From Fusobacterium perfoetens (GTDB lineage Bacteria > Fusobacteriota > Fusobacteriia > Fusobacteriales > Fusobacteriaceae): 52,442 nt of DNA. The stretch lies in the NCBI RefSeq assembly GCF_021531475.1, contig NZ_JADYTX010000012.1, positions 1 to 52,442 on the forward strand. The letters run 5' to 3'. Shown here piece after piece: positions 1-52,442 of this stretch; within the stretch, counting starts at the first letter, position 1; every line of letters begins with the position of its first letter. Position numbers and translations under genes: made by a program. The notes beneath the pieces are model-generated. The model worked only from the letters and a program-made list of their open reading frames with translations. It did no database searches and was not told the origin of the DNA.

Positions 1-11
1 ATAACAGTTTG

Positions 12-35
12 TAGGGGAGTTCTGATACTCCCCTA
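12..35. other. 9-bp inverted repeat near the window edge
   Basis: Positions 12-20 and 27-35 are perfect 9-bp complements around a 6-nt loop. No clear T-run follows on either strand. A weaker pairing (GGCTA with TAGCC, about 43-85) lies between it and the flavodoxin stop codon and, read on the minus strand, is followed by ATTTTT. It may be part of the 3' end of the flavodoxin operon. Confidence 0.35.
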
Positions 36-81
36 TAAAAATGGCTATTTATCAACTGTTTGTTGTGACATAGCCTTAATT

Positions 82-585
82 TTAATAAAATTCTTTTGTA
101 ATTTCTTTAATCCAAGCAAATACTCTATCAGGAGTTTCATCATCTTGGTTATTTTCATCAAGGGCAAGACCTACGAATTTATCTCCGATAACAGCTTCGC
201 TCTCTTTATAAAGATATCCTTCATTAGAAGTCATTCCGATAACTTCTCCACCTCTTGCTGTAACTATATCATATAGTTTTCTCATACCTTCAACAAAAGA
301 TTCTCCAAAAGTAAATTGGTTTCCAAGTCCTACAAGAGCGACTTTCTTATCAGTAAAATCCATATTTTCAAGTTCACTTCTATGGCTTTCCCAATCTCTT
401 TGTAATTCTCCAACTCCATAAGTAGGTGTTACAAGGATAAGATTTTTATAATTTTCAATCTCTCCAATACCGTCAGCCACATTAAATATTTCGTGGTCGA
501 TTTTTCTTAAGTTAAAATCTATTTCATCTGCAATAGCCTCTGTTTTACCAGAAGTTGTTCCATAAAATACTCCTATTTTTTCCAT
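82..585 (-). CDS. Flavodoxin, long-chain type
   Basis: This is a 167-residue FMN-binding electron carrier, probably serving low-potential electron transfer in an anaerobe. The phosphate-binding loop GTTSGKT is at residues 9-15. The aromatic FMN loop TPTYGVGELQRDW (53-65) and the region around LGNQ near residue 86 follow in the usual order, and the C-terminal ENNQ segment is typical of long-chain flavodoxins. It is the last gene of a minus-strand set: the tcdA stop codon is 14 nt upstream and a TTTCTCCTTT complement supplies the ribosome site. A second, only moderately similar flavodoxin lies at 36548-37024, so the organism keeps at least two. Its redox partner cannot be told from the sequence. 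Confidence 0.93.
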   Translation of the reverse strand: MEKIGVFYGTTSGKTEAIADEIDFNLRKIDHEIFNVADGIGEIENYKNLILVTPTYGVGELQRDWESHRSELENMDFTDKKVALVGLGNQFTFGESFVEGMRKLYDIVTARGGEVIGMTSNEGYLYKESEAVIGDKFVGLALDENNQDDETPDRVFAWIKEITKEFY

Positions 586-599
586 TTTTTTCTCCTTTA

Positions 600-1307
600 T
601 TATTTTAAATTACAAATATCTTTTATAACTTCACCAGCTATAATAAGACCTGCCACTGATGGCACAAAAGAAATACTTCCAACATTCACAGATTTTTCTC
701 TGCTTCCCTCTTCATTAATAGGTTTTATTGGATTTTCCTTTGAGTATAAAACTTTTAATTTTTTAATTCCTCTTGCTTTTACCTCTTTTCTAATTACACG
801 AGCCAAAGGGCAAACAGAGGTTTTTGATATATCAGCTATCTCCAATAAAGTTGGGTCAAGTTTGTTTCCAGTCCCCATTGATGAAATTATTGGGATACCA
901 AGTCTAGCACTATTTTCTATAATGCTAAGTTTAGAAGTGACCATATCAATAGCATCAACTATATAAGTATAATTTTTATTTTCAAAAAATTTATCACTGT
1001 TTTCTTTTAGATATTTTTCGTTGATTTTATTGATTTTAATATCAGGATTTATAGATTTAGCTCTTTTTTCGATAAGGTCAGTCTTTCTTTCTCCAACAGT
1101 ATCCATTGTGGCTATAATCTGTCTGTTAATATTAGTTATATCCACAGTGTCGTAGTCAACGATTGTTAATTCTCCAACACCACCACGAACTAATCCTTCA
1201 ACTACATATCCTCCCACTCCTCCAAGTCCAAAGACAAGTACATGGGAATTTTTAAGTTTTTCTAAATTTTCTTTTCCAATTAATAATTCTTCTCTTTTAA
1301 ATATCAT
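600..1307 (-). CDS. tcdA: tRNA threonylcarbamoyladenosine dehydratase (ThiF/E1-like family)
   Basis: The 235-residue protein has the ATP-binding GLGGVGGY motif at residues 27-34, the following VDYD acidic site, and the conserved blocks DAIDMVTSK, MGTGNKLDPT and CPLARVIRKE. These are typical of TcdA (YgdL/CsdL), which cyclises the t6A modification at tRNA position 37 to ct6A using ATP. It is slightly shorter than the E. coli enzyme. Its start overlaps the 3' end of the acyl carrier protein gene by 11 bp and it is followed closely by flavodoxin, so the three are probably co-transcribed. The usual partner genes csdA/csdE are not here. A different E1-like activity on the neighbouring carrier protein is conceivable but less likely, because the TcdA-specific blocks are good. 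Confidence 0.88.
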   Translation of the reverse strand: MIFKREELLIGKENLEKLKNSHVLVFGLGGVGGYVVEGLVRGGVGELTIVDYDTVDITNINRQIIATMDTVGERKTDLIEKRAKSINPDIKINKINEKYLKENSDKFFENKNYTYIVDAIDMVTSKLSIIENSARLGIPIISSMGTGNKLDPTLLEIADISKTSVCPLARVIRKEVKARGIKKLKVLYSKENPIKPINEEGSREKSVNVGSISFVPSVAGLIIAGEVIKDICNLK

Positions 1308-1548
1308 TTTTCTCCAATTTTTTATCAGTATGTTCTATAAGTTCTTTAAAAGTTATAATATGTATTGCCTCAGCGTAAGGGATAGACACTCCAAATCCAA
1401 CTTCAATCTCACTTATAATATTTGCTATATCAAAAGAATCAGCACCTAAATCTTTGAATAAATCTGCATCATCTACGATAGATGAATAGGGGATTTCAAG
1501 TTGTTCCTCTATTATTTTTTTAATTCTTTCTATTTGATTTAATTCCAT
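1297..1548 (-). CDS. Acyl carrier protein (atypical, DSF motif)
   Basis: This is a small acidic four-helix carrier protein. The phosphopantetheine attachment serine is Ser38 in GADSFD, where most fatty-acid ACPs read DSL. The ATG at 1548 is preferred over an in-frame GTG at 1557 because AGGAAG lies 8 nt upstream of the ATG, giving 83 residues. The reading frame runs 11 bp into tcdA, so translation of the two genes is probably coupled. The sequence after helix II (PYAEAIHIITF) differs from a housekeeping AcpP, so this may be a dedicated carrier rather than the main fatty-acid ACP. No acyl-transferase or synthase gene is adjacent to show its job. Confidence 0.85.
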   Translation of the reverse strand: MELNQIERIKKIIEEQLEIPYSSIVDDADLFKDLGADSFDIANIISEIEVGFGVSIPYAEAIHIITFKELIEHTDKKLEKNDI

Positions 1549-1702
1549 AGATTTCACTTCCTTAATAATTTACTGCTAATATATTATATAATATTTAGAG
1601 AAAAATTTAAAGTATAAATTCCATAATTGTTATGATTAAAGAGTTTTATATAATTAAAAATTACTCCATATTCCAGAAATCTGATTTAGTGAATAAGAAA
1701 AT

Positions 1703-1850
1703 AAAAAATTACTCCAGACTTCAATAAGTTGATTAACTACGGCTTATCTCACTAAAAGCATAAAACTCACTACGCTCAAACAGTTATGCTTTTTAGCGTT
1801 CGATAATTCCTTGTTAATCTAACTTCTTTCAGTAATTTTCGTAATTTTTT
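1703..1850. repeat. Long-hairpin intergenic repeat, copy A
   Basis: This copy fills most of the 334-bp gap between the ACP gene and the AbrB-like gene. The ends are imperfect inverted repeats (AAAAAATTAC near 1702 and GTAATTTTTT at 1841-1850). The arms continue as ...GTTGATTAAC / GTTAATCTAAC. A central perfect 10-bp stem AAAAGCATAA (1754-1763) / TTATGCTTTT (1784-1793) encloses a loop ending CGCTCAAACAG. An extra ATTAAAAATTACTCC start-like segment occurs at about 1654, so the left end may be duplicated. Copy B is at 18275-18494. No protein is encoded. Confidence 0.7.
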
Positions 1851-1891
1851 AAATTTTCTTTATTAGGTAGAATGTAACTTTTAATATAATT

Positions 1892-2962
1892 TTAAATAAA
1901 GAAATCCTTAATTATATTAATAATTATGGGATAGATTGCCACCACAGTTACAAGTCTAAAAAACTGCATTGTGGCTACCTTAGGAGTATCAGCTCCAAGT
2001 TCACTAGCAATTATAGATATATCAGACATTCCACCGGGAGCTGTTGCAAAAAGAGAAGTCTCTACACTAAAATCAGTTATCTTATAAATTAAAATTCCAA
2101 GTAAAAGATTCATCAAACAAAATCCCATAATTACAATTCCAACAGGAATAAAAATTTCTTTAAGGCTTACAATATCTCCAAGTGTCATCTTAGCTCCAAT
2201 TAAAGCTCCAGCTAATACTTGGATAAGTTGTCTTAGTCTTAGTGGCATAAAAGCGTTGCTAGAATAAATATTATAAATAGCAGTAGCCACCATTGATAAA
2301 GTCATAGCACCAGATGGAATATTTAATATTTTTCCAATAACTCCTCCGATAGCTCCTATAACTAAAGTTATAAATACCTTTACAAATTTTTCTTTTTGGC
2401 TAAGATATAAGAAAGTATCTTCTTTGGAAGTATCAACTTTAGGAACAGTATTTTTTATATTTCCTTTTGATTTATTAAAGTTTTTTACAATTATTTTTAT
2501 AAGTGCAGGGATAAGACTTACCACAGATATAAGACGTACCATTTGAAGTAAGGCTACCTTAGATGAGTCAGCTCCAAAATCATAAGAGATAATTGTCATA
2601 TCAGTTAAACCTCCGGGAGCTGTTGCAAATAGAGCTGTTACCATATCAAGTGGTGTAAACTTATAAATAAAATATCCCATTAGAAAATTAACAATTCCCA
2701 TTAAAATTACCATAATAAGACTTGGCAAGAAAATATTTTTAAGTCCTTTTACATCATTGGCTGTAATTTTTGCACCAATAAATGTTCCAGTAGAGATTTG
2801 GGCGATAATTTTATATGATTGTGGTAAATCAGCATTATTTGTTAATATGTTAAAAATAGCCACAGCAAATAAAGAGCCTATCATAGCACCTGCAGGAACT
2901 TTAAGTTTAAGAGCTATCATAGCACCGATAAGTCCTACCAATAAAGTAATTATAAAAAACAT
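1892..2962 (-). CDS. AbrB-family membrane protein (duplicated, putative transporter)
   Basis: This 356-residue, highly hydrophobic protein has two homologous halves. Each half contains GAM(I/T)-x-S, a FIGAK/LIGAK segment and a strongly conserved ATAPGG(L/M)(T/S)D(M/I) motif (first copy residues 113-122, second near 310), followed by ADxxKVAxxQxxR. This is the pattern of the AbrB/AidA-like membrane family (unrelated to the AbrB DNA-binding protein). Members are thought to be transporters or regulators of ammonia oxidation, but the substrate is unsettled. About ten membrane segments are expected. The gene is divergent from the VOC gene and has no operon partner, so its role stays open. Confidence 0.85.
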   Translation of the reverse strand: MFFIITLLVGLIGAMIALKLKVPAGAMIGSLFAVAIFNILTNNADLPQSYKIIAQISTGTFIGAKITANDVKGLKNIFLPSLIMVILMGIVNFLMGYFIYKFTPLDMVTALFATAPGGLTDMTIISYDFGADSSKVALLQMVRLISVVSLIPALIKIIVKNFNKSKGNIKNTVPKVDTSKEDTFLYLSQKEKFVKVFITLVIGAIGGVIGKILNIPSGAMTLSMVATAIYNIYSSNAFMPLRLRQLIQVLAGALIGAKMTLGDIVSLKEIFIPVGIVIMGFCLMNLLLGILIYKITDFSVETSLFATAPGGMSDISIIASELGADTPKVATMQFFRLVTVVAIYPIIINIIKDFFI

Positions 2963-3067
2963 ATCCCCTCACCCCTTTGTATACACCGCTTTTAATATAA
3001 TTATACTACAAGAAAATACAAAAATAAAGTATAATATAGTAAAATAAAATGATTTTGGAGGATAGTT

Positions 3068-3457
3068 ATGTTAAATATAGAAAATATTCATCATGTTGCA
3101 ATAATAGCGTCAGATTACAAAAAATCAAAGGAGTTTTATACAAAAATTTTAGGTTTCCAAATAGAAAAGGAAACTTACAGAGAAGAGAGAGACTCTTATA
3201 AATTAGATTTAAAAATAAATGGACTTTATCAAATAGAGCTTTTTTCTTTTCCAAATGCTCCAAAAAGAGTTACTAACCCAGAGGCAAGAGGTCTAAGACA
3301 TCTAGCTTTTCAAGTGGCTGACTTAGAAAAAGAGGTAGAAGAGTTAAATAAAAATGGAATATCAACAGAGCCAATAAGAGTTGATGAGGTTACAGGAAAA
3401 AGATTTACTTTTTTTAGAGATCCAGATGATTTACCACTAGAATTATATGAAAAATAA
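3068..3457 (+). CDS. VOC-fold (glyoxalase/bleomycin-resistance family) protein, YaeR/GloA2-like
   Basis: The 129-residue protein is built from two beta-alpha-beta-beta-beta units. The metal-ligand pattern of the vicinal oxygen chelate fold is visible: His in IHHVAI near residue 8, Glu in YQIELF, His in LRHLAF and Glu in LELYE at the C-terminus. The whole layout (IxHVAI, SKEFYTxxLGF, DPDxxPLELYE) matches the small glyoxalase-I-like proteins annotated GloA2/YaeR. Its substrate is not known from sequence. GGAGG lies at the usual distance from the ATG. It stands alone and shares a hairpin terminator with the convergent MBL gene. Confidence 0.88.
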   Translation: MLNIENIHHVAIIASDYKKSKEFYTKILGFQIEKETYREERDSYKLDLKINGLYQIELFSFPNAPKRVTNPEARGLRHLAFQVADLEKEVEELNKNGISTEPIRVDEVTGKRFTFFRDPDDLPLELYEK

Positions 3458-3535
3458 AAAAAGAACTGTTGCATTTTTTAGAAGTAGGTAATAAAAAGTT
3501 TAATCTACTTTCTAATTTTGCAACAGTCCTTTTAA
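3456..3535. terminator. Long bidirectional terminator hairpin
   Basis: AAGAACTGTTGCA (3461-3473) pairs with TGCAACAGTCCTT (3519-3531) with one mismatch, and the arms continue inward through TTAGAA-GTAG / CTAC-TTTCTAA. A T-run follows on the minus strand (A-run at 3455-3462) and a shorter T-run on the plus strand. It separates two convergent genes and can serve both. Confidence 0.75.
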
Positions 3536-3536
3536 A

Positions 3537-4364
3537 TTAAAATATTTTTATCTCATCTCCAGTATTTAAAGAACAGCTTAAGAAATCCTTGTCATTTTTA
3601 ATAAGCTCAACTATTTTTTCACCAGAACAGTGAGAGAAACCAAGAAGTTTAACTCCAAGTTTTTTAAGTTCTACTAAAGTTTTAGCAAGACGTTCATCAC
3701 TAGCCTCTACAAGATGTGTTCCCCCATAAACTGCACATATATCCATATTAAATCTTTCTTTTATAGTTGATAGTATATTTAAAATCCCTGGGTGAGAGCA
3801 ACCTGTAACTACAACAAGTCCCTCATCAGTTTTTATAACCAAAGATATCTCATCACGAAAATCATCTATTTGAATTTTTCCATCTCTTTCCACTACAAAT
3901 CTAGCTGGACTTTTTTCAAAATCATAATTTCTTTTAAAATTACCAACTAAATAAACATTTTCTTGTAGCTCTAGCATATCATCACAGATAATATGTTCAA
4001 TCCCATTACCTTCTAAGAAATCTTTATTAAATCCACAACCAAGATAAGTGTATTTCATTCCATCAAAAGAGTATTTAGGGTCAAAATAATTTTTTCCAGT
4101 GATAAGTTTTTTGATTTTAAAATTGTCTACCAAATCTAAAAATCCACAAGAGTGGTCATAGTGAGAGTGGCTACAAATTACAGTATCGATTTTTGATAAG
4201 TCGATATTCATTTTTCTAGCATTTTTTATAAATTTATCTCCACCGCTACAATCAAATAGATAAGATTTATCATCAACAGTCACAAAAAAAGATAATCCGT
4301 GTTCAAAAGCTAAAGCACGATTTCTCGAACCAGTATTTTCCAATAAAGTTTTTATAGTTATCAT
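3537..4364 (-). CDS. MBL-fold metal-dependent hydrolase
   Basis: This 275-residue metallo-beta-lactamase-fold protein has the metal motif HSHYDH at residues 66-71, preceded by a strand ending in FDCSGG and followed by TGCSHPG and GGTHL. These match the family annotated as 7,8-dihydropterin-6-methyl-4-(beta-D-ribofuranosyl)-aminobenzene-5'-phosphate synthase-related hydrolases. The start at 4364 is chosen because GGAGG lies just upstream; a longer frame reaches 4400 without a ribosome site. The true substrate is unknown. It is monocistronic and converges on the VOC gene. Confidence 0.88.
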   Translation of the reverse strand: MITIKTLLENTGSRNRALAFEHGLSFFVTVDDKSYLFDCSGGDKFIKNARKMNIDLSKIDTVICSHSHYDHSCGFLDLVDNFKIKKLITGKNYFDPKYSFDGMKYTYLGCGFNKDFLEGNGIEHIICDDMLELQENVYLVGNFKRNYDFEKSPARFVVERDGKIQIDDFRDEISLVIKTDEGLVVVTGCSHPGILNILSTIKERFNMDICAVYGGTHLVEASDERLAKTLVELKKLGVKLLGFSHCSGEKIVELIKNDKDFLSCSLNTGDEIKIF

Positions 4365-4484
4365 TTTTTCCTCCAAGTTTTTTATTAGATTATACCACAT
4401 CTTGTTAAAAAGTGATTTAATTTTTAAGAAAGTGTTTACAATTTGCTCTATTTCTAATGAAAAATAAAAAATATATATAAATCC

Positions 4485-4513
4485 TTGAAAAAATGCAATG
4501 AAAGGACTATAAT
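4485..4513 (+). promoter_or_regulatory. Sigma-70-type promoter of the small unknown gene
   Basis: TTGAAA (4485-4490), a 17-bp spacer and a perfect TATAAT (4508-4513) lie about 30 bp upstream of the 63-codon gene. Confidence 0.75.
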
Positions 4514-4546
4514 CAAATTGCTGGAGAGAATAGGAGATGATTTTTG

Positions 4547-4738
4547 ATGAAAGAACATAAATATGTAAACTTTTCTCAGGAGGCAGACGTACACTATATA
4601 ATAAATAAATATCATAAAAAAGAGCACGAGGCTGTAAAAGAATATCTTGAGACTTTAAAAGGTCAAAAAAATTTAACTCATGATGAAGTTTTTGCTTTAA
4701 TAGAGAAAAATTTAAAATTCAAAAAAATAGCTAAGTAG
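4547..4738 (+). CDS. Small conserved-looking protein of unknown function
   Basis: I do not recognise this 63-residue, charged, probably helical protein. It has no signal peptide and no membrane segment. It is supported by a very good promoter, an AGGAG site at 4532-4536 and a hairpin terminator downstream. The ATG at 4547 lies 10 nt after AGGAG; an adjacent in-frame TTG at 4544 has a better 7-nt spacing, so the start could be one codon earlier. The C-terminal half (LTHDEVFALIEKNLKFKK) looks like a helix pair. Size and charge would fit a regulator or antitoxin-like protein, but nothing in the sequence proves this and there is no toxin partner next to it. Confidence 0.65.
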   Translation: MKEHKYVNFSQEADVHYIINKYHKKEHEAVKEYLETLKGQKNLTHDEVFALIEKNLKFKKIAK

Positions 4739-4786
4739 TTTACTTTGATTAAATATATTTTTTAATTTATAGCTCCAGTACAAAGA

Positions 4787-4890
4787 GGGGTTGTTGCAAG
4801 TTTAAGAATATATGATTAAAAATTATTATAAATTTTGTAATTTTTAATTTATATTTTTATTTTCTAAGAGTGCAATAACTCCATTTTTTT
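4787..4890 (+). terminator. Terminator with a long nested stem (short relative of the hairpin repeat)
   Basis: GGGGTTGTTGCA (4787-4798) pairs with TGCAATAACTCC (4871-4882) over 12 bp with two G-U pairs, and a T7 run follows at 4884-4890. Inside it, GATTAAAAATTA pairs with TAATTTTTAATT. These inner ends resemble the outer arms of repeat copies A and B without their central hairpin. Confidence 0.7.
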
Positions 4891-4952
4891 ATATTAAAAA
4901 TACTTGTAATATGATATAATATTGTGAAAAATAAAAGCACGAAAGGAAGTTT

Positions 4953-6962
4953 ATGAAAAAAGAAGAGAGAATAAAAGAGCTAAGAGAACTTATAGAAAAA
5001 TATAGTTACTATTATTATACATTAAACGAAAGTCTTATCTCTGACGTAGAGTTTGACAAGCTTTTAAAAGAGTTAGAAGAGTTAGAAAAAGTAAATCCAC
5101 AATATTCGATGTTTGACTCACCAACAATGCAAGTAGGGTCAAGCCTTAAGAATACAAAATTTAGTAAAGTTACTCATAAAGAAAAGATGTTAAGCCTTTC
5201 TAATAGTTATAATATTGGAGAGATAGAGGATTTTATAAAAAGAGTGGATAAACTTTTGGAAAATAGAAAAAAACCAAGCTATGTCCTAGAAGTTAAACTA
5301 GACGGACTTTCAATTAGTGTAACCTATAAAGATGGAAAACTTGTTCAAGGGGTTACAAGAGGAGATGGAGTAATTGGAGAGGATGTAACAGAAAATATTT
5401 TACAAATCCAAAGTATTCCAAAATTCTTAAAAGAAAAAATTGATATAGAGGTAAGGGGAGAAATCGTTTTACCAATCAGCAAATTCCAAAAAATAAATGA
5501 AAAAAGATTAGCTAATGGTGAAGAGATATTTGCAAACCCAAGAAATGCGGCGAGCGGTACATTAAGACAACTTGACCCAGAGATAGTAAAAGAAAGAGGT
5601 CTTGATTGTTATTTCTATTTCGTTGTTGGTGGAGAAAAATATGGTATCAAAACTCATAGAGAGGCTTTTGATTTCATAGAAAAAATTGGTCTTAAGACAA
5701 CAGGAATTGACGAAGTATTAACATCAGTTGAAGAGATAGATAAACGTATTGAGTATTGGAAAGATGCAAGAGAGAAACTAGACTATGAAACAGACGGAAT
5801 GGTTTTAAAAGTAAACGAGATAGAGTATTGGGAAGTTTTAGGAAATACTACAAAATCTCCTAGATGGGCAATAGCATATAAATTCCCAGCAAAACAAGTG
5901 TCAACAAAACTTTTAGGTATTACTTGGCAAGTTGGAAGAACTGGAAAAGTTACACCAGTGGCAGAACTTGAAGAGGTAGAAGTATCAGGTAGCCGTGTAA
6001 AAAGAGCTAGTCTTCACAACTTTGATGAAATAGTTAGAAAAGATATTAAAATTGGAGATAAAGTATTTATAGAAAAGGCAGCTGAGATTATACCGCAAGT
6101 TGTAAAATCTATAAAAGAACTTAGAACTGGAGAGGAACAAGAGGTTTTAGCACCTACAACTTGCCCAATCTGTGGAACAGCACTGGAAAAAGAAGAGGGG
6201 CTTGTGGATCTAAAATGTCCTAACCCAAGTTGCCCTGCAAAAGTTCAAGGAAGATTTGAATATTTTGTATCTCGTGATGGAATGAATATAATAGGTCTTG
6301 GTCAAAAGATAGTTGAAAGATTTTTAGAGCTAGGTTACTTAAATGATGTAACAGATATTTATAGACTTTCAGAACATAGAGAAGAGATGGAAGCCTTAGA
6401 AAAAATGGGTAAAAAAAGTGTAGAAAATCTTTTAAACTCAATCGAAGAAAGTAAACAAAGAGAGTATTCAAAGGTTTTATACTCACTTGGTATCCCAGAA
6501 GTTGGAAAATTTATGGCAAATCTTTTAGCTGACGAAAGCGGTAGCATAGATAGACTTATGGAAATGACAAAAGATGAGCTACTTATGATAAATGGAGTTG
6601 GAGAAAAAGTGGCTGATTCTATTATAAATTTCTTTGCAAGTGAAGAAAATTTAGAGATAATAGAAAAATTAAAAGGCTTTGGTTTAAACTTTTCTGGGGA
6701 AAAACAGTCTAAGGTAGAGAAGAACGTTTTTGAAGGAAAAACTTTTTTAGTCACTGGAAAGCTAACTAAATTTACAAGAGAGGGGATAAAAGAGGAGATA
6801 GAGAAGTTCGGAGGAAAAAATCTATCTGCTGTAAGTAAAAACTTAGATTATTTAATAGTCGGAGAAAAAGCTGGAAGTAAACTTAAAAAAGCCCAAGAAA
6901 TTGGTACTATAAAAATAATTACTGAAGATGAATTTTTTAACATTGTAAGTGAAAAAGAGTAA
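4953..6962 (+). CDS. ligA: NAD-dependent DNA ligase
   Basis: This enzyme seals 3'-OH/5'-phosphate nicks during replication and repair using NAD+. At 669 residues it has the normal length. The domains are in order: the Ia NAD-binding domain, the adenylation domain with active-site Lys115 in KLDG, the OB fold, a four-cysteine zinc site near 402-430 (CPICG...CPNPSC), helix-hairpin-helix repeats (about 480-570) and a C-terminal BRCT domain (about 590-665, with FLVTGKL). An extended -10 (TGATATAAT ending at 4920) precedes it. secA follows under its own promoter. Confidence 0.98.
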   Translation: MKKEERIKELRELIEKYSYYYYTLNESLISDVEFDKLLKELEELEKVNPQYSMFDSPTMQVGSSLKNTKFSKVTHKEKMLSLSNSYNIGEIEDFIKRVDKLLENRKKPSYVLEVKLDGLSISVTYKDGKLVQGVTRGDGVIGEDVTENILQIQSIPKFLKEKIDIEVRGEIVLPISKFQKINEKRLANGEEIFANPRNAASGTLRQLDPEIVKERGLDCYFYFVVGGEKYGIKTHREAFDFIEKIGLKTTGIDEVLTSVEEIDKRIEYWKDAREKLDYETDGMVLKVNEIEYWEVLGNTTKSPRWAIAYKFPAKQVSTKLLGITWQVGRTGKVTPVAELEEVEVSGSRVKRASLHNFDEIVRKDIKIGDKVFIEKAAEIIPQVVKSIKELRTGEEQEVLAPTTCPICGTALEKEEGLVDLKCPNPSCPAKVQGRFEYFVSRDGMNIIGLGQKIVERFLELGYLNDVTDIYRLSEHREEMEALEKMGKKSVENLLNSIEESKQREYSKVLYSLGIPEVGKFMANLLADESGSIDRLMEMTKDELLMINGVGEKVADSIINFFASEENLEIIEKLKGFGLNFSGEKQSKVEKNVFEGKTFLVTGKLTKFTREGIKEEIEKFGGKNLSAVSKNLDYLIVGEKAGSKLKKAQEIGTIKIITEDEFFNIVSEKE

Positions 6963-6966
6963 TAAT

Positions 6967-6995
6967 TTGACTATTAAATAAGATTATGATATATT
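6967..6995 (+). promoter_or_regulatory. Promoter of secA
   Basis: TTGACT (6967-6972), 17 bp, TATATT (6990-6995), located just after the ligA stop codon. Confidence 0.6.
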
Positions 6996-7040
6996 AATTA
7001 TGTATAATTGTAAAAACTAGAATGGAGAGGAAATGAAAAT

Positions 7041-9695
7041 ATGATAACTGGTCTATTGAAGATGATTTTTGGTACTAAAAACGACAGAGAGATAAAAAGA
7101 ATTCAAAAGAAAGTAAAAATGATTAACGCCTTAGAAGGAGATTATTCAAAACTTACTGATGAAGAATTAAAAGCTAAAACTGAAGAGTTTAAAGCTAGAC
7201 TTGCAAAAGGTGAAACTTTAGATGATTTATTAGTAGAAGCTTTTGCAGTAGTAAGAGAAGCATCAAAAAGAGTTTTAGGAATGAGACACTATGATGTGCA
7301 ACTTATCGGAGGAATTGTTCTTCACGAAGGAAAAATCACAGAGATGAAAACAGGAGAAGGAAAAACATTGGTTGCCACTTGTCCAGTTTACTTAAATGCT
7401 CTTACTGGAAAGGGAGTTCATATAATCACAGTTAATGACTACCTAGCAAAAAGAGACAAGGAACAAATGGGAAGAGTTTATGAATTCTTAGGTCTTACAA
7501 CTGGAGTTATTCTTAATGGACTAGAAAATGAAGAGAGAAAGAAAGCTTATCAAGCTGATGTAACTTATGGAACTAACTCTGAATTTGGATTTGACTACCT
7601 AAGAGATAATATGGTAGGAAGATTAGAAGATAAAGTTCAAAGAAAATTAAACTTCTGTATAGTAGACGAAGTTGACTCAATATTAATTGACGAAGCTAGA
7701 ACACCACTTATCATATCTGGTGCTGCTGAAAATACAGCAAAACTATATCAAACTTTCTATAAAATAGCTACTTTCCTTGAAAGAAGTAGAGAAACAGAAA
7801 AAATAACAGATGTTAAAAAGAAAAAAGAAATGAACATTCCAGATGAAGTTTGGAAAGATTATGAAGTTGATGAAAAAGCAAAAAATATCGTTCTAACTGA
7901 AAAAGGTATTAAAAGAGTTGAACAAATGCTTAATATAGAAAATCTTTATTCTCCAGAAACAATCGAATTAACTCACTACTTAATGCAATGTTTAAAAGCA
8001 AAAGAGTTATTTGAAAGAGATAAAGATTATTTAATCAGAGAAAATGAAGTAGTAATAATAGACGAATTTACAGGAAGAGCTTTAGAGGGAAGAAGATATT
8101 CTGACGGTCTTCACCAAGCAATCGAAGCTAAAGAGGGAGTAAAAATAGCTGGAGAAAACCAAACTCTTGCATCTATCACTTTACAAAACTACTTTAGAAC
8201 GTATGAAAAACTTTCTGGTATGACAGGTACAGCTGAAACAGAAGCTACTGAGTTTATGTTTATCTATGGATTAGCTGTTGTAATTATCCCTACAAATAAA
8301 CCAGTTATAAGAAAAGACAACGGAGATATAATCTACAAAACTCATGAAGAAAAAATCGAAGCTATCGTTGCAAAAATAAAAGAACTTTATGATAAAGGAC
8401 AACCAGTATTAGTTGGTACAATCACTATTCAAGGTTCAGAACTTTTATCAAACGAATTAAAAAAATTAAATATACCTCACAATGTATTAAATGCTAAGTT
8501 CCACGAAAAAGAAGCTGAAATCGTTGCTCAAGCAGGAAGATACAAAGCTGTAACTATTGCTACAAACATGGCAGGTAGAGGGACTGACATAATGCTTGGA
8601 GGAAATCCAGAATTTATGGCAAAATCAGTTGCTAAATCACAAGAAGAATATGATGAGTTATTAGGAAAATATAGAACTCAATGTGAAGAAGAAAAAGAAA
8701 AAGTAAAATCACTTGGAGGATTATATATTCTTGGAACTGAAAGACACGAATCAAGAAGAATTGATAACCAATTGAGAGGAAGATCTGGAAGACAAGGAGA
8801 CCCAGGAGAATCTCAATTCTATCTATCTCTTGAAGATGATTTAATGAAACTATTCGGTTCTGACAGAGTAAAAACTGTTATGGAAAAATTAGGAATGGAA
8901 AGAGGAGAACAAATCACTCATAGAATGATAACAAAAGCTATTGAGAACGCTCAAAAGAAAGTTGAATCAAGAAACTTTGGAATCAGAAAATCTTTACTTG
9001 AATTTGACGACGTAATGAACAAACAAAGAGAGGCAATCTATGCAAGTAGAAATGAAGCTCTTTCTAAAGATGACTTAAAAGAAACAATAATTGCAATGCT
9101 AAGAGGAAGTATCCAATCAGCAGTAATCGAAAGATTTGTTGGAGAATATAAAGAAGAGTGGGATATAAAAGGTCTTGCTGAATTCTTAGAAGAAAAATAT
9201 GGATATGTAATAGAAAACTTAGATGATTATAAAGCTTATGGTATTGAAGAATATGCCGATAAATTAGCTGATGAGTTAGAAGCAAAATATAACGAAAAAG
9301 AAGCAGAAATCACTCCAGAAATAATGAGACAAATTGAAAAATATGTTTTATTAGAAGTTGTTGATAACAGATGGAGAGAACACCTTAAAGCTCTAGATGG
9401 TTTAAGAGAGGGAATTTACTTAAGATCTTATGGACAAAGAGACCCTATCGTTGAATATAAATTACTTTCTGGAGATTTATATGGAAAAATGCTAGAAACA
9501 ATAAAAAGAGAAACAACTTCTTATATGTTTAAAGTAATGGTAAGAAATCCAGAAGACGAGGCTAAAATAGAACAAGTTGAAGTTGAGGATTTAACAAAAG
9601 AAGAAGATAACGTAAATATTGGTGGACCAGATAATCCAGACGCACCTTGTGCTTGTGGAAGTGGAAAACCTTATAATAGATGTTGCGGAAGATAA
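7041..9695 (+). CDS. secA: Preprotein translocase ATPase SecA
   Basis: This is the motor of Sec-dependent protein export, acting at the membrane on SecYEG. The 884 residues include the Walker A motif MKTGEGKT (Lys108), [12 protein letters not shown], the second nucleotide-binding domain with [11 protein letters not shown] and the helicase-like [13 protein letters not shown]-terminal zinc tail CACGSG...CC (about 870-883) binds SecB or lipids in other bacteria. The ATG at 7041 is used because GGAGAGG lies 10 nt upstream and the N-terminus aligns with the family. A lipoprotein gene follows after 30 nt and is probably co-transcribed. Confidence 0.98.
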
Positions 9696-9725
9696 AAAAG
9701 AAACTAATAAAGGTATGGTGATAAA

Positions 9726-10442
9726 ATGAAAAAAGCTTTACTAATAATGTCAGTTTTAGTTTTAGGTGCTTGTAGCTCTCTAAAAAATAACGAAAGACAA
9801 GTTACAACAGATGAGATGAAAAACTGGGAACAAACTATATCAAAAGCTGTAGTAGAAAGTGCTTATATATCAGATGAATATGGAAATGAAGATCCAATCT
9901 ATTACTTAAGAAAAACTGGTAAAATGTCAGAAAAAGATTTTAACTTCTTAAGTACACTAACTACTAAAAAAGAGATGGACGAGGAAGATATAGAAAAATT
10001 CCAAAAACTTTTAAATAAATATCCAAATAAAATAGATAGAAAATTCTTCTTAGAAGATACTAACTTAAAAAATCCAAAAGGATTAGTTGATAAAATGGTA
10101 GCAGATTCTCGTCTTAGAATGGCTAACCCATCAAACCACATAGCAACTCAAGTGGCTAGTGAAGAAGAGTGGCAAGATATAGTTACTCTTTCTCAAAAAT
10201 CTGATTTAGATGAAAAAGATACTAAAAAATTAAGAAAACTTTTAAATAAATTTATAAAAAGAAAAGAGTTCTTTGATGAAAGAAGTTGGTACGGAGCTGA
10301 GATCTCTGAAAGATTAGAAGAGATAGTAGGAAAAGCAAAAGTTGGATATGAAGATAAAAAACAACTTAACAATATAAATGCAAAAGCATTATACATAGCT
10401 TATCCTGATTATTTATCACCATTAGAAAGATGGAAAGATTAA
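9726..10442 (+). CDS. Lipoprotein of unknown function with an internal duplication
   Basis: This 238-residue protein begins with a lipoprotein signal and lipobox LGAC, so the mature protein should start at Cys16 and be membrane-anchored. I recognise no family. Two segments are alike. Residues about 60-120 (MDEEDIEKFQKLLNK then RKFF) and about 145-205 (LDEKDTKKLRKLLNK then RKEFF) suggest a tandem helical repeat. It shares the first residues after the lipid cysteine (C-S-SLKN) with the lipoprotein at 17233. It is probably expressed with secA and ends in a strong terminator. Its role is unknown. Confidence 0.85.
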   Translation: MKKALLIMSVLVLGACSSLKNNERQVTTDEMKNWEQTISKAVVESAYISDEYGNEDPIYYLRKTGKMSEKDFNFLSTLTTKKEMDEEDIEKFQKLLNKYPNKIDRKFFLEDTNLKNPKGLVDKMVADSRLRMANPSNHIATQVASEEEWQDIVTLSQKSDLDEKDTKKLRKLLNKFIKRKEFFDERSWYGAEISERLEEIVGKAKVGYEDKKQLNNINAKALYIAYPDYLSPLERWKD

Positions 10443-10447
10443 TTTAG

Positions 10448-10473
10448 ATGGCGTCTTCAAGACGCCATTTTTT
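10448..10473 (+). terminator. Rho-independent terminator of secA-lipoprotein
   Basis: ATGGCGTCT (10448-10456) pairs perfectly with AGACGCCAT (10460-10468) around a 3-nt loop and runs straight into T6. Confidence 0.93.
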
Positions 10474-10575
10474 GATGAAAAACCAATAAATCACTTTAAA
10501 ATTTTAGTAAAAAATGGTAAAATCTATATAAGTATATAAATAAGACACAAATGGGTAGAAGAAAGGAGAACTTTT

Positions 10576-11571
10576 ATGATTATAGTAACTGGAGCAGCAG
10601 GATTTATAGGAAGTGCTTTTATATGGAAATTAAATGAAATGGGAATAAATGATATCTTAGCTGTTGACAAAATGAGAACTGAGGATAAATGGTTAAACTT
10701 AAGAAAAAGAGATTATGCTGATTGGGTAGATAGAGATGATCTTTTTGCTTGGTTAGAAGATCCAGAAAATGCTAAAAAAATAACAGGAGTTGCTCACTTT
10801 GGAGCTTGTTCAGCTACAACTGAAAAAGATGGAGATTATTTAATGAGCAATAACTATGGATATACAAAAAAATTATGGGAGTTCTGTGCAAAACAAAATA
10901 TAAACTTTGTAAATGCTTCATCAGCAGCAACTTATGGAGCTGGAGAGTTAGGATATGATGATGATATATCTGTAGAAGAATACAAAAAACTTATGCCATT
11001 AAATAAATATGGATATTCAAAAAAATTATTTGATGACTGGTCATTTAAACAAACAAAAACTCCAAAACAATGGATAAGCTGTAAATTCTTTAATGTTTAT
11101 GGACCACAAGAATATCATAAAGGAAGAATGGCGTCAATGGTATTCCATACATTTAACCAATATAAAGAAAATGGAAAAGTAAAACTTTTTAAATCTCATA
11201 AAGAGGGATTTGGTGACGGAGGACAACTTAGAGATTTCGTTTATATAAAAGATATTGTTGATGTATTATATTTCTTCTTAACTGAAAAAGTAGAATCTGG
11301 AGTATACAATCTTGGAACTGGAGAGGCTAGAAGTTTTAGAGATCTGTCAATGGCTACTATGGAGGCAGCTGCTGGTAAAAAACTAAATGAAAAAGAAGTT
11401 ATTGAATATGTTCCTATGCCAGAAGATTTAAGAGGAAAATATCAATATTATACAAAAGCTGAGATGGCTAAACTTGCAAGAACTGGTTATAATAAAAAAT
11501 TCCATACTCTAGAAGAGGGAGTTTATGACTATGTTGTAAATTACCTTGCAAAAGAAGACCCATATCTATAG
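10576..11571 (+). CDS. hldD: ADP-L-glycero-D-manno-heptose 6-epimerase
   Basis: This enzyme converts ADP-D-glycero-heptose to ADP-L-glycero-heptose for the LPS inner core. It is a 331-residue extended short-chain dehydrogenase with the NAD(P)-binding GAAGFIG at residues 6-12. The catalytic Tyr145-x-x-x-Lys149 (YGYSK), SSAATYG near 115-121 and the HldD-specific FxxVYGPxEYHKGRMASM block are all present. The gene implies a lipopolysaccharide outer membrane. It starts a tightly spaced set of six genes (gaps 9-30 nt) running to hslO. Confidence 0.97.
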   Translation: MIIVTGAAGFIGSAFIWKLNEMGINDILAVDKMRTEDKWLNLRKRDYADWVDRDDLFAWLEDPENAKKITGVAHFGACSATTEKDGDYLMSNNYGYTKKLWEFCAKQNINFVNASSAATYGAGELGYDDDISVEEYKKLMPLNKYGYSKKLFDDWSFKQTKTPKQWISCKFFNVYGPQEYHKGRMASMVFHTFNQYKENGKVKLFKSHKEGFGDGGQLRDFVYIKDIVDVLYFFLTEKVESGVYNLGTGEARSFRDLSMATMEAAAGKKLNEKEVIEYVPMPEDLRGKYQYYTKAEMAKLARTGYNKKFHTLEEGVYDYVVNYLAKEDPYL

Positions 11572-11584
11572 GAGGAAGTTTTAG

Positions 11585-12391
11585 ATGAATCCATTTTTAC
11601 TAGTAATAATTCTTGGGATAGTAGAAGGAGTTACAGAATTTTTGCCAGTTAGTAGTACTGGACATATGATTTTAGTGGAGAAATTTATAAACAGTCCCTA
11701 TGTAACAAAAGCTTTTATGGATAACTTTTTGATAATAGTTCAACTTGGAGCGATACTTTCTGTTGTAATTTATTTCTGGAATGATATTCACCCTTTTGTA
11801 AAATCAAGAGAGGTCTTTGCTCAAAGATTAAATCTTTGGAGTAAAGTTATAGTTGGAGTTATACCAGCAGGAGTTTTAGGACTTTTATTAGATGATTATA
11901 TTACAGAGTTTTTCTTAGGAAATACAACAGTAGTAGCGATTACTCTTATTCTTTATGGAATAATTTTCTGTTTCATCGAGGGAAAAATAAAAAAAGCTAA
12001 TCCAATAACAAAGATAGAAGATATACCTTATAAATTAGCACTAGCTGTTGGATTTTTCCAATGCCTTGCTATGATACCAGGGACATCTCGTTCAGGTTCA
12101 ACAATAATCGGTGCATTACTACTTGGACTTGCTAAAGGAGTAGCAGCAGAATTTTCATTTTTCTTAGCAATCCCAACAATGATGGGAGCTACACTTTTAA
12201 AAGTTGTAAAAAATGGTCTATCTTTTACACCATTAGAGTGGCAACTATTAGGAATAGGTTTTGTAGTATCTTTTATAGTTGCTTATGTAGTAATAAAATG
12301 GTTTATGGGATATATCAAAACTAAAACTTTTAGATTATTTGGAATATACAGAATAATATTAGGAATATTGGTTTTATTATTTTTAAGATAA
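11585..12391 (+). CDS. uppP: Undecaprenyl-diphosphate phosphatase
   Basis: This integral membrane enzyme regenerates undecaprenyl phosphate, the lipid carrier for peptidoglycan and surface polysaccharides. The 268-residue sequence carries both signature motifs: EGVTEFLPVSSTGH at residues 14-27 and PGTSRSGST near 163. It has about eight hydrophobic segments. It lies 13 nt after hldD, a sensible envelope-biogenesis pairing. Family members can also confer bacitracin tolerance, hence the older name bacA. Confidence 0.97.
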   Translation: MNPFLLVIILGIVEGVTEFLPVSSTGHMILVEKFINSPYVTKAFMDNFLIIVQLGAILSVVIYFWNDIHPFVKSREVFAQRLNLWSKVIVGVIPAGVLGLLLDDYITEFFLGNTTVVAITLILYGIIFCFIEGKIKKANPITKIEDIPYKLALAVGFFQCLAMIPGTSRSGSTIIGALLLGLAKGVAAEFSFFLAIPTMMGATLLKVVKNGLSFTPLEWQLLGIGFVVSFIVAYVVIKWFMGYIKTKTFRLFGIYRIILGILVLLFLR

Positions 12392-12421
12392 TAAAATTTT
12401 AAATATTGGGAAGGAGAATCT

Positions 12422-13477
12422 ATGAATAAAGAGATTTTTTTGGAAATGATAGCTAAGGGAAGAACTTACAAAGTAACCGACATTCATTTATCAGTAGATG
12501 AATTTCCAATTTTTAGGGTAAATGATAAAATATATAGATTTGAAGAGTATGAGGCTCTTACAAAAGAGGGGATTGAATCACTAGCTGAGGAGATTTTAAC
12601 TTTTGAAGAGAGAGAAAGATTAGATGAAGAAAAAGAGATAGATCTGTCTTTTAGAGATTTAAGTGGAAATTGTAGAATAAATATATTTTACGAAAGGGGA
12701 AATCTTTCTTTTGCAGTAAGAATCATAAGAGATGAAATTCCTACAATAGAGGAGTTAAATCTAAGTGTAAAAGTAAATGATTTCTTTGATGAAAGACAAG
12801 GTTTAATAATTGTCTGTGGAAAAACAAGCTCTGGAAAAACTAGCACAATATCAGCTATGCTTAATAAATACAACAATGAAAATTGTTATAATATTTTAAC
12901 ATTGGAAGATCCTATCGAATATATTCACAAGAATAATAAATCTATAATAAGACAAAGAGAGATAGGAAAAGATGTAAAAAGTTATAAAGAGGGAATAAAA
13001 TCAGCTCTAAGACAAAATGTAGATGTTATTATGATTGGAGAGTTAAGAGATAGAGAAAGCGTAGAAATGGCTTTAACTGCTGCTGAGACTGGTCACATTG
13101 TAATTACAACTCTACATTCAAACAGTGTAATTGATACAGTAGATAGACTTATTGGAATGTTTGGAGAGGAAAAAAGAGATTTTATCCAAAGACTTGTGGC
13201 ATTAAATCTTATAGGAGTTATTCATCAAGAGTTTACAACTGGTATAGATGATGAGGCTCAACCTATAAAAGTTCCTATTTGTGAGATAATGTATATGAAT
13301 AGTGGTATACAAAATCTTATAAAAAATGGAAAAATTTCACAAATATCTTCATTTATAGATGTCAGTGGAAGAAAAGGAATGCTTAATAAACAAGAATCTA
13401 TAAAAGAACTTTATAGAGCTAAAAGATTTACAACTGAGCAATTTGAAAAAGAGATTAAAAATTTAAGAAAGATTTAA
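12422..13477 (+). CDS. pilT: PilT-type pilus retraction ATPase
   Basis: This 351-residue ATPase belongs to the secretion/pilus superfamily. The P-loop reads GKTSSGKT (133-140), a variant of the usual GPTGSGKS/T. The aspartate box EDPIEY, Walker B VIMIGELRD and the histidine box TGHIVITTLHSNS follow in order. PilT depolymerises type IV pili for twitching or DNA uptake from the cytoplasmic face. The ComEA-like gene two positions downstream favours a DNA-uptake role. No pilin or assembly gene is in this window. Confidence 0.9.
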   Translation: MNKEIFLEMIAKGRTYKVTDIHLSVDEFPIFRVNDKIYRFEEYEALTKEGIESLAEEILTFEERERLDEEKEIDLSFRDLSGNCRINIFYERGNLSFAVRIIRDEIPTIEELNLSVKVNDFFDERQGLIIVCGKTSSGKTSTISAMLNKYNNENCYNILTLEDPIEYIHKNNKSIIRQREIGKDVKSYKEGIKSALRQNVDVIMIGELRDRESVEMALTAAETGHIVITTLHSNSVIDTVDRLIGMFGEEKRDFIQRLVALNLIGVIHQEFTTGIDDEAQPIKVPICEIMYMNSGIQNLIKNGKISQISSFIDVSGRKGMLNKQESIKELYRAKRFTTEQFEKEIKNLRKI

Positions 13478-13489
13478 TAGGAGTATGAT

Positions 13490-14890
13490 TTGGAAATAAG
13501 ATTGGACTTTGAGGCAAAGGAAAATACCATATATGAGTTTAAAAAAGTTCTTTTGCCTGAAGAAGATATAGATATTTTAGAGGTAAAGACCATAGAAGAA
13601 ACTAAAGATTATATATCTTTGGAACTTTCTTGTGGAAATAGAAAAAAAATCTTTACTTTAAAAAATTATACAGATAGAATGGTAGACCAAAAAACAGTTA
13701 TGGTAAAGGCTGGACTTTTACTTTTGTTTGATAAAGTTTATCCTTGGGGGGCTTTGGTTGGTGTTAGACCTACAAAACTTATAAGAAGATATCTTATTAT
13801 GGGGTATACTTATGATGAGATTGATGAGATTTTAGAAAAACTTTATTTTGTGTTTCCTGAAAAAAGAAAACTTCTTATAGAGGTAGTGAAAAAAGAAAAT
13901 GAATACCTAAACCCAAAAGGTATAAATATGTATGTAGGTATTCCTTACTGCCCTACAAGATGTAAATATTGTTCTTTCGCCTCATACGAGATAAATAGCA
14001 AACTTGGTAACTATTATGACGATTTTGTAAAAACTCTTATTGAGGAGATAAGACTTACTGGTGAGATGCTAAAAGATAAAGATGTAAAGATAGAATCTTT
14101 ATATTTTGGTGGAGGTACACCAAGTATCTTAAAAGAAAAAGATCTAAAAGATATCTTAGAGGAACTTTATAAAAATATAGATCTTAGTCATTTAAAAGAA
14201 TTTACATTCGAGGCTGGAAGAGAGGATACTCTTACGAAAGAAAAGTTAGAAATATTAAAAGAGATGAAAGTGGATAGAGTAAGTCTTAATCCACAGACTT
14301 TTAATGAAAAAGTTTTGAAAGAGCTTAATAGAAATTTTGATAAAAAACATTTTGATGAGATGTTTAGAGAGATAAAAAAACTTGGTTTTGTGGTAAATAT
14401 GGACTTTATAATCGGTCTTCCGGGAGAGAGTGTTGAGGATATACTAAATACTTTTGAAACTGTAAAGGGATATGATATAGATAATCTTACTATACATTTC
14501 TTAGCTATAAAAAATGGTTCAACTCTTATTAAAAATAAATATAGAATAACTGAGATTGAAAGCCAAAGAATAGAGGATAAAATAAGAGAGGTAGTAGAGG
14601 AAAAAAATCTGAAACCATATTATCTATACAGACAAAAAAATAGTATGAACTGGGGAGAAAATCTTGGTTACTCTATTGAGGGAAAAGAATCTATATTTAA
14701 TATAGAGATGATAGAGGAAAATCAATCAACTATCGGTCTTGGTGGAGGAGCTATCAGTAAAAAAGTAGAGATGATAGACGAAACAAGATTTTCAATAGTT
14801 AGATATATAAATCCAAAAGACCCATATATGTATATCTGTGAATTAAAAGACAGAATGAAACAAAAAGAGGAGTTATTTAAGAATTTATAA
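13490..14890 (+). CDS. hemZ: HemZ-type radical SAM coproporphyrinogen III dehydrogenase-like protein
   Basis: This 466-residue radical SAM enzyme has a canonical [4Fe-4S] motif Cys154-x3-Cys158-x2-Cys161 (CPTRCKYC) and a SAM-binding FGGGTPS. The roughly 150-residue N-terminal extension before the radical SAM core is characteristic of HemZ rather than HemN/HemW. HemZ proteins are annotated as oxygen-independent coproporphyrinogen III oxidases, but their activity is less certain than HemN, and no other haem gene is nearby. The start is TTG at 13490, 6 nt after TAGGAG; the nearby ATG at 13485 runs into a stop after four codons. Confidence 0.85.
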   Translation: MEIRLDFEAKENTIYEFKKVLLPEEDIDILEVKTIEETKDYISLELSCGNRKKIFTLKNYTDRMVDQKTVMVKAGLLLLFDKVYPWGALVGVRPTKLIRRYLIMGYTYDEIDEILEKLYFVFPEKRKLLIEVVKKENEYLNPKGINMYVGIPYCPTRCKYCSFASYEINSKLGNYYDDFVKTLIEEIRLTGEMLKDKDVKIESLYFGGGTPSILKEKDLKDILEELYKNIDLSHLKEFTFEAGREDTLTKEKLEILKEMKVDRVSLNPQTFNEKVLKELNRNFDKKHFDEMFREIKKLGFVVNMDFIIGLPGESVEDILNTFETVKGYDIDNLTIHFLAIKNGSTLIKNKYRITEIESQRIEDKIREVVEEKNLKPYYLYRQKNSMNWGENLGYSIEGKESIFNIEMIEENQSTIGLGGGAISKKVEMIDETRFSIVRYINPKDPYMYICELKDRMKQKEELFKNL

Positions 14891-14902
14891 AAGGGGGAAC
14901 AT

Positions 14903-15400
14903 ATGAAAAAAATCTATTTATTAATATGTAACTTTTTTATTATATTTTCTCTAGCTTTTTCACTGCAAAGTGAATACAAAGTAATCTATAGCGATAAAGG
15001 TTCAGGAAAACTTGATATCAATATTGCAAAACAAGAGGATATGTTAAAAGCTGGAGTGGCACCAAGTTATGTTTCAAAGATAATAAGTTTTAGAGATAAA
15101 AAAGGTGGCATAGAATCTCTTGATGAGCTTGATAGAATAAATGGTATAGGTAAGAAAACTTGTAAAAAACTTGAAAAATATTTTTTCGTAGGAGATAATT
15201 ACAAGATAAATCCCCTTAAAATTAATAAAGCTGATGAAACTTTATTAAAATATTATGGCTTTTCAAAAGAGGAGATAAAGGCTATCCAAAAACTTAAAAA
15301 AGAAAATAAATATATAAGAAATAATATAGAATTAAGAAAAATTTTATCTAAAAAAAGCTATAACAAATACAAAGACTTATTTAGATATGATAGATATTAG
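14903..15400 (+). CDS. ComEA-like helix-hairpin-helix protein, secreted
   Basis: The 165-residue protein has an N-terminal signal or anchor (about residues 3-20). It then has a helix-hairpin-helix DNA-binding unit: LDINIAKQEDML, VSKIISFRDKKGG and LDRINGIGKKTCKKL. A second, weaker HhH-like half follows (INKADETLLKYYGF). ComEA proteins hold incoming double-stranded DNA outside the inner membrane in natural transformation. The location two genes after pilT supports that reading. ComEC is not in the window. Confidence 0.78.
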   Translation: MKKIYLLICNFFIIFSLAFSLQSEYKVIYSDKGSGKLDINIAKQEDMLKAGVAPSYVSKIISFRDKKGGIESLDELDRINGIGKKTCKKLEKYFFVGDNYKINPLKINKADETLLKYYGFSKEEIKAIQKLKKENKYIRNNIELRKILSKKSYNKYKDLFRYDRY

Positions 15401-15409
15401 GAGGAAAAA

Positions 15410-16312
15410 TTGAAAAGTAGAATAATAAGAGGAGTTAGTAAAAACGCTAGATTTTTTGTAATAAACTCAACAGATGTAGTACAAAAGGCTTTAGAAATTC
15501 ATAAATGTAGTCCAACAGCAATCGCTGGTTTTGGAAGATTTTTAACAGCAGGTCTTATAATGGGAGCATCACTTAAAGGAGATGATAAACTTTCTCTTAT
15601 AACTGATACAGATGGACCAGTTAATAATATGGTTGTAACAGCAGACGCAAATGGTCATATAAAAGGATATTTATCGAATCCACAAGCTGATTTACCATTA
15701 AAACCAATAGTAAATCAACCAGATGTGGCAAACTTAATCGGAAAAGGAAGTCTTAGAGTAATAAAAGATATGGGACTTAAAGAACCATACTGCGGATTAT
15801 CTGAAATTCAAACTGGAGAGATTGCAACAGACATAGCTTATTATTATGTAACTTCTGAACAAACTCCAACAGTAATCGCTTTAGGAGTAGATCTTCAAGA
15901 TGAAAAAACTGTAAGATCAGCTGGTGGATATATGGTACAACTATTCCCGGGAGCTGACGAAAAATTTATAGATCTTTTAGAGGCAAAAATAAAAGCTATA
16001 AGAAATGTTACAGAACTTTTCAAAGGTGGAATGGACTTAGAAAGAATAGTAAAACTTCTATATGAAGATATGAGTGATGAAACTTATCAAAAACTTGTAG
16101 AAGATTATGAAATCTTAGAAGAGAGAGAAGTATCATATTACTGTGATTGTAATAAAGAAAAATATTATAAAGGTCTAATCACTCTTGGAAAAGAAGAGAT
16201 ATTAAATCTTTTAGAAGAACTTGATGGAACAATAGAAACTGAATGTCACTTCTGTGGTAAAAAATATCAATTCACTAAAGAGGATTTTAAAGAGTTTTTA
16301 GAAAGCAAATAG
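15410..16312 (+). CDS. hslO: Redox-regulated chaperone Hsp33
   Basis: Hsp33 is a holdase activated by oxidation of a zinc-bound cysteine switch. The 300-residue protein has the N-terminal Hsp33 fold (AGFGRFLTAG, SLITDTDGP) and the C-terminal zinc site CDC (near 244-246) and CHFC (near 275-278). The start is TTG at 15410, directly after GAGGAAAAA. It is the last gene of the hldD operon. The hairpin at 16379-16404 can end the transcript. Confidence 0.96.
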   Translation: MKSRIIRGVSKNARFFVINSTDVVQKALEIHKCSPTAIAGFGRFLTAGLIMGASLKGDDKLSLITDTDGPVNNMVVTADANGHIKGYLSNPQADLPLKPIVNQPDVANLIGKGSLRVIKDMGLKEPYCGLSEIQTGEIATDIAYYYVTSEQTPTVIALGVDLQDEKTVRSAGGYMVQLFPGADEKFIDLLEAKIKAIRNVTELFKGGMDLERIVKLLYEDMSDETYQKLVEDYEILEEREVSYYCDCNKEKYYKGLITLGKEEILNLLEELDGTIETECHFCGKKYQFTKEDFKEFLESK

Positions 16313-16314
16313 TA

Positions 16315-16344
16315 TTGACATATTTAAAAAAAAGATGTTATACT
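16315..16344 (+). promoter_or_regulatory. Strong sigma-70 promoter ahead of the FNT channel gene
   Basis: TTGACA (16315-16320), 18 bp, TATACT (16339-16344), immediately after the hslO stop codon. Transcription should begin near 16351, upstream of the hairpin at 16379-16404. Confidence 0.85.
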
Positions 16345-16378
16345 GTTAAAGTGTTAAAAATATAAAAAATATAGATAT

Positions 16379-16404
16379 AGCACATCAAATATGGTGTGCT
16401 TTTT
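16379..16404 (+). terminator. Intrinsic terminator / possible attenuator in the FNT leader
   Basis: AGCACATCA (16379-16387) pairs with TGGTGTGCT (16392-16400), with one G-U pair and a 4-nt loop, then T5. It lies after the promoter at 16315-16344 and before the FNT start codon, so transcripts from that promoter must pass it. It can also terminate the hslO operon. Confidence 0.75.
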
Positions 16405-16431
16405 AAAAAATATCAAAAAAAAGGAGATGAG

Positions 16432-17214
16432 ATGTCGTTACATTTATTTCATAGTCCAGTTGAAGCTATTGAGGTTATAATAAAAGGAAATTTAAAAAAA
16501 GTTTATGGAGAGATAGAGAAAGTATTCTTAACAGGGATACTTGGTGGAGTTTTTATAGGAGTAGCTGGTATAGGTCAGATTTCTATAATTCAAAATGTTA
16601 ATCCTGCCAATGAAAGTTTGATGAAGTTTATAGGAGCAGCGGTGTTTCCAGTAGGACTTATTCTTTGTTTATTGCTTGGAGGAACTCTTTTTACAGGAAA
16701 CTGTCTACTGTTTGTAAATTATTTTAAAAAAGACATTACTCTTAAACAGATATGGAAAAATTTATCAATCACTTGGGTAGGAAACTTCATAGGTGGAGCT
16801 GGAGTGGCATTAATAAGTTATCTAGCTGGAATGTTTGACCCAATAACAATGCAAAATACAGTAGTAAATATTGCAACAGGAAAACTGGCTTTAAGTTTTT
16901 CAAAATGTATTTTCAGTGGATTTCTTTGTAATATATTGGTTATAGCAGGGATTTGGCTTTCGACTTCTTCAAAGGATTCAGCAGGAAAGTTCTATGGTTG
17001 TTGGTTTCCTATAATGCTTTTCGTAATAAGTGGATATCAACACGTAGTTGCTAATATGTTTATAATAACTATGGCAAAATTAGTTTCACCAGAATCTATT
17101 AATTTTTTAGGAAGTTTTGTAAGTCATTTTTTACCAGTTACAATAGGAAATTTTTTATCAGGAGGAATAGTTTTTCCAATGGTATTTTATTATCTATATG
17201 TTCACAAAAAGTAA
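16432..17214 (+). CDS. Formate/nitrite transporter family channel
   Basis: This 260-residue FNT-type pentameric channel subunit has about six membrane helices. The typical core is present: the glycine-rich GILGGVFIGVAG helix, LCLLLGGTLFTGNCL (FocA/NirC-like TGN motif near residue 90) and FLCNILVIAGIWL (Asn-rich second half motif). The ATG at 16432 is preferred because AAGGAGATGAG lies just upstream; an in-frame GTG at 16396 falls inside the terminator stem. The anion (formate, nitrite, hydrosulfide or lactate) cannot be told. In an amino-acid fermenter, formate or hydrosulfide export is plausible. A lipoprotein gene follows after 18 nt. Confidence 0.88.
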   Translation: MSLHLFHSPVEAIEVIIKGNLKKVYGEIEKVFLTGILGGVFIGVAGIGQISIIQNVNPANESLMKFIGAAVFPVGLILCLLLGGTLFTGNCLLFVNYFKKDITLKQIWKNLSITWVGNFIGGAGVALISYLAGMFDPITMQNTVVNIATGKLALSFSKCIFSGFLCNILVIAGIWLSTSSKDSAGKFYGCWFPIMLFVISGYQHVVANMFIITMAKLVSPESINFLGSFVSHFLPVTIGNFLSGGIVFPMVFYYLYVHKK

Positions 17215-17232
17215 AAAAAATGAGGAAAATTT

Positions 17233-18264
17233 ATGAAGAGGAAAATATTAAATAGTTTTGTAGCTATGGGGATAATTTTTTATTTAGGTGGTTGTACATC
17301 TTTAAAAAATTATTTTGGCAAGAGAGATATAAAAAGTGCTACTACAATTTACAATAAAGAGGGGATAACTCTTAATGGTGTAAAAAAATTAGCTGACGGA
17401 ATAGAGGCAATCCCTGATTCACAAGAGGGTCTATCACTTTTTAATGTTCAGTTTACTGAGATAATATCTGAAAAAAATCGGATACTAAAGAAAGAAAAAA
17501 TATCAAAAGAGGATATAGAAAAACTTACAATCTTTATCTACATAGGAGAAAAAGCTGGAGAGCTAGTTGGAAAAGTTCCAAATATAGTTTTTAATAGAGA
17601 GAAGTATCTAAATTCTAAAAAAGAGATAATAAATAGATTTGAAAGATATATTTTAGATGAAGATTATAATACTTATTCAAGAGAGGATAAAATTAGAAAA
17701 ATAAAAGAGTGTAAACACATTCTAAAATATGTATCAAGTCCTAAGATTTATACTCAGAAACTTAAATTAGAAGAGGAAGTAACTATTGATGTATCTATTG
17801 TTTCTACTAGACTTGGGTATGACACTCTTTCAAATGTAATCAGAGGAGAGCTATATAAACTTTCAACAGAGAATAAAAATCTTTTATTAGATGATTATAT
17901 CTATTTTAGAGGTTATGGAAAAGATAGCGAAACAGATTATCTTGTAGAATTAGAACTTTTTAAAGAAAATGTCTATACTAAGAGAGTAGCTATAGAAGAA
18001 AATGAAAATAAAGAGAAAGTGTTTATAAAAGAAAAAGAGGTTGTTTTAGAGGGGTATTACAATCTTATAAAACTTTCAGATAGAAAAGTTCTTAATAGAA
18101 GACCTTTTAAAGTTAATAAAAATTATTCTATAAAAACTGTTCAAGGGGATAATCAGTTACTTTTTGATTCAGAAAGAGAGATTGTAGAAAAAGTTATAGA
18201 TGAAGAATTAAGAGATATATTTATAAGAGATATAAATTTCTTAATAAGTGATTCAAATTTATAA
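17233..18264 (+). CDS. Lipoprotein of unknown function
   Basis: This 343-residue protein has a signal peptide and lipobox LGGC (lipid Cys near residue 21), followed by TSLKN as in the lipoprotein at 9726. The remainder is mixed helix and strand, rich in Lys and Glu. The second half (from about 180: VTIDVSIVSTRLGYD..., then VVLEGYYNLIKLSDRKVLNRRPF) looks beta-rich. I recognise no family. It has its own ribosome site and probably shares the FNT transcript. Downstream lies repeat copy B. Confidence 0.8.
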   Translation: MKRKILNSFVAMGIIFYLGGCTSLKNYFGKRDIKSATTIYNKEGITLNGVKKLADGIEAIPDSQEGLSLFNVQFTEIISEKNRILKKEKISKEDIEKLTIFIYIGEKAGELVGKVPNIVFNREKYLNSKKEIINRFERYILDEDYNTYSREDKIRKIKECKHILKYVSSPKIYTQKLKLEEEVTIDVSIVSTRLGYDTLSNVIRGELYKLSTENKNLLLDDYIYFRGYGKDSETDYLVELELFKENVYTKRVAIEENENKEKVFIKEKEVVLEGYYNLIKLSDRKVLNRRPFKVNKNYSIKTVQGDNQLLFDSEREIVEKVIDEELRDIFIRDINFLISDSNL

Positions 18265-18274
18265 AATATAAAGA

Positions 18275-18494
18275 GAAAGCTGTTGTAAAATTGAGGAATA
18301 TAGGATTAAAAATTACTACAGATTACGAAAAATTGATTTATTATAAGCTCATCTCATTAAAATCACAAAACTCGCTAACGCTCAAACAGTTGTGATTTTT
18401 AGCATTCGATATCGCTTTATAAATCTAATTTTTCTCCATAATTTCCGTAATTTTTAATCTATATTCTTTTTAATAAAAAATGAAACAGCTTTTT
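18275..18494. repeat. Long-hairpin intergenic repeat, copy B
   Basis: This copy fills the 342-bp gap after the lipoprotein gene. Three nested inverted repeats are visible: AAAGCTGTT (18276-18284) / AACAGCTTT (18484-18492); the perfect 13-mer GATTAAAAATTAC (18304-18316) / GTAATTTTTAATC (18447-18459); and the central AAAATCACAA (18359-18368) / TTGTGATTTT (18390-18399) around a loop ending CGCTCAAACAG. The loop and the AGC(G/A)TTCGATA flank are shared with copy A, while the stem sequences differ but stay complementary. Confidence 0.75.
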
Positions 18495-18555
18495 ATATTT
18501 TTTATAAAGTAGAGGTTATTACATTTTTAATTCTATATTTCTTAAACCACATCAA

Positions 18556-18586
18556 ATAAAAAAAGTGCTGATGAACTCAGCACTTT
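18556..18586 (-). terminator. Terminator of the DAACS symporter
   Basis: AAAGTGCTGA (18562-18571) and TCAGCACTTT (18577-18586) form a perfect 10-bp stem with a 5-nt loop. The minus-strand T-run corresponds to the A-rich stretch at 18556-18561. Confidence 0.88.
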
Positions 18587-18606
18587 CTTATATTATTTAG
18601 ATTCAA

Positions 18607-19773
18607 TTAATTTCTTTTTTTACCAAATAATCCGTTAAGAATCATTGTAAGAGCACCGTCACCAGTTACGTTACAAGCAGTACCGAAACTATCTTGAAGA
18701 GCGAATACTGTAAGCATTAAAGCAACTCCTGTATCGTCAAATCCAAGAACAGATATGATGATACCGATTGATGCCATAACAGTTCCACCAGGTACTCCAG
18801 GAGCTCCAACAGCGAATATTCCAAGTAAAACAACGAATAATAACATTGTTCCAAAAGAAGGAATACTTCCATATAATATTTTTGAAACAGTCATAACGAA
18901 GAATACTTCAGTTAAAACAGATCCACAAAGGTGAGTAGTTGCTCCTAATGGAACTCCAAAATTAACTATATCTTCATCAAGTACTGGAGATTGTTTAGCA
19001 CATTTTAAAGCTACTGGTAAAGTTGCAGCAGATGACATTGTTCCAACAGCTGTTAAGTAAGCTGGTCCATAATGTCTTAAAACGTCCATAGGATTACATT
19101 TATTAACTATTCCTCCGATTGTATAAAGAACTGTTAACCAAATGAAGTGTCCAATTAAAACTATTACAATAACTTTTGCGAATACTGGGAATTGTTTTAT
19201 AATTACACCTTCGTAAGATAAAGTTGCAAATGTAGTAGCAACGAATACTGGAAGAATAGGAATTATTATTCTGCTAACTATTGCAAGCATAATATCCCCA
19301 AATTCAACTAAAACATTTTCAAAATTTTTAGAGTTAGTCCATACAGTTGCAAGTCCAATGAATATTGCAAGTATAAGAGCTGTCATAACTGACATTGTAG
19401 GTGGAATTTCAACTTTGAATATAAGTTCAGGAATAACTTTTTTTGCATCATCAGCTGCTGAAACGATGCTAAGTATAGGGATTAAAGAATATCCAGCTAT
19501 CATTGACATAACAGCTGCCCCAACAGATGAGAAATATGAAAGTCCAATCATAGTTCCAAGCATTTTACTTGCATTAGACTTCATTTGAGTTATTGCTGGT
19601 GCTATAAATCCAAGAATGATTAGCGGAACTACAAATGAAATTACTTGTCCCAATAAAAATTTAATAGTGTTGATTAGTCCGATTACAGTTTCGTTACTGT
19701 ATAATCCAACTATAAGCCCTACTATTACTCCTAATATTAACTTTAATATTAGGGAATCTTTTAATTTTTCCAT
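18607..19773 (-). CDS. Dicarboxylate/amino acid:cation symporter (DAACS family)
   Basis: This 388-residue inner-membrane carrier belongs to the GltP/SstT family. The serine-rich loop segment (GTMSSAATLPVAL), the PLGATTHLCG region and the C-terminal half with VFALQDSFGTACNVTGDG match the re-entrant hairpin and substrate-binding helices of this fold. It probably imports glutamate, aspartate, serine or threonine with Na+ or H+; the exact amino acid is unclear. It is a single gene with its own promoter (19825-19853) and terminator, divergent from the helicase gene. Confidence 0.93.
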   Translation of the reverse strand: MEKLKDSLILKLILGVIVGLIVGLYSNETVIGLINTIKFLLGQVISFVVPLIILGFIAPAITQMKSNASKMLGTMIGLSYFSSVGAAVMSMIAGYSLIPILSIVSAADDAKKVIPELIFKVEIPPTMSVMTALILAIFIGLATVWTNSKNFENVLVEFGDIMLAIVSRIIIPILPVFVATTFATLSYEGVIIKQFPVFAKVIVIVLIGHFIWLTVLYTIGGIVNKCNPMDVLRHYGPAYLTAVGTMSSAATLPVALKCAKQSPVLDEDIVNFGVPLGATTHLCGSVLTEVFFVMTVSKILYGSIPSFGTMLLFVVLLGIFAVGAPGVPGGTVMASIGIIISVLGFDDTGVALMLTVFALQDSFGTACNVTGDGALTMILNGLFGKKRN

Positions 19774-19824
19774 AAAGAAACCTCCTAAAATGAATAAATA
19801 AATATTAAATTACCCCACTAATAG

Positions 19825-19853
19825 ATTGTAGCTCATTTTATAAAAAAAGTCAA
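19825..19853 (-). promoter_or_regulatory. Promoter of the DAACS symporter
   Basis: Read on the minus strand: TTGACT (19853-19848), 17 bp, TACAAT (19830-19825), about 50 bp upstream of the start codon, which has AGGAGG. Confidence 0.82.
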
Positions 19854-19983
19854 CATATTTGCATTAAAAAAAGTAATTTTGATTTAAAATCATTCATTTT
19901 AAAGGAAAAATAAAAATAGTTTATAATATGATGAAAATATAGTATAATAAAATAAGAACATTTATATAAAAAAGAGGAAAATT

Positions 19984-22900
19984 ATGAAATTTTTAATTAG
20001 AGAAAACTTTTTTAAAAATATAAAAAAAGAAAAAATCAACGAGATAGAGAAAAATATAAATTATTTTTATCAAGAGATTTTAAAAAATATAAATAATATA
20101 AGAAATATACCAAAAGGTTTTTGGATAAAGAAAATAAATGGTGTAGAAAATAGATATGAATTTCGTGTAAATAATGGAGATAGAATTTTCTTTTCATTAG
20201 ATAGACGTCAAGATGAAGAGGAAAAAATTACCTTTATATTATATTCAACTCACGACGGTGGAGTTAGAAAAGGAAAAAAAGCTCAGATAAAAGATGTAAG
20301 AGAGTTTGATATTGATAGAAGTGAATTTGTGGAAGAGAGTTTTGAAATTCCTCAAGAGGTTTATCTTGACTACAATCAAGTTATAAGTTATGAAGTGAAA
20401 GATGACGGAGAATTTATAAAGATAAGTGATAGTAAAAACAAATATTTCTACTATTATCTAAATGATGAACAATATGATGCTCTAAAAGAAAATACACCTC
20501 TTTTGGTGGCTGGTAGTGCAGGTAGTGGAAAAAGTACCATAACTATTAGAAAGATTTTAAATCTTGAGGAGTATAGAGAGGTTTATGGAGTAAAAAAAAT
20601 AGCTTATTTTACAGGAAATAAACTTTTGAAAGAGAGTATAGAGGAGCAATACAATCTTTTTAGAGAGAAAGACACAGAGAAAATAACAGAGTTTTATACA
20701 CCGAGAGAGTTTTATAAAAAAGTATTAAAGGTAGATACTAGAAAAATAGTTCGTCTTAAAAAATTTAAAGAGTTCTTAGCTTTCTCATTTCCAGATAGAA
20801 AAAAAATGAAAATAGAGGATTTTAATATCTATTTTGAGATAATGGGAATTTTAAAAGGTTTGATGTTTGACAAAAAGCCTGATAACTGGAATAGAGATCT
20901 GACTAAAAAACTTATTCCTTTTGATGAATATACAAGCCTTAACAAAAGTTATTCGCTACTTAGTTTTGAAGAGAAAGAGTTTATATATAGAATAGCTGAA
21001 AAATATGAAGAGTGGAAGTTTGAAAACGAGCTTTATGATATGAATGATTTGGCAGTAAAAAGTATCAATTCAAATATTAAATATGATTTTTTAGTAGTTG
21101 ACGAGATACAAGACTTTACAGAAGTAGAGATATATTTTATGGCAAGTCTTATAAAAAATCCTGTAAATATTTTGCTTGCTGGAGATATTCACCAGATGAT
21201 AAACTTTAACTCCTTTAGCTTTGAACGTCTTAGAAACTATTATTTTACAAAAAATATAAGAAATCAAGAGGTAATACTTAGTAAAAACTATAGAAATTCA
21301 AAGGATATAGTGGAACTTGCAAATTTCTTGACAGATCTTAGAAAAGAATATATTGGAAATCTTGGGGTAAAAGATTATAAAGAAAACTTTATAGTTGATA
21401 AAGGAAAGATAACTCTTATGAAACCAGACTATGAACTTCTTAAAAATATTCAAAAAGACGTTAAGTTTGCAATCTTAGTTTCATCTAAAGAGGAGAAATA
21501 CAATCTTGATCGATTTTCAGATGTTCATATGAGGGTCTTTAGTATTGACGAGATAAAGGGGCTTGAGTATGATAATGTCATCTGTCTAAACCTTGCTACA
21601 ACAAATCTATTTGCTTGGAAAAAGATTTTTAATGGAGAGGTAAAGAGAGACCAAAGATATAGAAAATATTTTAATCTTTTCTATGTAGGTATTACAAGAT
21701 GTAAGAAAAATCTTATAATAATGGAAGATAAAATTCAAGGTAATCTTCTTCTTGAAAAGATAAAGGACTTTATAACAGAGGCAAACCAAGAGAATAAAGA
21801 GATACTTTCTAAAGAGATAAATATATCTAATAAAGAGGAATGGTTTGAAGAGGGAAAAAGATTATATAATGTAGAAAACTATGAAGAGGCACAAAAAGCT
21901 TTTGAAATGGCAGGTTGTCCTACTTGGATACTTGAAAAAAATATAGAAGAGGACATTGAAAACGGAGATTATAAACTTGCCCTTGATAAGATAAAAGAGA
22001 ATAAACTTGATAAGAAAAAGAAACATTATGAAAATCTTATAATAGATACTACATTAAAAAGAGAGGAATATATAAAAAGTCTTATTTTTTCAGTAGAAAC
22101 TTTTGATACACCTTATAGATATGTAGAGATTAAAAAAATATTCTTAGAAAAAATGAATGAGGAGTTTTTTACTAAGAAAGAGCTTGATAGAGCAGTAGCG
22201 ATATTTAGCAAGAAACAAGAAAATAATATTCTAGGAGAGATCTACGAAAAACAAAAGAACTATACTTTGGCTTTAAACTTCTATAAAAAATCTGCCAACT
22301 ATATAGGTATAGCAAAAATGAGAAGAAAGATTTTAGAAGAAAAGTTTAGTGAAAAGAAAGATCTAGATAGCAAAATCAAAATAGTCGAAGAGCTTTTAGG
22401 AAAAAAAGATATAAACTCTTATGATAAAAATAAACTAACTCCCCTTTACAACAGTCTAAAATACAAGGATATTGATATTATAGATATGCTTTTATTCTTA
22501 GGAGCTAAGAAAAATGTCAAAGTTCAAGGAAAATATGACATTCTTACATATATAGCTAAAGAAAATTTTGAAAATGCAATGGAGCTGTATAGATACTTTT
22601 ATGATAAGGACTATGAATATATATTTAGTCCAAAGGTAGAAAGTCCAGTTGAATTTTCATTGAAAAATAGAAATAGAGAACTGACAGATATGATTATTAA
22701 TATGAAACTTATGAGTGATGACTATAAAAGTGTAGAAACTAATCCGATAGATGTCTGTATATCCACTTATCAAGTAAAGTATTTTAAACTATTTTTAAAT
22801 AAATTGGACTTAAATTTTTTAAGTGATAAATTTTTTGAAGAAATTTTTAAGATTATCTTAGGGCTAAAATCAGATGATGTGTTAGGAAAAAGAAAAAAAG

Positions 22901-23022
22901 ATATTATGAAGAAGATATATTTAAGAATTTTGACCAAAAAAAGTGAAGAGTTAGTTAAAAAGCTTAAGGAAATAGAGCAAAAACCTGAAGAAAAAAATCT
23001 TGACAAAAAAGTAAAGTTATAG
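19984..23022 (+). CDS. UvrD/Rep-like superfamily 1 helicase with extra N- and C-terminal domains
   Basis: This 1012-residue protein has an SF1 helicase core: Walker A GSAGSGKST (177-185), Walker B DEIQD (373-377), the IDEIKGLEYDNV motif near 520 and YVGITRCKKNL near 560. Before the core, residues 1 to about 110 (ENRYEFRVNNGDRIFF...ILYSTHDG) resemble a RelE/ParE-like toxin fold. After it come TPR-like helices (about 620-790: EEWFEEGKRLYNVENYEEAQKAFEMAG) and ankyrin-like repeats (about 815-900: NKLTPLYNSLKYKDIDIIDMLLFLGA). The fold assignments outside the core are by eye. Its function could be DNA repair, RNA quality control or defence. It has a weak promoter and is the only gene between two divergent regulatory regions. 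Its last codons contain the carAB promoter. Confidence 0.85.
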   Translation: MKFLIRENFFKNIKKEKINEIEKNINYFYQEILKNINNIRNIPKGFWIKKINGVENRYEFRVNNGDRIFFSLDRRQDEEEKITFILYSTHDGGVRKGKKAQIKDVREFDIDRSEFVEESFEIPQEVYLDYNQVISYEVKDDGEFIKISDSKNKYFYYYLNDEQYDALKENTPLLVAGSAGSGKSTITIRKILNLEEYREVYGVKKIAYFTGNKLLKESIEEQYNLFREKDTEKITEFYTPREFYKKVLKVDTRKIVRLKKFKEFLAFSFPDRKKMKIEDFNIYFEIMGILKGLMFDKKPDNWNRDLTKKLIPFDEYTSLNKSYSLLSFEEKEFIYRIAEKYEEWKFENELYDMNDLAVKSINSNIKYDFLVVDEIQDFTEVEIYFMASLIKNPVNILLAGDIHQMINFNSFSFERLRNYYFTKNIRNQEVILSKNYRNSKDIVELANFLTDLRKEYIGNLGVKDYKENFIVDKGKITLMKPDYELLKNIQKDVKFAILVSSKEEKYNLDRFSDVHMRVFSIDEIKGLEYDNVICLNLATTNLFAWKKIFNGEVKRDQRYRKYFNLFYVGITRCKKNLIIMEDKIQGNLLLEKIKDFITEANQENKEILSKEINISNKEEWFEEGKRLYNVENYEEAQKAFEMAGCPTWILEKNIEEDIENGDYKLALDKIKENKLDKKKKHYENLIIDTTLKREEYIKSLIFSVETFDTPYRYVEIKKIFLEKMNEEFFTKKELDRAVAIFSKKQENNILGEIYEKQKNYTLALNFYKKSANYIGIAKMRRKILEEKFSEKKDLDSKIKIVEELLGKKDINSYDKNKLTPLYNSLKYKDIDIIDMLLFLGAKKNVKVQGKYDILTYIAKENFENAMELYRYFYDKDYEYIFSPKVESPVEFSLKNRNRELTDMIINMKLMSDDYKSVETNPIDVCISTYQVKYFKLFLNKLDLNFLSDKFFEEIFKIILGLKSDDVLGKRKKDIMKKIYLRILTKKSEELVKKLKEIEQKPEEKNLDKKVKL

Positions 23023-23028
23023 TACAAT
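23000..23028 (+). promoter_or_regulatory. carAB promoter, overlapping the helicase stop
   Basis: Perfect TTGACA (23000-23005), 17 bp, TACAAT (23023-23028). The -35 lies inside the 3' end of the helicase gene. Transcription should start near 23035, upstream of the leader ORF. Confidence 0.9.
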
Positions 23029-23058
23029 ACTCTTCGAAAATTAATTTAGGAGGAAAAA

Positions 23059-23157
23059 ATGAAAAGGTTAGACGGTTTTTTTAATGATAATAATTCTATA
23101 TTTTTATTAAAAAAAGATAATCTTTTTGATTTTTTAATTTTTCAATTTGAGATATAA
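23059..23157 (+). CDS. carAB leader peptide (32 codons, U-rich)
   Basis: This short ORF has a near-perfect ribosome site (AGGAGG, 23049-23054) and an ATG at 23059. It encodes 32 residues, seven of them Phe, because the mRNA holds runs of 5-7 U (for example 23076-23082, 23123-23127 and 23130-23135). The TAA stop at 23155-23157 lies inside the 5' arm of the terminator at 23151-23185. This is the arrangement of UTP-sensing leaders such as E. coli pyrBI: slow transcription of U-runs at low UTP lets the ribosome catch up and prevents terminator folding. The peptide itself probably has no function. Confidence 0.78.
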   Translation: MKRLDGFFNDNNSIFLLKKDNLFDFLIFQFEI

Positions 23158-23185
23158 CCATTTTTAGTGGTTATATCTTTTTTTT
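23151..23185 (+). terminator. carAB attenuator (intrinsic terminator in the leader)
   Basis: GATATAACCA (23151-23160) and TGGTTATATC (23168-23177) form a perfect 10-bp stem with a 7-nt loop, followed by T8 (23178-23185). It sits between the leader ORF and carA, 21 bp before the carA start codon. Confidence 0.93.
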
Positions 23186-23206
23186 ATAAATTTTGGGAGG
23201 TCTTTA

Positions 23207-24241
23207 ATGAAAGGAAAATTAATTCTTGAAAATGGAAAAGTTTTTGAAGGAAAAATTTTTGGTGAGTTAGCAGATACTGTTGGAGAGATATCTTTTAATA
23301 CTGGAATGACAGGATATCAAGAAATGCTTACTGACCCAGCAAATCACGGAATGATGATTGCTATGACATATCCAATGATAGGAAACTATGGAATAAATAC
23401 TGAGGATATGGAATCTGATAAAGTTCAATTAAAAGCATTAATAATTAAAGAAGATGCAAAATTACCAAACAACTTTAGATGTGAAATGACTTTAGATGGA
23501 TTCTTAAGACAATACAACGTAACAGGATTTAAAGGAATCGATACAAGATATCTTACTCAAATCGTAAGAGATAACGGTTCTATGAAAGCTATAATAACAG
23601 CTGAAGATTTAACTAAAAAAGAAATTCAAGAAAGATTTAAAAACTTCTCAAATAAAAATGCAGTGGCAGAAGTAAGCTCAAAAGAAGTTTATGAAATTGC
23701 TGGAGGAGAAAAAAGAGTTGGAGTGATAGATTTAGGAGTAAAAAACAGCACTCTTAACTATATAAAAGACGCTGGATTTACAGTAGTAGTATTCCCATAC
23801 AATACAAAAGCTGAAGACATCTTAGCTCAAAACTTATCAGCACTTGTTGTATCAAATGGACCGGGAAATCCAGAAGATTTAGTTGAAACTCAAAATACAG
23901 TAAAAGAATTAGCTGGAAAAATGCCAATATTTGGAGAAGTTTTAGGACTTCAAGTAATTGCTTTAGCATTCGGTGGAAAAACAGCAAAATTAAAATATGG
24001 TCACAGAGGTGGATACCCTATTAAAAATCTTGCAACAGGAAAAGTTGTTATAACTTCTCAAAATGCAAGCTATGTAGTAGAAGAAATTCCTGCTGGATTT
24101 GAAATGACTCATCAAGGAATCAACGTAAAAACAATAGAAGGAATGAAAAATGAAGCTTTAAAAATAGTTGGTGTTCAATATATGCCTGATTTATATAAAG
24201 ATTCAAAAGATGTTTTTGAAAACTTTTTAAAACTTGTTTAA
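23207..24241 (+). CDS. carA: Carbamoyl-phosphate synthase small subunit, glutaminase triad lost
   Basis: The 344-residue protein aligns over the full length of CarA. The N-terminal domain (FNTGMTGYQE, TYPMIGNYG) and the class I glutamine amidotransferase domain (NGPGNPED) are both present. However, the nucleophile elbow, normally GxCLGHQ, reads GEVLGLQ with Val245 in place of Cys. The motif normally HPE reads Met326-Pro-Asp328, so the catalytic His and Glu are also replaced. GHRGANHPV and QNHGY are altered too (GHRGGYPI, QNASY). The frame is intact and codon use is normal. It cannot hydrolyse glutamine by the known mechanism, so it probably serves as a structural subunit for ammonia-dependent synthesis by CarB, 54 bp downstream. 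Confidence 0.95.
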   Translation: MKGKLILENGKVFEGKIFGELADTVGEISFNTGMTGYQEMLTDPANHGMMIAMTYPMIGNYGINTEDMESDKVQLKALIIKEDAKLPNNFRCEMTLDGFLRQYNVTGFKGIDTRYLTQIVRDNGSMKAIITAEDLTKKEIQERFKNFSNKNAVAEVSSKEVYEIAGGEKRVGVIDLGVKNSTLNYIKDAGFTVVVFPYNTKAEDILAQNLSALVVSNGPGNPEDLVETQNTVKELAGKMPIFGEVLGLQVIALAFGGKTAKLKYGHRGGYPIKNLATGKVVITSQNASYVVEEIPAGFEMTHQGINVKTIEGMKNEALKIVGVQYMPDLYKDSKDVFENFLKLV

Positions 24242-24295
24242 TAAAATTTTAAATATTTTTGCATATTTTGAAGGGAACAATTTTAGGAGGATATA

Positions 24296-27200
24296 ATGTT
24301 AGATAAATCAATAAAGAAAGTATTAGTAATAGGTTCAGGACCAATTATAATAGGACAAGCAGCAGAATTTGACTATTCTGGTACTCAAGCTTGTGAAACT
24401 TTAAAAAGCGAAGGAATAGAAGTTGTACTTATCAACTCAAACCCAGCTACAATAATGACTGATAAAGCTGTTGCAGATAGAATATACATAGAACCAATCA
24501 CAGCAGAATTTGTTGAAAAAGTAATAGCAAAAGAAAGACCAGACTCCTTACTTGCTGGAATGGGAGGACAAACTGCTTTAAACCTTGCTGTTGAATTAAC
24601 AGAAAAAGGAATATTAGAAAAATATGGAGTTAGAGTAATCGGAACTTCTGTTGAATCTATCAAAAAAGGTGAAGATAGAGAAATATTCAGAGAAACAATG
24701 GAAAAAATCGGAGAACCTTGTATCGAAAGTGAAATCGTAGAAAGCTTAGACCACGGTTTACAAGTTGCAAGAGAAATCGGATACCCAGTTGTAGTAAGAC
24801 CAGCTTATACAATGGGAGGAACTGGTGGAGGAATTGCTTATACTCCAAAAGAATTAGAAGAAATCTTATTAAAAGGATTAAAAGTTTCAAGAGTTGGACA
24901 AGTATTAATTGAAAAATCAATCCTTGGTTGGAAAGAGATAGAATATGAAGTAATGAGAGATAGAAACGGAAACTGTATTACAATCTGTAATATGGAAAAC
25001 GTTGACCCAGTAGGTATTCACACTGGAGACTCAATAGTTGTTGCTCCTACACAAACTTTATCTCACAAAGAAGCTGTAATGCTTAAAAAATCAGCTCTTA
25101 AAATATTAGACGAAGTTGGAGTAGTCGGAGGTTGTAACGTACAATTTGCTCTTCACCCAAAATCAATGAAATATGCAATAATAGAAATTAACCCAAGAGT
25201 ATCTCGTTCATCAGCTCTAGCATCAAAAGCTACTGGATACCCAATCGCAAGAGTTTCTACAAAACTTGCTTTAGGATACACTCTTGATGAAATTATAAAT
25301 GAAGTTACTGGAGAATCTTACGCTTGTACAGAACCAACAATTGACTATATAGTTGCAAAAATTCCTAAATGGCCATTTGACAAATTTAGAAATGCAAATA
25401 AAGTATTAGGAACAAAAATGATGGCTACTGGAGAAGTTATGTCAATAGGAGATAACTTTGAAGCAGCATTCTTAAAAGGATTAAAATCTCTTGAAATCGG
25501 AAGATTTAACCTTGAACACCCAGCAGTTAAAAAACTTACAATGGCAGAACTTAAAAAAGCAGTTGTAAGACCTGACGACGAAAGAATCTTCGTTGTTGCT
25601 GAAATGTTAAGAAGAGGATATATAAAAGAAAAATTACAAAAAATTACTGGTATAGATAAATTCTTTATGGAAAAAATCGAATGGCTAGTAAGACAAGAAG
25701 AAATCTTAAAGAAAACTAAATTTAAAGATTTAGATCCAGAATACTTAAGAAAATTAAAGAAAAAAGGATTCTCTGATAAAGGTATAGCAGAACTTATGGG
25801 AGTTACTGAAGATGACATCAGAGGAAAAAGATTAGAACACCACATTGTACCAGCTTATAAGAGAGTTGATACTTGTGCTGCTGAATTTAAAGCACAAACT
25901 TCTTACTTATATTCAACATATGATGAACACGACGAAGTAGAAGTAGAAAACAAAAGAAAAATAATCGTAATAGGTTCAGGGCCAATAAGAATTGGACAAG
26001 GAATTGAGTTTGACTACTGTACAGTTCACTCAATCAAAACTTTAAAGAAAATGGGAATTGAAAGTATAATCATCAACAACAACCCAGAAACAGTTTCAAC
26101 TGACTACAACACTGCTGACAGATTATATTTTGAACCATTAATTCTTGAAGATGTATTAAATATAATAGAAAAAGAAAAACCAGAAGGAGTAGTTCTACAA
26201 TTTGGAGGACAAACAGCAATAAAACTTGCTAATGCACTTTCTGATAGAGGAATAAAAATCCTTGGAACATCAGCTGAAAAAATCGACGAAGCTGAAGACA
26301 GAGAAAAATTTGAAGCTATGATGGAAGAGTTAGATATAAAAAGACCAAAAGGAAGAGCAGTTTGGGATATCCAACATGGAATAGAAATAGCTAATGAAAT
26401 TAAATATCCAGTTCTTGTAAGACCTTCTTACGTTCTTGGAGGACAAGGAATGGAAATCTGTCACGATGAATACAACCTTGTAAAATATCTTGAATCATCA
26501 TTTGACAGAGACCCTGAAAACCCAGTATTAATCGACAAATACTTAAACGGAATCGAATTAGAAGTAGACGCAATCTGTGACGGAGAAGACGTATTAATCC
26601 CTGGAATAATGGAACACTTAGAAAGAGCAGGAGTTCACTCTGGAGACTCTATAACAATCTATCCTCAACAAAACTTATATGAAGGAACAGAAGAAAAAGT
26701 ATTAGAAATCACTAAGAAAATTTCAAGAGCTTTAGAAACAAAAGGTATGATGAACATTCAATTTATCGCTTACGAAAATGAGCTATATGTAATTGAGGTT
26801 AACCCAAGATCATCAAGAACAGTTCCATATATTTCTAAAATATCTGGACTTCCTGTAATAGAAATTGCTACAAGAATCATCTTAGGTGAAACATTAAAAG
26901 AAATAGGATATGGAACAGGAATCTACAAAAAACCAAACTTAGTAGCTGTAAAAGTACCAGTATTCTCAACTGAAAAATTATCAGAAGTTGAAGTATCATT
27001 AGGACCTGAAATGAGATCAACAGGAGAAGTTTTAGGAGTTGGACATACAGTAGAAGAAGCAATCTACAAAGGATTACTTGGAGGAAAAAGAGTTAACAAA
27101 GTTTCTGGTAAGAAAATACTTCTTACTATAAGAGATAAAGATAAAGAAGAATTTTTACCAATAGTTAAAGAATTAATCGAACTTAACTGTGAAATCTTCG

Positions 27201-27502
27201 CAACAGCAGGAACAAATAAATTCTTAGCTGAACACGGAATTAAATCAGAAGTAGTAAGAAGAATAGGAGAAGAAGAACCAAATATCTTAACAATTCTTAT
27301 GAACAAAAAAGTTGACTTATTAATCAACACTCCAACAAAAGCAAATGACGCTCAAAGAGATGGATTTAGAATGAGAAGAACTGCCACTGAATATGGTGTA
27401 GAAGTTCTAACATCAATAGATACATTAAAAGCTGTTATTAAAATGGAAAAAGAACATTTAGAAGAAGATAAATTAGAAGTATTCGATATTTCTAGAATCT
27501 AG
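24296..27502 (+). CDS. carB: Carbamoyl-phosphate synthase large subunit
   Basis: This subunit makes carbamoyl phosphate from bicarbonate, two ATP and ammonia, feeding pyrimidine and arginine synthesis. At 1068 residues it has the usual length. Both ATP-grasp halves are present: [17 protein letters not shown] near residue 13 and [16 protein letters not shown] near 560, each followed by a VRPxYxxGG(T/Q)G motif and an xExNPR(V/S)SR motif. The C-terminal MGS-like domain (about 930-1068), which binds UMP and ornithine in E. coli, is kept. With CarA's glutaminase lost, ammonia must reach the first active site from solution or by another route. The gene is in the same transcript as carA and ends in a strong terminator. 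Confidence 0.97.
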
Positions 27503-27514
27503 TAGATTTTTAAA

Positions 27515-27548
27515 AGAGGTTGCAGTACAGAATGCGACCTCTTTTTTT
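27515..27548 (+). terminator. Terminator of carAB
   Basis: AGAGGTTGCA (27515-27524) pairs with TGCGACCTCT (27533-27542), with one G-U pair and an 8-nt loop, then T7. Confidence 0.92.
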
Positions 27549-27596
27549 CTATAAAGTAAAATCCAATCGAACAAAAAAACTATGTACAAAATTTTA

Positions 27597-27630
27597 TAAA
27601 GTCTTGATTTTCAAGACTTTAATTTTTTTT
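27597..27630 (+). terminator. Second hairpin-terminator upstream of the AGCS gene
   Basis: TAAAGTCTTGA (27597-27607) and TCAAGACTTTA (27611-27621) form a perfect 11-bp stem with a TTT loop, then T9 after one A. The sequence CGAACAAAAAA flanks it on both sides (near 27569 and 27634). It is either a back-up terminator for carAB or a leader attenuator for the next gene. Confidence 0.8.
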
Positions 27631-27725
27631 TAACGAACAAAAAATAAAAAATATTGTTATCTATTATTTTATATATAATAATGATATACTTAATGAGTAA
27701 AATAAAATTAAGGGGTTGAGAGACA

Positions 27726-29150
27726 ATGGAAATTTTAGCACAGATTAGAGGAATAGTAGATCAAGTAAATAATCTGCTATGGGGAAAAAATATTTTAGTA
27801 GTATTACTTATAGGAGCAGCGATTCTTGCAACATTTGGAACAAGATTTATGCAATTTAGATTATTAGGACCAATACTTTCAGTATTTACTAATGAAGAAA
27901 AAAAAGAAAATGGTATCAGTTCTCTTGAAACATTTTTCTTAGGGACTGCTTGTAGAGTTGGAGCTGGAAATATAGCTGGAGTTGTAGCAGCTATAACTGT
28001 TGGAGGGCCGGGATCACTTTTCTGGATGTGGCTTGTAGCACTTTTTGGAGCATCAACATCTTTTATAGAATCTACACTTGCTGTTATCTATAGAGAAAAA
28101 GATAGAGACGGAAAATATATAGGTGGAACACCTTGGATAATTAGAAAAAAATTAAAAATGGGTTGGCTTGGAAGTATCTATGCAGTGGCATCAATTCTTT
28201 GTTATGTTGGAGTTACTCAAGTTATGTCAAACTCAGTTACTGAATCAGTTTCAAGTGCATATAATATAAAACAAAGTTGGATAGCAATAGTTTTAACAAT
28301 TATTGTTGGATTAATAATTTTTGGAAAAGGAAAAAGAGATAGAATAATAGATGCTCTTAATAAAATAGTTCCTGTAATGGCTGGATTGTATTTAGGAGTT
28401 GTATTATATATAATTCTTACAAATATATCTTCAATTCCTGCTATGATAGGAAGTATCTTCTCACAAGCTTTTGGAACAAAAGAGATTGCTGGTGGAGCAA
28501 TGGGAGTTATAATTATGCAAGGAGTTAGAAGAGGATTATTCTCTAATGAAGCAGGAAGTGGAAACTCTAACTATGCAGCAGCAGTTGTTGATATTGACCA
28601 ACCTGCAAAACAAGGAATGGTTCAAGCTCTTGGAGTTTTCGTTGATACACTTTTAGTTTGTAGTGCAACAGCTTTTGTAGTTCTTTTAGCAGGTGCTAAA
28701 AAAGTTGCTGGTGTAGAGGGAATGATGTTAAATGGGAAAGAGTTAAGCGGAATGGCATTGTTCCAAGAAGCTATTAAAACTCACATTGGATTTGTAGGAC
28801 TACCATTTACAGTGATTGTAATATTCTTCTTCTCATTAAGTACAATACTTGCAGTAGCTTATTATGGAAAAAATGCTATAAACTACATAAGTGAAAAAAC
28901 TTCATTAAATATAGCTTATCAAATAGCAATTATCTATATGGTATATATCGGTGGAATAAAACAAAATATCTTCGTTTGGTCATTAGCAGACTTCGGTCTT
29001 GGAATAATGACAGTTATAAATATAATTTGCCTTTCTCCATTAGCTAAAGAGGCTCTTGTAGAACTTAGAAAATATGAAATTTTCTTAAAAGAGAAAAGTA
29101 GAGAATTAAAAGAACAAAGGAAAAAAATAAGAGAACAAGTAAAAGAATAA
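27726..29150 (+). CDS. Sodium:alanine/glycine symporter (AGCS family)
   Basis: This 474-residue membrane protein has about eleven hydrophobic segments. The family signatures include FLGTACRVGAGNIAGVVAAI near residue 72, the GGPGSLFWMW segment and RGLFSNEAGSGNSNYAAA near residue 270. Members take up alanine or glycine with Na+. The charged C-terminal tail (about 440-474) is cytoplasmic. It is monocistronic, with its own terminator at 29166-29216. I see no glycine-riboswitch-like or T-box-like sequence ahead of it, only the hairpin at 27597-27630. Confidence 0.94.
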   Translation: MEILAQIRGIVDQVNNLLWGKNILVVLLIGAAILATFGTRFMQFRLLGPILSVFTNEEKKENGISSLETFFLGTACRVGAGNIAGVVAAITVGGPGSLFWMWLVALFGASTSFIESTLAVIYREKDRDGKYIGGTPWIIRKKLKMGWLGSIYAVASILCYVGVTQVMSNSVTESVSSAYNIKQSWIAIVLTIIVGLIIFGKGKRDRIIDALNKIVPVMAGLYLGVVLYIILTNISSIPAMIGSIFSQAFGTKEIAGGAMGVIIMQGVRRGLFSNEAGSGNSNYAAAVVDIDQPAKQGMVQALGVFVDTLLVCSATAFVVLLAGAKKVAGVEGMMLNGKELSGMALFQEAIKTHIGFVGLPFTVIVIFFFSLSTILAVAYYGKNAINYISEKTSLNIAYQIAIIYMVYIGGIKQNIFVWSLADFGLGIMTVINIICLSPLAKEALVELRKYEIFLKEKSRELKEQRKKIREQVKE

Positions 29151-29165
29151 ATAAAAATAATTTTG

Positions 29166-29216
29166 GAGATGTTGCAAGTTAGAAATTGAATTTTTCTAAG
29201 TGTAATATCTCTTTTT
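29166..29216 (+). terminator. Long-stem terminator of the AGCS gene
   Basis: GAGATGTTGCA (29166-29176) pairs with TGTAATATCTC (29201-29211) over 11 bp with two G-U pairs. The stem continues as TTAGAAA/TTTCTAA and is followed by T5. Confidence 0.85.
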
Positions 29217-29399
29217 ATTATTAGAAGTATGATATAATATAGTTAGTTTAAAAAGTAAGAATTTACAATGGATGGATTAATTGAATAAAAAAATTCTAAA
29301 TATTAATTTTATAAAAATGGAAAATAAGGTATAATATAAGAGAGGTTTAATTATTTTTTTTATAGAATCAAAGCAATTACATATTTAAAAGGGGATGAA

Positions 29400-31424
29400 A
29401 TGCTTACAAGTAAATCTACAGAGTTACTAAAATTTTTATTAGATAAAAAAGATAAAATATTATTGAAAGAAATTGCTGAATATCTTAAACTTAGTGAAAG
29501 AAGTATAAGATATGAAATTGAAAAAATAAAAGAAGTAACAGAGAATGAAGAATTTGAAATCTCTCTTAATAAAGGAGAATGTTGGATAAAGAATTATGAA
29601 TCTCTTGCAAAGTTTTTAACTAATAATAATGGATATGTTCTTTCTCCAAAGGAAAGAGAGCTGTATATTTTTTTAAAAATATGTTTTGAAAGAAAAATAA
29701 ATCAAACTATGATTTCTGATGAACTGGATATAAGTAAGAGTACAGTAAAAACTCATTTACGTGATATAAGAAAAATTTTAGAAATATATAATTTAGAATT
29801 AGAACTTCTTCCTAAAAAAGGTCTTATTCTAAAGGGAGAAGAGGAGCAGTTGCGTCAATGTGTTTTAAAAGCAGTTTATCTTTCAAAAAAACAAAAAAGT
29901 AAATTTCTTGATGATATTATTTATGGTTACTTAAAAAATATTGATAAAGAAGGAATAAAATTATTTATTAATTATTGTCAAAAATTAATGAATAAAATAA
30001 TCTCTGATGAAGCTTATGAAATTATTTTAAAATATCTTGTTATGGTGATTTATTTTAACGAAAAAGGTTATAAAATAAAATCTATTAAAAATGAAAACTT
30101 TTTAAAAGGAACACAGGAGTATGAATCAGTTCAAAAGTCGAAGGCTATTCTTGAAGGGTATTATGAAATTGAATTTTCTGAAGCTGAATATTTAAAAATT
30201 ACAGATTATTTTTTAGGGAGCCATACATACAATATTTCTTATTCTTATTATGAAAATTGGGTAGAAATAGAGATTATAGTCAGAAATTTTATTAAAAAAG
30301 TTAACGAAGAATTAGATATTGATATTTCAGATGATGCGACTCTTATACTTGGACTTGTAAATCATATTAAACCGACTATTTATAGGATAAAAAATGGAAT
30401 AGAGCTTGAAAATACTATATATGAAGAAGTAGTTGAAAGTTATCCAAATCTTTTTTCTCTTGTTAAAAAAAGTGTAGGAGAACTTGAAAAATTTATAAAT
30501 GAAAAATTTACAAATGATGAAATAGCATTTATAACAATTCACTTTAAAGCAGCTATTGATAGAAATGTTAAAAAGAAGAAAGAAAAAATAAAAGTATTAA
30601 TCGTGTGTGGTTCTGGGTATGGAAGTTCAAAATTACTTGCTCAACGAATAAAAGATATTTATAAAGTGGAGATAGTGGATATAATTCCAAGATATTTACT
30701 TGAAAAAGTTAACAAAAGAACAAATATAGATGTAATATTGACTACTGTTCCAATTGAAAATTTTAAAACTGAAAGAAAAATAATAAAGGTTAGTCCTCTT
30801 TTAACAAAGGAAGATATTCAAAAACTTGATAGTTATCCAATTCCACGGGATAGTAAGAAAATATTATTTTCGGAACTTATAGATGTTATTGAAAAAAATA
30901 CTGGAGAAAAAGTTTCAAATAAACTTAAAACAGGATTAAAAAATTTTCTTGATACAAGATTAATAGATGATATATTTCATAAAAAAATTACAATTTTTGA
31001 CCTATTGACAGAGCAGAGAATTAAGATTAAGGGAAAAGCAAAAAATTGGCAAGAAGCGATAATTGAAGCAGGAGAACTCCTTTTAAAAGACGATTGTATA
31101 GAAAATGAATATATAAAAGAGATGATAAAGGTAGTAGAAGAATTTGGTAGTTATATTTTACTTGTTCCTAATATAATTTTTCCTCATGCTAAATCAAAGA
31201 ATATGGTAAAAAAGACAGCTTTTTCAATAGTTACTTATGATAAAGAAATAGATTTTTTAGATGGACAAAAAATAAATATGGTAATATCTTTCTGTTCAAA
31301 GGACGAAAGAGAGCATCTTGATGGGTTAATAAATATAATAGATAAAATTGAAGAAGATAGCTCTAGAGAAAAACTAATGAAATTAAAAACCGCTAAAGAT
31401 ATTATAAAATACTTTGTAAAATAA
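29400..31424 (+). CDS. PRD-containing transcriptional regulator with PTS EIIB and EIIA domains (BglG/MtlR/LicR type)
   Basis: This 674-residue regulator probably controls the PTS genes just downstream. In order: a winged HTH (residues 1-60, LKLSERSIRYEIEKI), a second HTH (about 85-130, LDISKSTVKTHLRDI), two PRD regulatory domains (about 170-390), an EIIB-like domain with VCGSGYGSS (phospho-acceptor Cys403), and a C-terminal EIIA domain with His596 in FPHAKS. Two HTH domains with EIIB and EIIA fusions indicate a DNA-binding activator rather than an RNA antiterminator. Phosphorylation by HPr and the PTS should set its activity. TATAAT boxes lie upstream at 29233-29238 and 29330-29335; the second has a weak -35. 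Confidence 0.92.
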   Translation: MLTSKSTELLKFLLDKKDKILLKEIAEYLKLSERSIRYEIEKIKEVTENEEFEISLNKGECWIKNYESLAKFLTNNNGYVLSPKERELYIFLKICFERKINQTMISDELDISKSTVKTHLRDIRKILEIYNLELELLPKKGLILKGEEEQLRQCVLKAVYLSKKQKSKFLDDIIYGYLKNIDKEGIKLFINYCQKLMNKIISDEAYEIILKYLVMVIYFNEKGYKIKSIKNENFLKGTQEYESVQKSKAILEGYYEIEFSEAEYLKITDYFLGSHTYNISYSYYENWVEIEIIVRNFIKKVNEELDIDISDDATLILGLVNHIKPTIYRIKNGIELENTIYEEVVESYPNLFSLVKKSVGELEKFINEKFTNDEIAFITIHFKAAIDRNVKKKKEKIKVLIVCGSGYGSSKLLAQRIKDIYKVEIVDIIPRYLLEKVNKRTNIDVILTTVPIENFKTERKIIKVSPLLTKEDIQKLDSYPIPRDSKKILFSELIDVIEKNTGEKVSNKLKTGLKNFLDTRLIDDIFHKKITIFDLLTEQRIKIKGKAKNWQEAIIEAGELLLKDDCIENEYIKEMIKVVEEFGSYILLVPNIIFPHAKSKNMVKKTAFSIVTYDKEIDFLDGQKINMVISFCSKDEREHLDGLINIIDKIEEDSSREKLMKLKTAKDIIKYFVK

Positions 31425-31427
31425 AAA

Positions 31428-31454
31428 GGGAGTTACAAAACTCTCTTTTTTTTT
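31428..31454 (+). terminator. Terminator between the regulator and the PTS genes
   Basis: GGGAGTT (31428-31434) pairs with AACTCTC (31439-31445), with one G-U pair and a 4-nt loop, followed by T9. It separates the regulator gene from the structural genes, which have a TATAAT at 31493-31498. Confidence 0.8.
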
Positions 31455-31531
31455 GAAAAAAATAGAACCTTTTAAAATATGTTTAAATAAATTATAATAA
31501 AATTGAACAAAATAGATGGAGATGATGAAAA

Positions 31532-31969
31532 ATGTTGAAAAAAATTCTTGAAAATAAAATTAGCATAGTTGACAACGTTAAAGATTGGCAAGAGGCAATT
31601 AAAATAGCAGCCAGTCCTCTAGTAGCAGATGGATCAATAGAGGAAAGATACATAGAGGCAATGATAGAAAATATAAAAAAATTTGGGACATATATAGTTG
31701 TTGCCCCAAAAGTAGCGATGCCACATTCTAGACCAGAAGATGGAGTGAATAAAAATTGTTTGGCACTTTTAAAAATAAATGAAGGAGTAGTTTTTGGAGA
31801 AGAAACAAACGAAGAGGAAAAAGTATACTTTATTTTTATTCTTGGTGCAATAGATAATGGTTCACACATAGAAACATTGATGAAATTGATGGATGTAATA
31901 GATGATGAAGAGAAAATAGATGCTATGACAAAAGTTAGCTCTGTTAAAGAACTTATGGAATTAATTTAA
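31532..31969 (+). CDS. PTS sugar transporter subunit EIIA (ascorbate/mannitol-type)
   Basis: This 145-residue soluble phosphocarrier accepts phosphate from HPr and passes it to EIIB. The active-site histidine is His65 in AMPHSRPEDG, and the fold markers (ADGSIEERYIEAMIEN, GTYIVVAPKVA) are standard. It resembles the EIIA domain of the adjacent regulator, and the two probably share ancestry. First gene of the EIIA-EIIB-EIIC-kinase-aldolase operon. Confidence 0.93.
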   Translation: MLKKILENKISIVDNVKDWQEAIKIAASPLVADGSIEERYIEAMIENIKKFGTYIVVAPKVAMPHSRPEDGVNKNCLALLKINEGVVFGEETNEEEKVYFIFILGAIDNGSHIETLMKLMDVIDDEEKIDAMTKVSSVKELMELI

Positions 31970-32002
31970 TTAAAATAAAAAACTTTCAAGGAGGAAAAAC
32001 AA

Positions 32003-32278
32003 ATGATAAAAATTTTAACAGTATGTGGAAACGGAATAGGAAGTAGCTTAATGTGTGCTATGAAAATTGAAGAAATTTGTAAAGAAGAGGGAATAGAAGC
32101 AGATGTATCTTCTTCTGATTTTAATTCAGTTTCAGGAAAAGGTGCAGACCTTATTGTAACAGTAAAACAACTTGCAGATCAACTAAAAGACTATAATGTA
32201 GCAGAAATAAGAAGTTATACTAATAAAAAGAAAATTAAAGAGGATGTTTTAGATAGAATAAAAGAATTAGTAAAATAG
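32003..32278 (+). CDS. PTS sugar transporter subunit EIIB (ascorbate-type)
   Basis: This 91-residue EIIB protein has phospho-acceptor Cys8 in the P-loop-like CGNGIGSS. It passes phosphate from EIIA to the sugar bound in EIIC. It has AGGAGG and sits 33 nt after EIIA. The short separate EIIB is typical of the SgaB/UlaB branch. Confidence 0.93.
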   Translation: MIKILTVCGNGIGSSLMCAMKIEEICKEEGIEADVSSSDFNSVSGKGADLIVTVKQLADQLKDYNVAEIRSYTNKKKIKEDVLDRIKELVK

Positions 32279-32315
32279 AACCAAAAATGATTATATCTAT
32301 TCTAGGAGGAAAATT

Positions 32316-33686
32316 ATGAATTTATTAAAAATTATTGCTAATGATATTTTAACAAGCCCAGCATTTTTAATGGGACTTATATCTTTATTTGGACTTTTAG
32401 CTTTGAAGAAACCTTTCAATAAACTTATAACTGGAACATTAAAACCTATACTAGGTTATATAATGTTGGGGGCTGGAGCAAGTTTTATTGTATCAAATCT
32501 TGATCCACTTGGAAAAATGATAGAAAAAGGATTTGGAATAACAGGAGTTGTACCAAATAATGAAGCTATAACTTCAATAGCTCAAAATCTTTTAGGTAAA
32601 GAGACAATGTTTATTCTTGTAACAGGATTAGTAATAAATATAATAATTGCAAGAGTAACTAAATTCAAATATATATTCTTAACAGGACATCATAGTTTCT
32701 TTATGGCTTGTATGTTTTCAGCTGTTTTATCTACATCAGGATTAAAAGGTGGAATGTTAGTGCTTGTGGGAGGATTTTTACTTGGGGCTTGGTCTGCAAT
32801 CTCTCCTAGTATAGGTCAAAAATATACAGATTTAGTAACAGATGATGATGGAATTGCTATGGGACATTTCGGATCTTTAGGATATTATTTAGCATCTTTT
32901 ATTGGATCAAAAGTTGGAAATAAAGAAGATAGTACAGAAGATATAGTTATTCCTGAAAAAGTAAACTTCTTAAGAGATAGTACAATTTCAACAGCTATAA
33001 CAATGGTAGTATTTTATATGATAGCCGCTCTTGCAGCTGGACCTGAATATGTTACAACAAATCTTTCAAATGGAACTAACTACATTGTTTTTGCTCTTAC
33101 ATCAGCTTTAAGTTTTGCTGTTGGAGTTACAATAGTTTATAATGGAGTTAGAATGATTTTATCAGAACTTATTCCAGCATTCCAAGGTGTATCTCAAAAA
33201 CTTATTCCTAATGCTATACCAGCAGTTGACTGTGCAGTATTCTTCACATACGCACCAAATGCAGTTCTTATCGGATTTATCTCTTCATTTATCGGTGGAG
33301 TAATAGGAATGATAATTCTTGGATCAATAGGAGCAGTTTTAATTATACCAGGACTTGTACCTCATTTCTTCTGTGGAGCAACAGCTGGAATATATGGAAA
33401 TGCAACAGGAGGAAAAAGAGGAGCTATAATAGGAGCATTTATAAACGGTCTTTTATTAGCATTTTTACCAGCAGCACTTCTTCCAGTTCTTGGAAATATA
33501 GGATTCCAAAATACAACGTTCGGAGATTTTGACTTTGGAGTACTTGGAATATTAATAGGTAAAGTAGTTGAAAATTTTGGAGAAATAGGAATATTTGGAA
33601 TAATCGCAGTTCTTGTTGTAATCCTAATTGCTCCTAACTTTATAAAAACAAACTCTCATGTTATAAATGCTAAGGACGAATATTAA
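32316..33686 (+). CDS. PTS sugar transporter subunit EIIC (UlaA/SgaT-like)
   Basis: This 456-residue permease is of the ascorbate-type superfamily, with many membrane helices. It has the GLISLFGLLALKKPFNKLITGTL opening segment, LTGHHSFFMACM near residue 125 and FFCGATAGIYGNATGG near 350, as in UlaA homologues. It imports and phosphorylates a sugar or sugar acid. The UlaA branch includes many transporters for substrates other than ascorbate. The downstream kinase and class II aldolase, and the absence of the Ula lactonase, decarboxylase and epimerase genes, argue against ascorbate here. Confidence 0.92.
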   Translation: MNLLKIIANDILTSPAFLMGLISLFGLLALKKPFNKLITGTLKPILGYIMLGAGASFIVSNLDPLGKMIEKGFGITGVVPNNEAITSIAQNLLGKETMFILVTGLVINIIIARVTKFKYIFLTGHHSFFMACMFSAVLSTSGLKGGMLVLVGGFLLGAWSAISPSIGQKYTDLVTDDDGIAMGHFGSLGYYLASFIGSKVGNKEDSTEDIVIPEKVNFLRDSTISTAITMVVFYMIAALAAGPEYVTTNLSNGTNYIVFALTSALSFAVGVTIVYNGVRMILSELIPAFQGVSQKLIPNAIPAVDCAVFFTYAPNAVLIGFISSFIGGVIGMIILGSIGAVLIIPGLVPHFFCGATAGIYGNATGGKRGAIIGAFINGLLLAFLPAALLPVLGNIGFQNTTFGDFDFGVLGILIGKVVENFGEIGIFGIIAVLVVILIAPNFIKTNSHVINAKDEY

Positions 33687-33713
33687 TTTCTGAATTAACA
33701 GAAAGGATAAATT

Positions 33714-34610
33714 ATGAAAAAAATACTTTGTGTGGGACATTCGGCATATGACATAACTTATCTTTTGCCAAATTTTCCAGTAGAAAACAGAAAATATAAA
33801 GCTGAAGATAGAATAATGGTAAGTGGTGGACCAGCAGGAAATGCTTCTTATCTTTTAGGAAAATATGGAGAAGCTGTATCATATATTACTACTTTGGGAA
33901 ATGATGTTTATGGTCGTGAAATATTAAACGACCTTAATGAAGTGGGAGTAGATACAAAAAATATAATTATAAGAGATGAAATTGTAACTCCATGCAGTAT
34001 TATAATAGCTAATAGACATAATGGTTCAAGAACAATTATCAATTATAGAGAAGAGAAAAAAATAGAAGGTGTGGAGTTTAAGTACAAAACTAAACCAGAA
34101 ATAATTCTTTTTGATGGACACGAACTTGAACTTGCTATGCAAGCTGTTGAAAAATTTCCTGAAGCAATAAAAGTTCTTGATGCTGGAACATATAAAGAAG
34201 GAACTAGAGTTCTTGGAGCAATAGTTGATTATTTAGTATGTTCTGAAGATTTTGCAAGAGATTATTGTGGATTAGAAAAAATAAAAGAAGAAGACTTCGC
34301 TTATGTTTTAGAAAAGTTAAAAGAACTTAACAAAAATACAATTATAGTTACTCTAGGTGAAAGAGGTTCTATAATGGAAAAGGACGGAAAAATTAAAAAG
34401 TTTAAAGCATTTAAAGCAAAAGCCATTGATACAACAGGAGCTGGAGATATATTTCACGGAGCATTTGTATACGGATTGAGTAATAATTTTTCAATTGAAA
34501 AAAATATAGAATTTGCTTCTGCTTGTGCTTCACTTTCTGTAGAAAAACTAGGCGGAAGAAATTCGATTCCTGAGATTAAAGATGTTTTAGAAAGAATAAA
34601 AAGAGGTTAA
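33714..34610 (+). CDS. PfkB-family carbohydrate kinase
   Basis: This 298-residue ribokinase-fold enzyme has the N-terminal GGPAGNASYLLGKYG motif (near 39-53) and the C-terminal anion hole and catalytic base motif DTTGAGDIFHGAF (near 238-250). Between a PTS and an aldolase, the likely reaction is phosphorylation of an imported sugar phosphate to a bisphosphate, as with 1-phosphofructokinase or tagatose-6-phosphate kinase. The substrate is not identifiable. It is 28 nt after EIIC and 5 nt before the aldolase gene. Confidence 0.92.
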   Translation: MKKILCVGHSAYDITYLLPNFPVENRKYKAEDRIMVSGGPAGNASYLLGKYGEAVSYITTLGNDVYGREILNDLNEVGVDTKNIIIRDEIVTPCSIIIANRHNGSRTIINYREEKKIEGVEFKYKTKPEIILFDGHELELAMQAVEKFPEAIKVLDAGTYKEGTRVLGAIVDYLVCSEDFARDYCGLEKIKEEDFAYVLEKLKELNKNTIIVTLGERGSIMEKDGKIKKFKAFKAKAIDTTGAGDIFHGAFVYGLSNNFSIEKNIEFASACASLSVEKLGGRNSIPEIKDVLERIKRG

Positions 34611-34615
34611 TAGAT

Positions 34616-35575
34616 ATGAGAAAATATAATTTTAAAGAATTAGGTTTGGAAAACACAAGAGAAATGTTCAAAAGAGCAAATGAAAATGGATACTCAGTTC
34701 CAGCATTTAATTTTTGTAATATGGAACAGCTTCAAGCAATACTTTCAGCTTGTGTAGAAGCAGAAAGTGATGTTATTCTTCAAATTTCGGCAAGTGCTAG
34801 AAAATATATAGGAAAAGAAACACTTCCTCTAATGATTAAAGGTGCTATAAATGAAATTAGAGAACAAGGATCACAAATATCAGTAGCTCTTAATCTTGAT
34901 CACGGAAAAGAAGTTGATATGATAAAAGATTGTCTTGATTATGGATTCTCTTCAGTTATGATAGATGCTTCAAAATATGATTTTGAAAAAAATATTGAAA
35001 TAACAAAATCAGTAGTAGAGATGGCTAAAGAGTATGGTGCTTCAGTTGAAGGAGAAATTGGAGTAATAAGTGGAACAGAAGATGAACATGTTTCAGATGA
35101 CAGTCTATTTACAAAACCTCAAGAAGCTGTAGAATTTATAGAAAAAACAGGGGTTGATTCTTTAGCAATAGCAATAGGAACAGCTCATGGAGCTCATAAG
35201 TTTAAACCTGGAGAAGATCCGAAACTAAGACTTGACATATTAGAAGAAATAAAAGAAGAGATAGGAAGTTTCCCAATAGTTCTTCATGGTTCTTCATCTG
35301 TTCCTCAAGATTTTGTAAAAAGATTTAGAGAATTTGGGGGAGAAATAAAAGATGCTATAGGAATTCCTGATGAAGAATTAAGAAAGGCTTCAAAATCAAT
35401 TGTTACAAAAATAAATGTAGATACAGATGGAAGACTTGTTTTTGTAAGTAGTCTTAGAGAAAATCTTACTAAAAATCCAAAAGAAATGGATTTAAAAAAG
35501 ATTTTAGAATACCCTAGAGATGAAATGAAAAAATTTTATAAGAAAAAAATAGATTCTGTTTTTAAAATAAAATAA
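34616..35575 (+). CDS. Class II (zinc) fructose/tagatose-bisphosphate-type aldolase
   Basis: This 319-residue TIM-barrel aldolase cleaves a ketose bisphosphate to dihydroxyacetone phosphate and an aldehyde. Metal and catalytic motifs are visible: NLDHGKE with a zinc-binding His, GFSSVMIDASKYDFEKNI, VEGEIGVISGTED, AIAIGTAHGAHKF and VLHGSSSVP. It belongs to the FbaA/GatY/KbaY group; which sugar it acts on is undetermined. It ends the PTS operon and gives the pathway its entry to glycolysis. Confidence 0.93.
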   Translation: MRKYNFKELGLENTREMFKRANENGYSVPAFNFCNMEQLQAILSACVEAESDVILQISASARKYIGKETLPLMIKGAINEIREQGSQISVALNLDHGKEVDMIKDCLDYGFSSVMIDASKYDFEKNIEITKSVVEMAKEYGASVEGEIGVISGTEDEHVSDDSLFTKPQEAVEFIEKTGVDSLAIAIGTAHGAHKFKPGEDPKLRLDILEEIKEEIGSFPIVLHGSSSVPQDFVKRFREFGGEIKDAIGIPDEELRKASKSIVTKINVDTDGRLVFVSSLRENLTKNPKEMDLKKILEYPRDEMKKFYKKKIDSVFKIK

Positions 35576-35746
35576 AAACTATAAAAATAGAGTTATAGGT
35601 AGTTATATTACAAATATTCTAAATAAAACAGAAGTCTAAATATTGGGAAAAATATTTAAAAAATATAGTAAAAGCTAAAGGACTATTACAATCCTCAATT
35701 TTGGGACTATGAAAAAGATTCTATAAATTTAATAACACTAACTTTT

Positions 35747-35791
35747 AATAGCTTTCTATGATAAAATTAATATCATAGGAGGCTATTTTTT
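35747..35791 (+). terminator. Probable terminator after the aldolase gene
   Basis: AATAGC (35747-35752) pairs with GCTATT (35782-35787), and CTATGAT pairs with ATCATAG inside it, followed by T-rich sequence to 35791. It overlaps the start of the IS remnant, so its origin is mixed. Confidence 0.5.
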
Positions 35792-35896
35792 ATAGAAAAA
35801 AGTATTAAAATGACTAAAAGAAAAAAAGGTTTTAAGCATAGAAATTGGGGAAAAATATATGGAGAACTTCAAATAATGTTTGAAGATCGTCTTTAA
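35774..35896 (+). pseudogene. C-terminal remnant of an IS256 (mutator)-type transposase
   Basis: The plus-strand frame from 35774 to the TAA at 35894-35896 reads ...KHRNWGKIYGELQIMFEDRL. This matches the usual C-terminal end of IS256-family transposases (a Trp-x-x-x-x-x-x-Leu-x-x-x-Phe-x-x-Arg-Leu pattern). Nothing upstream in the frame looks like the catalytic core, so only the last 40 or so codons survive. The 3' flank up to 36053 carries the element's terminal sequence. The family call is by eye. Confidence 0.6.
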
Positions 35897-35977
35897 TAAA
35901 TAGAGATTAACTAAATATGAAAAGAATACTCTAAAGAGAGTGCCTTTGACATAGACTAAAATATATGGTAAAACCAT

Positions 35978-36053
35978 ATAAAGTAAAAATATTAAATTAA
36001 ACAATTTTTATCATAGAAAGTTAAGATTTACAGAAAACTCTTCACACCCTCTA
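35978..36053 (+). repeat. 76-bp IS terminal sequence, inverted match to the window's right end
   Basis: All 76 bases are the exact reverse complement of 52367-52442. The outer tip (36053 inward) reads AGAGGGTGTGAAGAG on the minus strand, like an IS256-family terminal inverted repeat. It lies about 80 bp after the transposase C-terminal remnant, as expected for the right end of such an element. Confidence 0.85.
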
Positions 36054-36182
36054 TGTTTGAGAAACTATCCGCACTCCCCTCTTGTTTTTATTGATATTTT
36101 TTCTAGAATAGTGGTAGGATGGATAATGGATACTAAAATGAAAAATTTATTCTCAGTATTTTTAATTAGTGGAGCTATTTAG
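36054..36182 (+). pseudogene. Fragment of an IS3-type DDE transposase (integrase core)
   Basis: The frame ending in TAG at 36180-36182 contains VFIDIFSRIVVGWIMDTKMKN, the segment around the second catalytic Asp of IS3/IS481-type transposases. No start codon, first Asp motif or downstream Glu region remains. The fragment begins directly at the end of the 76-bp IS terminus, so one element probably inserted into or next to the other and both then decayed. Confidence 0.65.
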
Positions 36183-36206
36183 AAAATGCCAATAGCTCCA
36201 ATTTAT
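36171..36206 (-). terminator. Possible terminator of the flavodoxin operon
   Basis: GGAGCTATT (36171-36179) pairs with AATAGCTCC (about 36191-36199) immediately after the stop codon of the minus-strand gene. The following minus-strand sequence is only moderately T-rich. Confidence 0.5.
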
Positions 36207-36548
36207 TTAAGCAGATTTTCTTGTTAAGTATCTAGCACATTGTTTTTCAGTATTATATCCTAGTAAAACTCCAAGAATAAAATCTTCTTCTGGAGAAAGG
36301 TGTGAAAGAGGGGCTTTTTTAAAACTTTCAACTACTTTTATAGAATTAGCAGTTCCAAAATAAACATTTATCATCTTATTATTTAGATGTTCTATCATAT
36401 ATTTATATTCAGAGCTATCTAATTTTTCCCTGATAACTTCTTCGTTATCAGAAGAAGTAGTAAGAAGAGAAAGCACTCTTACACCTTTATCCAATTCATA
36501 AATCATATGTATAAACAAATCTAACTCTCTTCTTTTTTCTATACTCAT
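36207..36548 (-). CDS. Small flavodoxin-associated protein (DUF2023-like)
   Basis: This 113-residue soluble protein begins just at the flavodoxin stop codon (TAATG overlap), so translation of the two is coupled. It resembles the DUF2023 family, which from memory is found next to flavodoxin genes in Bacteroides and related anaerobes; the assignment is by recall. It shows ELDLFIHMIYELDKGVRxLxLxT near the start and a C-terminal EDFILGxLLGYxxxxQCxRYL block. It may act as a modulator or partner of flavodoxin. The biochemical role is unknown. Confidence 0.75.
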   Translation of the reverse strand: MSIEKRRELDLFIHMIYELDKGVRVLSLLTTSSDNEEVIREKLDSSEYKYMIEHLNNKMINVYFGTANSIKVVESFKKAPLSHLSPEEDFILGVLLGYNTEKQCARYLTRKSA

Positions 36549-37024
36549 TATTTCACGCTCTCAACCCAATTTTTAATTCTTTCTTCAGTCAATTCACTTT
36601 GATTATTTTCATCTATTACAAGTCCAACGAAATGATCATCTCTTACAGCAGTAGAGTCTGAATAATCATATCCCTCTGTTGAAGTTTTTCCTACAACATT
36701 AGCTCCAGCCTCAACAACTGCATCATATAAAGTTCCCATTCCATTTACGAAAGTATCACTAAATCCACATTGATCTCCAACACCGATTAAAGCCACTTTT
36801 TTATTAGAAAGATTTTTATTTTTTAAAGAATCAATAACTTCTAACCAAGAGTCTTGTAAATCTCCCATTCCCCAAGTAGAAGTGGCAAAGATAAGAAAAT
36901 CATAGTCATTAGCTTTGTCAATCTCACAAGCTTCAAAAACATCAGCTCTTAAAAGAGTTGCTACCTTTTTACAAACATCTTCTGTAACTCCTGTTGTACT
37001 ACCATAAAATATTCCTGTTTTCAT
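36548..37024 (-). CDS. fldA: Flavodoxin, long-chain type
   Basis: This 158-residue FMN protein has the phosphate loop GSTTGVT (residues 8-14), the FMN loop STWGMGDLQDSW and the GVGDQ...FVNGM region, and ends ENNQ...RIKNWV. It has the order and length of FldA. In anaerobes, flavodoxin accepts electrons from pyruvate:flavodoxin oxidoreductase and replaces ferredoxin under iron limitation. It is the first gene of a two-gene minus operon with the DUF2023-like gene and has a good promoter at 37059-37087. No Fur-box-like palindrome was apparent. Confidence 0.94.
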   Translation of the reverse strand: MKTGIFYGSTTGVTEDVCKKVATLLRADVFEACEIDKANDYDFLIFATSTWGMGDLQDSWLEVIDSLKNKNLSNKKVALIGVGDQCGFSDTFVNGMGTLYDAVVEAGANVVGKTSTEGYDYSDSTAVRDDHFVGLVIDENNQSELTEERIKNWVESVK

Positions 37025-37058
37025 AATTGCCTCCTGTATTATTAATTTCTGTAAACTA

Positions 37059-37087
37059 ATATTATCATAAAATAATTAGAAAGTCAA
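37059..37087 (-). promoter_or_regulatory. Promoter of fldA
   Basis: On the minus strand: TTGACT (37087-37082), 17 bp, TAATAT (37064-37059), about 35 bp upstream of the start codon, which is preceded by AGGAGG. Confidence 0.7.
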
Positions 37088-37439
37088 ATTATTTTAAAAT
37101 AAAATTTAAAAAATAGTAAAAATCATTGGAAAATAAGAAAAAAATAAAAAATCTTTAAAATATTAAAAAAATTTTTAAGAAAAATAAAAAAATATTGTGT
37201 ATTTTTTTTAAAATAGTAGTATATAAAGGATAAGAAATCTACATAAAAATTATAATTTATGCTTTTAATAGAGGTTATTGATTTTCATTTTGAAAAAACT
37301 TTTAAACTTTTTTGAAAGACCCTACGTCTTAGTGATGAAAGTTAAAAAAGAATAGTTCTTTTTTGAAAGTTAAGAACTATTCTATAAAAGTTTTTAAATT
37401 GCCAAGAATATTTGCCTGTCGACAAAGGAGGTAAATTGT
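37088..37439 (+). promoter_or_regulatory. clpB upstream region with leader hairpin
   Basis: No gene lies between fldA and clpB. The first half is very A-rich. A -10-like TATATA/TATAAA cluster sits near 37217-37227 with a poor TTGTGT -35 at 37195-37200. The 5' leader then has a short AAGAC/GTCTT hairpin near 37317-37331 and a perfect 12-bp hairpin AGAATAGTTCTT (37349-37360) / AAGAACTATTCT (37372-37383) not followed by a T-run. TGAAAGTTAA is repeated at about 37336 and 37363. AGGAGG precedes the ATG. No CIRCE element is present. Confidence 0.45.
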
Positions 37440-39998
37440 ATGAACCCAAATATTTTTACAGAAAATTCAGTTTTGGCTCTAAATGAAGCTAGAGCGTTGG
37501 CTATAAAATATAGTCAACCAAGTATTAAGCCAGAGATTTTGGCTTTAGCACTTCTTACAAATAAAGAAGGGCTTATTCCTAGAATAATGGAAAAAATGAA
37601 TCTTAGCACTAACACAATAATAAGAGAACTAGAGGCAGAGATCCAAAAATATCCAAAAGTTTCAGGAAATAACGAAGTAGGACTTGATATGGCAACTAAT
37701 AAGGTGCTTATTAATGCCGAAGAGGAAATGAAAAAAATGGGAGACTCTTATATAAGTGTTGAACATATTTTTATTTGCTTATTAGAAGAAAGTAGATTTT
37801 TACAAAGAATGATTGATTTAGGAAAATTCAAAGAGGCTGTAAAAGCTGTAAGAGGAAATCAAAAGGTTGACTCTCAAAACCCTGAATCAAAATACGAAGT
37901 CCTTGAAAAATATGCAAGAGACTTAGTTGAACTTGCTCGTGAAGGAAAAATCGACCCAATAATCGGTAGAGATACTGAGATAAGAAGAACTATCCAAATA
38001 ATTTCAAGAAGAACAAAGAATAACCCAATTCTTATCGGTGAACCCGGTGTTGGTAAAACTGCAATAGCAGAGGGGATTGCTCAAAGAATATTAAATGGAG
38101 ACGTTCCAGAAAACTTGAAAAATAAAAAGATATTCTCTCTTGATATGGGAGCTTTGATTGCTGGTGCAAAATATAGAGGAGAATTTGAAGAAAGATTAAA
38201 AGCTGTATTAAAAGAAGTAGAAGAATCTCACGGAAATATAATATTATTTATTGACGAAATCCATACAATAGTTGGTGCTGGTAAAACTGACGGTGCTATG
38301 GACGCAGGTAACTTGTTAAAACCAATGCTTGCAAGAGGAGAAGTAAAAGTTATCGGTGCTACAACAATAGATGAATATAGAAAATATATTGAAAAAGATC
38401 CGGCTCTTGAAAGAAGATTCCAAATTGTAATGGTTGATGAACCAAGTGTTGAAGATACAATCTCTGTACTAAGAGGTTTAAAAGAAAAATATGAAGTTTA
38501 TCACGGAATAAGAATCAGCGACGGTGCTATTGTATCAGCTGCTGTCCTAAGTGATAGATATATCTCTGATAGATTTTTACCAGATAAGGCTATTGACTTG
38601 ATTGACGAAGCTGCAGCAATGATAAGAACTGAGATTGACTCTATGCCAAGTGAACTTGATGAACTTACAAGAAAATCAATGCAACTTGAAATAGAAAGAG
38701 AGGCTTTGAAAAAAGAGGACGACGACGCATCTAAAGAAAGACTTGTTAACCTTGAAAAAGAATTGGCTGAGGTAAACTCTAAAAAAGCTGTTTTAAAATC
38801 TCAATGGGAAGTTGAAAAAGAGGGTGTTGATAAGGTTAAAAAACTTAAAGCTGATATTGATAAAACAAAACTAGAAATAGAAAAAGCTGAAAGAGACTAT
38901 GACCTTAATAGACTTGCTGAATTAAAATATGGTAAACTTGCTAACCTTGAAAAAGAATTAAAATCACAACAGGAAGCTATTGAAAGTAAATTTAGCCACT
39001 CTTTATTAAAACTTGAAGTAACTGATGAAGAGATAGCTGATATAGTTTCTAAATGGACAGGAATCCCTGTTAATAAATTAGTTGAAAGTGAAAAAGAAAA
39101 AATACTTAATCTTGAAAAATCTCTAAATGAAAGAGTAATTGGACAAGAGGAAGCTGTAAAACTTGTAGCTGATACTATCTTAAGAGCAAGAGCAGGATTA
39201 AAAGATAGCAGAAGACCAATTGGTTCTTTTGTATTCTTAGGTCCAACAGGTGTAGGTAAAACATACTTAGCTAAATCTCTAGCTTATAATTTATTTGATG
39301 ATGAAGATAATATTATAAGAATTGATATGAGTGAGTATATGGATAAATTCTCAGTAACAAGACTTATCGGTGCACCTCCGGGATATGTTGGATATGAAGA
39401 AGGTGGACAACTTACAGAAGCTGTTAGAAGAAAACCTTATTCAGTAATTTTGTTTGACGAGATAGAGAAAGCTCACCCAGATGTATTTAATACATTCTTA
39501 CAAATCCTTGATGACGGAAGACTTACTGACGGACAAGGTAGGGTAGTTGACTTTAAAAATACTTTAATAATTATGACTTCAAATATAGGAAGTAGCTTAA
39601 TACTAGAAGACCCAAGCTTATCAGATTCTACAAAAGAAGCTGTTATGAAGATAATGAAACAATCATTTAAACCTGAGTTTTTAAACAGAATTGATGATAT
39701 TATAATCTTCAAGAGCCTTGGACTTGAATCAATTAAAAATATCGTAAAAGCATTACTAAAAGATACAGTAGAAAAATTAAAAGACAGACATATTGGTCTT
39801 GAATTTTCTGACAATGTGGTAGAATACTTAGCTAAAAATGCTTACGAGCCACAATATGGTGCTAGACCACTTAAGAGATTTATTCAAAAAGAGGTTGAAA
39901 CAGAACTTGCTAAGAAAATCTTATCAAATGAAGTTAAAGAAAAAAGTGATGTTTTGGTAGATATTGAAAATGATAATATAGTATTTAAAGTAAGATAA
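37440..39998 (+). CDS. clpB: ATP-dependent disaggregase ClpB
   Basis: This heat-shock AAA+ protein resolves protein aggregates together with DnaK. At 852 residues it has the usual length. It has an N-terminal Clp_N domain (1 to about 145), NBD1 with Walker A GEPGVGKT (200-207) and [12 protein letters not shown], a coiled-coil M domain (about 400-520) and NBD2 with GPTGVGKT (601-608) and [10 protein letters not shown]. The C-terminal [11 protein letters not shown] end is present. The M domain separates ClpB from ClpA/ClpC. It has a long leader with a stable hairpin, which might hold heat-responsive control. Confidence 0.97.
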
Positions 39999-40005
39999 AA
40001 AATAA

Positions 40006-40038
40006 AAACTGACTTGATTTTTTCAGGTCAGTTTTTTT
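40006..40038. terminator. Bidirectional terminator between clpB and the YhhQ gene
   Basis: AAACTGACTTGA (40006-40017) pairs with TCAGGTCAGTTT (40023-40034) over 12 bp with one G-U pair. T7 follows on the plus strand and an A-rich stretch gives T-rich sequence on the minus strand. Confidence 0.9.
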
Positions 40039-40043
40039 ATAAG

Positions 40044-40742
40044 TTACATATCTTCTTCTATTAAATCTTTTTTCTTTAGATAGTTAGCTATATATACAAA
40101 TGGCGTATCAGATACAGCTACCAAAAATTTTAAAATATAAGTTGAAATGAAAATATCTTTTAGAATATCAAAAGAGTAAACCCCATAAAAAGCTATAAAA
40201 GTAAAAACTAAATTATCTAAAAGTTGGCTAATCATTGTACTAGCATTATTTCTTATCCAGATATGTTTTGTCTCAGAATATTTCTTTCTCCAGAACTCAT
40301 AAGCCCAAATGTCGTGAGTTTGTGATATAAGATAAGCTACTAAAGATGCAACCATAAGTCTTGGCATAAAGTCAAATATACTTTTTACACTTTCAAACAT
40401 TAATACTCCCTCTTCCATTGGTGTAAATAGTACAGCCACTTTCATTATAGCAGATGTTACTATCAAAGAGAAAAATCCAAGATAAACAGCTTTTTGTGCA
40501 GCTTTTCTACCATAGTTTTCAGCCAAAATATCTGTTACTAAAAATCCTCCAGCATACAAAATATTTCCTAAAGTTGCATTTAAACCAAAAAGATTTACTA
40601 ATATTACAACCTGAATATTTGCAAGAATAGTGGAGATAGGTATCCAAGAATAAAGCCCCACCTTACCAAATTTTTTATAAACAAATGTGATACTTAAAAA
40701 GTTTAAAAGTAACATTAAAGCCCAAAGTAATTCGTTTTTCAT
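40044..40742 (-). CDS. yhhQ: Queuosine precursor transporter (YhhQ/VUT family)
   Basis: This 232-residue inner-membrane protein has about six helices. The family blocks ANIQVVILVNLFGLNATLGNILYAGGFLVTDILAE-type opening and FWRKKYSETKHIWIRNNASTMISQLLDN-type core are present. Homologues import preQ0/preQ1 or queuine. It is the second gene of an operon with the radical-SAM-like gene, 15 nt apart, under a preQ1-I riboswitch, which fixes the substrate class well. No queC-F biosynthesis genes are in the window, so the cell may rely on salvage. Confidence 0.94.
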   Translation of the reverse strand: MKNELLWALMLLLNFLSITFVYKKFGKVGLYSWIPISTILANIQVVILVNLFGLNATLGNILYAGGFLVTDILAENYGRKAAQKAVYLGFFSLIVTSAIMKVAVLFTPMEEGVLMFESVKSIFDFMPRLMVASLVAYLISQTHDIWAYEFWRKKYSETKHIWIRNNASTMISQLLDNLVFTFIAFYGVYSFDILKDIFISTYILKFLVAVSDTPFVYIANYLKKKDLIEEDM

Positions 40743-40757
40743 CTTTCCTCCTAAAAA

Positions 40758-41462
40758 TTATTGTTCAAAAACTCCTAAATCCTTGTTATCACTCAAAAGT
40801 TCTACCCTGTCGTCTTCTGTAAGATAAGAATATTTACCAACAAACCATTTTACTAATTCGTTATCTCTTTTCACAACAGTTCCATTATCTATAAAAATAT
40901 TTATAGTAATATTTTTAAAATATTTAAGTCCAAGCTCAATATCCCTTGTAATCATCTCACGAGTTTGCCCCTTTGTACAAATCAAAAGACACACAGAATA
41001 AAGACGCTCCCCTAACATAAGATAATCTTTTTCTTCTAAATGGAAATTTTTATTATAACAGTTAATTCTAAAATCATTATCAAAAGTCTCAAGTCCCATT
41101 CTAAATCTAACCTCTACACCTTTAAAATAATCTCTTATCTTATCCAGAAGATTAATATAACCATAGTAGATTTCAAAATACAAGACTTTTATATTTTTCT
41201 CCATAACTATTCTTTTAATTTCAGCTAAAGTATTAGGTGTGATTTCAAATACAGACCCAGAGTTTATAACCTCCAAACTTCCAAATTCCCCAGTTATATT
41301 TTTTAAAACTTCAAGATTAACTCTATCAATCTCATCAATATCTGTTGAATTATCCTCGATATAGTTACAGAAACTGCATTTCCCATATCTACAAGGTAGA
41401 CTTTTTAAAAGAACAATCTCCCTTTGATGTTTATCAATGATTTTGTTATAACGTATTCCCAT
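40758..41462 (-). CDS. Radical-SAM-like protein of the preQ1-regulated salvage operon (QueL candidate)
   Basis: This 234-residue protein has three clustered cysteines, Cys24-x4-Cys29-x2-Cys32 (CRYGKCSFC), near its N-terminus. That spacing is one residue longer than the canonical CX3CX2C. The rest looks like a partial TIM barrel (EVINSGSVFEIT, RMGLETFDNDFR, ITINIFIDNG). It is the first gene behind the preQ1-I riboswitch and 15 nt before yhhQ. A radical SAM queuine lyase (QueL) has been described in Clostridioides difficile queuosine salvage; this gene is a reasonable candidate for that activity, but the equivalence is inferred from context only. Confidence 0.75.
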   Translation of the reverse strand: MGIRYNKIIDKHQREIVLLKSLPCRYGKCSFCNYIEDNSTDIDEIDRVNLEVLKNITGEFGSLEVINSGSVFEITPNTLAEIKRIVMEKNIKVLYFEIYYGYINLLDKIRDYFKGVEVRFRMGLETFDNDFRINCYNKNFHLEEKDYLMLGERLYSVCLLICTKGQTREMITRDIELGLKYFKNITINIFIDNGTVVKRDNELVKWFVGKYSYLTEDDRVELLSDNKDLGVFEQ

Positions 41463-41486
41463 TTTATTCCTTTCATAAAAAACAAA

Positions 41487-41514
41487 TAAAAAAGAGCAGT
41501 TTAAATTCTGCTCT
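41487..41514 (-). terminator. Riboswitch-controlled terminator
   Basis: On the minus strand AGAGCAG (41514-41508) pairs with CTGCTCT (41499-41493), followed by T6. It lies between the preQ1 aptamer and the start codon at 41462. Its 5' arm and loop start contain GCAGAA, which is complementary to TTCTGC inside the aptamer, giving a simple antiterminator pairing. Confidence 0.85.
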
Positions 41515-41544
41515 CCAAAAAAATTATTATCCGATAATAAATAA

Positions 41545-41588
41545 CCTAGTTTTTTATAGATGGTTTAACTGTGCAGAACATCTCTCCA
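41545..41588 (-). ncRNA. preQ1-I riboswitch aptamer
   Basis: Read on the minus strand, AGATG (41583-41579) and CATCT close stem P1 around a loop with TTCTGCACAG. The diagnostic A-rich tail CTATAAAAAACTAGG follows and ends at 41545. Its AACT can pair with AGTT in the loop to form the pseudoknot. Position after a TTGACA/TATACT promoter and before a terminator and a YhhQ-family gene agrees with a preQ1-repressed leader. The loop is slightly longer than the commonest form. Confidence 0.87.
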
Positions 41589-41625
41589 ATAAAGATTGGA
41601 ATTATATAAAATTGTGACGTTAGAT

Positions 41626-41654
41626 AGTATAGCGTTTTTTTTAAACTTTGTCAA
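41626..41654 (-). promoter_or_regulatory. Promoter of the queuosine salvage operon
   Basis: On the minus strand: TTGACA (41654-41649), 17 bp, TATACT (41631-41626). The start point near 41619 gives a leader of about 155 nt holding the aptamer and terminator. Confidence 0.88.
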
Positions 41655-41725
41655 TAATTTTATTAAAAAAAATAGAAAAAGGTGGTATAATATGTGTAAA
41701 TCCAATATAAGAGAGGGAAAAATAT

Positions 41726-42805
41726 ATGGATAAAAAGAGAATGATAGAAAGTTTGATAAATAAAAAAGAATATGAAATGGTTTTGGAAATCCTACTTGAG
41801 ATAGAAAAAACAGAAGAACCAAACTACTGGCTTTATTGTAATATAGGTTGGGTGCTTGGGAGACTTGGGAAGAGAGAAGAGGCTGTTAAATATCTTAAGA
41901 AAGCCGAAGGAATGGAAGAGTATGATGAAAATGGCTGGCTTTGTTGTGAACTAGCTTGGAATTATGGAGGATTAGGTAAACATAAACTTGCTGAATATTA
42001 TCTAAAAAAATCTAAAGAATTTGGTAGAGATGACGGTTGGCAAAACTCAGAACTTGGGTGGAACTTAGGAAGACTTGGGAAATATCAAGAGGGACTTTAT
42101 TATCTTAAGAAAGCTGAGGAAACTGGTAGAAGTGATTATTGGTTAAATTCTGAAATTGGTTTTATGTATGAAAGTCTTGAAAATTATAAAGAGGCGATAA
42201 ATTATTACAAAGCTGCTAGAGCATATAGAGAAGATGATATTTGGATATATTCTCATTTAGGTTATTGTTATGAAAAAATTCATAAATTGGATAAAGCTTT
42301 GGAAAATTTTTTAAAGTCAGAGGAACTTGGTAGAAATGATTTGTGGCTTTATTCTCAAGTGGCTTGGTGTTATGGTAAAATGCTAAAACATAAATCAGCA
42401 ATCACTTATCTTTTAAAAGCTAAAGCTCAAGGAAGAGATGATTTTTGGCTTAACTGTGAACTTGGGTGGAATTTTGGTAGAGTAAAAAGCCATAATAAAG
42501 CTATTGAACTTTTGAAAAAAGCTTATAAGATGAATGGGGAATCTGATGGTTGGATAGAAAGTGAGATAGGGTGGAACTTAGGAAGAATAGGGAAACACCA
42601 AGAGGCGATAGAATATCTAAAAAGTTGCCTTGCTAAAAAATATTATAACTCAACTTGGGTAAAAGAGGAGATTGCTTGGAATATGGCAAAACTTGAAAAA
42701 TATCAAGAGGCACTAGACCTTTACGAAGAGGTAAATAGAGAAAATCCAAGTGATGAAAACAGAAGAAATATAGAGATACTAGAAAATATATTAAAGATTA
42801 AATAG
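41726..42805 (+). CDS. Tetratricopeptide-like repeat protein with Trp-rich 35-residue repeats
   Basis: This 359-residue cytoplasmic protein consists almost wholly of about nine helical repeats of roughly 35 residues. Each follows a pattern W-x-x-(S/C)-E-x-x-W-x-x-G-R-x-(G/H)-K-x-x-E-A-I-x-Y-L-K-K-A, usually linked by G-R-x-D. There is no signal peptide and no catalytic domain. Repeat proteins of this kind act as protein-binding scaffolds; the partner is unknown. TATAAT occurs about 40 bp upstream. A candidate small RNA begins just after the stop codon. Confidence 0.85.
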   Translation: MDKKRMIESLINKKEYEMVLEILLEIEKTEEPNYWLYCNIGWVLGRLGKREEAVKYLKKAEGMEEYDENGWLCCELAWNYGGLGKHKLAEYYLKKSKEFGRDDGWQNSELGWNLGRLGKYQEGLYYLKKAEETGRSDYWLNSEIGFMYESLENYKEAINYYKAARAYREDDIWIYSHLGYCYEKIHKLDKALENFLKSEELGRNDLWLYSQVAWCYGKMLKHKSAITYLLKAKAQGRDDFWLNCELGWNFGRVKSHNKAIELLKKAYKMNGESDGWIESEIGWNLGRIGKHQEAIEYLKSCLAKKYYNSTWVKEEIAWNMAKLEKYQEALDLYEEVNRENPSDENRRNIEILENILKIK

Positions 42806-42815
42806 TTGTTTATTA

Positions 42816-42844
42816 TTTACAAATTATAAAAAAAATGATATAAT
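42816..42844 (+). promoter_or_regulatory. Promoter of a candidate small RNA
   Basis: TTTACA (42816-42821), 17 bp, TATAAT (42839-42844). No reading frame follows; a terminator comes about 50-80 bp later. Confidence 0.75.
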
Positions 42845-42850
42845 TATTAT

Positions 42851-42933
42851 AGAAACAAACCCGTAGGGAAAAGTATTGATTTAAATAAGTTCAGAATATC
42901 AGCCACAATTTAATTATTGTGGCTTTTATTCTT
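42851..42933 (+). ncRNA. Candidate small RNA (about 80 nt)
   Basis: A good promoter would start a transcript near 42851, which ends at a clear intrinsic terminator (42901-42933). The body holds a small CCC-GTA-GGG hairpin and an unpaired AGUAUUGAUUUAAAUAAG-type stretch. It has no start codon with a ribosome site. It lies between the TPR gene and a convergent minus-strand gene. Its targets are unknown. Confidence 0.6.
42901..42933 (+). terminator. Terminator of the candidate small RNA
   Basis: AGCCACAAT (42901-42909) and ATTGTGGCT (42916-42924) form a perfect 9-bp stem with a 6-nt loop, followed by TTTTATTCTTTTTTT. Confidence 0.88.
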
Positions 42934-42999
42934 TTTTTATTTTAAATAAAAAAATCACAAACCACTAATTAAAGTGATTTGTGACTATAAAATTAATTA

Positions 43000-43707
43000 T
43001 CAATTAACTTTTGTTGGTTCTGCTGGAGCTTCCCCTTCAGGTTTTTTCATATCTTCAGCTTTTGGCATAGGTCTTCCAAACATCCATTCAAGGTGTCTTC
43101 TTAGTCCTAATAAATCTATTTCTTTTCCGTCAACAACTAATTTGTTATTTTCAGGTATTGTAACATATCCGTCCATAAGTGGAGTATTAGGATCTAAACT
43201 ATGTTGAATTTTTATTTTTGTTTCAGTTCCTAGTGGTTGGAATTCTGTTCTAACTACTTTTATAAGATTTTCATCAGCTAAGATGTGTCTTATTTCATCT
43301 TGAGTGAATGGTCTTTGAGGTGGATAGTCAGCTATAAATAATGTATGTTCAGATATAAATTTATATTTGTTATCTGGTAATTTTTCAAATAATTCTATAG
43401 TGTATCTTCCTCTTGTAGGTATTAAGAATTTTTCTAAGTCAAGGATTTTTTTACCAACACCAAATGGATCTACCATAGGTTGAAATTCTCCTTTAGTTAT
43501 TAAATCTCCTTCTGGTCCACTGATTCTAGCTTCAAAAAGAGTTGGTTTTATAATTTCATCGATAGTTATTACTATTGACATATGTTGCATTGGAATTGGG
43601 AACATAGGTTGAATCATATTGTCAAAAATTCCTAAAGCATCAACAGCTCCTCCTAATTGTGGGTTGATTTGTGCTCTATGTGCAACAAGAACGCTTCTGA
43701 TTTTCAT
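43000..43707 (-). CDS. Conserved protein of unknown function (DUF6941-like)
   Basis: This 235-residue cytoplasmic protein has no signal or membrane segment. The N-terminal 120 residues (VDALGIFDNMIQPMFPIPM, EARISGPEGDLI) look like a beta-sandwich and resemble the family catalogued as DUF6941. This is recalled rather than searched. The second half includes a short conserved helix near LRRHLEWMFG. The last 20 residues are a Pro/Glu/Lys-rich, probably disordered tail. It is monocistronic with AGGAGG and very regular codon use, which suggests good expression. Function unknown. Confidence 0.8.
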   Translation of the reverse strand: MKIRSVLVAHRAQINPQLGGAVDALGIFDNMIQPMFPIPMQHMSIVITIDEIIKPTLFEARISGPEGDLITKGEFQPMVDPFGVGKKILDLEKFLIPTRGRYTIELFEKLPDNKYKFISEHTLFIADYPPQRPFTQDEIRHILADENLIKVVRTEFQPLGTETKIKIQHSLDPNTPLMDGYVTIPENNKLVVDGKEIDLLGLRRHLEWMFGRPMPKAEDMKKPEGEAPAEPTKVN

Positions 43708-43798
43708 AATTTTCCTCCTATTATTTTAGTAAAATAATCTACACTCTATATAATATCATACTTTGAATAAATATTAAACATTTTTATTTAAAAAAAGT

Positions 43799-44686
43799 TT
43801 AATTTTTTCTGAAAGCAATATAATCTGTAAGTTCTATCAACATTTTTCCTTTTTCGTGAGAGAAGTTTTCTTTGATAATATTTTTAGCTTCATCAACAAT
43901 CTCTTGTAGAAGTTTTTTACTTTCATCAAGTCCTATAAGTGACGGATAAGTAGATTTATTAAGTTCTGCATCACTTCCAATAGGTTTACCTAAAGTTTCA
44001 AAATCTCCTTCGATGTCTAGTATATCATCTTTTATTTGGAATGCAAGACCGATTAAGTCAGCAAATTTTTCTAATTTTTCTCTTATATCTTTTGAAGTTT
44101 CAGAGATAACACAACCGATTTCGATAGGAAGTCTTAAAAGTTTACCAGTTTTATTTTTATGGATATATTTTAAAGTTTCCATATCGATTTTTTTATTTTC
44201 ACTTTCAATATCTATCATCTGTCCACCAATCATACCGTTAATACCAGCATAACTAGAAGTTAGTCTTACTATTTCAACTATTTTTTCAGGAGAAAGTAGG
44301 TTTAGATTTTTTTCAGTTAAGATATAGAAAGCGTGAGTAAGTAGAGCATCTCCTATTAATATCCCCTCTGCCTCTCCAAATTTTTTATGAGTAGTAAGTT
44401 TACCACGTCTATAATCATCATTATCAAGAGCTGGTAAATCATCGTGAACCAGTGAATAAGAGTGTATCATCTCTAGAGCCGCAGCTGACGGTACACCTAA
44501 TTTTTCATCTTTATCAAATAGATCTAAAATCATCAAAAGTAAAATAGGTCTTATTCTCTTACCACCATTTAAAACAGCGTATTTCATTCCCTCAGCAATC
44601 TGAGTTGGATAAGTTAATTCATTTAAAAACAGATTGATACTGTCTTCAACAAAAACTTTCTTTTCACTTAAAAAATTCTTAAGCAT
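43799..44686 (-). CDS. ispA: Polyprenyl (farnesyl/geranylgeranyl) diphosphate synthase
   Basis: This 295-residue all-helical synthase condenses isopentenyl diphosphate with allylic diphosphates, supplying precursors of undecaprenyl and quinone chains. Both aspartate-rich motifs are present: HDDLPALDNDDYRRG (first, with two extra residues between Asp pairs, as in bacterial FPP synthases) and FQIKDDILDIEGD (second). GGKRIRP near residue 45 binds diphosphate. The start overlaps the xseB stop by 8 bp, a common bacterial pairing. Confidence 0.95.
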   Translation of the reverse strand: MLKNFLSEKKVFVEDSINLFLNELTYPTQIAEGMKYAVLNGGKRIRPILLLMILDLFDKDEKLGVPSAAALEMIHSYSLVHDDLPALDNDDYRRGKLTTHKKFGEAEGILIGDALLTHAFYILTEKNLNLLSPEKIVEIVRLTSSYAGINGMIGGQMIDIESENKKIDMETLKYIHKNKTGKLLRLPIEIGCVISETSKDIREKLEKFADLIGLAFQIKDDILDIEGDFETLGKPIGSDAELNKSTYPSLIGLDESKKLLQEIVDEAKNIIKENFSHEKGKMLIELTDYIAFRKN

Positions 44687-44915
44687 TTTCTTTCACCTCG
44701 AACTCTTCTATTTGTATTTCATCATTGCTGTCTTTTATAACTTTTAAAAGTTTACCCTCAGCACTGTCGATAATATCTTTTGCAGTTTTTATATACTTCA
44801 TAGCTTTTTCATATTCTTTTATTGATTCATCAAGAGTTAGACTTTCATTCTCTAACTTTGATATAATCTCGTCGATATTTTCTAAAGCCTTTTCAAATGA
44901 AATAGATTTTCCCAT
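44679..44915 (-). CDS. xseB: Exodeoxyribonuclease VII small subunit
   Basis: This 78-residue helical protein matches XseB: SFEKALENIDEIISKLENESLTLDESIKEYEKAM. It binds the large subunit XseA to degrade single-stranded DNA; xseA is not in the window. The ATG at 44915 is chosen because AGGGGGA precedes it; a longer frame to 44933 would start upstream of that ribosome site. It overlaps ispA by 8 bp. Confidence 0.95.
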   Translation of the reverse strand: MGKSISFEKALENIDEIISKLENESLTLDESIKEYEKAMKYIKTAKDIIDSAEGKLLKVIKDSNDEIQIEEFEVKENA

Positions 44916-45012
44916 AAAAATCCCCCTAATCATATATTAAAATCATAGATTTTTATCTATCATTTTTATTTTAACAAAAAAAAGCTGTTTCATCAATAAA
45001 ATAAAAAAAATT

Positions 45013-45041
45013 TTTACTTTATACAGAACTTTTGTTATAAT
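45013..45041 (+). promoter_or_regulatory. Promoter of the PBP-priA-def operon
   Basis: TTTACT (45013-45018), 17 bp, TATAAT (45036-45041), about 45 bp before the first start codon. Confidence 0.75.
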
Positions 45042-45085
45042 ATATTGTAGGATAGATAAAATAAAGGATAGAGGCAGTTTAGATA

Positions 45086-47206
45086 ATGAAGAAAGAGGCA
45101 AAAATAAAAATAGCACTATTAATATTGAACTTGGTACTTTTGGTTGCAAGTATTGTGAAGACAAATCACCTTTTTATAATGATGTTTTCTGTAAGCTTAG
45201 TTTATCTTTTTTGGTTGTTTAGAAGAACAAAGATTATAGGTAGAAAGAAAAACTTTGTAGTAAAAGCCACTATGAGTACAAATATAGTTCTTTTTTTAAT
45301 AATGATTTTATTTATAAGACTTTATAAAGTACAAGTTGTTGACAATGAAAAATATAATAATCTTATAAAAAGACAGATAGAAAAAGTTTATACTTTTAGA
45401 GGGAAGAGAGGAAGTATCTACGATAGACAAGGAAGAGAGATAGCTTATGACATTCACGTCTATGATATTATAATCGACCCTTATATGCTTAGCCAAACTA
45501 AGAAAACTAAAGAGATAATAAATGAACTTTTTGAGACTTTATCTATTAATAAAAATGAAAATAAATTTGTAGATGAGTTGGAAAAAGACGCCAAGAATAA
45601 AAGAAGATATAAACTTCTTGGGGTAGAATTAACTAATGATGAAAAAGTAAAAGTTGATGATATAAGAAAAAAATATTCTCTTAGAAATAACGAAATTATC
45701 TTAAAAGAGGATACAAAAAGAATCTATCCTCGTGGTGAGATATATCAAAATATAGTTGGAATTATGGGATATGAGCAAGAATCATCAGAGTTTGTAGGAG
45801 TAAACGGAATAGAAAAACAATATGAAGATTACTTAAAAGGAAAAATTCTTAAAAAGAGAGTGTCTTCTGTAAAGAGTAGAAACTTTGCTCTTCCTACAGC
45901 CAAAGAAGATTTTGATATTTCATCAGACGGAAAAGATGTATATCTAACTTTAGAAGAGGATCTACAATATATCCTAAACGACGAGATAAAAAAACAATTT
46001 GATGAAACAGATTCAGAAGAGGCTTATGGTATAATAGTTAATCCAAACTCTGGAGAGGTATTAGCTATTGCCACTTTTAAGAAGAATAAAAAAGTTGTAA
46101 GAAATCCAATATTCCAAAACCAATTAGAACCGGGATCAATATTTAAACCAATAGTTGTAGCTGGTGCATTGGAAGATGGTTATATCAATGAAGATTCAAC
46201 ATTTGATGTAAAAAATGGTAGAATTACAAAACATAGACATACTATAAAAGAGGCATCTTGGTCAGTAAAAGGTGTAATGTCAGTAAAAGATATATTGGCA
46301 AAATCTAGTAACGTAGGAATGGTACTTATAAGTGACGAGTTTGAAGACAGTGTAATGTCTGGATATTTAAAGAAATTTGGTTTCTATGACAAAACAGAGA
46401 TTGATTTTCCTTATGAAAAAGTTCCTTATCATACTCCAAGTAGAAAATGGGACGGTCTTAAGAAAAATACAATCGCCTTTGGTCAAGGGATAGTTGTAAC
46501 GCCAATACAAATGGTAATGGCATTTTCATCTCTTGTAAATGGTGGAGTTTTATATAGACCATACTTAATGGAAAAAATAGTTGATTCGAGCAACGGAACA
46601 GTTATAAAAAGAAATACTCCGAAAGTTGTTAGACATACAATTAGCAAAGAGACATCTGAAAAGATGAAAGATATGCTAGAACAAGTTGTTGTGAGTGGTG
46701 GAGGAGCTAGAGCAAAAGTTTCTGGATATAGAATTGGTGGAAAAACTGGTACTGCACAAATAAGTGCTGGTAGAGGTGGATATTTAAAAGATGATTACTT
46801 AACATCTTTTATCGGTTGTTTCCCAGCTGATAATCCTAAATATGTTGGACTTATAATGTTTTATAAACCAAGAAATGTTGAAAGAAAACTTGGAGGACTT
46901 ATAGCAGCTCCAGTATTTTCAAATGTTATAAAAAGACTTACAATAACAAGAGAGATTGTAGCTGACGACATTTCAAAAATAAAAATCACTGAAAGTGAAA
47001 TAGAAAATATAAATCTAAAAACAACAAAAACTAAAATATATATTATGCCTGATATAAAAGGAAAAACTATGAGAGAGGTTGTAGATATATTTAGTGGAAA
47101 TCAAGTTAAACTTAATATAAAAGGAACTGGTAAGGTAAAAGAGTTTTATCCTAAGCCGGGAACAGAACTTTTGGAAGTAAACGAGATAAAAATCATATTA
47201 GAATAA
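45086..47206 (+). CDS. Class B penicillin-binding protein (FtsI/SpoVD type) with PASTA domain
   Basis: This 706-residue peptidoglycan transpeptidase has the catalytic Ser351 in GSIFK (SxxK), SSN at 407-409 and KTGT at 553-556. A PBP dimerisation region lies at about 80-300 and a C-terminal PASTA-like domain at about 645-706. The N-terminus carries three hydrophobic stretches (about 10-27, 29-45 and 63-77) rather than the single anchor usual for FtsI. It probably builds septal wall, since an FtsB-like gene lies in the same operon. The operon runs on through priA, def, the FtsB-like gene, glpX and a membrane protein. Confidence 0.92.
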   Translation: MKKEAKIKIALLILNLVLLVASIVKTNHLFIMMFSVSLVYLFWLFRRTKIIGRKKNFVVKATMSTNIVLFLIMILFIRLYKVQVVDNEKYNNLIKRQIEKVYTFRGKRGSIYDRQGREIAYDIHVYDIIIDPYMLSQTKKTKEIINELFETLSINKNENKFVDELEKDAKNKRRYKLLGVELTNDEKVKVDDIRKKYSLRNNEIILKEDTKRIYPRGEIYQNIVGIMGYEQESSEFVGVNGIEKQYEDYLKGKILKKRVSSVKSRNFALPTAKEDFDISSDGKDVYLTLEEDLQYILNDEIKKQFDETDSEEAYGIIVNPNSGEVLAIATFKKNKKVVRNPIFQNQLEPGSIFKPIVVAGALEDGYINEDSTFDVKNGRITKHRHTIKEASWSVKGVMSVKDILAKSSNVGMVLISDEFEDSVMSGYLKKFGFYDKTEIDFPYEKVPYHTPSRKWDGLKKNTIAFGQGIVVTPIQMVMAFSSLVNGGVLYRPYLMEKIVDSSNGTVIKRNTPKVVRHTISKETSEKMKDMLEQVVVSGGGARAKVSGYRIGGKTGTAQISAGRGGYLKDDYLTSFIGCFPADNPKYVGLIMFYKPRNVERKLGGLIAAPVFSNVIKRLTITREIVADDISKIKITESEIENINLKTTKTKIYIMPDIKGKTMREVVDIFSGNQVKLNIKGTGKVKEFYPKPGTELLEVNEIKIILE

Positions 47207-47222
47207 ATTTGGAGGGTGAAAG

Positions 47223-49514
47223 ATGAAGTATTATAAACTATTTGTAGACGGCACAAATTCATTTTTCACTTACTCTGATGAAAAAGAGCAGTTTAGTATT
47301 GGAGATAGGGTAGCTGTAAACTTTAGAAATAGAGAAAGAGGAGCTTTAGTAATCGAAGAGGATAAAAGTGAGAGTTTTGATTTTAAAGTCTTAGGAATTA
47401 AAAGAAAACTAGAAAATGAAATATCACTTTCCCCTAAGTATATAGAGCTTTTATTATGGATAAGCAGATATTATCTATGTAACTTCTCAACAGTTTTATC
47501 AGCTGCACTGCCAAAAGAACTTAAGATAAAATATAGTGAGTTTTATAGTTTAAACCTTAGTGATAAAGAATATGACGAAAATCTTGATTATTTTTTTGAT
47601 AAATTAGGAGCTACAAAACAAACTCTTAGAAAGACCTTTGAGCTTTCTGAGATAAAAGACTTTATAGATAGTAAAATTCTTACAGAGATAAAAGATAAAA
47701 AATATATTTTAGATTTTGCAAGATATGAGACACTAGAAAACAGAGAAAAATATCAAGATATTTATAATTATTTTATAAAAAGAAATAGATTTAGTAAGAA
47801 AACCATTGATGAAAAGTTTGAAAAAAAAGTTATAGATAGACTTATTGAAAATAAAAAACTAATCTATGAAAAGAAAATATCTGAAAGAGAGTTTGAAGAA
47901 CTAGAGGAGATAAAAAAAATAACTTCTAAAGATGTAGAACTAACAGATAAACAAAAAGAGGTAGTTGAAAATATAGAAAACTTGGATAAAAAATATTTTC
48001 TTATCCGTGGTATAACTGGAAGTGGAAAGACGGAGGTCTATATAAAACTTATAAAAGACGCTTTAAAAGAGAAAAAGGGAAGTATATTTTTAGTCCCAGA
48101 GATTTCCCTTACACCACAGATGAAAGAGAGATTTGCAAGGGAGTTTGGAGAGGAAGTGGCTGTTCTTCACAGTAATATCTCTGATAAGGATAAACAGAGA
48201 GAGTGGCTTAGTATAATCAGTGGAGAGAAAAAAGTTGTACTTGGAGCGAGGTCAGCTATATTTGCTCCAGTGAAAAATCTAGCCTATATAATTGTAGACG
48301 AGGAACACGAAAATAGCTATAAGCAAGATACAAACCCTCGTTACAATGCAAAATATGTGGCTATTAAAAAAGCTATCTTAGAAGATTGTAAGGTTGTCCT
48401 TGGGTCAGCTACTCCAGATGTAGAGAGTTATTATTTAGCTAAGAAAAATCAATTTCATTTAGAAATTTTAGATAAAAGATACAATGATGCAAAACTTCCA
48501 GAGATTAAACTTGTGGATATGAAAGAGGAAGAAAATAGTTTCTTTAGTCGTGAACTTTTAAAATCTATAAGAGAGACACTATTAAGAGGGGAACAAGTAA
48601 TACTTCTTCTAAATAGAAAAGGTTATTCTACAATGATTCAATGCAAAGATTGTGGACATATAGAGGAGTGTGAACATTGCTCTATAAAACTAAGTTACTA
48701 CGAAAGTACAAAAAGATTAAAATGTAATTATTGTGGCAGAGAGAAACGGTTTTTAGGTAAATGCTCTAAATGTGGTAGCACTAATTTATACTTTGGTGGA
48801 AAAGGTACAGAACAGATAGAAGAAAAACTAAGAGAATATTTTAATGTCCCAATAGTAAGGGTTGATTCTGAAACAGCTAGACAAAAAGATTTCTATGAAA
48901 AAACATATTTTGACTTTTTAAATAAAAAATATGATATAATGATAGGGACACAGATGATAGCGAAAGGGTTGCACTTCCCAAATGTAACTTTGGTAGGAGT
49001 AATCAACGGAGATTTGATTTTAAGTTTTCCAGACTTTAGAGCCTCAGAAAAGACATTCCAACTGATAACTCAAGTGGCAGGTCGTGCAGGTAGAGGGGAT
49101 AAAAGTGGTAAGGTTATAATTCAAACCTATCAACCTGAAAACTATGTTATGGAAAATATTAAAAATAGTGATTATGATAAATTTTATGAAAAAGAGATAG
49201 GAATGAGGGATATTTTGGAATATCCACCATTTTCTAAAACTATAAATATAGGATTTTCTCACACTGATGAAAAGATACTAGAAGAGGTTTCAAATGAGTT
49301 TTTTCATCTTATAAAGAGAGATTATGTAATGGTCTTTGTGCCAAATAAAAGTCTTGTATATAAAGTAAAAGATAGATATAGAAAAAATATCTTTATAAAA
49401 GGTGAAAAATCAAAAATAAATTATTTTAAGAAAGAGTTATTAAATGTATTAGAAAAATTTGATAGCAGAGGGTGTCGGATAGTAATTGATGTAGACCCAA
49501 TCAATTTAATATAG
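47223..49514 (+). CDS. priA: Primosomal replication-restart helicase PriA
   Basis: PriA recognises stalled forks and reloads the replicative helicase. The 763-residue protein has an N-terminal fork-binding domain, Walker A GITGSGKT (263-270), DEEH box (359-362) and VLGSATPDVES. The zinc-binding region has eight cysteines in CKDC, CEHC, CNYC and CSKC (about 475-520). The helicase C-terminal motif LITQVAGRAGRG is present. It lies 16 nt after the PBP gene and before def, a common bacterial order. Confidence 0.97.
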   Translation: MKYYKLFVDGTNSFFTYSDEKEQFSIGDRVAVNFRNRERGALVIEEDKSESFDFKVLGIKRKLENEISLSPKYIELLLWISRYYLCNFSTVLSAALPKELKIKYSEFYSLNLSDKEYDENLDYFFDKLGATKQTLRKTFELSEIKDFIDSKILTEIKDKKYILDFARYETLENREKYQDIYNYFIKRNRFSKKTIDEKFEKKVIDRLIENKKLIYEKKISEREFEELEEIKKITSKDVELTDKQKEVVENIENLDKKYFLIRGITGSGKTEVYIKLIKDALKEKKGSIFLVPEISLTPQMKERFAREFGEEVAVLHSNISDKDKQREWLSIISGEKKVVLGARSAIFAPVKNLAYIIVDEEHENSYKQDTNPRYNAKYVAIKKAILEDCKVVLGSATPDVESYYLAKKNQFHLEILDKRYNDAKLPEIKLVDMKEEENSFFSRELLKSIRETLLRGEQVILLLNRKGYSTMIQCKDCGHIEECEHCSIKLSYYESTKRLKCNYCGREKRFLGKCSKCGSTNLYFGGKGTEQIEEKLREYFNVPIVRVDSETARQKDFYEKTYFDFLNKKYDIMIGTQMIAKGLHFPNVTLVGVINGDLILSFPDFRASEKTFQLITQVAGRAGRGDKSGKVIIQTYQPENYVMENIKNSDYDKFYEKEIGMRDILEYPPFSKTINIGFSHTDEKILEEVSNEFFHLIKRDYVMVFVPNKSLVYKVKDRYRKNIFIKGEKSKINYFKKELLNVLEKFDSRGCRIVIDVDPINLI

Positions 49515-49553
49515 AAAATAAAAAATATTTAGAAATAAAAAAGGTGGTAAGAG

Positions 49554-50066
49554 ATGTTATACGAAATAAGAACTTATGGTGAACAATGTCTTAAAGACAA
49601 AAGTGAAAATGTCACTGAAATAACCCAAGAGATAAAAACTTTATTAGATGATATGGTTGAGACTATGCACGAGGCAACAGGAGTTGGACTTGCTGGACCA
49701 CAAGTAGGAGTTAATAAAAGACTTTTTGTTATAGATATTGGAGACGGAGTTGTTAGAAAAATAATAAATCCTGAGATATTAGAGATGTCAGAGGCTTGTA
49801 TTGAAAGTGATGAAGGGTGTCTAAGTGTACCTGGGATTTATAAAAAAGTAAGAAGAGCCCAAAAAATAAAAGTTAGATATACTACAGTTGAGGGAGAAAT
49901 AGTTGAAGAAGAGATGAAAGATTTCTTAGCAAAAGCTTTCCAACACGAGTATGACCATTTAGACGGGACTTTATTTATAGAAAGAATTTCTCCAGTGGCT
50001 AAAAAAATGATATCTAAAAAATTACAACTTATAAAAAAAGAAACTGAGAAAAAATTAAAAAAATAA
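49554..50066 (+). CDS. def: Peptide deformylase
   Basis: This enzyme removes the formyl group from new polypeptides. The 170-residue protein has all three motifs: GVGLAGPQVG (43-52), EGCLSVPG with metal ligand Cys89 (87-94) and QHEYDHLDG with His131, Glu132 and His135. No formyltransferase (fmt) gene follows, although fmt is its frequent neighbour elsewhere; instead an FtsB-like gene comes after 14 nt. Confidence 0.97.
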   Translation: MLYEIRTYGEQCLKDKSENVTEITQEIKTLLDDMVETMHEATGVGLAGPQVGVNKRLFVIDIGDGVVRKIINPEILEMSEACIESDEGCLSVPGIYKKVRRAQKIKVRYTTVEGEIVEEEMKDFLAKAFQHEYDHLDGTLFIERISPVAKKMISKKLQLIKKETEKKLKK

Positions 50067-50080
50067 GTTGGTGAAACTAG

Positions 50081-50353
50081 ATGAACTTAAAAAGAGTAGG
50101 ATTAGTTCTAATTGTACTATCAATAGTAGTGGGAGTAACACCAAGAATATATAAAAGTTTTATAAAAATCCAAAAGTTAACTTTTGAATTAAATGCCTTA
50201 AAATATAGAAAGCAAGAATTAAACGACGAGATAAGAAGATACAAAATAAATACTGATCATTTAAAAGATGATTTCTATAAAGAAAAGGAAGTAAGAGAAA
50301 AACTTAAAATGGTTAAACCGGGAGAACATATTTATAAAGTATTGGTTAAGTAA
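50081..50353 (+). CDS. FtsB/DivIC-like septum protein
   Basis: This 90-residue bitopic membrane protein has one helix at about residues 5-25, then a coiled coil (about 30-70: KLTFELNALKYRKQELNDEIRRYKIN) and a short C-terminal block, KVREKLKMVKPGEHIY in pattern. That end is typical of the septum-formation-initiator family. These proteins link the divisome FtsL/FtsI/FtsW. Finding it in one operon with a class B PBP supports a role in division. It has a weak start context and lies 14 nt after def. Confidence 0.82.
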   Translation: MNLKRVGLVLIVLSIVVGVTPRIYKSFIKIQKLTFELNALKYRKQELNDEIRRYKINTDHLKDDFYKEKEVREKLKMVKPGEHIYKVLVK

Positions 50354-50389
50354 TAAAATTTAATATACAAAGTAAGTATAGGAGGAAAA

Positions 50390-51436
50390 ATGAAAAAAGA
50401 AATAGCATTAGATTTTGCCAGAGTAACTGAAGCAGCAGCATTAGCAGCTCAAAAATGGGTAGGAAGAGGAGATAAAAACCTAGCTGATAACGCAGCAGTA
50501 GAAGCTATGAGAAACGTTCTAAACAGAATGAAAATAGACGGAGAGATAGTTATTGGAGAGGGAGAGATTGATGAAGCTCCAATGTTATATATCGGTGAAA
50601 AATTAGGTTTAAAATATAATGAAAAAGATATTGAACCATTCACAGAAGAAGAATTATCTTTAGTTGATATAGCTGTTGACCCAATTGAAGGTACAAGAAT
50701 GACAGCTCAAGGGCAACCAAATGCAATCGCAGTTTTAGCAGCAGCTGAAAAAGGAACTCTTTTAAAAGCACCAGATATGTATATGGAAAAATTAGTTGTT
50801 GGACCAGAAGCAAAAGGTGTAATAGACCTTGATAAATCTTTAGAAGATAATATAAGAGCAGTAGCTAAAGCTTTAGGAAAAGATGTAAAAGATGTAATGA
50901 TAGCTATTCTTGACAAACCAAGACATAAAAAAGTAATCGAAAGAATAAGAGAATTAGGAGCAAAACTTTATGTATTCCCAGACGGAGACGTTGCATCATC
51001 TATTCTTACATCAATTGTTGATTCTGATGTAGATATGATGTATGGAATCGGTGGAGCACCAGAAGGAGTAATCTCTGCAGCAGTTATAAGAATCTTAGGT
51101 GGAGATATGCAAGGAAGACTTATCCTTAGAAGTGATGTAAAAGGTTCTGACGACAAAAACGACAAAATATCTGAAGAAGAAGCTAGAAGATGTAAAGAAG
51201 TTGGAGTTGAAGTTGGTAAAAAACTAGAACTTAACGACCTTGTAAGTACAGATGAAATTATATTCTCTGCCACTGGTATAACTTCTGGAGATCTATTAGA
51301 AGGTGTAAAAAGAAAAGGAAATATCGCTAGAACACAAACTCTTTTAGTAAGAGGAACTAGTAAAACAATAAGATATATCAACTCTGTTCATAACTTAGAT
51401 TTCAAAGATGCACATCTAAATGATTTAGTAATTTAG
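50390..51436 (+). CDS. glpX: Class II fructose-1,6-bisphosphatase
   Basis: GlpX hydrolyses fructose 1,6-bisphosphate in gluconeogenesis. The 348-residue protein has the metal and substrate motifs GEGEIDEAPMLYIGE (about 55-70), VDPIEGTRMTAQG (about 92-104) and GIGGAPEGVISAA (about 220). These define the GlpX class. It has AGGAGG and is followed after 10 nt by the membrane protein gene. A gluconeogenic enzyme suits a bacterium growing mainly on amino acids. Confidence 0.96.
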   Translation: MKKEIALDFARVTEAAALAAQKWVGRGDKNLADNAAVEAMRNVLNRMKIDGEIVIGEGEIDEAPMLYIGEKLGLKYNEKDIEPFTEEELSLVDIAVDPIEGTRMTAQGQPNAIAVLAAAEKGTLLKAPDMYMEKLVVGPEAKGVIDLDKSLEDNIRAVAKALGKDVKDVMIAILDKPRHKKVIERIRELGAKLYVFPDGDVASSILTSIVDSDVDMMYGIGGAPEGVISAAVIRILGGDMQGRLILRSDVKGSDDKNDKISEEEARRCKEVGVEVGKKLELNDLVSTDEIIFSATGITSGDLLEGVKRKGNIARTQTLLVRGTSKTIRYINSVHNLDFKDAHLNDLVI

Positions 51437-51446
51437 TAGGTGGGGT

Positions 51447-51932
51447 ATGTTATTTTATGAAGAGTTTATAAAAAATATAAAAAATAATTTAGAATTAAAA
51501 GGAAGAGAGAGATTCTTACTTGATATTAAAAAAACTGTCTTTTGGTTAGGTACAGGACTTCCAATACTTGTTATGGGGATAGCTGAGCTTATGATGTATT
51601 CATCAAGTAAAGCTCCAAAAGATATGATACTTGCAGTTATATTTATCTTTATCGCTCTAAGACATTTAAAAGTATATTTTAGTTACAAGATAATATTAGA
51701 TTTTGAAAAAGATCTATTAATAAGCAATGATGTTAAAATAGAACTAAATAATATAAAATCTTGTGTATTAAAAGAAGAAGTTCTTGGAAGAAAAGGAAAA
51801 GTACAAGCTGTAGTTGAAATAGTAACTAATGATAAGAGAAAAATCATCATACCTTTAATGATGAATAAACAAGTGAGATTTGTTAGTCTTTTAAATACTA
51901 GATTAAAAAATATATTTGTTATTGAAAAATAA
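51447..51932 (+). CDS. Small membrane protein of unknown function
   Basis: This 161-residue protein has two hydrophobic helices (about 30-50 and 57-75) in its first half and a soluble, beta-rich second half (DFEKDLLISNDVKIELNNIKS..., RKIIIPLMMNK). The layout resembles small proteins with a PH-like domain after a helix pair, but I do not recognise the family. It has a GGTGGGG ribosome site and closes the PBP-priA-def-glpX operon, ending at a strong terminator. Confidence 0.8.
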   Translation: MLFYEEFIKNIKNNLELKGRERFLLDIKKTVFWLGTGLPILVMGIAELMMYSSSKAPKDMILAVIFIFIALRHLKVYFSYKIILDFEKDLLISNDVKIELNNIKSCVLKEEVLGRKGKVQAVVEIVTNDKRKIIIPLMMNKQVRFVSLLNTRLKNIFVIEK

Positions 51933-51946
51933 TCAAAGTAATAATT

Positions 51947-51983
51947 AAAGCTGGTTAGGGATAATTTTTAACCAGCTTTTTTT
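51947..51983 (+). terminator. Terminator of the PBP-to-glpX operon
   Basis: AAAGCTGGTTA (51947-51957) and TAACCAGCTTT (51969-51979) form a perfect 11-bp stem, followed by T7. Confidence 0.93.
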
Positions 51984-52366
51984 ATTTTCTAAAATTATAA
52001 GAAAAAATATAGAAGATGTTATTATATAAAAATTTTGACTAAGGAATAAAATTTTTAAAGAAAGAGGTTATCCATAATTATAAAAAGCATAATGAAAAGA
52101 TTTCAAAATGAGAATCATAATATAATATAGTTATGAAAAAATAAAATTTCCAAAAAATAAGAAAAGAACACCTCTGGGTATAAGTGTTCTTTCCTTGTAT
52201 AACACAAAATAAATAGGATGAGTATAACGAAAAATTGATCTGAGTCAATATTTCTTGGAAAACTCTGGATAAAATTTCCCATACACATATGATACAACAT
52301 TTTTTAAAAAAAAGCAAGTAAAAATATAAAAAAGAAAACATAAAAGGATAAAAAAATATTCAATTT
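51984..52366. other. Gene-free stretch before the right-end IS terminus
   Basis: No convincing gene lies here. A 9-bp hairpin AAAGAACAC (52163-52171) / GTGTTCTTT (52184-52192) with a 12-nt loop is followed by T-rich sequence on the minus strand, so it may end a transcript coming from the right. A TATAAT at 52121-52126 has no good -35. Minus-strand frames across 52078-52341 are very hydrophobic and A/T-driven and match nothing I know. Confidence 0.4.
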
Positions 52367-52442
52367 TAGAGGGTGTGAAGAGTTTTCTGTAAATCTTAAC
52401 TTTCTATGATAAAAATTGTTTAATTTAATATTTTTACTTTAT
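52367..52442 (-). mobile_element. Terminal part of an IS256-type insertion sequence, cut by the window edge
   Basis: These last 76 bases are the exact reverse complement of 35978-36053. The outer tip at 52368 reads AGAGGGTGTGAAGAG, so the element should extend to the right beyond the window, with its transposase on the minus strand. The match ends only because the window ends. Confidence 0.7.

Follow-up and report, generated by a model that had tools for sequence, protein, structure and literature searches.

Among the closest described systems is the E. coli-type CarAB enzyme (CPS II), a two-subunit carbamoyl-phosphate synthetase (CPS). For E. coli CPS, ammonia is described as a substrate only when its concentration is very high and likely unphysiological (PMC6245113), and variants whose tunnel has been blocked or perforated no longer use glutamine but use external ammonia normally (PMC4655335). 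Gly359 of E. coli CarA is one of the tunnel residues. The animal enzyme of the urea cycle, CPS I (CPS1), is a single fused polypeptide with N-acetylglutamate as its essential activator, and it retains a glutaminase-like domain that is catalytically dead. Textbooks confine operation on free ammonia to this form of the enzyme. In human CPS1, Cys is described as the only residue of the catalytic triad to have been replaced, by Ser, and the structure shows Gln318 in place of E. coli Gly293, blocking the glutamine-side ammonia tunnel (PMC4655335). A third system, the small archaeal ATP-grasp CPS of Methanobrevibacter smithii, consists of two copies of a 41-kDa synthetase and lacks a CarA partner (PMC6022934). 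It resembles the system reported here in being prokaryotic and in being described as a functional unit without a glutaminase.

We analyzed a 52,442-nucleotide stretch of Fusobacterium perfoetens DNA (the window; contig NZ_JADYTX010000012.1 of assembly GCF_021531475.1) that carries a carAB operon (Table 1). The carA gene is an intact open reading frame of 344 codons whose product can be aligned with E. coli CarA over its full length, matches both PF00988 and PF00117 across its two domains, and scores 351.5 bits against TIGR01368, the glutamine-hydrolyzing CPS small subunit (cut-off 307.35). An AlphaFold2 model (pLDDT 86, pTM 0.87) gave query-normalized TM-scores of 0.91–0.93 to E. coli CarA and 0.88–0.91 to human CPS1, which predicts that the CarA fold is kept; the solved structures matched by the model include 1m6v, the G359F mutant of E. 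coli CarA. The homology in sequence and fold along the whole of CarA that membership of TIGR01368 implies is therefore met.

Table 1. Features of the carAB locus (positions in the window).
Feature	Position	Strand	Basis
Sigma-70-like promoter TTGACA-17-TACAAT, at the end of the upstream helicase gene	23000..23028	+	11/12 consensus matches; consensus only
Leader peptide ORF MKRLDGFFNDNNSIFLLKKDNLFDFLIFQFEI, 32 codons, U-rich, stop codon within the terminator stem	23059..23157	+	Similar leaders at related carAB and at the genome's own pyrB
Intrinsic terminator between leader and carA (putative attenuator), 14-pair stem, T-rich tail	23149..23187	+	Fold of -15.2 kcal/mol
carA, small subunit with degenerate glutaminase domain	23207..24241	+	ORF, TIGR01368/Pfam matches, alignment, AlphaFold2 model
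CarA N-terminal CPSase domain, residues 1-150	23207..23656	+	PF00988, 158 bits; omega 0.02-0.12 among degenerate CarAs
Val245 codon replacing catalytic Cys269 (E. coli numbering)	23939..23941	+	Alignment
One-residue deletion site at tunnel residue Gly293	24008..24016	+	Alignment; role of Gly293 from PMC4655335
Met326-Pro-Asp328 codons replacing the His353-Pro-Glu355 motif	24182..24190	+	Alignment
Three-residue deletion site, Pro358-Gly359-Pro360 (tunnel loop)	24194..24199	+	Alignment
carB, full-length synthetase subunit	24296..27502	+	ORF, family match, 23 checked residues kept
Part of carB tracking degenerate carA in trees, approximately residues 90-540 (carboxyphosphate and oligomerization domains)	24563..25915	+	Trees; boundaries approximate

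Two subunits, domain layout, fold, checked CarB residues, operon order and the link to pyrimidines are all shared with the E. coli-type enzyme, whereas the glutaminase site is not. In the alignment, Cys269, His353 and Glu355 of E. coli CarA correspond to Val245, Met326 and Asp328 of the window protein. Because the change from Glu to Asp is conservative, we regard Cys and His as the decisive losses. The substrate pocket is altered as well (S47 to A, H272 to L, N311-H312-G313 to N-A-S), and two tunnel segments are shortened, by one residue at Gly293 (GHRGGNHP to GHRGGYP) and by three at Pro358-Gly359-Pro360 (HPEAWPGPSD to MPDLYKD). The window CarA thus has neither the catalytic Cys and His that define an active class I glutamine amidotransferase (GATase) nor intact tunnel segments at Gly293 and Gly359. 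The initial annotation had claimed that the triad was lost in an intact CarA frame and that the substrate-site blocks QNHGY and GHRGANHPV were changed. Both claims held, the first with the qualification that one of the three replacements is conservative, and the two deletions add that the tunnel has been remodeled. The absence of nucleophile and base and the altered pocket and tunnel are shown at the sequence level only; that the protein no longer hydrolyzes glutamine is inferred from them.

A second, intact carA in the same genome would have refuted this reading, but none was found in the 2.02 Mb assembly, which is 99.99% complete and contains a single carA. Above the cut-off, the remaining class I GATases are GuaA and a PuuD-like hydrolase, in each of which Cys and His-Pro-Glu are intact, and a weak third match sits in a DJ-1/PfpI-like frame. 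The intact triad of GuaA rules out a general loss of glutamine amidotransferases and indicates that the loss is specific to CarA. Nor does it stem from a want of glutamine, since glutamine synthetase is present, as is glutamate dehydrogenase (gene names in the genome context come from reading translations, without a family search for each). We also considered that a different glutaminase or amidotransferase might dock on CarAB and provide its ammonia in trans. Nothing direct supports this idea, although GuaA and the PuuD-like GATase do have intact triads. Against it, the genome yielded no spare CarA, TrpG, PabA or HisH-like GATase, and the CarA tunnel segments needed to carry the ammonia are deleted, so that we consider it very unlikely.

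The check on the triad across the phylum that the initial annotation had proposed was made on 87 CarA sequences containing the glutaminase motifs, all from Fusobacteriota. Cys, His and Glu are all kept in 78, and Cys and His are both absent in nine, so the state is not unique to the window genome. Four of the nine are Val-type with a V/M/D triad (G000, which is the window, G034, G036 and G024), and four are Ser-type with S/M/D or S/L/E (G030 and second copies in G026, G027 and G029). The ninth, from G048, has Gly/Asn/Glu (Cys to Gly, His to Asn, Glu kept) and no tunnel-loop deletion (L130, L155), and it probably represents a less advanced, apparently independent loss. The V/M/D triad in three genomes besides the window's, at 81–86% identity, rules out a sequencing error or a chimera. 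In G026, G027 and G029 the Ser-type carAB lies 10–15 kb from a normal carAB, and each has a full-length carB. Only a degenerate copy was seen in the window genome, G034 (86% complete), G036, G024, G030 and G048. A scan of named genomes with a degenerate profile recovered one degenerate relative, a Fusobacterium MAG (L071, corresponding to G034), and seven other matches with normal motifs; no relatives were found on viral contigs.

Some further observations were made in these genomes. Between the normal and degenerate carAB of G029, G027 and G026 lie genes that we named by eye as an M20-type amidohydrolase and a YfcC/AbgT-like transporter (L051-L056), and G028 has this pair close to its only carAB, a normal one. 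A genome of another family carries, as its second copy, a CarA-CarB fusion of 1432 amino acids or more, whose frame is open at the start of the fetched stretch (L045, G067:C80:7052-12110, positions 1-4299) and whose glutaminase motifs are intact. A histidase match was absent in all five single-copy Val- or Ser-type genomes tested and present in four of five tested genomes with normal carA, numbers too small to interpret.

Pairwise omega values, estimated roughly by the Nei-Gojobori method, bear on whether the degenerate CarA is still maintained. It could be a decaying pseudogene, unneeded because CarB alone can use ammonia and simply not yet lost. In favor of decay, the degenerate GATase domain evolves several times faster than that of normal CarA: omega is 0.13–0.36 in degenerate pairs and 0.03–0.08 in normal pairs, with 0.20 in the most distant normal pair and one near-identical pair uninformative. 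Against it, all nine degenerate copies have an intact reading frame, constraint on the N domain matches that in normal CarA (omega 0.02–0.12), omega of the GATase domain remains well below 1, and the four Val-type copies all share V/M/D without variation. CarB omega does not exceed 0.13 in degenerate pairs. A pseudogene is therefore unlikely. The degenerate CarA is kept, and constraint on its former glutaminase domain is relaxed without being neutral, as expected of a scaffold. A different reason for retention would be that the former glutaminase domain now serves as a regulatory domain for another small molecule. The fold and the domain are kept under selection and the triad replacements are invariant among Val-types, both of which would fit. 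However, pocket positions drift among the Val-types (L/E/H/H at 272, A/T at 312), and no other part of the operon evolves as fast as the GATase domain; we regard this explanation, too, as unlikely.

Phylogenetic analysis was used to ask how the degenerate copies are related. In the CarA tree, Val- and Ser-types were joined with support of 100/99, and still with 96/95 when catalytic and pocket columns were left out; AU tests rejected tying the Val- and Ser-types to their resident normal relatives (p = 0.0075 and 0.009). Trees of CarB residues 1-360 and 1-400 recovered the same degenerate clade (support 100/99 and 99/97), although an alternative placement of the Ser-type was not rejected (p = 0.084). 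In contrast, residues 601-1073 follow the resident copies, and a single degenerate clade was rejected for them (p-AU = 8.6e-9). At third positions, the two carB genes of G029 hardly differ in most distal-half windows, the pattern that gene conversion would leave. In a comparison of 21 rows, positions separating all degenerate from all normal operons fell only in CarA, CarB 100-399 and CarB 500-599; these CarB stretches correspond approximately to the region that is described as making contact with the small subunit (PMC6245113). When outgroups were added, several of the degenerate-type CarB states also appeared in E. coli or in other genera and outlying Fusobacteriota. They may therefore be ancestral and not adaptive, which weakens any reading of the shared CarB substitutions as clear adaptations.

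The G048 copy argues against a single origin of all nine degenerate CarAs. Both halves of its CarB cluster with those of its own genus (support 98/93 and 96/94), which makes its loss look independent, whereas its CarA was placed with the other degenerate CarAs at 91/97. We do not trust the latter placement because the G048 CarA branch is very long; by the same token, long-branch attraction could inflate the grouping of Val- and Ser-types in CarA. We conclude that loss of the glutaminase probably arose at least twice within Fusobacteriota.

In the window carB begins 54 bases after carA, and all 23 catalytic and gate residues checked are kept, so that the operon meets the description of CPS I as an inactive glutaminase-like domain beside an intact synthetase, with inactivity inferred from residues. 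The search for carbamoyltransferases in the genome gave only PyrB, whose gene heads a pyrBKDFCE cluster forming a complete pyr operon, and this indicates that the carbamoyl phosphate goes to pyrimidines. As a side observation, the 99% complete genome G021 has a normal carAB and yet no PF00185 carbamoyltransferase match. Neither an OTCase nor a carbamate kinase was found in the window's genome, and a weak arcC match proved to be ProB (glutamate 5-kinase); with PyrB alone found, an arginine or carbamate-kinase pathway was rejected as sink or source of carbamoyl phosphate. CarAB might also be run backwards, in a catabolic direction, to gain ATP from carbamoyl phosphate. The failure to find a carbamate kinase could be cited for this proposal. 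Against it, no catabolic carbamoyltransferase was found to supply carbamoyl phosphate, CPS is described as irreversible (PMC6022934), and the attenuator of the operon is of the biosynthetic type. We consider this alternative all but excluded.

The control region upstream of carA resembles the E. coli pyrBI attenuator, in which a terminator lies within the leader peptide gene (PMC4824070). Similar leader ORFs precede nearly all related carAB operons that we read, degenerate or normal. The pyrB gene of the window's genome (L101, pyrB at 6589) has the same layout of promoter-like site, leader and terminator, and pyrB of G036, G030 and G026 is also preceded by similar leaders. No Rfam match to a known riboswitch was obtained anywhere in the window, the carA leader included. 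The claim that a full-length CarB stands under elaborate control thus held, given the promoter-like site, leader peptide and terminator before carA. That expression of carAB is set by a pyrBI-like attenuator is inferred from this layout, and control by UTP is likewise an inference.

The explanation that we favor is that CarAB is likely an ammonia-fed CPS for pyrimidine synthesis, with CarA retained for a structural or allosteric role beside CarB; ammonia use is inferred, with no activity data. Fusobacterium ferments amino acids and releases ammonia. In the proposed scheme, CarA would no longer hydrolyze glutamine, as the sequence-level loss of nucleophile, base, pocket and tunnel suggests, and would be retained as the partner of CarB, a role inferred from the patterns of selection and co-inheritance. 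Free NH3, which is plentiful in a cell that ferments amino acids, would enter CarB at the carboxyphosphate site and bypass the former glutaminase site, perhaps at the contact between CarA and CarB, where the tunnel loops of CarA are deleted. CarB would then make carbamate and carbamoyl phosphate as usual and feed PyrB, and the putative attenuator would set the level of carAB expression. Since unmodified E. coli CPS needs very high ammonia, the degenerate enzymes should have a better Km for ammonia or reside in ammonia-rich cells. What speaks against the ammonia-fed reading is that no specific CarB change has been shown to improve ammonia use and that activity data are lacking. Of the functional claims in the initial annotation, retention of CarA for structure is supported by purifying selection on the N domain, the non-neutral GATase domain and co-inheritance with the ammonia-receiving half of CarB, and an ammonia-fed CPS is supported as an inference only, no activity having been measured. 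A bolder reading, which taken as a whole could as easily prove wrong as right, is that this is an obligately ammonia-dependent bacterial CPS whose CarA is a structural subunit that opens the ammonia route and does not feed it. Such an enzyme would have arisen two or more times within Fusobacteriota and moved from species to species as a recombining unit made up of carA and the ammonia-receiving half of carB, and in some species it would work beside a normal glutamine-dependent copy.

Compared with CPS I, the ammonia-fed CarAB proposed here would share a retained but dead glutaminase-like domain and ammonia as the likely donor. The tunnel is altered at the Gly293 position in both, and the Cys to Ser change of human CPS1 is exactly that of the Ser-type relatives. 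Unlike CPS I, the window carA and carB are separate bacterial genes, more than the Cys of the triad has been replaced, there is no evidence of control by N-acetylglutamate, and the product serves pyrimidines and not urea. The two have independent origins, as the initial annotation had also supposed, a claim that our results support.

The open-access literature that we searched contained no description of a bacterial CarA without the triad. As far as that literature shows, a conserved and recurrent loss of the glutaminase in bacterial CPS is new, its functional side being inferred from sequence alone. Because TIGR01368 accepts the window CarA above its cut-off, automatic annotation would misname the protein, and any model of how Fusobacterium uses nitrogen that relied on this label would be in error. 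A review generalizes that glutamine is the physiological donor; a CarA that is maintained although its nucleophile and base are lost and its tunnel is disrupted contradicts this. Where one genome has a dead carAB close to a live one, the question can be tested directly. Degenerate CarAB would be a bacterial parallel to the transition from CPS II to CPS I, including, in the Ser-types, the Cys to Ser step.
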